A stretch of 42,318 bases of DNA, from the NCBI GenBank assembly GCA_003223325.1, contig QHYS01000171.1, positions 1 to 42,318 on the forward strand, in the 5' to 3' direction. The position numbers were made by a program, and so were the translations under genes. Positions 1 through 42,318 of this stretch are shown piece after piece. Origin of the DNA: Acidobacteriota bacterium (GTDB lineage: Bacteria > Acidobacteriota > Terriglobia > Acidiferrales > UBA7541). The notes beneath the pieces were generated by a model, which did not search any database, was not told the DNA's origin, and saw only the letters and a program-made list of their open reading frames with translations. Positions within the stretch are counted from its first letter, which is position 1. Each line of letters opens with the position of its first letter.

Positions 1-61
1 CGGGAGGATCACCGGACCCCTTGCGCCTCCCTATCAGGATAAGCGCATGATACCACCGAGC

Positions 62-184
62 TTAGCCATTAGCCCCCGCAGCGACCTGTACGACCTCGGG
101 GTGCTTGGTGTCAGCAGTGGTGCCAATTGCAGTTGCACAGAGCTGCTTCTTCATCAGGTAGAGTATGGGTTCGTCGTTCTCCAT
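62..184 (-). CDS. possible small ORF, 40 aa, unrecognised
   Basis: An ATG-started frame of 40 codons reads MENDEPILYLMKKQ and ends VVQVAAGANG. Its composition looks protein-like, but there is no convincing ribosome-binding site and no family is recognised. It could be the tail of a decayed gene. The rest of positions 1-602 shows no other supportable gene. A GTG-initiated extension of the downstream kinase (from 261) is low-complexity and probably non-coding. Confidence 0.2.
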   Translation of the reverse strand: MENDEPILYLMKKQLCATAIGTTADTKHPEVVQVAAGANG

Positions 185-544
185 CCGCTTGCCTGAGAAG
201 GCCTAAAGATCGTGGCTCGTCGCACCATACCTTCAGCGCAAAATTGCTATCTTCCCGGTTGTGAAGATTGAAGAGGAATTGGTCTTTCCCGGCGAAACTG
301 TGTGGGACTTGCCTCACGAAGAATACCAGCGGCCGTTGACTACGCCCGCCAGAAGACTAGAATCACGGCCACAAGCGAACTTCAGTCCTGAGCGGGATCT
401 ACCTCGTTTCACTCGTGCGGGAAGATCCCCACGATTGATAAATTATATGACCTCACAGGCGGACGGCGCACCATCTGGGCTGCCACAGAGAAGCGCCGCG
501 TGTCGCCCGGGAAATGAACTGGATGATCGGCCATCCGCTATCGG

Positions 545-587
545 AAGGCTAAAGTCCCGGCGTGAGAGAGCCAAGGCTAAACTTGGC
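545..587 (+). promoter_or_regulatory. hairpin and direct repeat in the leader of the hybrid kinase gene
   Basis: The nine bases AAGGCTAAA occur twice, at 545-553 and 573-581. The second copy lies in a perfect 6-bp hairpin (GCCAAG at 570-575 pairing with CTTGGC at 582-587). The hairpin ends three bases before the AGGAG ribosome-binding site at 591-595, so it could influence translation of the kinase at 603. No known riboswitch class was recognised; a regulatory role is inferred. Confidence 0.3.
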
Positions 588-602
588 AACAGGAGCCAAC
601 CC

Positions 603-2915
603 ATGAGTGCCCCAAAGGAAACTCTCAGCGATCTCGCGGACGAGCTTCGCCGCCTGCGCGACACCGTAGCCGGACTGAAACGACAGCGCGAGGAATACCG
701 GCGCGGCGAGCTCCGAGTAGCGCGCGATGATGCCGACCTGGATCGCTTTTTTACCCTATCGATCGACATGCTGTGCATCGCGGGATATGACGGCTACTTC
801 AAACGGCTGAATCCTTCGTGGGAGCACGTGCTGGGGTACAGCGTCGACGAACTGACCTCCTTGCCTTTCCTCGAATTCGTACATCCCGACGACCGGGCCG
901 CGACCACTGCTGAGTTTCAGGGACTGGTCACTGGCCACAGTACGATTTCCTTCGAAAACAGATATCGCGCCAAGAACGGCATATACCGATGGATGTTGTG
1001 GAATGCGACGCCCTTTCCCGAACAACGATTGATCTATGCCTCCGCGCGCGACATCACCGAACGAAAATATGCCGAAGAGACTCTGAACCGTTTCTTTACG
1101 CTGTCTCCCGATATGTTGAGCATCGCGGGCTACGACGGGTATCGCAAGGTCGTGAATCCCGCCTGGGAGCGCATCCTGGGCTTTAGTGCGGCGGAGTTGA
1201 AAGCGGCTCCTTTTGTCGAATTTATCCACCCTGACGACCGCGCCTCGGCGATGGCCCAACACCAGAAAATGCTTGCGGACGGATGCATGATTTCGTTTGA
1301 AGCACGCTATCGCACCAAGGATCGTTCTTACCGATGGATGCAGTGGAACGCGACGCCCTTCCCGGAACAGCGATTAATCTATGCCGCCGGGCGAGACATT
1401 ACCGAGCGCAAAGAGGCGGAAAAGAAGATTCAGAGGCTCAAGGAAGAGGCCGATGCGGCCAATCGAGCCAAGAGCGAATTCCTTGCCCGAATGAGCCATG
1501 AGATCCGGACACCACTGAACGTGGTCATCGGAACCGGCGATTTGCTGGAGCGAACCCCATTAAACACCGAGCAGCGACAATACGTCCGCGTTTTCCAGAA
1601 CGCTGCAAACAACCTGCTGGCCGTGATTAACGACATTCTCGATCTTGCCAAAGTCGAATCCGGGCATCTTGCTCTGGAAGAAAGGGATTTCGACCTGGCT
1701 GAACTGATGGACTCGGTTGCCGAAGTCATGTCGGTGCGGGCCCAGCAAAAGGGCATTAGCCTCATCTGCAACATCGCGCCGCAAACCCCGCCGTGGGTAA
1801 AGGGCGACCCCGAGCGGCTACGCCAGGTGCTGCTCAATTTGATTGGTAATGCCATCAAGTTTACCGAGAAAGGGCAGGTATTGTTGCACGCGGAACCCGA
1901 TAGAGGAAACTCCGCGGCAGGTGCCTTTCAATTCTCGGTGGCCGACAGCGGTATCGGCATTCCGCCGGAGAAGCTCGATGCAATCTTTGAAGCCTTCACA
2001 CAAGCCGACGCTTCCATCACACGGGCATACGGCGGCACAGGCTTAGGCTTGGCCATTGCTAAGCGTCTGGTTGAACTGATGCACGGACGCATTTGGGCGG
2101 AAAGCAGCCCAGGCATAGGTGCCACGTTCTATTTCACTGCGCAGTTCGGCATCGCGCCCGCTGAAGAAGCCGTATCGCCGGAGAGCCAGGTTAGGCCGCT
2201 CGCTATGGCACCAGATTTCTTGGGTGCTCTACGGATACTGATCGTGGATGATTCCGAGGAGAACCGGTTTCTGATCCGCGAGTACCTCAAGGATCTTGGA
2301 TGCCAATTGGATTTCGCGGAAAACGGACGGATAGCAGTCGAAAAGAGTTGCACGAACCCCTACGACTTGGTGCTGATGGACCTTCGGATGCCCGTGATGG
2401 ACGGATACGATGCCACGCGACTCATCCGCCGATGGGAGGCGGAACAGGGGCGCATGCTCACGCCCATTATCGCGCTGACTGCCAGTGCGCTAGACGCCGA
2501 ACTTCAGAAAGCCATCGATGCCGGTTGCACGGCATCTTTGCGCAAGCCTATCCGGTTGCTGACGCTACTCGAAGCGATCCGGAAGCATGCGCTTCGGCCC
2601 GCTTCCAGCGCTGCGGCACCGCCCGAAAAGGTTGTGGTACCTGCCGATGCCCGTTTGCGCGCGGTAATCCCAGCCTATTTGGATAATCGGCGCGAAGACG
2701 TCCGCGCCATGCTGGCAGCTCTGGAAACCTTGGATTACAAGACCATTGGTGAGCTGGGCCACAAGATGAGCGGAACCGGCGGGAGCTACGGCTTCCCGCA
2801 GATCACAGAAATTGGCGCGGCAATTCAACAGGCTGCCAAAGAACAGAATACCCGCGAGATTCGATCGTGCGTAGCGGAACTCTCCAGATATCTCCACCAT
2901 GTGGAAGTGGTCTGA
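603..2915 (+). CDS. PAS-PAS hybrid histidine kinase / response regulator with Hpt domain
   Basis: A predicted cytoplasmic hybrid sensor kinase of 770 aa that should autophosphorylate on His and pass phosphate along an internal relay. Order: two very similar PAS/PAC domains (about 46-155 and 161-270, both ending RDITERK), HisKA with SHEIRTPLN (H299), HATPase_c with the N box LIGNAIKF and G boxes DSGIGIP and GGTGLGLA (about 400-516), a receiver with D593 in DLVLMDLRMP (about 543-660), and an Hpt-like tail with H720 in GHKMSGTGG. No membrane segment is seen, so it probably senses an internal cue. The ATG at 603 is chosen because AGGAG lies 7 bases upstream and no domain precedes it; the frame is open back to a GTG at 261. 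It converges, 9 bp apart, on the response regulator-ATPase gene, a likely partner by context only. Confidence 0.9.
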   Translation: MSAPKETLSDLADELRRLRDTVAGLKRQREEYRRGELRVARDDADLDRFFTLSIDMLCIAGYDGYFKRLNPSWEHVLGYSVDELTSLPFLEFVHPDDRAATTAEFQGLVTGHSTISFENRYRAKNGIYRWMLWNATPFPEQRLIYASARDITERKYAEETLNRFFTLSPDMLSIAGYDGYRKVVNPAWERILGFSAAELKAAPFVEFIHPDDRASAMAQHQKMLADGCMISFEARYRTKDRSYRWMQWNATPFPEQRLIYAAGRDITERKEAEKKIQRLKEEADAANRAKSEFLARMSHEIRTPLNVVIGTGDLLERTPLNTEQRQYVRVFQNAANNLLAVINDILDLAKVESGHLALEERDFDLAELMDSVAEVMSVRAQQKGISLICNIAPQTPPWVKGDPERLRQVLLNLIGNAIKFTEKGQVLLHAEPDRGNSAAGAFQFSVADSGIGIPPEKLDAIFEAFTQADASITRAYGGTGLGLAIAKRLVELMHGRIWAESSPGIGATFYFTAQFGIAPAEEAVSPESQVRPLAMAPDFLGALRILIVDDSEENRFLIREYLKDLGCQLDFAENGRIAVEKSCTNPYDLVLMDLRMPVMDGYDATRLIRRWEAEQGRMLTPIIALTASALDAELQKAIDAGCTASLRKPIRLLTLLEAIRKHALRPASSAAAPPEKVVVPADARLRAVIPAYLDNRREDVRAMLAALETLDYKTIGELGHKMSGTGGSYGFPQITEIGAAIQQAAKEQNTREIRSCVAELSRYLHHVEVV

Positions 2916-2924
2916 CGCGTCGTG

Positions 2925-3767
2925 CTAGCGCAGATACTTAATCAGCAGAACCTCATTCCCTGTCTCGCTGTAAATCATCTCGTCTACAAGTTGGCGGGTC
3001 ATTAGAATTCCAAAGCCGCCTGGCCTCAAACCGAGCCGCTGGCGCACTTCGGCATGTTCAAACACCGAATCCGCGGGGTTGGAAACTGCAGCATGGGGGA
3101 GTTCCTGAAAGGAGAAGCCTTTCCCGGGATCGCGGACGTAATAGAGCAGGGCGTGCTCCGCGCGAATATAGGTGATCGTAACTCTCTTATTAGGATCGTT
3201 CCCAGCGCCGTGCTCAATTGCGTTCAACAGAATTTCCCGGAAGGCAAGCGCAATATTTTCCTGCTCGGACACGGGAAGGATCATGCCCATTTCGCGGAGG
3301 AACCGCAGAATGCGATCGGCGGTTTCCATCTTGCAGCGCAGCCGCAGCCCAAGCCAATTGGGGCGCGCCGAGAGAACTTCAATATCCTCGTTGGAAGGCT
3401 CGCTGCCCAAAGCGCGCCCAACCATTTCGGCGACTGCACTAATGCTGAAAGGCTTGCTGAAGTAACTGAAGGCTCGTTCCTGGATGGCCCGGATGACATT
3501 CTCAGGCGTGTTGGCGACCGTCATCACCATCACGCGGGTTTCTGGCCGAGTCTTGCGAATGCGTTCCGTTAACGTCATGCCGTCCATCCCGGGCATGTTC
3601 ACGTCAGTGATTACTAGATCGTAGATTCCAGCACCCACCCTTCGTAGACCGTCAAGACCGTCATAGGCGCTCTCAATCTTTCGGTCGCCTACTTGGAGAG
3701 CAGCCTTGAGCAAATGATGTACGTCCGGATCGTCATCCACGATCAAAATGCGTTTGAGAGCGCTCAT
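2925..3767 (-). CDS. response regulator fused to RsbW/SpoIIAB-like ATPase domain
   Basis: A two-domain regulator of 280 aa. Residues about 5-120 form a CheY-like receiver: acidic cluster VDDD, phospho-acceptor D55 in YDLVITDVNMP and the conserved Lys in YFSKPF. Residues about 140-278 form a GHKL ATPase of the anti-sigma kinase type: N box EILLNAIEHG (N182) and G box GGFGILM near 250. Such ATPases bind or phosphorylate STAS proteins, and a STAS gene diverges from this one. Receiver phosphorylation probably gates the ATPase; this is inferred. An in-frame ATG at 3800 would add 11 residues and leave only 9 bp to the divergent gene. Neither start has a clear ribosome-binding site, so the start is uncertain. 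Confidence 0.85.
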   Translation of the reverse strand: MSALKRILIVDDDPDVHHLLKAALQVGDRKIESAYDGLDGLRRVGAGIYDLVITDVNMPGMDGMTLTERIRKTRPETRVMVMTVANTPENVIRAIQERAFSYFSKPFSISAVAEMVGRALGSEPSNEDIEVLSARPNWLGLRLRCKMETADRILRFLREMGMILPVSEQENIALAFREILLNAIEHGAGNDPNKRVTITYIRAEHALLYYVRDPGKGFSFQELPHAAVSNPADSVFEHAEVRQRLGLRPGGFGILMTRQLVDEMIYSETGNEVLLIKYLR

Positions 3768-3809
3768 GCTAGTAGTACCATAACAGATTGAGATTCCCAT
3801 AGTAAGCCG

Positions 3810-4184
3810 ATGGTCATCGAGGTCAAACGGGAAGACGACGTTTGCTTTCTGCGGTGCGAAGGACGTTTCGTCACAGGCACGGATCCCGAATACTTGCGTG
3901 TTAAAAGCGACGAAATCAAGGCGCTCAACTGCAAGAAAGTGCTGGCCGATTTCAGTGAAGTTTCTGATGTCGGTTCAGCAGGAATCGGTTTTATCGTCGG
4001 CGTTTACACGTCCGCTAAGAACGCAGGTGGGCGGTTCATACTGGTGGGCTTAAAGCCCCGTGTGCGCGAAGTTTTCGATCTGACTCGCGTCAGCATAGTA
4101 ATTCGTTCGGCCGCAGATATCCCGGCCGGTCTAGCCATACTGTGCGAAGAAAGCCCGGCGGCAAGGAGCGGTTGGAAAGAATAA
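3810..4184 (+). CDS. STAS-domain anti-sigma factor antagonist
   Basis: A single STAS domain, 124 aa, like SpoIIAA/RsbV. The switch segment reads DFSEVSDVGSAGIG. It keeps the phosphorylatable serine (S56) before A-G, although the Asp usual before it is Gly here. RFILVGLKPRVREVFDLTRV matches the helix and strand that follow in STAS proteins. In this family the unphosphorylated form sequesters the anti-sigma kinase. The divergent receiver-ATPase is the natural partner, giving a compact partner-switching pair. The ribosome-binding site is weak. The 17 C-terminal residues lie beyond the fold. Confidence 0.85.
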   Translation: MVIEVKREDDVCFLRCEGRFVTGTDPEYLRVKSDEIKALNCKKVLADFSEVSDVGSAGIGFIVGVYTSAKNAGGRFILVGLKPRVREVFDLTRVSIVIRSAADIPAGLAILCEESPAARSGWKE

Positions 4185-4442
4185 TCAATTATTGACGACC
4201 GTGCTCCAAGAATCTGCAGCCTTAGCGATATTTATCGCCAAGACGATCTCGCAATAAAGGATCTTGGAAAGGTTCGGTGGCTGCGGTGTGTGGTCTACAA
4301 AGTGGAAGACCAAATCTCTGACTCACTGGCTCTTCCGTCAGCGCTCCCTTGGTGAAGTTAAACGTGTGTGGAAGACACTTTCTGGCCTTTCCCCGATCGC
4401 AAAGATGTTGTTGTGAGCTCTTGGCGTGCACCTGCGATATCG

Positions 4443-4485
4443 CTCTACGTTCTCTACGTTACGTTCCTTTCCTTTCTTTCCTTTC
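4443..4485 (+). repeat. tandem 9-mers and homopyrimidine mirror repeat upstream of the kinase promoter
   Basis: CTCTACGTT occurs twice head to tail (4443-4451, 4452-4460), followed by ACGTT. A 22-base pure pyrimidine run follows at 4464-4485. Positions 4467-4485 form a perfect mirror repeat centred on C4476 with 9-base arms. Such tracts can form triplex DNA in supercoiled molecules. It ends 8 bases before the -35 box of the next gene. The rest of the 4185-4440 gap holds only a short dyad (GCGATA/TATCGC, 4225-4238) and no gene. Confidence 0.6.
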
Positions 4486-4493
4486 ATGTAACA

Positions 4494-4522
4494 TTGACTT
4501 CCGCCAGGAACACTTCTAAGAT
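4494..4522 (+). promoter_or_regulatory. sigma70-type promoter of the Ser/Thr kinase gene
   Basis: TTGACT at 4494-4499 and TAAGAT at 4517-4522 are separated by 17 bases, predicting a transcription start near 4529, about 30 bases before the ATG at 4559. The -35 box matches the consensus at five of six positions and the -10 box at four of six. Confidence 0.5.
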
Positions 4523-4558
4523 GACTAGCCGTTTGACCGTCTGAGGTTGGCCCACCAC

Positions 4559-7285
4559 ATGATCGGCCAGACCATCTCGCATTACCAAGTCGTCGAAAAA
4601 CTTGGCGGCGGCGGGATGGGTATTGTCTACAAGGCGCTGGACACACGCCTCCAGCGATTTGTCGCTCTCAAGTTCCTGCCCCCTGAACTCTGCCGCGATA
4701 ACCAGGCATTGGCCCGCTTCCAACGGGAGGCACGGGCGGCATCGGCTCTCAATCATCCGAACATCTGCACCATCTACGACATCAGCGACGAGGATGGACA
4801 GGCCTTCATTGCGATGGAGTACTTGGAAGGAACCACGCTGAAGCACCTGATCCGCGGATCGCCGATCGATAACGATCGCTTGCTTACGTTCGCAATTGAC
4901 ATTGCGGATGCCTTGGATGCGGCGCACACCGAAGGCATCGTGCATCGGGATATCAAACCCGCAAACATCTTTGCGACCAAACGAGGACACGCCAAGATTC
5001 TCGACTTCGGCCTCGCCAAGCTGACGATGGTCGCAGCCGGCGTGACGGGTACAAGCCTCACCGTTGGCAACGTTCCAGGAAGCGATGAGTTCCTGACTAG
5101 TCCGGGCACTTCGGTAGGTACGGTTGCCTACATGTCGCCGGAACAAGCCAAAGGAAAGGAACTGGACGCCCGCACGGATCTGTTTTCATTTGGAGCCGTG
5201 CTCTACGAGATGGCTACGGGCACGCTTCCGTTTCGCGGCGATACATCCGCCACGGTCTTCGACGCCATCCTGAACCGTCCCCCGCTCTGGCCCTTGCGCC
5301 TCAATCCAGCCTTGCCGCCGAAACTGGAACAAATCATCGGCAAAGCACTGGAAAAGGATCGTGACCTGCGGTACCAGGTCGCGTCGGAAATTCGCGCCGA
5401 CCTGAAGCGTCTCAAGCGTGAAACTGACTCCAGCGGTAGTGCGAAGTCGGTCTCGGCATTCTCAGAGGAAGAGGTTCTTCCACGGCAGCAGTTTGCGCCT
5501 CCTCCAGCCCAGGTGGTGGATAGCTCCTCCGTAATTGCCGCAGTCAAGCAGCACAAATGGGTGGCCGTCGGAATTGGTCTGGTGCTGACAATGATTGTGT
5601 CGATCGCGGGCTACGGCCTCTACTCGATGTTATTCTCAGGGGGTCAGACTCATTTCCAGACCTTCAGCATCACACAGGTTACAACCTCTGGAAAAGCGGC
5701 CCTCACGGCCCTATCGCCCGACGCTCGCTACGTCCTGTCAGTCTTGAACGACAAGGGCCTGCAAAGCTTGTGGCTGCGCAACATTCCCACAAGCAGTGAT
5801 ACCCAAGTAATCCCGCCCGCACCCGCTTCCTACCGGAGCCTTGCGTTTTCACCGGATGGAAATTATCTGTACTTCATTAAAGCCGCGGATGCGACGAATA
5901 CACACTTCGATTTATATAGGGCGCCGGAATTGGGTGGTGTTCCCCAAACCGTCGTGCGCGGGATCGACAGCGACGTCACCTTCTCTCCGGACCAGCACCG
6001 TCTCGCTTTCGCTCGAGCCAATGCTCCGGAAGCTGGCAAGTACACTCTGATCGCAGCGAATTTGGATGGGACTGACGAGCGGGTACTCCACGTGGACGCA
6101 CCAGCCTCCGATGTTCCTTCGTCGGTTGCCTGGTCGCCGGACGCCAAGGAGATCGGCTACAGACTGTCCAGACCCGACGGAGTTCTGGGTGGGCTCGCGA
6201 TCGTGAATGTCGGGAGCGGGAAAGTCAGCACTTACGCGACGTTCAGCGACGTGCTCACGGGTGACTTCAAATGGATGCCTGACGGCAATGGGCTTCTCGC
6301 GCTGTATTTTCAGAAAGGGCCGGATTACTTCCAACGGGCGCAGATCGGGTTGGTTCCGCCCAGGAGCAGCCGTATCAACCCTATCACGCGGGATACGAGC
6401 AGCTACGCTACATTGACGCTTTCGGCAGATGGAAAAACTCTGGCGACCGTCCAGACCAAGACATCGCAGAACCTGTACTTACAACGCGCCGCTGATAAAG
6501 CTGCCGGGGAGCCGAGCGCGGTACTGCCTCAGGGCCAACTCGTTAACTGGTTTGCCTGGACAGCGGATGGAAATCTGATTTTCACAGACTACTCACGCAT
6601 TTTGCGGACAGGGGTCGGCCAGGAGGCGCCAACAAGCCTTCTGGGTGACTCCAATGCGGCTATCGTGGAACTCTCAGGCTGTGGTACCCGCTTGCTCGTG
6701 TTTTCCTGGGCATTTCATGGCGGCACGAACTCGACCAACGTCTGGCGCGCAAACGCAGACGGTACTAATCCCGCCAAGTTGACCGACGGGAAGAACGATC
6801 GCTCCCCCGTGTGTTCGGCGGACGGGAAATGGACGTACTACTGGAACCAGGAATTGCAGCAGCTCTGGCGTGCGGCGTTGGACGGCCCAGGCAAGCCAGA
6901 AGTAGTGTCCAGGGGCGTGGCTCCTCGGACGCTCCCAGCCGAAAAGTTGCTGAGTGCCTCTCCCGACGGCCCGGAGTACAAGATAGCGCTGCTGGACTTG
7001 GCCGCGCCGACTGCGCCTCCGCGCCTCATGGATGCGGATGAACGAATTTCGAGCGGCGGTTTGGCCTTCGCGCCGGACAGCAAGGCGGTGGCTTATCCCA
7101 TCCGGGAGAGCGGGGTCGACAACCTCTGGGCGCAGCCGCTCGATGGAGCATCGGGCCGGCGGATTACGTCTTTCAACGCGGAACAGATTTCCACATTCGC
7201 ATGGTCGCCGGACGGCAAGAGCCTAGCCATATTGCGTGGCCATACCGACTCGGACGTGGTCCTGATTCGCGATACGTCACGATAG
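4559..7285 (+). CDS. membrane Ser/Thr protein kinase with C-terminal TolB-like beta-propeller
   Basis: A Hanks-type kinase of 908 aa. It has the glycine loop GGGGMG (16-21), K38 in VALKF, the catalytic loop HRDIKPAN (D131), DFG (D149) and the activation-segment end YMSPEQ. A single transmembrane helix lies at about 334-358. The remaining 550 residues carry repeated FSPDG, WSPD and FAPDSK blades of the WD40-like/TolB propeller class, probably periplasmic and possibly ligand-sensing. This architecture is common and expanded in Acidobacteriota. The ATG at 4559 is chosen because MIGQTISHY is the family's usual start; an upstream in-frame TTG (4547) sits on the only GAGG ribosome-binding site. The kinase substrate is unknown. 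Confidence 0.92.
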
Positions 7286-7517
7286 CTCGCCTCTACCGCT
7301 CTGGCGCCTCCTCTGTTCGCCTCTTCGTTCCGATTTTTGTTGAACCTATTTTAGGCATGAGGTAGTTTACATGCTGTTGCCCATCCCCCGGAGCAAACCG
7401 TGCTTTTCTCTTCCCTTGGGATTCAAGCAAGTTTGCATTTAAATGCTGGCGGAGCACCACGAGGTATGGCTCACCCCATTTTGTGACTTCTGTTTAGTAG
7501 GAACTCTTCGCGGTTCT

Positions 7518-7524
7518 AGGAGGA
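7518..7524 (+). promoter_or_regulatory. strong ribosome-binding site AGGAGGA fixing the porin start
   Basis: AGGAGGA lies 7 bases before the ATG at 7532 and supports that start despite the long N-terminal region before the signal peptide. Upstream, in the 7286-7531 gap, an inverted repeat GCATG/CATGC (7355-7359 and 7370-7374, 10-base spacer) is the only other structure seen; it may be an operator. Confidence 0.7.
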
Positions 7525-7531
7525 ACCAATA

Positions 7532-8887
7532 ATGTTTTCGTCTTCATGGTCGATCGTTGGCGTATCCAAGGATCGGTTTGCTGGCCGGATGGTGGGCAAG
7601 CACATTCCTCACATCGCTATCCTGATAGTGGTTGCGATACTTATGGCGGGGAGCGTCCAGGCCCAAGAGGCTAGTCTGGCAGATGCCGACAAGCAGACAA
7701 TTGAGCTGCTGGTGCGGCGGATCGATCAGCTTGAGGCGCGCGTCGCCCAGCTCGAAGCCGGCAAGTCGCAGCCTTCTGGCGCCAAGACTGACCCGGCGCC
7801 GACACCGCAGGCTGAGCCCGCTACAGTCGGAAAAGAGCCACCAACAGAACCTACTGAATCACAGCGATTGGACGTGGGCACGACGCTGTTGAACATCAGG
7901 GGGTTCGGCGACATAACATTTCACGGCGATACTGCTAAAGGTGGACACTTCGATCCTGGTATCGGTACGCTCGCCGGTAATACGACGTCGTTTAGCCTCG
8001 GGCAGCTGGACCTGTTCGTTACCTCCGACATCTCCGACAAATTCAAGTTCCTGAGCGAGATCGTGTTCGAAGCGGGACTGGACAACTCTTTCGGCGTGGA
8101 TGTCGAGCGTTACCTTCTCCAATATTCCCCGAACGATTATTTCAACGTGTCGGTGGGCAGGTACCACACGGCACTCGGTTACTACAACACTGCCTATCAC
8201 CACAGCACTTGGTTGCAGACAACCACCGGCCGGCCCTTCTTGTTCGCGTTCGAGGACAGCGGTGGCATTCTACCTATTCACAACGTGGGAGTTTCCGTGA
8301 CTGGATTGATCCCTTCGGGAGATTTGGGTTTACACTATGTGGCGGAGGTGGGTAACGGTCGCGCGTCGTCCTCTCCGAATTTGGAAGCCGTACAGAATCG
8401 CGTGGACGAAAACAACGGAAAATCCTTCAACCTGGCGCTGTATGTCCGACCGTCCGCGGTCCGCGGGTTGCAAACGGGGTTCTCCGTCTACCATGACCAC
8501 CTGACGCCGATCGGGTTACCGAACATCAGCGAGAACATTTTTGCGGTGCACGCCGTGTTCATCCGTCCGAGCTTCGAATGGCTCAACGAAACAATGCTGA
8601 TCCGCCATGCCCTAAACGGGACTTCGCGCGCATTTAACACGCCGGGGTTCTATACACAGTTGTCGAAACGCTTTGGTTCATACCGACCTTACTTTCGGTA
8701 TCAGTATGTGAATGCATCCGATGTGGAACCAGTCTTCCCGCAAGTTGGCCTGATGCGTGGGCCGTCCTTCGGCTTGCGCTACGATCCCAGTGAGTCGGTG
8801 ACGCTGAAACTGCAGTACGACTATACGGACATGCGGCACCAAACGCCGATCAACGGTGTCGCCACGCAGCTTGGGTTTACGTTCTAG
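7532..8887 (+). CDS. outer-membrane porin-like beta-barrel protein with N-terminal coiled coil
   Basis: 451 aa. After a long basic n-region, a hydrophobic stretch IAILIVVAILMAG and a VQA-QE cleavage site (about residues 44-45) form a signal peptide. A short heptad segment, ELLVRRIDQLEARVAQLEAG, follows, then a Pro-rich linker and about 330 residues of alternating polar/aromatic strands ending in F-T-F, as outer-membrane barrels do. The coiled coil before the barrel recalls phosphate-selective and other trimeric porins, but no specific family is certain. Its stop codon abuts the ATG of the next gene, a phosphate-binding-like protein, so the two are almost certainly cotranscribed. That suggests uptake of phosphate or another oxyanion, by context only. 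Confidence 0.75.
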   Translation: MFSSSWSIVGVSKDRFAGRMVGKHIPHIAILIVVAILMAGSVQAQEASLADADKQTIELLVRRIDQLEARVAQLEAGKSQPSGAKTDPAPTPQAEPATVGKEPPTEPTESQRLDVGTTLLNIRGFGDITFHGDTAKGGHFDPGIGTLAGNTTSFSLGQLDLFVTSDISDKFKFLSEIVFEAGLDNSFGVDVERYLLQYSPNDYFNVSVGRYHTALGYYNTAYHHSTWLQTTTGRPFLFAFEDSGGILPIHNVGVSVTGLIPSGDLGLHYVAEVGNGRASSSPNLEAVQNRVDENNGKSFNLALYVRPSAVRGLQTGFSVYHDHLTPIGLPNISENIFAVHAVFIRPSFEWLNETMLIRHALNGTSRAFNTPGFYTQLSKRFGSYRPYFRYQYVNASDVEPVFPQVGLMRGPSFGLRYDPSESVTLKLQYDYTDMRHQTPINGVATQLGFTF

Positions 8888-9418
8888 ATGGGCACTCCAA
8901 TGGTGCAACTGGCAAATATCCTGCTGTTCGTCATCATTGCCCTGGCCCCTAGGAGCGTCGAGTCCAACGTGGCGGTCCTCGGATCCCCTGCGGCCGAGCC
9001 GGCTCTGGCGATCATCGTGAATCAGTCCAATCCAGTGGAAAATTTCTCCTACGAGGACCTGCGCAAGATCTTCCTCGGCGAGAGGAGCCACTGGCCGAAC
9101 GGACGGAGGATCACGCTCGTGATGCTAGATGCTTCGCAGCCAGAGCGAAAGGTCGTTCTGCGCGAGATCTATGGAATGAGCGAAAAAGACTTCAATAACC
9201 ATTTCATTCAGGGGGTTTTCAGCGGGGAGGTGTTTGTTTCACCGAAAACCCTGGCGAACTCCGCCGATGTAATTAAGTTTGTGTTCAATGTGCCGGGAGC
9301 AATCGGCTATGTGCTTGCCAGCGAGGTGGATTCTTCGGTGAAAGTTCTCCGCGTGGACGGCCGCCTCCCGGATGACAAAGACTATCGGTTCCGGCTCGCC
9401 GCGCGTCCGGGCAATTAA
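8888..9418 (+). CDS. small PstS-like (PBP superfamily) substrate-binding protein
   Basis: 176 aa with an N-terminal hydrophobic segment (about 8-20), probably a signal peptide, then one periplasmic-binding lobe. Motifs typical of the short PBP-like family are visible: FSYEDLRKIFLGERSHWPNG, ERKVVLREIYGMSEKDF, and the C-terminal VPGAIGYVLASEV. Full-length PstS is nearly twice as long and this version lacks the second lobe. No permease or ATPase gene is adjacent; it sits directly after the porin gene with no intergenic base. In other bacteria such proteins sit near sensor kinases or porins and may act in ligand sensing rather than transport. The 9419-9586 gap after it shows no clear terminator. 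Confidence 0.8.
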   Translation: MGTPMVQLANILLFVIIALAPRSVESNVAVLGSPAAEPALAIIVNQSNPVENFSYEDLRKIFLGERSHWPNGRRITLVMLDASQPERKVVLREIYGMSEKDFNNHFIQGVFSGEVFVSPKTLANSADVIKFVFNVPGAIGYVLASEVDSSVKVLRVDGRLPDDKDYRFRLAARPGN

Positions 9419-9586
9419 TCACCTGTGCTACGATTTTGTCATTTCAGCTGCTGGCCAGAATAGAGCTTCACCTTTTAACCCGCGCCCGTTAGCGCCTTCT
9501 TTGTGGGGCTCCGAACCGAGAGCTCCAGTGCCCGATTCGTTCCTCTCCAGCCCGCTCCTTTAACCTGTTCAGCGAATCTTAAGGAA

Positions 9587-12058
9587 TCAATCTTTGCGGG
9601 ATCCAGCGAAAGCCATGGCCTCAACTAATTCGTGAACCCGAGCGTCGGTGCAGACCTCATAGTAAGCACGCTGTCCCTCGGGCCCAATACGGCCATCGGA
9701 AAGCAATTGCCGCACGTGACCGCGGCGCAGGAGGACCGGCTCGACCGCGTCGCCGACCGGCACGTGGCCCAGAAAAAACGTGGTGAGTTCCTGTCCCCAC
9801 GGCATTTCGCACTCCACCTCAAACGAGTGTAGAGCGATCTCCTCCGACAATTTGGCAAAGCCTTCGTCGTTTAGTTCCACACCATTCAGATTGAAACGGA
9901 TCAGGAACTCGTCCGCTTCATCCTCCTGGGCTCCTTCCACGCCGGGCTGGAAAACAAACAGCCGAAAAATCGACGAACGGTCCCCCAGCAATCGCCGCGC
10001 CACTTTGGAACAGCTGGACAGGCGATCGGAAAGGTTCAGGGCACGTGAAATCATAATGCGCGAATCGCTATCCACCCAATACGTAGGCGCCGAGCCTTGA
10101 AACGCAATTCCCACGCCTAATTCCAAACGAGGCAAATCGCTCACGTCGGGGCGGTCGTTGTAAGCAGCGGCAATCGCGAGTATCTGCCGGGCGAGGGTGC
10201 AGGCTTTGGAAACCGCACGCTGGTGCAAGCGGTTCGATTCTGTCTCGAAGATGGCCAAGACCATGGCGTCGCCCTCGATAAAGACTTTGGCAGCCCCGTA
10301 ACGGTCCAGAATGCGTTTGACCGGCTCATAGAAGTTTAGGCTGAAGAGGGTAGCAGGATTTAAGCCGCGGGCCAGCAGGTCCTGAGTGATGCGAGTCGAA
10401 CCGCGAACGTCGGCTTTCACGACCGCATGATTGATCACGTGATCATGAGCGGGAGGCGTTTCCGAGGCCAGCAGGAATTCATACAAGCTGTTATTCATCC
10501 GCGAAATCTCGCGCGTTCGCTCGCTGCGAACGAGCTGGATTCGTTCCATGGCCGCAGCCAGCCCTTCGTAGTTCCGCAAGTCGCGGCGCAAGCGCATGAA
10601 ATCCTCGGCGAAATGCAAAGCCACCGCTCGCGCCTCCTCCCGCGGGTAACGCCGCAGTTTTTTGGCCAAGCTCTCGATGCGTTCCATGGAGAAGCGCCGT
10701 GCTGGAAATTGGTTCAGAATTTGAGCGACCCGCCCGAGCTCCTCACGGGAAACTAGCGCCTTCTTGAGCTGCTGTAAGTGAATGGGCGGGCAATAATCGT
10801 GATAGATATTGCGCAATTCATAGCTGGCCAGCACGTGAATCAGCAAATCTCGTTTTTCCAGCCGAGCCACCCAGTCATCGAGCCGGCGTGCGCGGGCTGC
10901 ACCAGATTCGTGATTTCCCTTCCAATCGATGTCGAACAGGCGATGCGCGTTTTCCGGCTCATTTAGGTAGTCGCCCAGAATTCGATCATATTCCTGGCCG
11001 ATGAAGTCCGCCCTATTCTTGGCGGCCTCAATGAGCGGCGCCAATTGATCGAGCTTGGCTTGCGACTCCTTCATACGGAGCTCGACTTTCGATAGCTCGC
11101 GCTGCACCCGGGAACGATCCGCGCCGATTCCAACTCGCGCGAGCATCCCGCCGCCTCTCTCCAACTTTCGCGAGAGCGCGTTTCGCTGTTCCTCGAGAGC
11201 TGCGAGCCCCTCCCGGGCGGACACCGCTGACTGAAGCAAGTCCCCATGATTTCGCGACGCCTTAGCAATTTCGTCGGCGCGACTGCTTGTCATAACCGTT
11301 TCGCGGAGCAGGTCAAACATCAAACCATCGAACGTCTCGAAGCGATCTTGGTCTTTCTGATAATTGCCGAGTAAAACGTATTGCTCCAGAAAGAGCAAGT
11401 CGTCGCGCCCGCCTTCGACGAAGGCGATGCGGTCGGCGAGCATTTCATACGCTCCTTTCTGCTCGTCGCCGAATAGAGCCTTGCGCCAGCGCCCCAGATT
11501 GTTTTCCTCGTAGTCGAGCAGAATCTGATAGACGTGCTGAGCCACTTGGCGAAAGATACCGCGCCGGTTGGCTTGCAATTCTGCCAGGCGCGCCTTCATG
11601 ATGTGCGCTTGCTCGGAGCGCTCGAAGTATTCGCCTCGACTGCGGATCCACTCCTTGGCTTCGAGAAGCAAACTCGCAAACTGGGCTCCAATCTCCTGGG
11701 TCAAGAATTTCAGCAAGGCTGCGCGGAACAGCAGGTCCAGCTCGATTTTCTTTTCGTACTTAGCGCGAGTGAGGGAGGCCTGCATCAATTCGAGGGTTTG
11801 GCGTTTCCAGGCGCCCGTTTCCGGGCCTTTCGGAGGTCTCGATCCCTTGCGAACCGAGTAGGTGAGGTTCGCCACCTGTCGAATGAACTCGAGCAGATAG
11901 ACGCGCGTATGTTCGGTCCAGATCGGGCTCAGGTAGACGTCATGATGGATATTGTCGACGCCAACCGTAAGCGTCGCCAGCGGAAGCTCCGCCGCGTAGG
12001 TCTTCAGCTCGACGCGGGCAAAATTGCCCGTGAGCGTCGTAGGCCCTTCGGGAGACAT
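9587..12058 (-). CDS. large coiled-coil protein with C-terminal class III nucleotide cyclase-like domain
   Basis: 823 aa. Residues 1 to about 540 are helical and charged, with coiled-coil stretches (for example around EEQRNALSRKLERGGG), and match no family I recognise. From about 540 the sequence follows the class III adenylate/guanylate cyclase homology domain: VVKADVRGST with metal ligand D550, FIEGDAMVLAIF with D597, LELGVGIAFQGSAP, and the catalytic pair N675 and R679 in ALNLSDRLSS. All four expected catalytic positions are present, so activity is plausible, but the surrounding sequence is divergent. No transmembrane segment is seen. It follows tsaE by 126 bp at the end of the long minus-strand run. 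Alternatives are an inactive nucleotide-binding scaffold or a c-di-NMP-like enzyme. Confidence 0.7.
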   Translation of the reverse strand: MSPEGPTTLTGNFARVELKTYAAELPLATLTVGVDNIHHDVYLSPIWTEHTRVYLLEFIRQVANLTYSVRKGSRPPKGPETGAWKRQTLELMQASLTRAKYEKKIELDLLFRAALLKFLTQEIGAQFASLLLEAKEWIRSRGEYFERSEQAHIMKARLAELQANRRGIFRQVAQHVYQILLDYEENNLGRWRKALFGDEQKGAYEMLADRIAFVEGGRDDLLFLEQYVLLGNYQKDQDRFETFDGLMFDLLRETVMTSSRADEIAKASRNHGDLLQSAVSAREGLAALEEQRNALSRKLERGGGMLARVGIGADRSRVQRELSKVELRMKESQAKLDQLAPLIEAAKNRADFIGQEYDRILGDYLNEPENAHRLFDIDWKGNHESGAARARRLDDWVARLEKRDLLIHVLASYELRNIYHDYCPPIHLQQLKKALVSREELGRVAQILNQFPARRFSMERIESLAKKLRRYPREEARAVALHFAEDFMRLRRDLRNYEGLAAAMERIQLVRSERTREISRMNNSLYEFLLASETPPAHDHVINHAVVKADVRGSTRITQDLLARGLNPATLFSLNFYEPVKRILDRYGAAKVFIEGDAMVLAIFETESNRLHQRAVSKACTLARQILAIAAAYNDRPDVSDLPRLELGVGIAFQGSAPTYWVDSDSRIMISRALNLSDRLSSCSKVARRLLGDRSSIFRLFVFQPGVEGAQEDEADEFLIRFNLNGVELNDEGFAKLSEEIALHSFEVECEMPWGQELTTFFLGHVPVGDAVEPVLLRRGHVRQLLSDGRIGPEGQRAYYEVCTDARVHELVEAMAFAGSRKD

Positions 12059-12184
12059 ATGTCTTAAGCTTTCACGAGGTTAGCAGGCGTCTGGCGACGC
12101 TGCAGCAAGCAATCGGAGTAGCGCGGCCAAGGCGTTAACATCCGATTGGAACGGTGTGCTCGAAATGCGTGACGTCCCTCTGCG

Positions 12185-12619
12185 TCAGTTCTTGGGAAGG
12201 GTGATCGTGATTCGACGCGTATCCGCTTCGACGTGCTCGAGGTGGATGGCGACCTGTGGCCAGTCGGTACGCAGCACGAAGCGCTCCGCCCATTCAATAA
12301 TGACCACCGCTGGCTCGACAAACGCATCCTCCAGAGCAAGCGACTCGAGATCGTGGAAACCCTCGACGCGGTAAAGGTCTACATGGAAGACCCTGACGTG
12401 TTTGCGAAACTCATGTACGAGTGTAAAGGTTGGACTGGTCACCTCTTCTTCCCGCGCAACGCCCAGTCCGCTGATGATTCCTTTGGTGATCGTGGTCTTG
12501 CCGCTGCCTAGCTCGCCGGATAGAAGCACAAGCACCGGCGGACGAAGACGTTGGGCCAGTTGGCGACCGATTTCCATGGTCGCTTCGGGAGAAGAGGAGA
12601 CGACCTCAGTGGACGGCAT
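12185..12619 (-). CDS. tsaE: tRNA threonylcarbamoyladenosine biosynthesis ATPase TsaE
   Basis: A P-loop ATPase of 144 aa needed with TsaB and TsaD for t6A at position 37 of ANN-decoding tRNAs. Visible motifs: Walker A GELGSGKTT (K41), the switch-like VTSPTFTLVHEF, HVDLYR and the family signature IIEWAERF. The length matches E. coli TsaE (about 150). The start at 12619 (MPSTEV) is picked from family alignment and overlaps the end of nnr by 14 bp. An ATG at 12646 has a GGAGG only 3 bases away, and another ATG lies at 12664. Adjacency of nnr and tsaE is widespread in bacteria. Confidence 0.92.
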   Translation of the reverse strand: MPSTEVVSSSPEATMEIGRQLAQRLRPPVLVLLSGELGSGKTTITKGIISGLGVAREEEVTSPTFTLVHEFRKHVRVFHVDLYRVEGFHDLESLALEDAFVEPAVVIIEWAERFVLRTDWPQVAIHLEHVEADTRRITITLPKN

Positions 12620-14228
12620 CGTGCCATTGAGCCAGGAGCCGTGCATATGCCTCCGGTAGCGCATCGATCACATCGGAAGCCACCAGGGGAGCCTGGCCGA
12701 CTCGCTCCGCGGCCACGTCGCCGGCGAGACCATGTAAGTAAACGCCAAGGCCGAGTACGCACTCCCAGTTTTTGGTGCCAAATTCCGCAGTCAGACCGGC
12801 CAGCATCCCGGTGAGAACGTCGCCCGTCCCGCCAGTCGCCATTCCCGCATTACCCGTGGTGTTAACGTAGGCGCGATCATCGGGTGTCGCCAGAATGGTA
12901 TGAAATCCCTTCAAAATGACAAAAGCCTGCCATCGCTTTGCCGCCTCCAGAGCAAGTTCCGGGCGCCGCGCCTGAACGTCGCGTGTGGTCACATCAAGGA
13001 GCCGCGCCATTTCTCCAGGATGGGGCGTCAGCGCCAGCAGCTCTGGTTTTCTGGTGCGGAGTTCGGCCGCACGCCCGGCAAAAGCGTTTAGGCCATCGGC
13101 GTCGAGTACGACCGGAAGAGATAATTTCTGCAGCATGGCGCGAATGAATTGCTGTGTTTCGGGGTTTGTGGAAAGCCCAGGACCCATCGCGACCACGGAC
13201 TTATCCTGGGCTATGCGCGCGAAGGGTTCGTAATCGAGATTGCGGAGACTGGCCGTGCCGTCGTCTGTGGCGAGCAGAGGCGCCGTCATCATCTCGGGCA
13301 TCCCAGCGGCAACGATCGGCAGCACGTCCGCCGGCGTAGCCACCGTGACCAGTCCCGCTCCCACGCGAAGCGCGGCACGTCCGCCCAAGACGGCAGCACC
13401 CGATTTGCCCACCGAGCCTGCCACAATCAGCGCGTGACCAAAACTGCCCTTGTGGGCGTCGGCCTTGCGCGTCAGAGGGAGACTGCGGAATTCGCCCGGC
13501 TCCAACCAGTGAAGCTTCAGGGCTGGATCATCGTCCAGCAGTTTGCGCGGCGTGCCAATATCGCGCACGAAAAGTTTGCCCACGCAATCGGCGCCAGGCG
13601 ACAGCAGTTGGCCAACTTTGGGTGCAGTAAACGTTACGGTCGCATCAGCAAGAATGATCGGCCCTCCAAAGTCTTCCGTTCCCGAAGGCAGGCCCGAAGG
13701 CATATCGACCGCGACCACGAAGCGCCGGCAACCACGCACGCACACATTTTGCTTTCGCCTCCAGGCGTTGGTCTCCTCGATGACAGATGCCAGCAAGCCT
13801 TCTACGGGGCCTTTAACCCCTGTGCCCAGTAGCGCGTCAACAATCAACTCCGCTTCGTCGAGAATTTCGCGTGTCGCCATCCACTCTGTTGTCGACGTCA
13901 GCACGCGCAGTTCCCCGCCTCCCTCCTGCCAACGCCGTAAATTCACTGCCGCGTCGCCCCGAACCGCGGATGATTCCGCAAAGAGAAAGACCTGCGGCCG
14001 TGCACCTCGTTCGCGCAAACGTCGCGCCACAACCAATCCATCGCCTCCATTGTTGCCTTTGCCGCAGAGAACCAGAATGCTGCGCGCGGAAAGATCGGGA
14101 AAGGTGTGAGATAAATAATCGGCCACAGCCGCCCCGGCATTCTCCATGAGTTGCAGACTGGGTATGCCATAACGATCGGTGGTCAGCCGGTCAGCCTCAC
14201 GCATCTGATCTGCGGTCAAAACTTTCAT
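12606..14228 (-). CDS. nnr: bifunctional NAD(P)H-hydrate epimerase / ADP-dependent NAD(P)H-hydrate dehydratase
   Basis: 540 aa; repairs hydrated NADH and NADPH in the cytoplasm. The N-terminal YjeF_N epimerase half (about 1-215) has GKGNNGGDGLVVARRL and the VAVDMPSG segment. The C-terminal ribokinase-like dehydratase (about 235-525) has MGPGLSTN, VLDADGLNAFAG, LTPHPGEMARLL and the GGTGDVLTGMLAGL signature. Length matches the fused NnrE-NnrD of E. coli (515). It starts at MKVLTADQMREAD, typical of the family. An upstream gap of 142 bp (14229-14370) separates it from the permease gene and shows nothing notable. Confidence 0.95.
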   Translation of the reverse strand: MKVLTADQMREADRLTTDRYGIPSLQLMENAGAAVADYLSHTFPDLSARSILVLCGKGNNGGDGLVVARRLRERGARPQVFLFAESSAVRGDAAVNLRRWQEGGGELRVLTSTTEWMATREILDEAELIVDALLGTGVKGPVEGLLASVIEETNAWRRKQNVCVRGCRRFVVAVDMPSGLPSGTEDFGGPIILADATVTFTAPKVGQLLSPGADCVGKLFVRDIGTPRKLLDDDPALKLHWLEPGEFRSLPLTRKADAHKGSFGHALIVAGSVGKSGAAVLGGRAALRVGAGLVTVATPADVLPIVAAGMPEMMTAPLLATDDGTASLRNLDYEPFARIAQDKSVVAMGPGLSTNPETQQFIRAMLQKLSLPVVLDADGLNAFAGRAAELRTRKPELLALTPHPGEMARLLDVTTRDVQARRPELALEAAKRWQAFVILKGFHTILATPDDRAYVNTTGNAGMATGGTGDVLTGMLAGLTAEFGTKNWECVLGLGVYLHGLAGDVAAERVGQAPLVASDVIDALPEAYARLLAQWHDAVH

Positions 14229-14370
14229 GGAATGTTGATCATGGCACGATCCGTGGTTATCGCAAAAGGATCAGAGGCCGGCAGCGGAGAACACGCTGAC
14301 GGATGGCGGCCCGGAAATAGGAGCGTCAGATTCTTCGCCGGAGCAGAGGGAACGGACATCAACCCATTGA

Positions 14371-15918
14371 TCAACCCCTGGTTCGCAGATCGGCACTCGC
14401 GGGGGCCGGTTCGGCGACAGGCTGCTTGAACTTTTGCGAGGCTGCGAGGCGGCTATGTTTGCGCCCGTAAGTGAAATAGATCGTCAGACCCACCAGCAGC
14501 CAAACTGCGAGCCGCAACCAATTCTCGGCGGGCAGCGAGAACATCAGGATCAAGCAGCACAAGATCCCTAGCACGGGTGTGATGGGACTGAACGGCACTC
14601 TGAAGGGGCGATGCACCTCGGGATGGATTCGCCGCATAATCAAAACCGCAGCGCATACGATCACGAACGCAAGCAGGGTGCCAATGTTCACAAGCTCGGC
14701 CAGGATTCGCAAAGGCAAGAAGGCAGCCATGCTTGCAACACAAGCTCCAGTCAAAATGGTCGACTTCCAAGGCGTGCGGAAGCGTTCGTGGACTGCAGCG
14801 AAGAATCCGGGAGGAAGCAGCCCGTCGCGCGCCATGGCCAAGAAGATTCTCGGCTGGCTCAACATCATCACCAGAAGTACTGACGTGATGCCCGCGACGG
14901 CCCCGACCGAGACCAGCAACTCCGCCCAGGGCAGCCCTACCTGCCTGAAGGCGTCCGACACCGGGGCGTCGATATTGATCTGTCGGTACGGCACCATCCC
15001 GGTAAGCACCGCCGCCATCGCGATGTACAACAGTGTACACAGCACAAGCGAAACCATAATCCCAATGGGCACATCGCGCGATGGATTGCGGGCTTCCTCA
15101 GCGTGGGTCGACACGGAATCAAAACCGATATAGGCGAAGAACACGATCGCCGCACCGGCCAACATGCCGACGGGTTCGCCGGCCGGTCCCGTCTGTCCCA
15201 TTAGGGTGTGACCAAACAGGCTCAACCCGGTCAGCCCAAAGGGTGCGAATGGCCTCCAGTTGGCCGGATTCACGTAACGCGCACCTAAGCCAATCACGAA
15301 GAACACAATGGTGACCTTCAAGATCACGATGGCGGCATTGAAGCTTGCGCTCTCCTTGATCCCTTTCACCAGAACAACGGTGACCAGCGCGGCGATGAAG
15401 ATGGCGGGTAGATCGAACCATGTGCCCGTCAAGGCAAGTCGCCCGCTGGTGGGATCAAAAGCGAAAGGTGCATTCGTCACGACGTGCGGCAGCCTTACGT
15501 TGAAGAAAGCTAGCAAATCCTGGAAGTAATGCGACCAGCCGTGCGCGACGGTGGATGATGCCACCGCATACTCGAGAATCAAATCCCACCCAATGATCCA
15601 CGCAAACAACTCTCCCAAGGTCGCGTACGCATAGGTGTAGGCCGATCCCGCCACCGGCACCATAGACGCGAACTCGGCGTAACACAGGGCAGCGAAAATG
15701 CACGTCACACCGGCGGCGACAAACGACAGCATAAGGGCGGGGCCCGTACGATCGTGTGCGGCAATCCCTACCAGAACGAAAATACCTGTACCGATGATCG
15801 CTCCCACTCCCAGGCTAGACAGTTGGACCGGACCCAGAACGCGGCGAAGGCGATGCTCGCCGCGGAGCTCTTCGAGCAAGACGCTGTGTGGCTTGGTCAT
15901 GAATAGCTGGTTTGGCAT
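14371..15918 (-). CDS. APC-family amino acid permease, cationic amino acid transporter type
   Basis: A 515-aa inner-membrane transporter with 12 or more hydrophobic segments. The unwound first helix reads GVGAIIGTGIFVLVGIAA, and the N-terminal LLEELRGEHRLRRVLGPVQLSSLG is typical of CAT-like (YfnA/CtrA) proteins. The conserved AALCYAEFASMVPVAGSAYTY in TM2-TM3 is intact. It probably imports amino acids by proton symport; specificity cannot be read. The start at 15918 has GGAAGG 5 to 7 bases upstream. A second, distant APC permease precedes it by 59 bp. Confidence 0.9.
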   Translation of the reverse strand: MPNQLFMTKPHSVLLEELRGEHRLRRVLGPVQLSSLGVGAIIGTGIFVLVGIAAHDRTGPALMLSFVAAGVTCIFAALCYAEFASMVPVAGSAYTYAYATLGELFAWIIGWDLILEYAVASSTVAHGWSHYFQDLLAFFNVRLPHVVTNAPFAFDPTSGRLALTGTWFDLPAIFIAALVTVVLVKGIKESASFNAAIVILKVTIVFFVIGLGARYVNPANWRPFAPFGLTGLSLFGHTLMGQTGPAGEPVGMLAGAAIVFFAYIGFDSVSTHAEEARNPSRDVPIGIMVSLVLCTLLYIAMAAVLTGMVPYRQINIDAPVSDAFRQVGLPWAELLVSVGAVAGITSVLLVMMLSQPRIFLAMARDGLLPPGFFAAVHERFRTPWKSTILTGACVASMAAFLPLRILAELVNIGTLLAFVIVCAAVLIMRRIHPEVHRPFRVPFSPITPVLGILCCLILMFSLPAENWLRLAVWLLVGLTIYFTYGRKHSRLAASQKFKQPVAEPAPASADLRTRG

Positions 15919-15977
15919 ATCTACCTTCCCCTACATTGATGCCAGATCGGCCCGTGTACGTTTACTCTCCGCCGAAA

Positions 15978-17537
15978 TCAACGAGGAATCGGTTCTGGTT
16001 CGGGCCGCCGGGACCAGATCAGATACACCGGAACGCCCAAGAGCACGATTAGCAAGCCCGGCCAAGTCGTTTGCGTCTTATAAAGAATCAATACGAACAT
16101 GATCGCGACTGCGACGATGATATACAACGCAGGCACAAGGGGATAGCCAAAGGCGCGATAGGGGCGCTCGGCAGTGGGACGTTTGCGGCGCAGCACAAAT
16201 ACACCGGCAATCGTGAGGACGTAAAAAATCAGGACTGAGAAAACGACGTAATCGAGCAGATCGCTGTACAAGTTTCCGTACGTGATGGTTCCCAGCGTAT
16301 CCACTCGGCGCGTGCGCGCCAGAACCAACAGCGCCGCCCAAACACCCTGGAAGACTAGCGCTCGCGAGGGCACGTGTCGCGCATTCAAGAGGCCAATGGA
16401 GCGAAAGAACAAACCGTCGAGAGCCATGGCGTAGTAGACGCGCGCGCCAGCCAAGATCAGGCCGTTGACACAGCCGAACGTAGAAATCGTAATGGCAATG
16501 GCCATGATCGCGGCGCCGGCGCTGCCAAGAATGGCATTGAGCACAGCAGTGGCCACCCGATCATCGGCGGCAGTGCGAATCTGGGCCAGAGGCAGCGTAC
16601 TCAGGTAAGCCACGTTGGCCAGAAAGTACAAGGTGATGACGATTGCCGTGCCCACCGCCAGCGAGAGCGGCACATCACGCCGGGGATTTTTCACTTCGCC
16701 TGCCGTGAACGTAATATTGTTCCAAGCGTCAGCGGAAAATAACGAGCCAACTTGCGCAACGCCGTAGGCGATGAGAAGACCCAGCGAACCAGCGGTGACC
16801 GAGACCTCAGGAATCCAGCGGCGCAAAAAATCGGCTCCCGGCTCAATTAACTGACCACCTTCGGCAGCCCACAGATTCGAGAAATTCGCCTGAATCGCGG
16901 CGGCGTTTCGCCCAAAGAAAATGCCCACAATGACGAGGCCGGCTAAGGCGAGCGTTTTTGCTGAGGTGAAAACGTTCTGGATGATTCTTCCCCAATTCAA
17001 TCCGCGGGTATTGGCGATAGTCAGAAAGCCAATCAGCAAAATCGCGAAAAACTGCTGCCACGAAAGGCTGAATGCATATTTTGCGGAGACGCGTACGGGC
17101 GCGATGATCCAGGATACGGGCGAAACGGAAGGAGCAAGCACGCCGAGGAAGCGCGCAAATGCCACCGCCACCGCCGCAATCGTGCCCGTTTGTATGACCA
17201 GAAAAAGCGTCCAGCCATACAAAAAACCCCAAAGCGGCGAATAGGACTCGCGAAGATAGATGTACTGTCCGCCCGCCTTCGGCATCATCGCGGCCAGCTC
17301 TCCATAAGAGAGCGCCGCCGACACCGTGAGAACTCCAGTAATGATCCAGGCGAGCAGCAGGCCGCCGGCCGATCCCGTCTGCCGCGCGATATCCGCGGAG
17401 ACGATGAAGATGCCGGACCCGATCATCGAGCCAACCACAATCATTGTGGAATCGAAGAGTCCCAGGCCGCGGACGAAACCGGACTCGCAGGCGATGGGCT
17501 CTGCGGATGTCGCGGATGGGGCCGGAGACGTGTTCAC
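15978..17537 (-). CDS. APC-family amino acid permease/antiporter
   Basis: 519 aa and about 12 membrane segments. The first helix has the APC signature VVGSMIGSGIFIVSADIA, followed by ALSYGELAAMMPKAGGQYIYLRE, which resembles the LAT/SteT exchanger branch more than the CAT branch of the neighbouring permease. A GTG start at 17537 is used, and no strong ribosome-binding site is seen. It begins 10 bp after the thiE stop, implying cotranscription. Amino-acid exchange is inferred from family only. Confidence 0.88.
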   Translation of the reverse strand: MNTSPAPSATSAEPIACESGFVRGLGLFDSTMIVVGSMIGSGIFIVSADIARQTGSAGGLLLAWIITGVLTVSAALSYGELAAMMPKAGGQYIYLRESYSPLWGFLYGWTLFLVIQTGTIAAVAVAFARFLGVLAPSVSPVSWIIAPVRVSAKYAFSLSWQQFFAILLIGFLTIANTRGLNWGRIIQNVFTSAKTLALAGLVIVGIFFGRNAAAIQANFSNLWAAEGGQLIEPGADFLRRWIPEVSVTAGSLGLLIAYGVAQVGSLFSADAWNNITFTAGEVKNPRRDVPLSLAVGTAIVITLYFLANVAYLSTLPLAQIRTAADDRVATAVLNAILGSAGAAIMAIAITISTFGCVNGLILAGARVYYAMALDGLFFRSIGLLNARHVPSRALVFQGVWAALLVLARTRRVDTLGTITYGNLYSDLLDYVVFSVLIFYVLTIAGVFVLRRKRPTAERPYRAFGYPLVPALYIIVAVAIMFVLILYKTQTTWPGLLIVLLGVPVYLIWSRRPEPEPIPR

Positions 17538-17547
17538 GCCGTCACTC

Positions 17548-18204
17548 TCAACCCTTTCTGCGAGTGCGCGCAGCCTCTCGGAGAAATAGCCGCGCGCGGG
17601 CAGCTGGATCCTCCGAGACGATCAGGTCACGCAACACAGCCAACGAATCGGCGCCGGCACGGAAAGTGTCTGCAGCGCGTTCCAGCGTGATACCGCCGAT
17701 GGCCACGAGAGGCTTGCGAGTGCGCTGGCGCGCCTCGCGCAAGAGCTCCAATCCGACCACGGGATCAGGATTCTCCTTCGAGGTTGTCGCGAAAATTGGT
17801 CCGAACGCGATGTAATCGGCGGACGTCTCATCGGCAGCGTCAAGCTGCGCAAGCGAGTGCGTAGATACGCCAACCCATCCGCTACGGCCCACGAGGGTGC
17901 GCGCATCCTCGACGCTTAGATCCTGCTGTCCCACGTGGACTCCTTTTGCCTTCACGAGGAGCGCAATATCGGCACGATCGTTCACGATGAAACGAGGCTC
18001 ATATGCACCCGCCCGGGCAAGGCGGGACAACTTGGCAGAGATGGATTGGGACGCGTCGAAGAGTTCCCTGCTGGTGGCGTGTTTATTGCGATATTGCAGA
18101 AGCTCAACCCCGGATTCTGCCATCATTTCGGCAAACGACAGCTCCGACGTCTTGAGCAGGGCCGCGTCGATTATGGCATAGAGGGGAGGGAAGACAAGGC
18201 TCAT
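17548..18204 (-). CDS. thiE: thiamine phosphate synthase
   Basis: 218 aa; joins HMP-pyrophosphate and HET-phosphate to give thiamine phosphate. The TIM-barrel landmarks are in order: YAIIDAAL, VELLQYRNK (usually LQLRDK), FIVNDRADIAL, GVHVGQQDLS, GVSTHS, YIAFGPIFATTSKENPDP, VAIGGITLE and the phosphate-binding GADSLAVLRDLI. It starts 12 bp after the accC stop. No TPP riboswitch is visible upstream, as expected for an internal operon gene. No other thiamine genes lie in the window. Confidence 0.93.
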   Translation of the reverse strand: MSLVFPPLYAIIDAALLKTSELSFAEMMAESGVELLQYRNKHATSRELFDASQSISAKLSRLARAGAYEPRFIVNDRADIALLVKAKGVHVGQQDLSVEDARTLVGRSGWVGVSTHSLAQLDAADETSADYIAFGPIFATTSKENPDPVVGLELLREARQRTRKPLVAIGGITLERAADTFRAGADSLAVLRDLIVSEDPAARARLFLREAARTRRKG

Positions 18205-18216
18205 CTCGGGTTAGTG

Positions 18217-19566
18217 CTACTTGCCATGCACGGGCAGCAAACGTTCTAGGAAATGCGTGTCGAGATGCCCCGCTTCGAAATCCCCCTCCGCGAAAATACG
18301 TTGATGCAAAGGAATTGACGTTTTGATTCCCTCCACAACAAACATTTCCAGTGCGCGGCGCATGCGAGCAATGGCCTCGGCGCGGTCGCGGCCATGAACA
18401 ATCAATTTGGCGATGAGCGAATCATAGTAAGGAGGAATAACGGCATCTGCATAGGCGGCAGTATCCACTCGAACGCCGGGCCCTCCCGGCATGTTGAACG
18501 CGGTTATGCGGCCCGCGCTGGGAACAAACGTATCGGGGTCCTCCGCGTTCACCCGGCACTCGATGCTGTGGCCGCGAAATTCGATGGGCCCGACGGCCGC
18601 CTCCAACCTTTCACCCGCCGCAATGCGTATCTGCGACTTGATCAAGTCGACTCCAGTGACCAGTTCAGTCACGGGGTGCTCGACCTGAATGCGCGCATTC
18701 ATCTCAATGAAATAAAAGGACCCATCCTCGTCCATTAGGAACTCTACGGTGCCCGCATTGCTGTAACCAACTTTTTTGAGCGCATCCACCACGCGACTCC
18801 CCAGTTCGGCGCGCCGCTCGGGTGTGAGTCCCACCGATGGCGACTCTTCGACGAGTTTTTGGTGTCGTCGCTGAATGCTGCACTCACGTTCACCCAAATG
18901 CAGAACATTGCCGTGGCGGTCGCCCAATACTTGAAATTCGATGTGCCGCGGACGCTCGATGAATTTTTCCAGGTAAACATCCGGGACACCGAAAGACTGC
19001 TGGGCTTCCTGCCGAGCCGTTTCCCAAAGAGGCGGGAGTTCCTCCCGAGCGCGTACAATGCGCATTCCCCTACCCCCGCCGCCTGCAGACGCTTTGATGA
19101 TCAGCGGGTAACCGATGCGGCCCCCTTCTGTCACCGCTGATTCCACATCCCCGACGATTCCCTCGCTGCCAGGCACAATGGGGACTCCGGCGGCGGCCAT
19201 TTCGCGGCGAGCATGCTCCTTCTCGCCCATGAGCCGCAGGGTCTCCGGCGGCGGTCCAATAAAGGTAATCTGTGATGCCTCGCAAACCTCCGCGAAATTC
19301 GCGTTCTCGGAGAGAAATCCATAGCCCGGATGTATGGCGTCGACGTCCGTGATCTCAGCGGCGCTGATCACCTGGGGGATGTTCAGATAACTGTCGGAGC
19401 TGCGTGCCGGGCCAATACATACGGCTTCGTCGGCGAAGCGCACGTGCAGAGCATTGCGGTCCGCTTCCGAATAAACTGCCACCGTGGCGATATCCAGTTC
19501 CTTGCAGGCACAGATCACACGCAAGGCGATTTCACCACGATTCGCTATCAGTATCTTGCGGAACAT
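18217..19566 (-). CDS. accC: acetyl-CoA carboxylase, biotin carboxylase subunit
   Basis: 449 aa, the same length as E. coli AccC. It carboxylates the biotin on AccB using ATP and bicarbonate, the first step of fatty-acid synthesis. Motifs: [18 protein letters not shown] at the start, the ATP-grasp glycine loop [26 protein letters not shown], and [14 protein letters not shown] with the catalytic Glu and Arg. The start at 19566 is chosen from the family N-terminus; 21 further upstream codons overlap accB. It lies 19 bp after accB, the usual accBC pair. Confidence 0.96.
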
Positions 19567-19585
19567 AGAGGAAAGCCGGCGAGCG

Positions 19586-20131
19586 CTACTTCTTTTTGGC
19601 AGGACGGATGGCGAATAGGCCTTGTCCATATTCGACGGGCTGGCCGTTTTCTACCAAGCCACGCACCAGCTCACCGCTCACGTCGGCTTCAATTTCGTTC
19701 ATCAATTTCATAGCTTCTATGATGCACACGACCTGGCCGGGCTGGATCAGGTCACCTATTTTCACAAAAGGCGGGGCGCCGGGGCTGGCCGCCGCGTAAA
19801 ACGTCCCCACGATGGGGGACTTGATTATATGCAGCTCTTCGCTAGCCGTCGCGGAGCTTGACGCCGCGGTGATCTCCATGGGATCAGGCGCAGTCCCTGA
19901 CATCGCCGGCGGTTGTCTCGGCAGAGCCCGCGGCGGTGCCTCGGCGCGGGTCGCCGCATTCGTAACTGCCGAGGCCTTTTTCAGGCGAATGCGTAAGCCT
20001 CGGTGTTCGTATTCAAACTCCTCCAGGCCATGCGCAGCCATGAAGTCGAGCAGCTTTTCGACTTGCCCGAACTCCACCCCAGGAATCGACCGCTCGGTGC
20101 TTAAATTTTTCTTCTTGCGGGACGCTTTCAT
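19586..20131 (-). CDS. accB: acetyl-CoA carboxylase biotin carboxyl carrier protein
   Basis: 181 aa. The N-terminal helix [21 protein letters not shown] and a Pro/Ala-rich linker (about 62-95) precede the biotinyl domain (about 102-180). The biotin acceptor K142 sits in EAMKLMNEI, and [22 protein letters not shown] is the usual thumb-bearing segment. Six bases separate it from the upstream aminopeptidase gene. In many bacteria efp lies between pepP and accB; here it is absent. Confidence 0.96.
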
Positions 20132-20137
20132 CGAATC

Positions 20138-21229
20138 TCAGAGCTCGAGGAGTCCTCGAGGCGCAGTCGTTAACACTTCGGTGCGGTCCGCATGAACAGC
20201 CACTTCGTCCTCAACGCGAATGCCCCCCACGCCTTCCATATAAATTCCTGGCTCCACGGTCACCACGTTACCCGCACGAATTTCCTGTTTTTGGCTTCGG
20301 CCAACCCGCGGCCCTTCATGGATTTCGATGCCCAGACCGTGGCCCGTGCCGTGTACGAAATAGCGTCCCAGGCCGTGCTGATTGAGAAGACGCCGCGCGG
20401 CCCGGTCAATGCTTCCGGCAGCTACACCGGCCCGGAGAGCGTGCTGCGCCGCTTCCTGGGCCTGCTCCACTGCTTTGTACCATCGCCGGACGCGAGCCGG
20501 TGCGCGTCCCAGAAAGACCGTGCGCGTCAGATCGCTGCAATAGTGGCGGAGTATAGCACCCAGGTCTAAGACCACCAATTCGTTTTTCTGCAATCGCTTT
20601 TCAGTAGGCCGCGCATGCGGCAAAGCGGAACGCGGCCCGGAGGCCACGATGGTCTCGAAAGAGGGGCCGCTCGCACCTTTGCGGCGCAAACGATAGTCGA
20701 TCTCAGCAGCGACGTCCAATTCCGCCACTCCTGGCCGGATGAAGTCGGGGACCTCCGAGATAACCTCGGAAGCGATCCTGGCGGAGCGGCGCATCGCATC
20801 GAGCTCCTCCGCACTTTTTACTTCACGGAGGCGTTCCATGAGCTCGCTGGTCGGTTTCCATTCGATCCCCCGGCCCGCAGCCTTTTTTAACCGCGTCCAT
20901 TCGGCAACGCTCAAGGATGCCGATTCAAACGCCAAACGCATGCGCTTTCGCGGCGATCGGGAACACAGGAATTCGCCGCACGCCTCAGCCAACGGGGTTC
21001 GGACGATGTGCGCACTCGCCTGCGGCGATTCCTCTTGAGCCTGGATCGTATATCTACCGTCGGTGAACAAATGTATGGCGTCGCCCAGGACGAGGAGAAT
21101 GGCATTGCTGCCGCTAAACCCACTTAGATAAAAAATATTGGGCAAATGGGTAAGCACGAGGGCGTCTGCGCCGGAACCCGCCATCGCTGCGCGCGCCTGC
21201 TTGAGCCTATCTCCAAGGGACACGCTCAT
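20138..21229 (-). CDS. M24-family Xaa-Pro aminopeptidase
   Basis: 363 aa. A creatinase-type N-terminal domain (about 1-135) precedes a pita-bread metallopeptidase domain. All five metal ligands are visible: D222 (VVLDLGA), D233 (CSDLTRT), H297 (GTGHGLG), E326 (TVEPGIY) and E340 (RVEDE). It should remove N-terminal residues before proline in the cytoplasm. Its place ahead of accB-accC is the common pepP/pepQ-acc arrangement. It starts 55 bp after the pilQ stop. A GAGGAG/CTCCTC inverted repeat lies in that gap. Confidence 0.92.
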   Translation of the reverse strand: MSVSLGDRLKQARAAMAGSGADALVLTHLPNIFYLSGFSGSNAILLVLGDAIHLFTDGRYTIQAQEESPQASAHIVRTPLAEACGEFLCSRSPRKRMRLAFESASLSVAEWTRLKKAAGRGIEWKPTSELMERLREVKSAEELDAMRRSARIASEVISEVPDFIRPGVAELDVAAEIDYRLRRKGASGPSFETIVASGPRSALPHARPTEKRLQKNELVVLDLGAILRHYCSDLTRTVFLGRAPARVRRWYKAVEQAQEAAQHALRAGVAAGSIDRAARRLLNQHGLGRYFVHGTGHGLGIEIHEGPRVGRSQKQEIRAGNVVTVEPGIYMEGVGGIRVEDEVAVHADRTEVLTTAPRGLLEL

Positions 21230-21284
21230 AAAAACTGAGGAGAACTCCTGTCTCCTCCCTTTAACCGGAAGCTAGGTCGCGCCG

Positions 21285-23273
21285 TCAGCCGGGTATCAAC
21301 CGCGGCGTGAGGAAGAAGAGCAGTTCCTGTGATGATACTTTGACTGAGGTTTCTTTGAATAGATGGCCGATCAGGGGGACGTTGCCGAGCAAGGGAACCT
21401 GGAAGACGTTCGTCTGTTGCTGACTAACCATGACCCCGCCGATCACTACGGTCCCACCGTCGCCCACCAACACCTTTGTTTTGGCCGATTGTGTGGAGAG
21501 AGACGGGATGCCATTGACCAGAGGAATACCGCTATCGATCTGTGTGTTTTCGACGACCACATCCATAAAAACGTTGCCATCCGCCGTGATCTGCGGCGTT
21601 ACTTGGAGCCGCAAAACCGCATCCACGTATTGAACCGAGATCGTGTTATTGATCGTGGTCTGAATGGGAATCTGCGTGCCCTGCTTGATCTCCGCCTGGG
21701 CGTTATTCTGAGTCACCAATTGCGGACTGGAGAGAAGCTTGCCCACACCCTTGCTTTCCGCCGCCGTGATGATGAAGTCCAAGGTGAAGTTAGGAGATAC
21801 CCGGGAGAACGTAAAGCCGCTGGTCGGTGCGACTGCCGGAAAGTTAGCGTTCAACGGAATCTGGCCGCTGGAGGTGGCGCCTGTTTGCTGCGCGCCTACC
21901 ACGATTGGCGGAGCAGGAGTATGGAAGAGGGGACTCGCCTGGGTTGCAATGGGATTACCGCCAAAGAAATTGGCGGTGGTCGCGGTCGTGGCTACGCCGG
22001 CGAGGCCAAACTGAGTACCAATATCGCGGGCAAACGTCCGTGAGGCTTGAACGACCCGCGCCTGAATCTCTACTTGCTGTGACTTCCGGTCGAGTTGCCG
22101 GACCAGGTTATCCACCTGGGGCATCACGGCGGGAACATCGCGAATGATCAGTGTGTTGGAACGATCGATGGCCATGATGTCGCCGCGCTGCGTCATGAAT
22201 CGTTTGAGCGGAGTCACTAACTCGCTGGCTTTGGCGTAGCTCAAAACCCGCGTTACCGTAACCGGATCCACCGCTTCTATCTCCGCCTTATGTAGGGCGC
22301 TCTCATCATCGGCTTCTCGCTTCAGAGTGTCTTTCGTGGCGATCCGAAGAACGTTGCCGTCAAGCTCCTTACTCATACCATTGTTGCGTAGGACGATATC
22401 CAGGGCTTGATCCCAAGGAACTTCATCCAGCACCAAAGTCACGTTTCCCTTTACGGCAGGATCGAGGACAACGTTGAGGCCGCTGATTTCATGAACCAGG
22501 CGGAAGAAATCCTTTAAATCGACATCCTTGAGATTCACCGAAATCGCCTCGCCCGTATAGCCCTTTACAGGAGCGGCCACGGGCTGAGCCACCACAGGCT
22601 GAGACGTGTCCGCTACGGCGGGTTTCGCCGTGACCTGGCCGGTGTTGGCGACCGCACCATTCAGAACCGTTGCGGGGTTGACAGTTTGCGGGCTCGCGAG
22701 CGCGGCATTTCCGGTCAAAGTTGCCGGCAACCGGAAACTCTGGCGGCCGGTTGCCGGCTCCACTCGAGTCTTTACAACCGCCCCTTGATCTTGCTTGACC
22801 ACAAGCTTCGCTACCTGCCCCGAGGAGTGGGCCGCGGCGCCCTGAGGCTGATCGCTAAAAGCCACCAGCAGCTCTTGATCCTTCTGCTCTACCTTAAATT
22901 GCGCGGTGCTCGTCAGATCGATCACCACACGCACCTGATTAGGCCGCGATTCGCCGAGACGCACGCGACGCACTGGATCATAGTCACTGGCTACGGCGGT
23001 GCGCGGCGCAGCGAGGCGCGCCTGGTCGAAATCGACCACGACACGCGGGGGATCGCTCAATCGCGTCACGTGATAATTCAGCGGACCATCTCCCTCAACG
23101 TGAACAATCGTCTGCTGGCCGACGCGGTCAATGCTGACCTGCGCGACCGCGGTCACGGAGGTGGCCTGTGCCGTTGCGGACTTAGGCGCCTGAGCGCCAG
23201 CCAAGTGCGGCAAGAGCATCGTCGCCGCCAGAACCAGCCCGCTCGGCCGGAAAACCGACCCGTAGGTCTTCAT
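21285..23273 (-). CDS. pilQ: type IV pilus outer-membrane secretin PilQ
   Basis: 662 aa; forms the outer-membrane channel for the type IV pilus. Signal peptide MKTYGSVF...LPHLAGAQA (about 1-28); an AMIN peptidoglycan-binding domain (about 45-135, VSIDRVGQQTIVHVEGDGPL); a Pro/Val/Ala linker; a secretin/TonB short domain (about 240-315, INLDV-like VSVNLKDVDLKDFFRL); an N1 domain (about 330-390); and the secretin barrel with VGKLLSSPQLVTQNN, VPLLGNVPLIGHLFK and the terminal LLFFLTPRLIPG. Only one AMIN domain is clear where some PilQ have two. AGGAG lies 7 bases before the ATG, which overlaps the pilP stop (ATGA). Confidence 0.95.
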   Translation of the reverse strand: MKTYGSVFRPSGLVLAATMLLPHLAGAQAPKSATAQATSVTAVAQVSIDRVGQQTIVHVEGDGPLNYHVTRLSDPPRVVVDFDQARLAAPRTAVASDYDPVRRVRLGESRPNQVRVVIDLTSTAQFKVEQKDQELLVAFSDQPQGAAAHSSGQVAKLVVKQDQGAVVKTRVEPATGRQSFRLPATLTGNAALASPQTVNPATVLNGAVANTGQVTAKPAVADTSQPVVAQPVAAPVKGYTGEAISVNLKDVDLKDFFRLVHEISGLNVVLDPAVKGNVTLVLDEVPWDQALDIVLRNNGMSKELDGNVLRIATKDTLKREADDESALHKAEIEAVDPVTVTRVLSYAKASELVTPLKRFMTQRGDIMAIDRSNTLIIRDVPAVMPQVDNLVRQLDRKSQQVEIQARVVQASRTFARDIGTQFGLAGVATTATTANFFGGNPIATQASPLFHTPAPPIVVGAQQTGATSSGQIPLNANFPAVAPTSGFTFSRVSPNFTLDFIITAAESKGVGKLLSSPQLVTQNNAQAEIKQGTQIPIQTTINNTISVQYVDAVLRLQVTPQITADGNVFMDVVVENTQIDSGIPLVNGIPSLSTQSAKTKVLVGDGGTVVIGGVMVSQQQTNVFQVPLLGNVPLIGHLFKETSVKVSSQELLFFLTPRLIPG

Positions 23274-24190
23274 TGCTGTTCTCCTGGAATGGAATTCAAC
23301 CGTTTCGCAACCTCGCGTTCCACGGCATTGCCGAATGGATCTTTTCCAGCCTGGTGAAATGAAATTCCGTCCATGGTGATATGTTCCACTTGGCCGTCAT
23401 AAAGGCGGTCGCCTTCGCGCAGGAAATAGACACGATCCTGAGCATTAGAAACGATTGCGATCATTCCGTTGGGGCCGCTCACAATCCCGTCAATCCGCAA
23501 ACTGCTGATCAACAGGCCGGGCTTACCAGGCGGAAGGTTCTGTGGTGTAGACCCGCTGCCACTCGTCTCCCTGCCCAACAGTGGCGCAAAGGGATCGCGC
23601 CGCACGATGTTTTCCCGCTCGGCCACAGGCTTTATGACAGTGGCGGCTACCCGCTTTGGAGCATCAGATTTTGTTGCGGTTACCAATTTGGACTTGGGAG
23701 CCTTTCTGGTTGAGCTCCCCGCCGGGCCCGGGGAAATCTCGCTGTTAAGAGAACCGGCCGGCTTGCTGACGCCTGCTGTTCCGAGCGTCGGTTTCGGCCT
23801 GGGCGTTACGCTGGAAGCAGATTTTGCGGCGGCGGTGCTTGCCCGCTTGGTACTGGCAGTCGCTGGTCCAGCCGGCGAACTTGGCGCGGAACTGGACGCC
23901 GACTTAGGTGCAGGTGGCACGGGGTTGACCCCAGAAGGCGTGGGCGGCGCAGGTTTCGGAGTTTGCGGCTTTGGCGCTGCCGTTCCGGCGGAACCAGCTT
24001 GGCTCGCAGGAGTAGTATTTGCTCCGGCCGCAGCCTTACCTGGCGCGGGCTGATTCAACGCCTTGCGAACGGAATCCGACCTAGCGGGTACCTCCTGTGC
24101 TACCAGAGGCATACCCACCGGGGCCAGGAAAAGCGTGGCCACCCAGGTTATCAAGTTTGCCTTCCGCATGATTCTGTATCGAAGTTGCAT
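23270..24190 (-). CDS. pilP: type IV pilus alignment protein PilP, long-linker form
   Basis: 306 aa, well above the roughly 175 of classical PilP. A signal peptide at about 8-32 (LITWVATLFLAPVGMPLVAQE) has no lipobox cysteine, so unlike Neisseria or Pseudomonas PilP it is not a lipoprotein. About 130 residues of Ala/Pro/Ser/Thr-rich linker follow, then the PilP beta domain with RRDPFAPLLG, LRIDGIVSGPNGMIAIV, VYFLREGDRLYDGQVEHI and DGISFHQAGKDPFG. The start at 24190 has AGGA 12 bases upstream; an ORF extension to 24307 overlaps pilO. It links PilN/PilO to PilQ. Confidence 0.88.
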   Translation of the reverse strand: MQLRYRIMRKANLITWVATLFLAPVGMPLVAQEVPARSDSVRKALNQPAPGKAAAGANTTPASQAGSAGTAAPKPQTPKPAPPTPSGVNPVPPAPKSASSSAPSSPAGPATASTKRASTAAAKSASSVTPRPKPTLGTAGVSKPAGSLNSEISPGPAGSSTRKAPKSKLVTATKSDAPKRVAATVIKPVAERENIVRRDPFAPLLGRETSGSGSTPQNLPPGKPGLLISSLRIDGIVSGPNGMIAIVSNAQDRVYFLREGDRLYDGQVEHITMDGISFHQAGKDPFGNAVEREVAKRLNSIPGEQQ

Positions 24191-24210
24191 CTTCAACTCG
24201 ATCCTGGCTT

Positions 24211-24858
24211 TTATCTCGCCACCGCTGCGCCCGGGCGGGTAGCCGTCCTGGAGCCCGCCGGCGGTGTCGCGGGCGCGCTCGTGGTAAAGAAAGTAGTAAT
24301 GGTGCATGAGCCGCTGACCGTCGTGTTGGGGCGCACCGGATAGCTAGACTTGTTGTCGCCGAGGCCGTCGAACTTCAGGTCATTGACGTTAATGATTCGA
24401 GACAATCGGCTGAGACGGGCGAAAAAGTCCACGATCGCGTAATAAGGTCCATCGATTTGAATTTGAAACGGCATTTCGTAGTGAAAGTCGCGGGAAACGA
24501 CGGCTTGTGCCGTAAGCCTGCGTACTTGAACGCCGGAAGCCGCGGCAGCGCCTTCGATCAGCCGCATGAATTCATCTGTTTCCTTAGTTTCCGGGACAAT
24601 CGTTTTGAGCGTGTCAATCTGTTTATTAAGCGCCGCCATCTCCTGCTGGAACTCTGCGTAGCGGCGTTCGTACACTTGCAGCGCGCTCACCTCCTGATTC
24701 AGCTTGGTGTCCTGATCGTGCAGGGCCTGCAGCTCAGTTCGGGCCGTCGACACCGGGAGGCCAGGAACGTAAAGCCCTGCGGCGATCAGCAGAATCGCCA
24801 GGGCCACGAAGACCAGCGCCTGGATGTACCATGGAAATTCCTTGAAGGAGATGGCCAT
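24211..24858 (-). CDS. pilO: type IV pilus inner-membrane protein PilO
   Basis: 215 aa. A short cytoplasmic N-terminus, one transmembrane helix (about 13-31), a coiled coil (about 38-80, LNQEVSALQVYERRYAEFQQEM) and a periplasmic ferredoxin-like domain with PFQIQIDGPYYAIVDFFARLSRLSRIINV, the PilO hallmark. The C-terminus has an Ala/Pro/Thr-rich tail. It pairs with PilN in the alignment complex. The ribosome-binding site AAGGGG precedes the ATG, and the gene starts 9 bp after pilN. Confidence 0.93.
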   Translation of the reverse strand: MAISFKEFPWYIQALVFVALAILLIAAGLYVPGLPVSTARTELQALHDQDTKLNQEVSALQVYERRYAEFQQEMAALNKQIDTLKTIVPETKETDEFMRLIEGAAAASGVQVRRLTAQAVVSRDFHYEMPFQIQIDGPYYAIVDFFARLSRLSRIINVNDLKFDGLGDNKSSYPVRPNTTVSGSCTITTFFTTSAPATPPAGSRTATRPGAAVAR

Positions 24859-24867
24859 TGTTCCCCC

Positions 24868-25479
24868 TTACCCCTTCCCCGTCGGAGTCGGAATGGGGGC
24901 TGCCGATTTGTCTTGCGGCAAGGAGAATTGCGCCGTCAGCGTGAAGGTGAACGTCTGAATAGCGGTGTTTTTCGTATCTTGCGCGGACTCTTTGATTTCG
25001 ATTTGATTGAAATAGCCGGAATGTTCGAGTTGCGTGATGAAGTTCGCCACGGCGTTAATGGATCCAGCCGTACCAATGATGGTCAGGCCGTTGCCTGTCC
25101 GCGTGAACGAAGTCAGCCAGAGCGTATCCGTGCGCACGACCGTGTTGGCCAAGGCATCCAGGAGCTCCTGACCGCCCGTACGATTGCGCTGAAGTGCTTC
25201 GATAATGTTGATCCGCTGCTGCAGAACCGCTCTTTGGCGCTCGAACTCATCCACTTGCGCCTTCAATTGTTCTAGCCTGGCTTTCTCTCCGGTCTGCTTC
25301 TGGATGTGTAGGCGCACTTCGATGATCTGTTGGTTGGTAGAATGCCAGTTGTAATAGAGGACGCCGAAGGCGACCAGCAACGCCGCCGCGAAAAAGACCA
25401 CCTGCAGAGTTGCTTCGAGCGGCACTGCCTGCCGCGCAGCTTTGGGTCGAGCTCGGCCCAGCAGGTTGATTCGGATCAT
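24868..25479 (-). CDS. pilN: type IV pilus inner-membrane protein PilN
   Basis: 203 aa. The cytoplasmic N-terminus begins MIRINLLG, matching the INLLP-type motif that docks in the PilM groove. One transmembrane helix (about 27-46), then a coiled coil (about 50-88) and a periplasmic domain with LLDALANTVVRTDTLWLTSF and the Fimbrial_PilN core. The ATG overlaps the pilM stop by 4 bp (ATGA), implying translational coupling. Confidence 0.93.
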   Translation of the reverse strand: MIRINLLGRARPKAARQAVPLEATLQVVFFAAALLVAFGVLYYNWHSTNQQIIEVRLHIQKQTGEKARLEQLKAQVDEFERQRAVLQQRINIIEALQRNRTGGQELLDALANTVVRTDTLWLTSFTRTGNGLTIIGTAGSINAVANFITQLEHSGYFNQIEIKESAQDTKNTAIQTFTFTLTAQFSLPQDKSAAPIPTPTGKG

Positions 25480-26528
25480 GGCGTGTCAAAACTCCTGAGC
25501 GCCAATCCCACGGCAATCGCCAATCGCGGAGCAAGCTCCCGTACTTGGTCTTCGTTGTGTCGGCCGGGATTGATCACGATTTTTCGAAAAGGATAGAGTT
25601 CCTCGACGGGCAGAGCGAACTCTTCGCGGAGCAGGTCCACCAATCCTGGAACGCGCGCGGTGCCTCCCGCCAAATAGATGCGCTGAATGTTTTCCCCGCT
25701 GGCGGTGGCTCGGAAAAAGTCAAAAGTCTTCTGAATCTCCAGGATGAGGATGTCGGAAACCGAACGCAAAATAGTCCCGCGATGCTCCTCGTTTACCCCC
25801 GCCACCGCTTCGCCTTTTTTGAGCCGTTCCGCATCCTCATAGCTGAGATCCAGCTCTTTCTGCAGCGCATCCGTATATTGATTCCCGCCCACGGAAACAT
25901 CTCGTGTGAAGAGCGGGGCGCCGCCACGCACGATATTGATGTTCATCACACTGGCGCCAATATTCAGCAGCGCCACGGTCTGGGTAGGATCCGGGTCGTA
26001 ATTGACCTCATAGCAGTTCTGCAATGCGAAGGCGTCGATATCCACAACCGTAGGCGTCTTCCCCGCCTGAGCCAGGACGTTGGTGTGATTCAGAATCTTG
26101 TCTTTTTTGACGGCCACGAGCAGCACATCCATCTGTGACTCCGCCGAATCCAGAAGCTGATAATCGAGATTCACGTCGGAAATATCGAACGGGATATGCT
26201 GGCTGGCTTCCGATTGAATCCGATCGTAGAGTTCCTCGTCCGTCATAACAGGCAGGCTCACGCGCTTGACAATCACAGAATGCCCGGAAACGGCGGTGGC
26301 CACTGCCCGCGTCTTGATCTCCTGGCGATCGAATATCGTCCCAATCGCTGCAGCCACGAGCGGCGCGTCCATAATGGCGCCATCGACCACCGTATCTTGC
26401 GCCAGTGGCTCCAAGCCGAAACTCACCAACTCGTAACCCTGCTTGGTACTCTTTAGCTCGACAGACTTGATTGAGCTCGAGCCGATATCGAGTCCCACTA
26501 GCGGTTTCTGTTTAGCCGTGCCAAACAT
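25476..26528 (-). CDS. pilM: type IV pilus assembly actin-like ATPase PilM
   Basis: 350 aa, cytoplasmic. The FtsA/actin-like fold is shown by the first phosphate loop GLDIGSSSIKSVEL (about 12-25), DVLLVAVKKDKI, the second loop ALLNIGASVMNINIV and the adenosine motif IYLAGGTARVPGL. It binds nucleotide and the PilN tail, organising the inner-membrane platform. AAGGG lies about 8 bases before the ATG. It follows the HTH gene by 45 bp. pilB, pilT, pilC and pilin genes are not in the window. Confidence 0.95.
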   Translation of the reverse strand: MFGTAKQKPLVGLDIGSSSIKSVELKSTKQGYELVSFGLEPLAQDTVVDGAIMDAPLVAAAIGTIFDRQEIKTRAVATAVSGHSVIVKRVSLPVMTDEELYDRIQSEASQHIPFDISDVNLDYQLLDSAESQMDVLLVAVKKDKILNHTNVLAQAGKTPTVVDIDAFALQNCYEVNYDPDPTQTVALLNIGASVMNINIVRGGAPLFTRDVSVGGNQYTDALQKELDLSYEDAERLKKGEAVAGVNEEHRGTILRSVSDILILEIQKTFDFFRATASGENIQRIYLAGGTARVPGLVDLLREEFALPVEELYPFRKIVINPGRHNEDQVRELAPRLAIAVGLALRSFDTP

Positions 26529-26573
26529 CGCCCAGCCCTTTCTGCCAGCCCTAAAAGCATCGCCGCTGACCGC

Positions 26574-26771
26574 TTAGTGCCGCCTCCCCTGCGACTGGCG
26601 CATTTTTTCTTCCATCCAGCGATCCAGCACAGACTTGCGGAATTTCCACCGGCTCCCCAGCTTAAATGCCGGGACCAGGCCCGTGCAGATGTAGCGATAG
26701 AGCGTATCGGGCGAAACTCCCAAATAGTGCGAAGCCTGGCGCAGGTTCATCACTTCTCTTGATTCGCGCAT
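26574..26771 (-). CDS. excisionase-family (MerR-like) helix-turn-helix protein
   Basis: 65 aa. MNLRQASHYLGVSPDTLYRYI, then GLVPAFKLGSRWKFRKSVLDRW, is the winged helix-turn-helix of the HTH_17/excisionase family; the basic tail ends GRRH. The first ATG (26771) is used; one at 26750 (MNLRQ) is also possible. Proteins of this type act as excisionases or small transcription factors. Its place 45 bp before pilM, on the same strand and with no integrase nearby, favours a regulator of the pilus operon, but that is inferred. The palindrome at 26915 upstream could be its target. Confidence 0.8.
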   Translation of the reverse strand: MRESREVMNLRQASHYLGVSPDTLYRYICTGLVPAFKLGSRWKFRKSVLDRWMEEKMRQSQGRRH

Positions 26772-26891
26772 TCCCGCTGGCTACCCCTTGGAGCGGAAAC
26801 AAAGGTCCGCTGGCCTCCAGCCACTCAGGCTCCCAGCAACTGCCCGGAAGGAACCCGCTGTCATGCGAATGTGGCATCCGGCAACGCCGAG

Positions 26892-26928
26892 TGTCAAGGA
26901 AAGTGAGGCGGGGGATTGTTCAAACAAT
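26892..26928 (-). promoter_or_regulatory. putative promoter -35 box and 14-bp palindrome upstream of the HTH-pil genes
   Basis: On the minus strand a perfect TTGACA lies at 26897-26892, but a -10 element at the right spacing is poor (CACATT after 18 bases). Just upstream, ATTGTT-CA-AACAAT (26915-26928) is a perfect 6-bp-arm palindrome suited to a dimeric regulator. Function is inferred. Confidence 0.35.
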
Positions 26929-26991
26929 TGTGGCTTAACAGAAAACAGTGTGAACAGAATACCCTATATGCATGGTTTTGTAACTTCTAGT

Positions 26992-27009
26992 ACCACTATA
27001 AGTAGTGGT
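26992..27009 (-). terminator. hairpin downstream of the ubiD-family gene
   Basis: ACCACTA and TAGTGGT pair with a TAAG loop, 29 bp after the stop codon of the decarboxylase gene. No T-run follows on the minus strand, so it is at best a weak or Rho-assisted terminator, or else a protein-binding dyad. Confidence 0.3.
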
Positions 27010-27037
27010 TAATTCCGTAGCCGCATGCAGGCTAGTT

Positions 27038-28498
27038 TTAATGCTTGCCATCCAGGCCCAGTTCCGCCCAGAAGGCACTTACACGTCGCTTGGTTACCTC
27101 ATTCATCGTGATTTCTTCCGGCCAGCGCCGGTCAAAGCCTTCACTGGACCATTTTCTTGTGGCATCAATACCCATTTTCGACCCGAAGTCCTGCTTGCGG
27201 GCGGCGTGATCCAGCGTATCTACCGGCCCCAGCACAAACTCGACATCCCGCTGTGGGTCGATTGCGCACAATGCCTTCCAGGTAACTTCCCGCCAGTTCT
27301 GCACGTTGACGTCATGATCCACTACGACCACTACTTTGGTAAACATGGCCTGGCCCAGAGACCAAATCGCGTTCATGATCTTCCGGGCATGCCCGGGATA
27401 AGATTTTCGAACCGCCACGATCATCAGATTGTGGAAGATGCCTTCGGCGGGCATGGCGATATCGACTATCTCCGGATATTGCATTTGCATCACTGGCAGG
27501 AAAATGCGCTCGACCGCATGGCCCATATAGAAATCTTCCTGCGGCGGTGGTCCCACGATGGTGGTCAGGTACACCGGATCGCGGCGCTGGGTCACACAGG
27601 TGACGTGAAACACGGGATACTCTCCCTCCAGCGAATAAAAGCCAGTGTGATCCCCAAACGGCCCTTCGACTCGCAACTCCGAAAGATCGACATAACCCTC
27701 CAGGACAATTTCCGCCTGCGCCGGCACCTCCAACGGGCATGTCTCGCATGCCACCATCTCCACCGGTTCACGCCGCAAGAATCCTGCAAACATCATTTCG
27801 TCTAGATCTGGCGGAATCGGCAGAATCCCGGCCAGGCACGTCACCGGGTCCGCGCCAATCGCAACTGCGACGTCAATTCGCCCGTCGCGATTTCCCTCGC
27901 GCGCCCGGCGGAAGTGCTCCGCCCCGTGTTTTTGCGTTTGCCAATGCATTCCCGTGGTTTTGTCGTCGAATACCTGCATTCTATATACGCCTACATTTCG
28001 CTTTCCCGTTTCGGGGTTCCGTGTAATCACCAGGGGCCAGGTGATAAATCGCCCCGCATCTTTCGGCCAGCACTGCAGGATCGGAAATTCCATAAGCGAA
28101 AAGCCCTCGCGGCGCACGATTTCCTTGCAGGGCCCGGTTTTTACCGTTTTTGGAAAAAAGGAACCAAGTTCCGCGAGCTTGGGCAGCATCTTAATCTTGT
28201 CTAACAGCCCTTGGGGCGCTTGCACATCAAGGAACCCGCGAATGCGCCCGGCAACTTCGTCCAGCGACTCGCTCTCGAGCGCCAGATGGATGCGGCGTTC
28301 GTTGCCGAGCAGATTGATCAAAAGAGCAATACGAGATCCCTTGGGACGTTCAAACAGCAGCGCCGGACCGCCAGCGCGCGTCACCCGCTGCGTGATCTCG
28401 GTCACCTCCAGCACAGGATCGACCTCGGCTGAGATGCGTTTCAGTTCGCCTGCCGCTTCCAGGCGCTTCACGAATTCCCGCAAATCCTTATAGGCCAC
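27038..28498 (-). CDS. UbiD-family prenyl-FMN-dependent decarboxylase
   Basis: 486 aa, the usual UbiD length. It begins with YKDLREFVKRLEAAGELKRI, the standard N-terminus. It also has the RNVGVYRMQVFDDKTTGMHW block and the GPFGDHTGFYS segment found around the prFMN site, and ends with the oligomerisation region. It could be 4-hydroxy-3-polyprenylbenzoate decarboxylase or a menaquinone (MqnL-like) or aromatic-acid decarboxylase; no ubiX neighbour is present to decide. The GTG start at 28498 is chosen because GGGAG lies about 8 bases upstream and the family N-terminus begins here; the frame extends 31 codons further. Confidence 0.88.
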   Translation of the reverse strand: MAYKDLREFVKRLEAAGELKRISAEVDPVLEVTEITQRVTRAGGPALLFERPKGSRIALLINLLGNERRIHLALESESLDEVAGRIRGFLDVQAPQGLLDKIKMLPKLAELGSFFPKTVKTGPCKEIVRREGFSLMEFPILQCWPKDAGRFITWPLVITRNPETGKRNVGVYRMQVFDDKTTGMHWQTQKHGAEHFRRAREGNRDGRIDVAVAIGADPVTCLAGILPIPPDLDEMMFAGFLRREPVEMVACETCPLEVPAQAEIVLEGYVDLSELRVEGPFGDHTGFYSLEGEYPVFHVTCVTQRRDPVYLTTIVGPPPQEDFYMGHAVERIFLPVMQMQYPEIVDIAMPAEGIFHNLMIVAVRKSYPGHARKIMNAIWSLGQAMFTKVVVVVDHDVNVQNWREVTWKALCAIDPQRDVEFVLGPVDTLDHAARKQDFGSKMGIDATRKWSSEGFDRRWPEEITMNEVTKRRVSAFWAELGLDGKH

Positions 28499-28740
28499 GA
28501 TGGCTCTCCCGAAGTTCTTCGGTTGTAATGTAACGTCGGCCTTTAGGCCGGCATTTGAGACAACTTCATGAGTAGCCGCACAGCGTAGCACGATTTATCG
28601 GCGAGACTCCTTAGAGGGCTTCTTTCTGAAAGGAGCGGTCAACGCGATCGCCGAACGCAATCTCCGGCTGCCCGATGCGCACTGATCCGATCCAGTGCAG
28701 ACTTGCCGAAATCACGATAGGTCTGGTAGGGTTACCCCGA

Positions 28741-28814
28741 GCGGGCGTGGTTCAATGGTAGAATAGCGGCTTCCCAAGCCGCGGACGTGGGTTCGATTCC
28801 CATCGCCCGCTCCA
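28741..28814 (+). tRNA. tRNA-Gly (anticodon CCC)
   Basis: A complete cloverleaf: acceptor GCGGGCG pairs perfectly with CGCCCGC. The anticodon stem GCGGC/GCCGC holds the loop TTCCCAA (anticodon CCC at 28773-28775). The T arm GTGGG-TTCGATT-CCCAT is intact. The 3' CCA is encoded (28812-28814). It marks the boundary of the decayed island on its right. Confidence 0.97.
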
Positions 28815-28823
28815 TAACTCCTG

Positions 28824-28931
28824 TTGACGCAGTTGGCTTACTGGCTTTCCTTCCCGAAATTGACCCCTAAAGCGCCCAATTTTGGACGCAGTTGGACGCG
28901 AAATCCGTCAAGATGGAGTGAATTGGACGCG
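28824..28931 (+). repeat. iterated TTG(G)ACGC repeats just 3' of tRNA-Gly
   Basis: TTGACGCAGTTGG (28824-28836) recurs with one inserted G at 28882-28895, and further TTGGACGCG copies lie at 28892-28900 and 28923-28931. Spaced short repeats beside a tRNA resemble integrase arm-binding sites of an excised or decayed element, but no integrase reading frame could be recognised. No gene is supported between 28815 and 29056. Confidence 0.4.
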
Positions 28932-29056
28932 ACGTTTTCGGGTCCCGTCATACGCTCGGATTATGCTCGCACGTGGAGACGGCGGGCGCGTAACCACTAC
29001 AGCTTGTCGGCGATTGAGTCGAATACCCAAGACCTGAAACCTAATGCAGCGGATAG

Positions 29057-29097
29057 CTGCCGGGTCAGATTTGAACTGACGACCTTCGGGTTATGAG
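29057..29097 (-). pseudogene. 3' half of a tRNA-Met gene (anticodon CAT)
   Basis: The minus strand reads the anticodon loop CTCATAA, the 3' anticodon strand CCCGA, the variable region, a perfect T arm (GTCAG-TTCAAAT-CTGAC, 29080-29064) and a 7-base acceptor strand. The 5' anticodon strand does not pair, and no D arm or 5' acceptor precedes it. The break falls at the anticodon loop, where tyrosine integrases often recombine, so this looks like an attachment-site remnant. No CCA is encoded. Confidence 0.6.
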
Positions 29098-29231
29098 AAC
29101 GGAGTTAGTTAAACGACAGCCAACGCCTCGGCCGCGCCAAAACTGATCGCCTCCTTGTGCTTATGCGTATCGGTCTAATCTGCATCGGGCTTCGAGTTCT
29201 TGGAGAGGGCGCTGTGGTGCGAGATGGATCA

Positions 29232-29384
29232 TTACGTGTCTGTGATGGCCGGCGAAGAACGCACTCCCGGCAGAACCTGGATAGTGATCATCCGGCCTCG
29301 GTGGCAGAGGGGGCATTCCCGCAAAGAATGGCCCGTGAGTTTCTCGTATCGATCCCGATAGTCCTCCGGTGTCGCAGGGATCGC
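29232..29384 (-). pseudogene. C-terminal fragment of a transposase (IS91-like, tentative)
   Basis: Fifty codons ending at TAA encode TPEDYRDRYEKLTGHSLREC, then a CxxC pair (CPLCHRGRM) and TIQVLPGVRSSPA. A YRxRYxxLTG segment followed by a zinc-ribbon-like C-terminus is a typical transposase tail; I associate it with IS91-like enzymes but cannot exclude another family. The rest of the transposase is missing: an in-frame stop lies about 20 codons upstream and no catalytic domain is present. Confidence 0.5.
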
Positions 29385-29559
29385 CAACGGTACGCCAGCC
29401 GAGGAGTTCGCTCGTGAGGTCGATCATGTTATCTCGGACTTCGTGAACTATGACCGCCCCAACCTGCTGGCTGCCGCGAGACGCGTGGCCAACGCGGAGC
29501 AGAAAGCTGCACTTCGGCAATTACCTGCCACCGAGCGACGTCACTGCGACCGAGGGTAG
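29362..29559 (+). other. possible gene fragment, 65 codons without a start
   Basis: Between in-frame stops at 29359 and 29557 the plus strand reads a protein-like, helix-rich peptide (for example EEFAREVDHVISDFVNYDR and ARRVANAEQKAALRQL). It has no clear start and no recognised family. It may be a scrap of an accessory gene abutting the transposase tail. The stretch 29560-29854 holds no supportable gene apart from the promoter below. Confidence 0.25.
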
Positions 29560-29817
29560 CACTACTGCAGCCAGCTGTGTCGGCAGCGTGGGGGTATGCG
29601 CCTGCGCCACAGGATACTGATATCTTTTATATTTCCCGCGATAGTAAAAAAACGGATTCACACGATCGCTGTCATACCGGCATGTTGTTCCGTTTTGTAC
29701 GCTTTTGCACCCCGAAGTCGGACAGAACACGGATAGTTCCCAGCGGAAAACTTGGGGTTATGGACCGAGGATTTTTCCCGACAATCGCTGACGAGCTGGA
29801 AGTAATCGCCCTCCACC

Positions 29818-29846
29818 TTGAAATGTCCTTCATAATCTGTCATAAA
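29818..29846 (+). promoter_or_regulatory. possible promoter of the parDE module
   Basis: TTGAAA (29818-29823) and CATAAA (29841-29846) are 17 bases apart, directly before the antitoxin start at 29855. The predicted transcription start is almost at the ATG and no Shine-Dalgarno is visible, so translation may be nearly leaderless, or may use the second ATG at 29861. Confidence 0.35.
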
Positions 29847-29854
29847 CTGAATGT

Positions 29855-30112
29855 ATGGTAATGACTTCACTGAACATCTCGCTTCCTGAAAACCTGAAAG
29901 CGTATGTTGAAGGCCAAGTTGCATCGGGTGATTGGGGTACTCCAAGTGAATACATTCGGGAGCTGATCCGGCAAGACAAAGAGCGCCGGATGGCGAATCT
30001 CGAACAGGAACTGCTCGCGGCGGCGATGGGACCGAAAATCGAGGTAACGATAGCGGAGATTCGCAAGAAAGGTTTAGTAACTGCCCTGCGGGAGCGAGCT
30101 CGTCGGGCGTGA
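29855..30112 (+). CDS. ParD-like ribbon-helix-helix antitoxin
   Basis: 85 aa. The N-terminal ribbon-helix-helix reads LNISLPENLKAYVEGQVASG, followed by the ParD signature WGTPSEYIRELIRQDKERR; the C-terminal half is the usual toxin-wrapping helix. It represses its own operon and neutralises ParE in characterised homologues. The reading frame is intact. Its TGA overlaps the toxin GTG by 4 bp. Because the toxin is interrupted by stop codons, this may now be an orphan antitoxin. Confidence 0.88.
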   Translation: MVMTSLNISLPENLKAYVEGQVASGDWGTPSEYIRELIRQDKERRMANLEQELLAAAMGPKIEVTIAEIRKKGLVTALRERARRA

Positions 30113-30447
30113 AGGCGCTTGGACTTGTTTTCAGCGATGCGGCCATAGCCGATATCTTGGAGCAATCTGACTGGTATGCGCAAAAAGTAGGTCGCCGTGT
30201 GGAGAAACGATGGGAAGCCTGTGTCACTTCAACACTGCTCAAAATCGCTAGGCGGCCAGGCGCCGGTTCGTCCTGCGAGTTCGGCCCGTAAGAGCTGCGC
30301 GGGACGCGTCGCAAATCCATCGCCGGATTTCCCAAACATCTGATCTTTTAGCAAGCGCGCGAAAGCGAGATTCTCATTCTGCGTGTCGTTCATGGGGCGC
30401 GTGACCTTGAGAGCCTGTTTTCCGAAGGCGGGTCATCTGGTTCATAA
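30109..30447 (+). pseudogene. ParE-like toxin with two in-frame stop codons
   Basis: One continuous frame of 112 codons plus a final TAA encodes a full ParE/RelE-fold toxin: LVFSDAAIADILEQSDWYAQ at the N-terminus, ELRGTRRKSIAGFPKHLIF in the middle and ILILRVVHGARDLESLF at the C-terminus. It is broken by TAA at 30289 and TAG at 30349, with no frameshift. The TAG falls where homologues usually have Tyr after HLIF. A GTG start overlaps parD (GTGA). The first stop leaves a 60-aa product without the C-terminal core strands, so the toxin should be inactive unless the stops are read through. Confidence 0.8.
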
Positions 30448-30820
30448 CTGCAGCAAGGAACCCATCGCGAAGACCAGGGTCCTGAAATCATCCTCCGAGG
30501 TGCTCCATAGCTTTCTCTTTGTCATTCAGGCACTTGCAAGCGGACGCCTTGCGTTTCGAACTGCTGCGACGTCGCCAGAACCGATTATGCTAATGCCAGT
30601 GCTGGATGCAGCTAGCACTCAATTTCGGAAACCTTCCCCGACCACCTGGAGATTTCGAGGTCATAGAATAGAAGTTCTACAAATTGAGCTACTACTCCGT
30701 ATTAGTGTTGAAGAAGCGCAAAGCACAGGGTTAGCTTTAACGCGCGGCTGGATGGCTGGATGTACTTCCCGATTCCGATCGGTACGAACCCATCTCCCTC
30801 CTCCCCTCGCCCGTGCGCCG
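30448..30820 (+). other. 373-bp stretch with no supportable gene
   Basis: Open frames here lack starts, ribosome-binding sites or recognisable motifs. A 27-codon minus-strand frame near 30450-30530 (MTKRKLWSTSEDDFR) is too short to call. No repeat, hairpin or tRNA was noticed. It is probably decayed island DNA. Confidence 0.5.
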
Positions 30821-31285
30821 CTACTTGTACGGAAGCCTGTGTGCCTCGAGCCAGTTGCGTGCGATTTCTGCCAGCGCTTCCTCGCGGAAGCGATACCAAC
30901 TTTGTTCAATGCCCAGGCGCCGAATTGTACTCCGAAACATCCGAAAGGCGCCTACTCCATGAATGGCCTCCAGCAGTTCTTGCCGCGCCCGTTCGCTACG
31001 CTGTGCCTGTGCGAATTCATCCATAATGGACCACTCATGAATCTCGAAGCGGTCCGGCAACTGCAGGCAACAGTTGCTCGCGAGTACGGCGCGGACCCTC
31101 CGCACCATCTGAAGCTGCCATTCAGGGAGCTCGTCTAGAGATTCCTGCGTTTCTTCTGCCAGACGCCGTTCTTCCTTCGTCGCAGTGACGATCTCGCCCG
31201 TGTCCGGATCCAAGTAGGAAAGGCAATTCTCGCCCTGCATCTCCATTGCCTCGATTACCTCTCGAAGAGAAATGACAGTTGCCAT
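30821..31285 (-). CDS. UPF0158-family protein of unknown function
   Basis: 154 aa. It follows the UPF0158 pattern: an N-terminal strand-helix MATVISLREVIEAMEMQ, SYLDPDTGEIVTATKEE, LPDRFEIHEWSIMDEFAQ, and the C-terminal LLEAIHGVGAFRMFRSTI and SWYRFREEALAEIARNWLE. The family has no established activity. The start at 31285 is chosen from the family N-terminus, with GAGG about 12 bases upstream; the ORF runs 40 codons further into transposase remnants. It is the only intact gene in this part of the island apart from parD. Confidence 0.8.
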   Translation of the reverse strand: MATVISLREVIEAMEMQGENCLSYLDPDTGEIVTATKEERRLAEETQESLDELPEWQLQMVRRVRAVLASNCCLQLPDRFEIHEWSIMDEFAQAQRSERARQELLEAIHGVGAFRMFRSTIRRLGIEQSWYRFREEALAEIARNWLEAHRLPYK

Positions 31286-31461
31286 TCTGTTCCACGCCTC
31301 TGCCGCAGCACCCCTCTCGACCGACAGGCAATCATTGCGACCGTAGCACGCTGTTCCAAGCCTAGTCCCAGGAGTTTCTCTCCTGCTCGAGTCGAATGTT
31401 GACACCCCAAAGCAGTCGTTTGGGCCCGTCGTAGACCGCCCGTTCCTCGTGAGCGATGCAG

Positions 31462-31966
31462 ATAGCGAAACTGAGCATCCCGATTTGGGTGCTGTGGACC
31501 TTCACGGGTCTTGCGGTTCGCCTGCAGCGAATATCCCATCTGCTGCAGATAGCGTGCCACCGTCATCCAGGAGATCGCGTATCCTCTCCGGGTCAACTCC
31601 TCGGCGATCCGGCGCGTCGACTTGCTCGTCCAGCGCAGCAGGCTCATCGGATCTCCCGCCGTGGTTTCCTCCACAATGGCAGTCAACTGTTGGCGAATCC
31701 CCGGCTCTATCTCCTCCACCCTCTTCCGCCCTCCTCCGGGCTGCCGGACTCGGCCTTCCGGGGGAGTCACCATTCTCCTGCCGCTCTCCAACTCTTGCAC
31801 CGCCTGGGTGATGGTGGTGCGCGACATACCGGTCAACTTCGACAAGTAACTACTATAATTCCGCCTCGTCCCCAATCCATCGCTTTATCCGCTACATAGA
31901 TCCGTGCCTGGAACTCATTCAAGGTGCTCAACACCTTCAGCCATCGAGATCCGACGACGCTCTTCG
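31462..31966 (-). pseudogene. ISAzo13-family transposase, N-terminal part, frameshifted and truncated
   Basis: Two frames together rebuild the N-terminal region of an ISAzo13 transposase. First comes SRWLKVLSTLNEFQARIYVA up to DWGRGG (about 31950-31868). After a frameshift follow SKLTGMSRTTITQAVQELE, RVRQPGGGRK, GDPMSLLRWTSKSTRRIAEEL and YSLQANRKTREGPQHPNRDAQFRY, ending near 31462. After QFRY the homology stops although the frame stays open to 31255, so the whole catalytic DDE half is missing. Terminal inverted repeats were not found. Confidence 0.8.
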
Positions 31967-32036
31967 GATGGACCTGATCATCCACCCTAGCGTAACCAAA
32001 ATTCAGCAATTTGTCCAGCTTGTTTTGCTACAGGCC

Positions 32037-32210
32037 CTACGTCCAACCAAGTCCCTCGGTGTTTGGAGTGCGCCCTGTCGCGACAAGCAGGTGAGTACCG
32101 GTCAGCGTCTTATCGGTTCCATTCTGTTCGAACACAATGGTCACCGAGTCTCCCGATTTTCCAGACACGCGTTTGACACGTGTATTCAGATGAACATCGA
32201 TCGATGACAT
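32037..32210 (-). pseudogene. fragment of an FAD/NAD(P)-disulfide oxidoreductase
   Basis: 57 codons carry RVKRVSGKSGDSVTIVFEQN, then THLLVATGRTPNTEGLG, the second-dinucleotide-fold region with the ATGRxPN signature of class I pyridine-nucleotide disulfide oxidoreductases (mercuric/dihydrolipoamide reductase type). The frame hits a stop right after GLGWT. The FAD-binding N-terminus, the redox disulfide and the dimer domain are absent. Its upstream edge runs seamlessly into an aquaporin fragment. Confidence 0.65.
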
Positions 32211-32406
32211 AGAGCCATGCGTCCCAAAACTCCACTTTCCCCAGACGATAAAAACTGAAGGTGATTGCTGGATTGAAATGACCTCCTGAGCGTTTGCCCC
32301 AGGGTGAGATCACAATTGCTATCGCCGTCGCACCCATGACCAACCCCGTGAGCACCCTGCGAGCAACGCCGCCAGAAATAAACTGTCGCACAATTGACGC
32401 AGGGTG
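32203..32406 (-). pseudogene. fragment of a MIP-family (aquaporin) channel
   Basis: 68 codons read HPASIVRQFISGGVARRVL, LVMGATAIAIVISPWGKRSG and GHFNPAITFSFYRLGKVEFW, ending WDAWLYVI. The NPA box (NPAI) and surrounding aquaporin helices are clear. The protein breaks off at YVI and joins the oxidoreductase fragment; helix 1 upstream and the second NPA half are missing. The 32407-32631 stretch beyond shows no gene. Confidence 0.7.
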
Positions 32407-32631
32407 CTGTAATGTAATCTAACAAAGTCGCAGCCACGTGAGGGACGCTGTACGCCGATGTTCGTCACCGTCATGGCCCGGCCTTGTTTGCTTCGCAGTT
32501 TTTTTGGAAAGTACCAACCAGCCTCTTGGCTATCCTTCCTCGAAATAGATCAGCCGCTTGCGGAGCAGCGTGGCTGAGAAACTTTGGAAAAGGTGGCCTC
32601 CTGAATTAGCTTCGAGGTCAGCACATTGCAC

Positions 32632-33288
32632 TCAGGTGGCCACAACGAGACCGCCTGCGGCGCGAATGACCTCCCCGGTGATCCAGGCTGATTCGTCTGA
32701 CGCTAGGAACACAGCCAGCGGGGCGATATCCGTGACGCGACCGAGCCGGCCGAGCGGCGTCTTTCCAGCCAGAACGGCGCCGGCACCACCCTCAAAGGTC
32801 CCCGCGGCTACATTGCCTTCGGTTTCTGTATGACCGGGAGCGATGGCGTTGACGCGTATCTTGCGCGGCGCCAGTTCGAGCGCCACTCCCCTGGTCAGCG
32901 TTTCGATGGCGCCTTTCGTGGAAGCGTACAGCAGGGCTCCCGCCACCGGATGCGAGCCGACGATAGAGCTGAGGTTGATTATGCTCCCGCCGTCGGCCCC
33001 GAACCGCTTGATCGCCTCCTGCACGGTGAGAATCGCCCCGAGAACGTTGATGTTGTAGTGGAGGTGAAAGCTCACTCCGGTGATCTCCGCGAAGGCGCCG
33101 AAGCGGAATACCCCGGCGTTGTTGACCAAAACGTCCAGTCTTCCGAACGCGGAATGCACTTCATTGAATAACCGCGCGACATCTGCGGCCCTGGACAGGT
33201 CGGCCCCGACCGCCATCGCCTCGCCCCCGTGGTCGGTGATCGACTGAGCGACGCGTTCGGCGCCTTCCCGGTCGGAGGAATAGTTCAC
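32632..33288 (-). CDS. short-chain dehydrogenase/reductase lacking its N-terminus (probable pseudogene)
   Basis: 218 aa of a classical SDR: GADLSRAADVARLF, LVNNAGVF, the catalytic Ser in INLSSIVGS, the YASTK catalytic Tyr/Lys, NAIAPGHTETEG and WITGEVIRAAGG. Homologues begin about 30 residues earlier with the TGxxxGIG cofactor loop; here that part is absent. In-frame codons (ISVV) run back only to the TAA of the TonB-dependent receptor gene at 33298. A GTG at 33288 is the only start and has no ribosome-binding site. Without the Rossmann glycine loop it should not bind NAD(P)H, so it is probably dead. Confidence 0.75.
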   Translation of the reverse strand: MNYSSDREGAERVAQSITDHGGEAMAVGADLSRAADVARLFNEVHSAFGRLDVLVNNAGVFRFGAFAEITGVSFHLHYNINVLGAILTVQEAIKRFGADGGSIINLSSIVGSHPVAGALLYASTKGAIETLTRGVALELAPRKIRVNAIAPGHTETEGNVAAGTFEGGAGAVLAGKTPLGRLGRVTDIAPLAVFLASDESAWITGEVIRAAGGLVVAT

Positions 33289-33297
33289 GACAGAAAT

Positions 33298-35982
33298 TTA
33301 GAAGACGAACCTCAGAGAGAGTTGCAAGCGGCGCGCGGGATCAGCGGAATTATCAGGCCGACCGAAAAATGGAGAGGTCCTGATGCCTACGAAATTCATG
33401 TAGTTGACATGATTCAGAACATTGAAAGCGTCGGCAGACAATTCGAATTGCTCCGGGTTGTGGTCGCGACCGTTCAGGCGGAAGGTTTTCCCGAAGCGCA
33501 AGTCAACATTGGCATAGCCTGGCCCATGGCCCGTATTCCGAGTGACGCCCGGCGGACGGTCATTGAATACGGTGTCCCCGTTGTTGTCCAGCCCGGTCGT
33601 AATATTGAAGGGGATTCCGGAAGCTACTCTCGTAGCAGCTCCCATTCGCAAGCCCCAAGGCAGATCGTACGTGCCAATGAAGTTGAATTGGTGCCGGCGG
33701 TCATAGTCCGATCGGCCCCATTCGGGGCGCAGATCATAATTATTAGCAGGCAGGAAAAACATTCCGCTCGTATCGTCCATCGCACGTGAAAGAATGTATT
33801 GGGAGTAGAGGCTGAAATTCCGGCGGGGGTGCAAGCGCAGAGCAAAGGTCACGTTGTTGCTACGCGATAATCCGGCCGACTCGAATTGATCCAGATTGAA
33901 GATGGAGGGATCCGGCCGCACCCTTGCCCCCGGGAGGGGCGCGTTGATGTTTCTCATGCGGTAGAGATGAACGCCGCGCACAGTCGTTAGATCCACGGTA
34001 AAGTAGTTTGCCCCCTTTCCAAGCTTTTGTTCGACCGCGAAATTACCCTGAATAAGGTATGGAAAGGTCATGTCTGCAGAAATCCTGACCAAGCTCGACG
34101 GGACAGTGGTGGCCGTTGTGCCGGTAGGAAAGGGGTTGGGGAAGGAAGGGTTCGTGATGACGATTTGTTGGATCTGGATACCATTGTAAAGCAACCCCTG
34201 TTGCTCCATAGCCTCAGGTTGCCGGTCGTAGAAAATTCCAAAGCCTGCACGAATGACAGTACGCGCGTTTGCCGGGGCATAGGCAATGGCCACCCGCGGC
34301 GCTACGTTGTCGAAGCGATTTCCGTTCGATTGCCCCTCATAGCGCAGTCCAAGCATGAGGGAGAGCTTTGGCCGCAACCGCATTTCGTCTTGAACGAAGG
34401 AGTAGAACTCGTGCTGAGCAAAAGAAATCTGCGGGTTACCAATATTTTGGGTGAATTGCGCTGGACTCTTTTGAGAGAAGGCAAAGGGGCAGGTTGGAGT
34501 AGGAAATAGGCACGAGAAAATGAATGTGCCGCCGAAGTTGGATGCGTCCATTGCCCGAATCCACCTGGGCCGGGCCCCGCCTCCGAATCGCAAAGTATGC
34601 ATTCCGTGAGACCAAGTGACGATGTCTTCGGCATCAACCAAAAAGTCTCGCTGGTGGAGCGAAACCTGTGCCCCTCCAGCTTGAAACGCACCGGGGAGCA
34701 GGACGGCCGGCTGATCGGTAATGCTCGATGTGTCTTGACGCCGCTCCCGGTAGGCTAAACGGAATTCGTTAAGGAGTGCCGGAGATGGGATAGCTGTCTC
34801 GAAGAGATTGAATTCGTTCCCATGGTCAAAGTAGTTTGTGGCCCGCTCTGGTAAATCGAATGCCCCGACGTTCTGGTTCTTGCGCAACTTGTTCTTGAAT
34901 TTATAGGTGAGGCTGAGTTTGTGATTCGTGCTGAGCTTGAAATTCAGGCGCGTAAAGAGATGAGTGTTCCGCTCGGGAGCTCCAAAATTCTGGACGAACG
35001 GACCAGACAGAGTCTGTGCGTCGACAACGGAGGTTTCGTTGTTGAGGTCATAACGCGCAGAAACGAGAAACGATACATCTTTGCTGATTGGCCCCTCCAA
35101 CTCGGCCTCGGAGATGGCGCGTTGGTGAGGCGGGACCGACGAAGCAAAGGTGTTGCGGGCATCGAAGGCAGAATTCAAAAAGTCTGTGAACGCGGTTCCA
35201 TGATATTGATGAATCCGGCGCTTTGTTTTCACTTCGATCCGGCCTTTTCCAGGGCGCCCAAATTCTGCGGAATAAGGATTCTGATTTACGGTGATGTTCT
35301 TGATGCTGGAGAGAGGCAAATCCAGGCTGTTAGTGGGAACACCATCCACAATGAGCTGAGGACCCATGGCTCCCGCCACGCTGGGGTCAGTGAAAATGGA
35401 AACTACCGCGAGGGGATCTCCATTCAACATAGGCAGGCCGCCTAAGAAATTGTCATCGACATGAAACCTGTCGACGTTCTCTTCCGGGGAGACGGGAACG
35501 GCGTCGGCCGAGACAGTCACTTCCTCCGTGACCTGCAAGATCTCCAGGCGGATCTGCACAGGGGGCACGAAGGATGTGCCGACAGTTAATTTACGCTGCG
35601 CGAGCTTGAAACCCGGGGCAATGGCCGTCAGGATGTAATCCCCGGCGGGCTGGTTGTCGAAAGAAAAACCGCCCGTTTCATCCGTGGTGACTTCCGTTTC
35701 GTGCCCGCTCGGTTGCTCGGTTAGTTTGATCTTGGCACCTCGTATGGGTGCTGCATTCGCATCCAAAACTGTGACCGTCAGGGCGCCCGCTTCTTGGGCA
35801 CCTGCCACTACGGAGAAGACGGATGGAGAGACCGTAAGCAGAATGATCAAGATAATACGGAGAACGAAATTCTTTTCGCGGAACGAGATCCGCTCAGCAA
35901 CATGCGAACCGCGGTTTCTGAGCCCCCAAGCCTTCTGAATGTGTCGAGAAGCTCCGTGCATAAGCACCTGCATCATAGACAT
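33298..35982 (-). CDS. Oar-like TonB-dependent outer-membrane receptor
   Basis: About 894 aa. A long basic n-region and hydrophobic core VLRIILIILLTVSPSVFSVVAG with an AGA-QE cleavage site (about residue 62) form the signal peptide. A carboxypeptidase-regulatory (CNA-B-like) domain follows (about 66-145, LTVTVLDANAAPIRGAKI). The plug contains QLIVDGVPTNSLDL and NPYSAEFGRPGKGRIEVKT, and then come barrel strands ending LQLSLRFVF. This layout is the large Oar-like class of Acidobacteriota, though shorter than the usual 1,100 or so. AAGGGG lies close to the ATG cluster at 35982-35976. It starts 50 bp after the phosphotransferase gene, possibly in the same operon. Confidence 0.9.
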   Translation of the reverse strand: MSMMQVLMHGASRHIQKAWGLRNRGSHVAERISFREKNFVLRIILIILLTVSPSVFSVVAGAQEAGALTVTVLDANAAPIRGAKIKLTEQPSGHETEVTTDETGGFSFDNQPAGDYILTAIAPGFKLAQRKLTVGTSFVPPVQIRLEILQVTEEVTVSADAVPVSPEENVDRFHVDDNFLGGLPMLNGDPLAVVSIFTDPSVAGAMGPQLIVDGVPTNSLDLPLSSIKNITVNQNPYSAEFGRPGKGRIEVKTKRRIHQYHGTAFTDFLNSAFDARNTFASSVPPHQRAISEAELEGPISKDVSFLVSARYDLNNETSVVDAQTLSGPFVQNFGAPERNTHLFTRLNFKLSTNHKLSLTYKFKNKLRKNQNVGAFDLPERATNYFDHGNEFNLFETAIPSPALLNEFRLAYRERRQDTSSITDQPAVLLPGAFQAGGAQVSLHQRDFLVDAEDIVTWSHGMHTLRFGGGARPRWIRAMDASNFGGTFIFSCLFPTPTCPFAFSQKSPAQFTQNIGNPQISFAQHEFYSFVQDEMRLRPKLSLMLGLRYEGQSNGNRFDNVAPRVAIAYAPANARTVIRAGFGIFYDRQPEAMEQQGLLYNGIQIQQIVITNPSFPNPFPTGTTATTVPSSLVRISADMTFPYLIQGNFAVEQKLGKGANYFTVDLTTVRGVHLYRMRNINAPLPGARVRPDPSIFNLDQFESAGLSRSNNVTFALRLHPRRNFSLYSQYILSRAMDDTSGMFFLPANNYDLRPEWGRSDYDRRHQFNFIGTYDLPWGLRMGAATRVASGIPFNITTGLDNNGDTVFNDRPPGVTRNTGHGPGYANVDLRFGKTFRLNGRDHNPEQFELSADAFNVLNHVNYMNFVGIRTSPFFGRPDNSADPARRLQLSLRFVF

Positions 35983-36032
35983 ACCCCTTCGCCCAGCTAT
36001 TCCCGGGCGAGGAGCGGGCAAGAGCAATCAAG

Positions 36033-37097
36033 CTAGGCTATGGCCGGATGCTCTTTCACGATTCTTTCCAGTTCTTTCACCCACTTGCCAAAGTTGTGAG
36101 AGACGCTTCGATTGCGCCACCAGCCGAGCCATTCCAGGGCTTGGTAAAGTTCCATTTCTTGCAGCTCCAGACAGAAAGAATCCCAATTCAGTGGAAGGCG
36201 CGTCTCGGCTTGGTACTGATCAAAATAAGCCCTCCACATAGACTCTCTTTCCCGGGCTGTCCACCCCGAGCTGACGCTTACTAGGTCGAACGAGCTGGGG
36301 CCGAGCGCCGCCGTTTCCCAATCAATGACAGCAATGTGGTGCTTGTGAGTTTTCGGGCGGAGCATGATGTTCTTTCCAAAGAACTGGCCGTGGATGACGC
36401 TGCGCGACAATCCGTTGAGCCAATCGATCCGGCTCTCAAAGTGGTTGTACGCGCGCTCAATTAATTGGCGATCCTTCGACTCCAGATTCGGCAATATTTT
36501 CTGAATGCGTGCCGCACAGCACCGGAACTGAGCCGCGTCGTACGAAGGAAGAAAATTTGTCTGCGAAGCAGGCAGGTTGCGCGTAGCTGCATGAAAGCGG
36601 GCGGCCCATTGCGCCGCCGGCACCCAACGAATAAAGTTGCGGCAGTCGCGAAGCCGTGAAGAACCTGTGTCTTCCAAAAACATCCAGTAGATTCCGCGCT
36701 CGGAATCCCAACGAGAGGCGTACAGCTCAGGAGTTCCAAGCTGGAGTCCCGACAGAATAGTCTGGTAAACGCGCAGTTCCTGGTTGCTCGCAGGAACGTC
36801 CGGCCGGCGCACCTTTCGTGCCTGTTCGATCTGATGCTGAGGACTCAAGTCTTTGAGGAATACGCGGATGGATTCCTCGTTTTCGAGACGCGCGAAAAGG
36901 TGTTCACCATGAAAGGTCGACTCGTGCTGGCATGCCGTCCGGTCGAGCTGAAGAACTCGGATAGGACGGCCTCGCGATCGACTCAAGGCCCTTTCGAGAG
37001 TCTTCAGCATCACGTCATTCAAGTGATCCGCGCTGATCGGCTGCGGACCGCTTACCGGCCCGGCAGCGGATTCCGCGAGGCTCGTTCGCCCAATCAT
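36033..37097 (-). CDS. APH-like phosphotransferase with catalytic Asp replaced by Gln
   Basis: 354 aa with the bilobal aminoglycoside-phosphotransferase/choline-kinase fold. WMFLEDTG marks the hinge. The Brenner loop reads VIHGQFFGKNIML, with H236, Q238 and N243. The metal-binding AVIDWETAALGPSSFDL has D259. In active members the loop is HGD, so the presumed catalytic base is Gln here while the other residues remain. GGGAGG lies 9 bases before the ATG, and only 4 bp separate it from the upstream APH gene. Function may be regulatory or a modified kinase; the substrate is unknown, with a glycan or lipid carrier suggested by context. Confidence 0.82.
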   Translation of the reverse strand: MIGRTSLAESAAGPVSGPQPISADHLNDVMLKTLERALSRSRGRPIRVLQLDRTACQHESTFHGEHLFARLENEESIRVFLKDLSPQHQIEQARKVRRPDVPASNQELRVYQTILSGLQLGTPELYASRWDSERGIYWMFLEDTGSSRLRDCRNFIRWVPAAQWAARFHAATRNLPASQTNFLPSYDAAQFRCCAARIQKILPNLESKDRQLIERAYNHFESRIDWLNGLSRSVIHGQFFGKNIMLRPKTHKHHIAVIDWETAALGPSSFDLVSVSSGWTARERESMWRAYFDQYQAETRLPLNWDSFCLELQEMELYQALEWLGWWRNRSVSHNFGKWVKELERIVKEHPAIA

Positions 37098-37101
37098 CTC
37101 C

Positions 37102-38070
37102 TTACGCCTCCCATCCAGCCATTCCGATGGCCTCGGTCATCCTGTCCTGATAAAAGCGCAATTTGACGGTGGAAAATTCCCAGCGCGGATCGAACTTCTG
37201 GCTTTCCCAATTAAATTCCGCAATTCCTCTGAAAATTTTCCCGACAACTGCCATCCTGAGAAGGTCCTGAAAGTTCAGAGCGCGCCAGATGTCTTGCACC
37301 GTGGAGTGGTAAACGGGAATATCGACGAAAGCGAGATCTGCAGCAGGAACGCCCCAACCGCTGGCTTCCCAATCGAAAGGCAGGAACGTGACTCCTCTGC
37401 TGCCGCGGCGAATCACGGCATTTTTGGGTTTGAAATCACCATGAACCAAGGTCCGGGGCATTCGCTCGCACCAGCGCTCAATCTGGTTCCAATGCGACTC
37501 CAAGAAGGCGCATTGGGATACGACAGTTACAAAAACCGCGAAATCGGCGGGAGTCAAATGGAGAGTTGACAGACTGTGTGAAAGGCTCTGGTGCGCTACT
37601 TTTAATTGCTCGACAAAGTATTCTGGTCCCCGGTTCGGCAGTACTTTGGAGTTCGCCAGGTAGGCCGCTGAGGTGTGTAGGAGGCCCAGCCAGCGCGCCG
37701 CCAAGATGGAGTGCGACTCGTTTTCGCGCGAATAACGTTCGCCCTGTACATCTTCCAGAAAGAGCCAATCGAAATCAGACTCCCCCGCGACGAACCCGTA
37801 AAATTGCGGGGTCGTAACCGGCAATTTTGGCAGAATTTCTTCATAGATGATTCGTTCGTGCCGAGCGGTATGACGCTGGCAGTATTTTGCGACAACCGAG
37901 GAACGCTCCAGAGTTGCACCGACCAAGCGGTAAATCGAGGATTTTACGCGCTTGCTTAGCAGAATGATTTCAGTTGGCTCGGAGCCCCCTTGTCCCAAAT
38001 GACTCCACGCCACAGCTGCCGCATGCTCCGACAGATTCGACCTCACGATTTCGACTCCAGGCTCAGGCAT
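37102..38070 (-). CDS. APH-like phosphotransferase, intact active site
   Basis: 322 aa, same fold as its downstream neighbour but only distantly similar. FDWLFLEDVQGERY marks the hinge, TLVHGDFKPKNAVI holds the catalytic D212 and N217, and LPFDWEASGWGVPAADLA holds the metal ligand D233. It should phosphorylate a hydroxyl group on a small molecule or sugar. The start at 38070 has AGGAG 8 bases upstream and overlaps the ABC gene end by 8 bp; a longer ORF to 38127 is less likely. Resistance to aminoglycosides is not implied: the cluster points to glycan or glycolipid metabolism. Confidence 0.82.
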   Translation of the reverse strand: MPEPGVEIVRSNLSEHAAAVAWSHLGQGGSEPTEIILLSKRVKSSIYRLVGATLERSSVVAKYCQRHTARHERIIYEEILPKLPVTTPQFYGFVAGESDFDWLFLEDVQGERYSRENESHSILAARWLGLLHTSAAYLANSKVLPNRGPEYFVEQLKVAHQSLSHSLSTLHLTPADFAVFVTVVSQCAFLESHWNQIERWCERMPRTLVHGDFKPKNAVIRRGSRGVTFLPFDWEASGWGVPAADLAFVDIPVYHSTVQDIWRALNFQDLLRMAVVGKIFRGIAEFNWESQKFDPRWEFSTVKLRFYQDRMTEAIGMAGWEA

Positions 38071-39865
38071 TGGTCTGTCTCCTGGAAGGAATCGCGCCGG
38101 CACGCACGGTTTTTTCTTCATGGTCAATTAAGAATTTGGGAGAAGTCACGCGAATGAGTTTCCCCTGATCGATGTGCAGGATGCGGTCGCAGTCTTCTAG
38201 CGGACTGAGGCGATGAGAGATCAGGAAGCTGGTGCGGCCTTGCATCAGGTTTCTCATCGCTTCCATGATTACGGCCTCTGTTTCAAGATCTACGGCGCTG
38301 GTGGGTTCATCAAGGATCAGGATGGGAGCGTCTTTGAGGAAGGCGCGAGCGAGCGCAATGCGTTGGCGCTCTCCGCCGGAGAGGCGAACACCGCGCTCGC
38401 CGACTTGTGTCTCGTAACCCGCGGGCAGCTTCTCGATGAACTCGTGGATGTGCGCTGCCTTCGTCGCAGCAATGATCTCCGGCCTGCCGGCCGCGGGACG
38501 AGCATATGCGATGTTTTCCGCAATGCTGCAGGAAAAGAGAACGGGATCCTGAGTGACAATCGCGGACTGGTTGCGCAGGTCCGCCAATTTGTAATCGCGA
38601 AGGTCAACCCCGTCGAGAAAAATGCGCCCTTCCGTAGGATCGTAGAAACGCAGCAACAGGTTGACGAGCGTCGATTTCCCCGCCCCGGTGGGTCCGACAA
38701 TACCGACTCGCATGCCGGGCTCGATCTCGAATGAAACGTGTTTCAGAGCATGGCGGTCAGAAGCGTAAACAAAGGATACGTTCTGGCAGATGATCCCGCC
38801 CGTTGACCGAAGGAGGGAGCGGGCGTTCGGCTTTTCGACGAGATCAGTGGTTTGGTCCAGAAGAAAGAATGCCCTTTCCACGCTTGCCAGATGGCCCTGA
38901 AGCGTGGCTGATTTCTTCCCGAGCGTCTTCAGGGGTTCGTAAAGTTGCGCCAGGTAGCCCATCACCAGCAGGAGTTCACCAAGGGTCAGCGCGCCCAATT
39001 GAACCTGGTGGACGCCCACGAACAGCGCCACAGCGGTGCCAATTGCGGTGGTAAGCCCAATCGCAAGACTGAATCTGCCTTCCACCCAAGCCAAATGCAA
39101 CCGCGCCCTCATTCCCTGAGTGGAATGCCGCACAAATCGTTCTTGCTCGCTATCCTCGCGTCCGAAGGCCTGAACGACACGGATTGCGCCAAGCACCTCT
39201 TGTACGACGGCGACAGTGGAACTGTCATAGGTCTTTGCCTCGCGGGAGCCACGCCGCAATCCCCGCCGATAAATCTTCGAGACCGCAAAAATGATTGGCG
39301 ATATGAAGAGCGCAACCAAAGCCAGTTGCCAGTCGATTCGCACCGTAACGTAAAACATTCCGGCCAGCGTCAAGCTCGACTTGATGAACGGAACCAGGTA
39401 ATCGACCGTGATCGCCTGGATTGAAACCGCGTCCGTTTGAACGCGATAGAGTGAATCCACGGTTCCCTTGGAGTCGTGATAGGACAGCGAGAGGCGCTGG
39501 ATTTGCCGAAATAGCTCCGCGCGGAACTGCAGAAGGAGTTTTTCCCCGGTGTACGTTTGGAGCAGCGATACGGCCAAATTTTGCAATTGCGCCAGAATGG
39601 TTACGACGATCAGTAGCGCAACGGCGAAGATCAGTGCTGATGCGGGCGTGACGGAAGTAGTGGAGGGCCACAGCGCACGAACCAGTTGCGGAAGGGGATG
39701 CGAACCCAGCCCGCTGTCCACGGCGATCTTGAGAGGCAAGGGCATGAGCAGAGCGAGAGGACTCGCCAGCAGACTAAGCAAAAAAAGAGCGGCGATATGA
39801 ATCCAGTAAGGGCGCGCCTGCTGAAACAACCGGCGGTAGAGGACGTTGTCGCCAAGCTTTGTCAT
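38063..39865 (-). CDS. MsbA-type ABC exporter (fused membrane and ATPase domains)
   Basis: 600 aa half-transporter that works as a homodimer. Residues about 15-320 hold six membrane helices (for example YWIHIAALFLLSLLASPLALL). The nucleotide-binding domain follows: Walker A GPTGAGKSTL (about 390-400), Q loop IVTQDPVLF, signature LSGGERQRIALARAF (about 495), Walker B ILILDEPTSAVD (about 518) and switch SHRLSP. All ATPase motifs are intact. Family members flip lipids or lipid-linked sugars or export peptides. Its ATG overlaps the stop of the glycosyltransferase gene by 4 bp (ATGA), so it probably exports or flips that enzyme's product. Confidence 0.93.
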   Translation of the reverse strand: MTKLGDNVLYRRLFQQARPYWIHIAALFLLSLLASPLALLMPLPLKIAVDSGLGSHPLPQLVRALWPSTTSVTPASALIFAVALLIVVTILAQLQNLAVSLLQTYTGEKLLLQFRAELFRQIQRLSLSYHDSKGTVDSLYRVQTDAVSIQAITVDYLVPFIKSSLTLAGMFYVTVRIDWQLALVALFISPIIFAVSKIYRRGLRRGSREAKTYDSSTVAVVQEVLGAIRVVQAFGREDSEQERFVRHSTQGMRARLHLAWVEGRFSLAIGLTTAIGTAVALFVGVHQVQLGALTLGELLLVMGYLAQLYEPLKTLGKKSATLQGHLASVERAFFLLDQTTDLVEKPNARSLLRSTGGIICQNVSFVYASDRHALKHVSFEIEPGMRVGIVGPTGAGKSTLVNLLLRFYDPTEGRIFLDGVDLRDYKLADLRNQSAIVTQDPVLFSCSIAENIAYARPAAGRPEIIAATKAAHIHEFIEKLPAGYETQVGERGVRLSGGERQRIALARAFLKDAPILILDEPTSAVDLETEAVIMEAMRNLMQGRTSFLISHRLSPLEDCDRILHIDQGKLIRVTSPKFLIDHEEKTVRAGAIPSRRQTNA

Positions 39866-42318
39866 CGAGCTTCCTCGAACCCGAGCTTATTTAGCGCGCG
39901 GCAAACAGCGGCGGTGGCGCTCCCGACGGCTTGGAAAGTGAGTCCACCGACAGCCAATGCCAGCGCCCCAAGGACACAAGAGGCAGCCCAGGCATGGTCA
40001 GAGCTTGCAGCCCAGGCCAAAACCGCAAGCGATGAGGCAAGCACCAAACCAAGAAACGAGAATCGCGGATAGCCACGCAAACGAACGAGCTGTTTGCCGG
40101 AACCGTACTCTTCGCTGACAAGGCGGAGACGGACACTCCCGAAGACGCCGCTGCCCACCTCCAGATCCCAGTCGTCATAGTCTCCGCCTCGCCGGACCAC
40201 GGCAGCGGCGTGTCGCAGTGTCGATTCGATTGCCTGCAATCTTTCAATCGAGCTTTGCCCCTTTTCCTTCCACAAGCGGAAAACGCGCCGCCGCGGAAAC
40301 GATAGGCCCGCTTTGCGACGGTCGCGCCAAAGGCCAAATTCATAGCTCAGACGGCCCCCAAAACGGGCCACAGGCTGCAACAGATAAAGAAAAGCCGTAA
40401 GGACCCTGAGCCGGACTCGAGCAATGCGAGTATCCGGACAAGAAGAAAAACGAATGAAGGAGATGCGCAGCCCCACAGTGAGCAGACCGCCCACCAAACC
40501 CAGAATCAACAAGGGCAGAGCGACGAAAAGCCGCGGCCAGAGGAAGCCCATTGCCGAGAGGCCGGCGAGCAAGACATTGAGGAGACCATACTCTGGCATT
40601 GCAGGCAGTGAGTGCAGGAAGCCGGGCGGCGGAGAGTACAGCCTTGTATAGAAAGCCGTTCCCCAAGTCCCTTGATAGATTCGTCCGTGCGCACATTGTA
40701 GGCTGCGCGCAAGACCATCTGAATAGATTCGTCCGCCCCAGGCGATCTGTCCAGCGGTGTTGTATTTTTCCGGCCATTTCCTTTCAACCATGGCTTCTGC
40801 CTTGCCGTAACCCACTTGCTGCTTCCAAAATCCGCGCAAAGTGCCGCGGCAGTGATGCAACACCATTGCGCCCGGGCTAAAGCTCAATCGCCCGCCAGCT
40901 TCCTGCACGCGCCAGCAAACATCGACGTCGTCCCCAGCAACCCGGAATTGGGCATCGAAGCCACCAATAGACTGCAGCCAGTCTCGCCGGAATGCCATGT
41001 TGCATCCCGGGATGTGCTCTGCTTCTTGGTCGGAGAGCAGTACGTGAGTGGGCCCGCCCGGCGCATGAGCGATGCATGCCGCCACTTGGCCATCATCAGG
41101 GAAAGGGATATTTGGGCCTCCTACGCCAGCGGAATTGGTCTTCCGAAACGTCAGTGCCAGGTAGCTGAGATAGTCAGGATCCGGGGATGCGTCATCGTCG
41201 AGGTAGGCAATAATTTCTCCCGTCGCAGCAGGCAGGCCCAAATTCCGCGCATTGCTTAATCCGCGATTCTCGGTGCGGATAACCCGCACGTTATACTCGA
41301 AAGCGATTTCTCCCACACCGTCGGTTGATCCATCGTCAACGACGATCACCTCATAGTTTGGATACCGCAATTTCTCAAGCCCTTCGAGGCACTGCCGGAT
41401 GGTACGACTTCCGTTGAACGTGCAAACCACTGCGGACACCCGTGGCCAGCGAATGCCGGGTTCAAACGGGGTGTCCGCAAACGCTCTGCGCACGGCAGTT
41501 AGTGCCGGCTTTGTTTTTCGATCCTGATCCGTTAAGCCAAATTTCCAATCCTCGACCTCCCGCCCGCCCGTGTGCCACTCATCGGTCCAGGAAAAGACGA
41601 AGGCACCGGCACACCCTGCGGCAAATGCAGTGCGGATCTGACACTCGAGCGATGCCGCTTGCGCTGCCTCGCCGTTTCGCAGGCTATCCAATCCGATTTC
41701 CGTCATAACCAACGGGCGATTGCCGGCCAGGTTTTGCAGCCGGGCCAGATAGGCTTCCAGTCGGTGCTGCGACTCTAGAAAAACGTTGAAGCACACTAGG
41801 TCCAGAAACTGGAGATCCAGGTATTCCGTGGTCGGATAGTTGGCGTAGCAGAAGAGGCCTTCGGGATCCTGGTCCTTAGCCACGCAGCAGAGATTTTCAA
41901 TGAACCGTTCTATCTTGCGTGCTCCGTGCCATCGCACAATGTGCGCAGGAATCTCATTCGCTACGGTATAGGAAAGAACAGCGGGGTGGCCGCTGCACGC
42001 CCGCGCACCTGCGCTTACCTGGTTCCTGATGTCTTCAAGTGCTTTCTTGTCTTCTAGAAATGCGAAGTGCCGTTCCCCTTGCAAGCCGACCATAACGCGA
42101 AGGCTATGCTCCTGCGCACAATCCAGTAACCATCTTGGCGGAGCGTTGTACGTGCGGATGGCATTGATCCCGGCTGCTGCCATCATCGTAAAGTCCCGAT
42201 CGACGGCATCGGGTAGCGGGTAAGTACAGCCGTCCGCGTCGGGACGAAATGGTCCGTAGGTCACGCCGCGTATGTAGAACTTTTCCTCGCCAACCCAGAG
42301 AAACTTGCCACGCAGCGT
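39862..42318 (-). CDS. glycoside hydrolase (clan A)-glycosyltransferase family 2 fusion, partial at window end
   Basis: The frame is open to the last base, so the N-terminus lies outside; at least 818 aa are present. The first 270 or so form a GH2/GH5-like TIM barrel: FYIRGVTYGPF, INAIRTYNAPPRWLLDCA, the acid/base Glu in YTVANEIPA and the nucleophile Glu in LVMTEIGLDS. A GT2 domain follows: VSAVVCTFNGSRTI, VIVVDDGSTDG, YLDDDASPDPDYL, GCNMAFRRDW and GDDVDVCWRVQEAGG. The C-terminus has hydrophobic pairs (PRLFVALPLLILGLVGGLL and LVLASSLAVLAWAA) that could anchor it in the membrane. One chain thus may both build and trim a glycan. It heads the ABC-APH-APH cluster. Confidence 0.88.
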   Translation of the reverse strand, partial: TLRGKFLWVGEEKFYIRGVTYGPFRPDADGCTYPLPDAVDRDFTMMAAAGINAIRTYNAPPRWLLDCAQEHSLRVMVGLQGERHFAFLEDKKALEDIRNQVSAGARACSGHPAVLSYTVANEIPAHIVRWHGARKIERFIENLCCVAKDQDPEGLFCYANYPTTEYLDLQFLDLVCFNVFLESQHRLEAYLARLQNLAGNRPLVMTEIGLDSLRNGEAAQAASLECQIRTAFAAGCAGAFVFSWTDEWHTGGREVEDWKFGLTDQDRKTKPALTAVRRAFADTPFEPGIRWPRVSAVVCTFNGSRTIRQCLEGLEKLRYPNYEVIVVDDGSTDGVGEIAFEYNVRVIRTENRGLSNARNLGLPAATGEIIAYLDDDASPDPDYLSYLALTFRKTNSAGVGGPNIPFPDDGQVAACIAHAPGGPTHVLLSDQEAEHIPGCNMAFRRDWLQSIGGFDAQFRVAGDDVDVCWRVQEAGGRLSFSPGAMVLHHCRGTLRGFWKQQVGYGKAEAMVERKWPEKYNTAGQIAWGGRIYSDGLARSLQCAHGRIYQGTWGTAFYTRLYSPPPGFLHSLPAMPEYGLLNVLLAGLSAMGFLWPRLFVALPLLILGLVGGLLTVGLRISFIRFSSCPDTRIARVRLRVLTAFLYLLQPVARFGGRLSYEFGLWRDRRKAGLSFPRRRVFRLWKEKGQSSIERLQAIESTLRHAAAVVRRGGDYDDWDLEVGSGVFGSVRLRLVSEEYGSGKQLVRLRGYPRFSFLGLVLASSLAVLAWAASSDHAWAASCVLGALALAVGGLTFQAVGSATAAVCRALNKLGFEEAR

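Follow-up and report, generated by a model that had tools for sequence, protein, structure and literature searches.

The window analysed here, a stretch of 42,318 nucleotides of DNA from a soil acidobacterium, encodes an 823-residue protein that is likely to be an active class III-type cyclase belonging to a distinct, previously uncatalogued subfamily. Judged from its sequence, the protein probably combines a non-canonical base specificity with an unrecognised regulatory domain. No description of this subfamily was found in the literature, coverage of which was incomplete.

The limits and length of the reading frame are exactly those given by a first-pass annotation, which had not named the strand; the gene lies on the minus strand and starts with an ATG at 12058. 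Homologues sharing 33–93% identity have full-length reading frames that are open, without stops. Comparison with the nearest homologue (93% identical) gave 39/22/125 differences at the three codon positions and a dN/dS of about 0.034/0.244 (about 0.14), which indicates purifying selection. The reading frame is a real gene under purifying selection. The protein sequence contains no hydrophobic segment of sufficient length to span a membrane, and a cytosolic location is part of the explanation preferred below. The features discussed are collected in Table 1.

Table 1. Features of the cyclase-like gene and its upstream neighbours. Residue counts are from a 90-row alignment of Acidiferrales, Terriglobales and Desulfobacterota sequences, in which the window protein occurs twice alongside some near-duplicates; canonical neighbours are the corresponding residues in 26 canonical class III domains.
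Feature	Residues	Positions in window	Strand	Remarks
Whole reading frame (divergent class III cyclase, helical N-terminus)	1–823	9587..12058	-	823 aa
Helical N-terminal region	1–530	10469..12058	-	Outside known families
Conserved N-terminal motifs	35–44, 228–239, 421–435		-	DNIHxDVxLS, VLLGN..D.DR, DYCPPxHLQQLKKAL
Coiled-coil hairpin	258–365	10964..11287	-	About 110 residues; largely missing from homologues in Terriglobales and Desulfobacterota
Long helix toward cyclase domain	473–505	10544..10642	-	Candidate signal-transmitting helix
Class III cyclase-fold domain (predicted)	541–823	9590..10438	-	Profile–profile comparison, AlphaFold2 model, structural matches
Extended β-rich C-terminal part of cyclase domain	700–802		-	
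D550, first metal-binding Asp (predicted)	550	10409..10411	-	90/90; pairs with canonical metal Asp
D597, second metal-binding Asp (predicted), EGDA	597	10268..10270	-	90/90; pairs with canonical metal Asp
N675, transition-state Asn (predicted)	675	10034..10036	-	90/90
R679, transition-state Arg (predicted)	679	10022..10024	-	89/90; N-x3-R spacing
F593, D597−4	593	10280..10282	-	90/90 Phe; canonical neighbours Lys 25/26
I668, N675−7	668	10055..10057	-	89/90 Ile, 1 Val; canonical neighbours Thr 15, Asp 9, Ser 2
K548, D550−2	548	10415..10417	-	90/90 Lys; canonical neighbours Phe 24/26
tsaE, upstream neighbour		12185..12664	-	Same orientation; conserved neighbour
nnr (NAD(P)HX epimerase/dehydratase), upstream neighbour		12606..14228	-	Same orientation; conserved neighbour

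Homology and predicted fold of the two parts

Searches of the whole protein against Pfam, NCBIfam and PADLOC gave no usable match. The sole NCBIfam match, a phospholipid N-methyltransferase, reached 14.8 bits where the cut-off is 250 and is attributed to chance. PF00211 did not reach its gathering score with the 823-residue protein and was not listed for any of 26 diverse members of its family. Homology to class III cyclases did emerge from a profile–profile comparison of residues 535–823 with 26 canonical class III domains, which were taken with PF00211 from related genomes and then aligned (probability 96.9, E 1.4e-10, 138 columns). In the alignment D550, the GDA motif around D597 and N675/R679 fall on the equivalent canonical residues. 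In the same comparison the N-terminus reached a probability of 0.2. As controls, seven unrelated neighbour families did not exceed 0.7, and the highest value among 20 column-shuffled cyclase alignments was 6.1. Canonical cyclases were also recovered by HMMER with the profile of the cyclase-like family. A sequence-profile search of solved structures with the cyclase domain found CyaC at E 0.7–0.9, which is not significant on its own.

The first-pass annotation had staked its cyclase claim beforehand on structure prediction, and a cyclase fold is present in the AlphaFold2 model (pLDDT 85.7) at about residues 520–810. The best structural matches to the model, over residues 511–810, are class III cyclases, with the adenylyl cyclase domain 1cjk_A at the top (Z 16.9, 3.5 Å, 180 residues) and the guanylyl cyclase domain 6ao9 at Z 16.6 (2.7 Å, 171 residues). 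Prediction and homology together support a class III cyclase-like C-terminal domain, as the annotation had proposed.

The N-terminus was described in that annotation as helical, unrecognised and containing a large coiled-coil region. The first two attributes stand: the N-terminal model, built with 64 sequences, is confident and helical (pLDDT 89.5, pTM 0.83), and neither Pfam nor NCBIfam gave a family match. The third needs revision, as the coiled coil is limited to the hairpin at about residues 258–365, the remainder being a compact helical domain. Since this hairpin is mostly missing in the Terriglobales and Desulfobacterota homologues, the essential N-terminal part would be the helical remainder together with helix 473–505. 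When solved structures were searched by sequence profile, the full-length and the N-terminal alignment each returned generic coiled-coil proteins only, and the best Foldseek match of the N-terminal model to solved structures, at E 0.17, was not significant. VIA-align 2 gave Z scores of 9–11, largely confined to the hairpin at 243–348 of that model, and likewise no significant match; such likeness reflects a common arrangement and is not convincing as a relationship. On these model-based comparisons the N-terminus has no convincing structural match, which does not in itself prove a new fold.

Catalytic and base-reading positions

The metal and transition-state residues named in the first-pass annotation were all found at the positions it gave, and the orthologues show no loss of them apart from one exception at R679. 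This exception is a Desulfobacterota homologue (L132, genome G488) that has Ile in place of the Arg, in the motif INEADILS; it could be an inactive member or an asymmetric partner.

In canonical class III enzymes the base is read by a pair of residues located four positions before the second metal Asp (D2−4) and seven before the transition-state Asn (N−7), which are Lys with Asp or Thr in adenylyl cyclases and Glu with Cys in guanylyl cyclases. Neither signature is present here, where these positions are occupied by F593 and I668. This assignment of the base-reading positions is based on the spacing of the catalytic residues, which is the same as in the guanylyl cyclase CaRhGC, in which D457 and D501 are the metal ligands and E497 (D2−4), C566 (N−7), N573 and R577 (N+4) complete the set (PMC5967339). 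A HMMER alignment to CyaC (1wc0) permits one-residue insertions on either side of EGDA, so that V592 instead of F593 could face the base. Whichever does, the residue is neither Lys nor Glu.

Compared with the class III cyclases recognised by PF00211, such as CyaC (1wc1), Rv1625c (7yz9) and CaRhGC (6sir), the protein has the same predicted fold, metal Asp pair and Asn/Arg spacing, but it differs in F593/I668, in having Lys for Phe at the position D1−2, counted from the first metal Asp, in an extended β-rich C-terminus, and in falling below Pfam detection. The DUF2652 proteins are likewise cytosolic relatives of class III enzymes that the standard models do not cover, but they are single-domain proteins of about 250 aa; in the mycobacterial ones the base-reading pair retains Lys, together with Glu, and the Asn is replaced by Ile (PMC4886424). 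No Pfam match to DUF2652 was found for the 823-residue protein.

Distribution and gene neighbours

Among the 61 genomes near that of the window, 39 carry the cyclase-like gene, nearly always in single copy; split matches in these genomes are separate contigs or adjoining pieces. Nearly all members of the window's own family have it, and it is absent from the four genomes of one genus (g12) that were searched. The named relatives are mostly metagenome-assembled genomes of Acidiferrales and other Terriglobia, plus Desulfobacterales. An even sample of the phylum added five genomes, all from one putative Terriglobales family (f11), whose proteins do not have most of the coiled-coil segment, and a 247-genome sample of the phylum of the Desulfobacterales match contained the gene in five. 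Conservation of the protein thus spans two phyla. Its N- and C-terminal parts occur together, partial matches being mostly contig ends or frame-broken copies, and a search of plasmids did not find the gene. The acidobacterial form also appears, at 52% identity, in records titled Bacillota and Betaproteobacteria (L095, L099), names that look wrong.

In the window the gene stands at the end of a run, as noted in the first-pass annotation, that lies entirely on the minus strand: pilN/pilO, secretin, M24 peptidase, accB, accC, thiE, two amino-acid permeases, nnr, tsaE and the cyclase-like gene. At the 85 loci for which upstream sequence was available, tsaE is found within five upstream genes in 43 and nnr in 53. 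An immediately adjacent tsaE always has the same orientation, and the gap is usually about 50–150 bp; two negative gaps probably result from over-extended starts. A HAMP-SpoIIE phosphatase belongs to the same-strand nnr/tsaE/cyclase run at 49 loci (for example L040:1875-3914) and was not found within the part of the window examined. An SDR-like protein, identified from its N-terminal sequence only, is often part of the run as well. Terriglobales and Desulfobacterota loci have different neighbours, and no conserved linked receptor or effector gene was seen among the annotated ones. The linkage to nnr and tsaE is conserved housekeeping synteny and gives no direct clue to a signal or partner. No promoter-like site was found, and terminator-like sites were not above chance.

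Two other arrangements may be recorded. At the Desulfobacterota locus L143:6216-10546 the cyclase is flanked by a Ser/Thr kinase before it and a metallophosphoesterase after it; all three share one orientation and could form a set for phosphorylation and cyclic-nucleotide turnover. On the plus strand of the window, positions 7532-9418 encode a 451-residue protein without Pfam or NCBIfam match, immediately followed by a 176-residue protein weakly resembling a PstS/PBP domain (TIGR02136, E 5.5e-8). This pair adjoins a 912-residue Ser/Thr kinase with WD40-like repeats (4547-7285).

Alternative explanations and proposed mechanism

The first-pass annotation had left a choice between a new second-messenger synthase and a nucleotide-gated scaffold. 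In the latter case the cyclase domain would be catalytically dead and bind NTP as a switch, with the helical part as its output, which would agree with hydrophobic residues at both base-reading positions, with the large conserved N-terminus and with the Ile found for Arg679 in one homologue. A dead domain is nevertheless hard to reconcile with the near-complete invariance of the metal Asp pair, the Asn and the Arg (Table 1), and the catalytic domain shows the stronger conservation (in L122, for instance, 41% identity versus 24% for the N-terminus), which is the opposite of what is expected for a decayed enzyme. We consider a scaffold unlikely, and of the two readings the synthase is favoured on sequence grounds because members from both phyla keep the residues for metal binding and for the transition state. 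Such a synthase could still be an ordinary adenylyl or guanylyl cyclase of divergent sequence that makes cAMP or cGMP. Its fold and catalytic residues are typical of that class, and variants of Ma1120 at Asp157 (Cys, Gly, Thr, His) keep making cAMP (PMC4215837), so that purine turnover does not depend on the base-reading pair and altered positions do not reveal substrate preference. What speaks against it is that both base-reading positions and the D1−2 position are replaced, invariantly or nearly so, across two phyla, whereas the canonical relatives keep Lys (25/26) and Thr, Asp or Ser (26/26). An ordinary purine cyclase is thus a serious possibility but not the leading expectation; it forms the cAMP/cGMP part of the active-cyclase reading, with which it overlaps.

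The altered pocket also brings to mind the pyrimidine cyclases of Pycsar anti-phage systems. PycC proteins share the class III-type catalytic residues and have a non-purine base pocket. They, too, do without the purine-reading pair and read pyrimidines with different residues near the metal Asp pair: F100, R142 and Q144 around D102 and D146 in EaPycC, and F60, K104 and F109 around D62 and D106 in AnPycC (PMC11224242). The pocket residues found here do not match the ones described in BcPycC, EaPycC and AnPycC, the protein has a 500-residue N-terminus, and PADLOC, PycC models included, gave no match at E 1. The annotated neighbours are nnr, tsaE, the SpoIIE-type phosphatase and permeases; an effector of the PycTM or PycTIR type was not seen among them or among the conserved neighbour families, some neighbours being unannotated. 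A single-copy gene that is widespread in its own family and was not found on plasmids is moreover unlike a mobile defence gene. A Pycsar-type role is therefore very improbable.

In the preferred explanation, an active cytosolic cyclase of a separate subfamily, the C-terminal domain would form the usual head-to-tail homodimer. D550 and D597 would hold two metal ions that bind the nucleoside triphosphate, and N675 and R679 from the partner chain could then close it to the 3′,5′-cyclic monophosphate. The base would be recognised by a non-canonical pocket comprising K548, F593, E595 and I668, so that a product other than cAMP or cGMP is conceivable. The helical N-terminal domain may sense a cue, and helix 473–505, which would join it to the catalytic domain, may relay control of the activity.

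The cyclic-nucleotide inventory of the source genome, a 98% complete draft, gives this explanation a setting. No match to PF00211, PF01295 (class I) or PF01928 (CYTH) was obtained, which makes the 823-residue protein the only cyclase candidate found in the draft, although absence from a draft assembly, judged on these three models, falls short of proof. The genome has seven matches to cNMP-binding domains; domains of the CRP/FNR type need not bind cyclic nucleotides. The same combination, a cyclase-like protein and cNMP-binding-domain proteins without a Pfam-recognised class III cyclase, occurs in several acidobacterial genomes, among them G006, G007, G008 and G037. A more specific proposal can be offered tentatively, with doubt outweighing confidence: a chromosomal, non-defence cyclase with a main product other than cAMP or cGMP (cCMP, cUMP or another), a helical sensor of new fold, and a role as the main source of cyclic nucleotide where canonical cyclases are lacking. 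Because Pfam recognises no class III cyclase in such acidobacterial genomes, standard annotation would miss a possible cyclic-nucleotide source there. If the altered pocket does change the product, this would be a case of a non-canonical cyclic nucleotide, pyrimidine or otherwise, that is made outside phage defence.

Follow-up and report, generated by a model that had tools for sequence, protein, structure and literature searches.

A mosaic of truncated genes, probably genetic debris, beside a tRNA-Gly gene in an acidobacterial draft genome

Background

Clusters of pseudogenes and gene remnants, in which internal fragments of genes end in sharp truncations and adjoin unrelated pieces, are known from bacteria, and so are variable, island-like stretches that start 3' of tRNA genes. 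Among insertion sequences, the ISAzo13 family makes a 3-bp target duplication according to the part of PMC10045372 that deals with it. For Streptomyces ambofaciens, the relevant sections of PMC5869714 describe end-joining scars that include a fill-in of 1-4 nt and report five insertions at healed breaks, of 30 bp to 18.8 kb and all endogenous. The short ones measured 30, 42 or 83 bp, and the 30-bp one came from a transposase gene.

The locus described here lies in a contig (C156) of 42,318 nucleotides that was analysed over its whole length and is called the window below. It shows the same internal fragments, sharp truncations and unrelated neighbours as the known remnant clusters and differs from them in nothing essential, so that it is ordinary debris of a known kind; its particularity is that the parental operon could be named. 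Like the island-like stretches, it starts no more than a few bases past the 3' terminus of a tRNA gene, here tRNA-Gly. With the ISAzo13 family it shares the N-terminal part of the transposase, the start of the DDE domain and the 5' region, in a copy that is truncated and broken in frame. With the end-joined breaks of S. ambofaciens, as the cited sections of PMC5869714 present them, it shares overlap-free joints and short inserts, including one that derives from a transposase gene. Those breaks were induced and shown by experiment, whereas the ones in the window are deduced from sequence alone. The mechanism is therefore a known one, and for the window a putative one.

Results and discussion

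Layout of the mosaic

The draft genome (6.1 Mb in 377 contigs) was compared with three other members of its genus (G001, G002 and G003), two members of another genus of the same family (G072 and G088) and one of another family (G060), among further genomes. A preliminary description of the window had recognised on the minus strand pieces of an aquaporin, an oxidoreductase and an ISAzo13 transposase, all of which Pfam and DNA alignments confirmed at the places given. The mosaic extends further than it assumed, since a fourth piece, from a short-chain dehydrogenase (SDR) gene at 33289..32613, lay outside the interval described. The features are the following:

28741-28814, plus strand: intact tRNA-Gly (CCC) gene, the near border (ARAGORN; Rfam tRNA, 68.7 bits)
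28815-33289: variable stretch, probably a decayed island; homology to G001 ends at 28817 on the UbiD side and resumes at 33290, on another G001 contig, on the TonB side
31450-32041, minus strand: remnant of an ISAzo13-type element, 5' region and N-terminal part of the transposase (Pfam PF07592; alignments); frame broken, cut at about 31450, with a putative end at 32041
32042-32201, minus strand: 160-bp internal piece of a gene for an FAD pyridine-nucleotide-disulphide oxidoreductase (93.8% DNA identity to L090 9824-9984 and L091 3918-4078)
32202-32418, minus strand: inner part of a gene for an aquaporin (MIP), spanning about 72 codons in which one NPA motif was read by eye (Pfam MIP; alignments)
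32419-32612: filler of 194 bases, flanked by the SDR and aquaporin pieces; origin not found by DNA search outside the window (61 genomes) or by Pfam on four reading-frame peptides
32613-33289, minus strand: SDR gene without its first part, stop codon kept (DNA identity to intact genes in relatives)
33290-36027, minus strand: TonB-dependent receptor-like gene with a short downstream flank, the far border (Pfam outer membrane beta barrel 6.9e-71, TonB_dep_Rec_b-barrel 7.9e-9; stop codon 33298-33300; 89.7% DNA identity to G001:C381 over 33290-35798)

Read along the minus strand, the order is TonB receptor-like gene, SDR piece, filler, aquaporin piece, oxidoreductase piece and ISAzo13-type remnant. 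The SDR, oxidoreductase, aquaporin and transposase genes are all shorter than their intact homologues. We consider the mosaic, which occupies 28.8-33.3 kb between the tRNA-Gly and TonB receptor genes, to be genetic debris that lies 3' of the tRNA-Gly gene in a variable stretch, with a probability of about 0.85. Its pieces are unlikely to yield a working protein, and nothing in it points to a newly fused gene.

The parent operon

Two of the pieces derive from a single operon, which G072 and G088 carry intact on one strand and which encodes an SDR of 263 aa, an enoyl-CoA hydratase-like protein of 268 aa (Pfam ECH_1, 7.9e-22) and an FAD-dependent oxidoreductase of 491 aa (Pyr_redox_2, 7.9e-58). 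The SDR passes the cut-off of one NCBIfam glucose 1-dehydrogenase subfamily (228.7 vs 215 bits), and the other two proteins stay below the NCBIfam cut-offs among the best 25 families listed for each. The window retains only the segments corresponding to L091 1654-2330 and 3918-4078, at about 94% DNA identity and with two sharp joints, and both keep the native order and strand. The 1.6 kb that separate the SDR and oxidoreductase genes in the operon are replaced by 0.4 kb that contain the aquaporin piece. With intact operons in relatives and two pieces left in the window, the gene graveyard formed by deletions or illegitimate joins that the preliminary description had proposed is supported. The oxidoreductase piece itself reached just 23.9 bits with Pfam Pyr_redox_2, slightly below the cut-off of 26.1, and its 93.8% DNA identity to the intact 491-aa gene of two relatives over 161 aligned columns (E 5e-65) indicates that this match is not due to chance.

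Intact SDR genes in relatives encode 252-263 aa. The SDR piece is most similar to G001 (95.9% DNA identity), followed by G088, G002 and G072 (94.2-94.4%), and G060 still shows 90.8% over 607 bases. Finding this gene at 91% in a different family suggests that the operon's SDR may have spread horizontally. In G001 a protein of the Phage_integrase family is encoded adjacent to the SDR. The alignments start at 33289 in G001, G002, G072 and G088 and at 33219 in G060, and the piece ends at 32613, just beyond its own stop codon. It is open over 218 codons, so that it may be a recent remnant or even continue to be translated, from a start codon inside it. Among the changes private to each gene, counted with G060 excluded, the window has 8 nonsynonymous and 3 synonymous ones vs 4 and 16 in G002 (Fisher p 0.007). 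G001 has 7 and 5, or 5 and 5 without the two changes that lie beyond the stop codon, and its contrast with the window is not significant (p 0.39). The counts lean toward decay and are not decisive.

Within the genus the operon is unevenly kept. G002 matches at 86% on two contigs up to L091 3361, which includes the SDR and hydratase genes and the beginning of the oxidoreductase gene, and G001 at 90% up to the end of its contig at L091 2514, which covers the SDR and the region after it. Of the operon, G003 yielded no more than 104 bp from the start of the SDR gene, plus more distant oxidoreductase and dehydrogenase genes. This piece (G003:C202, locus L192, 4973-5075) runs from the start codon to L091 1657 and is isolated, following an unrelated gene. 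The SDR gene is broken at nearly the same point in two genus members, from L091 1654 onwards in the window and at 1554-1657 in G003, with an overlap of 4 bp. We also considered that the TonB flank and the G003 piece had been exchanged reciprocally, for which no significant match was found.

The window's own genome yielded nothing else of the operon at a similar level of identity; its other matches to L091 1-6800 had 70-76% identity and lay on other contigs. Its other disulphide oxidoreductases, at 53% and 43% amino-acid identity, were rejected as second copies. Among plasmids, 39 records matched the operon, one at 80-90% and 38 at 60-80% identity, and none of the 39 covered 80% of it. The ten plasmid matches listed had 64.5-68.8% identity and were annotated, where named, as mercuric reductase or glucose 1-dehydrogenase.

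The aquaporin piece

The piece between the two operon remnants is recognised by Pfam MIP (E 1.4e-6, 28.7 bits vs a cut-off of 25). Its alignment to intact aquaporins reaches the residues YVI, exactly where the window sequence changes, so the break noticed there previously is correct. The piece is cut on the N-terminal side as well, which had been overlooked: intact genes are about 30 residues longer there, and no in-frame continuation of these residues was found above 32418, where a stop codon stands. The intact comparators are open frames of 273-316 codons, of which the window keeps about 72. With these 72 aa as query, 62 of 121 genomes matched at E 0.001, the own genome included and without a second match in it; the best other match had 59% amino-acid identity. 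In a sample of 396 genomes drawn evenly from the phylum, 26 matched at E 1e-12, the own one included, and the rest of them had 49-63% identity.

The preliminary description supposed that aquaporin and reductase might have been neighbours, as in arsenic or mercury islands. Actually, the neighbours of the oxidoreductase are the SDR and the enoyl-CoA hydratase, and the parent oxidoreductase obtains 347.1 bits with the NCBIfam MerA model TIGR02053, below its cut-off of 454.45. The intact aquaporin of G057 had no tblastn match (E 1e-3) on six operon loci (L090, L091, L096, L097, L098 and L193), and the aquaporin matches of G072 and G088 fall on contigs other than that of the operon, for which an old neighbourhood of the two genes was rejected. 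In the reverse comparison, the three operon proteins gave a single match at E 1e-5 on the aquaporin loci L092-L095, an SDR of G072 that lies about 4 kb away from the aquaporin and at 29% identity is too distant to be the SDR of the window. As the operon stretches read yielded no aquaporin match, the piece looks like an intruder, most likely a foreign fragment that sits where the hydratase and the first part of the oxidoreductase are missing.

A 93-aa open frame with a GTG start (32391..32110) spans the joint between aquaporin and oxidoreductase, and might be taken for a real fusion protein made of parts of both. However, the residues of the two proteins lie in different minus frames, the aquaporin is reduced to the remainder described above, and a query across the junction found it neither in 60 relatives nor in viral contigs. 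Since relatives have an operon from which this reading frame can be derived, a new fusion gene is very unlikely, to a degree that makes its chances negligible.

The ISAzo13-type remnant

The transposase piece matches Pfam DDE_Tnp_ISAZ013 (PF07592) with E 6.5e-28 over positions 2-80 of the 308 in the profile, of which a full public copy covers 2-308. The remnant aligns with two copies in its own genome (C299 and C358), with G102 and with public copies. Six of the 21 public relatives, the best ones, are acidobacterial metagenome-assembled genomes, two of them labelled Bryobacterales or Bryobacteraceae, from which the host of the window is probably an acidobacterium. No plasmid match to 31860-32060 was found.

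According to the preliminary description the joints carried no visible IS ends, which is possibly wrong. Below about 32020 the sequence aligns to the 5' regions of the own copy on C299, of G080:C61 and of several public ISAzo13-type copies, so the joint between oxidoreductase and transposon may be the left end of the element. The outermost 20 bases resemble the 5' ends of other copies loosely, by eye. We take 32041 to be probably the IS terminus, from these alignments and not from an inverted repeat: candidate repeats in the public copies L150 and L152 scored 25 vs a shuffled maximum of 34 and 21 vs 28, which is not significant. At most one end of the element is kept in the window, the right one being lost. 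A search for the terminus as a pattern gave, besides the own genome, one hit in 396 genomes of the phylum, with 3 mismatches and inside a long open frame whose beginning resembles a protein kinase by eye, which we regard as chance; viral contigs contained none.

The site beside the tRNA-Gly gene

On the near side the window, G001 and G002 share a gene for a UbiD protein (Pfam) followed by tRNA-Gly. Beyond the tRNA both relatives differ from the window, and at some distance G002 encodes a DUF5681 protein. The UbiD flank of G003 can be aligned as far as 28712 and is followed by an IS21-type pair, with no tRNA found after UbiD on the homologous stretch (L131). The stretch thus starts where a tRNA gene ends, and its content differs between relatives. 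Unlike in described tRNA-adjacent islands, no flanking repeat of the tRNA end was found in the window, where the tRNA itself is the sole match (up to 3 mismatches in 24 bases), and no integrase was seen: ten ORFs from the variable stretch gave no Pfam match of any kind at E 0.01. The reading as a decayed tRNA-adjacent island, which we consider probable, therefore rests on position and variability. No phage match to 31400-33300 was found.

Other small elements occur in the same stretch. At 29050-29101 on the minus strand a sequence resembles the 3' half of a tRNA, with a CAT anticodon loop by eye, where ARAGORN calls none; short stretches like it recur in all four genus genomes, and in the one checked no tRNA was called. 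The region 29855-30425, with DNA homologues at 71-78% in G076 and G090, contains an open ParD-type antitoxin gene (TIGR02606, above the cut-off) and then a ParE-like frame with stop codons (by eye; Pfam ParE only at E 0.043). A dispersed small repeat of 121 bp at 30599-30719 has relatives of about 70% in G086, G003 and G072 and elsewhere in the own genome. The stretch 30755-31070 has 78% DNA identity to G080:C253, and an open frame of 152 aa at 30821-31279, weakly similar to UPF0158 (19.9 bits, cut-off 21.1), is possibly a living gene within the debris.

Joints and a proposed history

At the joint between the TonB flank and the SDR piece (33290|33289), up to which the flank matches G001:C381, no base is shared on either side. 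At 32202|32201, between aquaporin and oxidoreductase, the oxidoreductase parent G088 shares 0 bases with the aquaporin parent G057 and 1 with G100. The short homology GATCGATG that the preliminary description had suggested for this first joint was rejected by this comparison of both parents, as no more than 0-1 bases of the window occur in the other parent. ATCG stands at the break in both G088 and G057, and the window keeps the two copies in tandem, so nothing has collapsed, unlike in microhomology joining. The own genome encodes Ku (1.7e-47), which makes end joining possible. Where both parents are known, at two joints, the overlap is 0-1 bases, and this together with Ku is a feature of end-joining scars.

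These joints also bear on whether the mosaic exists in a cell at all, or is a chimera in which a metagenome assembler fused reads of unrelated genes. A genome in 377 contigs invites the suspicion, as does a junction that is absent from the 60 relatives and from viral contigs and that among 195 loci occurs only in 11, all cut from the own contig. Assemblers, however, normally fuse reads by overlaps longer than the 0-1 bases that the parents share at the two testable joints, or the 4 obtained with the doubled ATCG. Furthermore, the SDR and oxidoreductase pieces stand in the order and orientation of their common operon, and the own genome has no second copy of the pieces at comparable identity. 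We regard an assembly artefact as quite improbable.

We favour the following history. The operon of SDR, enoyl-CoA hydratase and FAD-dependent disulphide oxidoreductase would once have been resident, or would have arrived already damaged. Breaks would have taken the start of the SDR, the hydratase and most of the oxidoreductase, and DNA with a partial aquaporin gene would have been joined into the gap. The ISAzo13-type element was probably inserted in the leftover oxidoreductase piece and truncated later. That Ku-type end joining made the joints, and that the events followed this order, we infer from the structure of the locus. A different possibility is that the operon was never resident and that ready-made short fragments were joined at breaks by Ku-dependent end joining. 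The sharp borders of the 160- and 217-bp pieces, the 104 bp that G003 retains of this SDR gene and the presence of Ku would suit it, as would the insertions at healed breaks that the sections of PMC5869714 cited above describe in S. ambofaciens. Against it, the SDR and oxidoreductase pieces belong to one operon and have kept their order and orientation, as would be expected of a resident operon but not of random capture, and we find this alternative unlikely. Similarly doubtful is the wider idea that the locus records end joining as such, with foreign or displaced scraps of 100-250 bp ligated without overlap and the near-identical SDR breaks of the two genus members going back to a shared ancestral staggered break or to a hotspot.

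Conclusions

The locus shows how a "chimeric" reading frame of a draft genome can be traced to an operon of its relatives, and taken alone it has little significance. If the end-joining explanation were true at many places, such loci would be a natural record of the gain and loss of short DNA in Ku-carrying bacteria.
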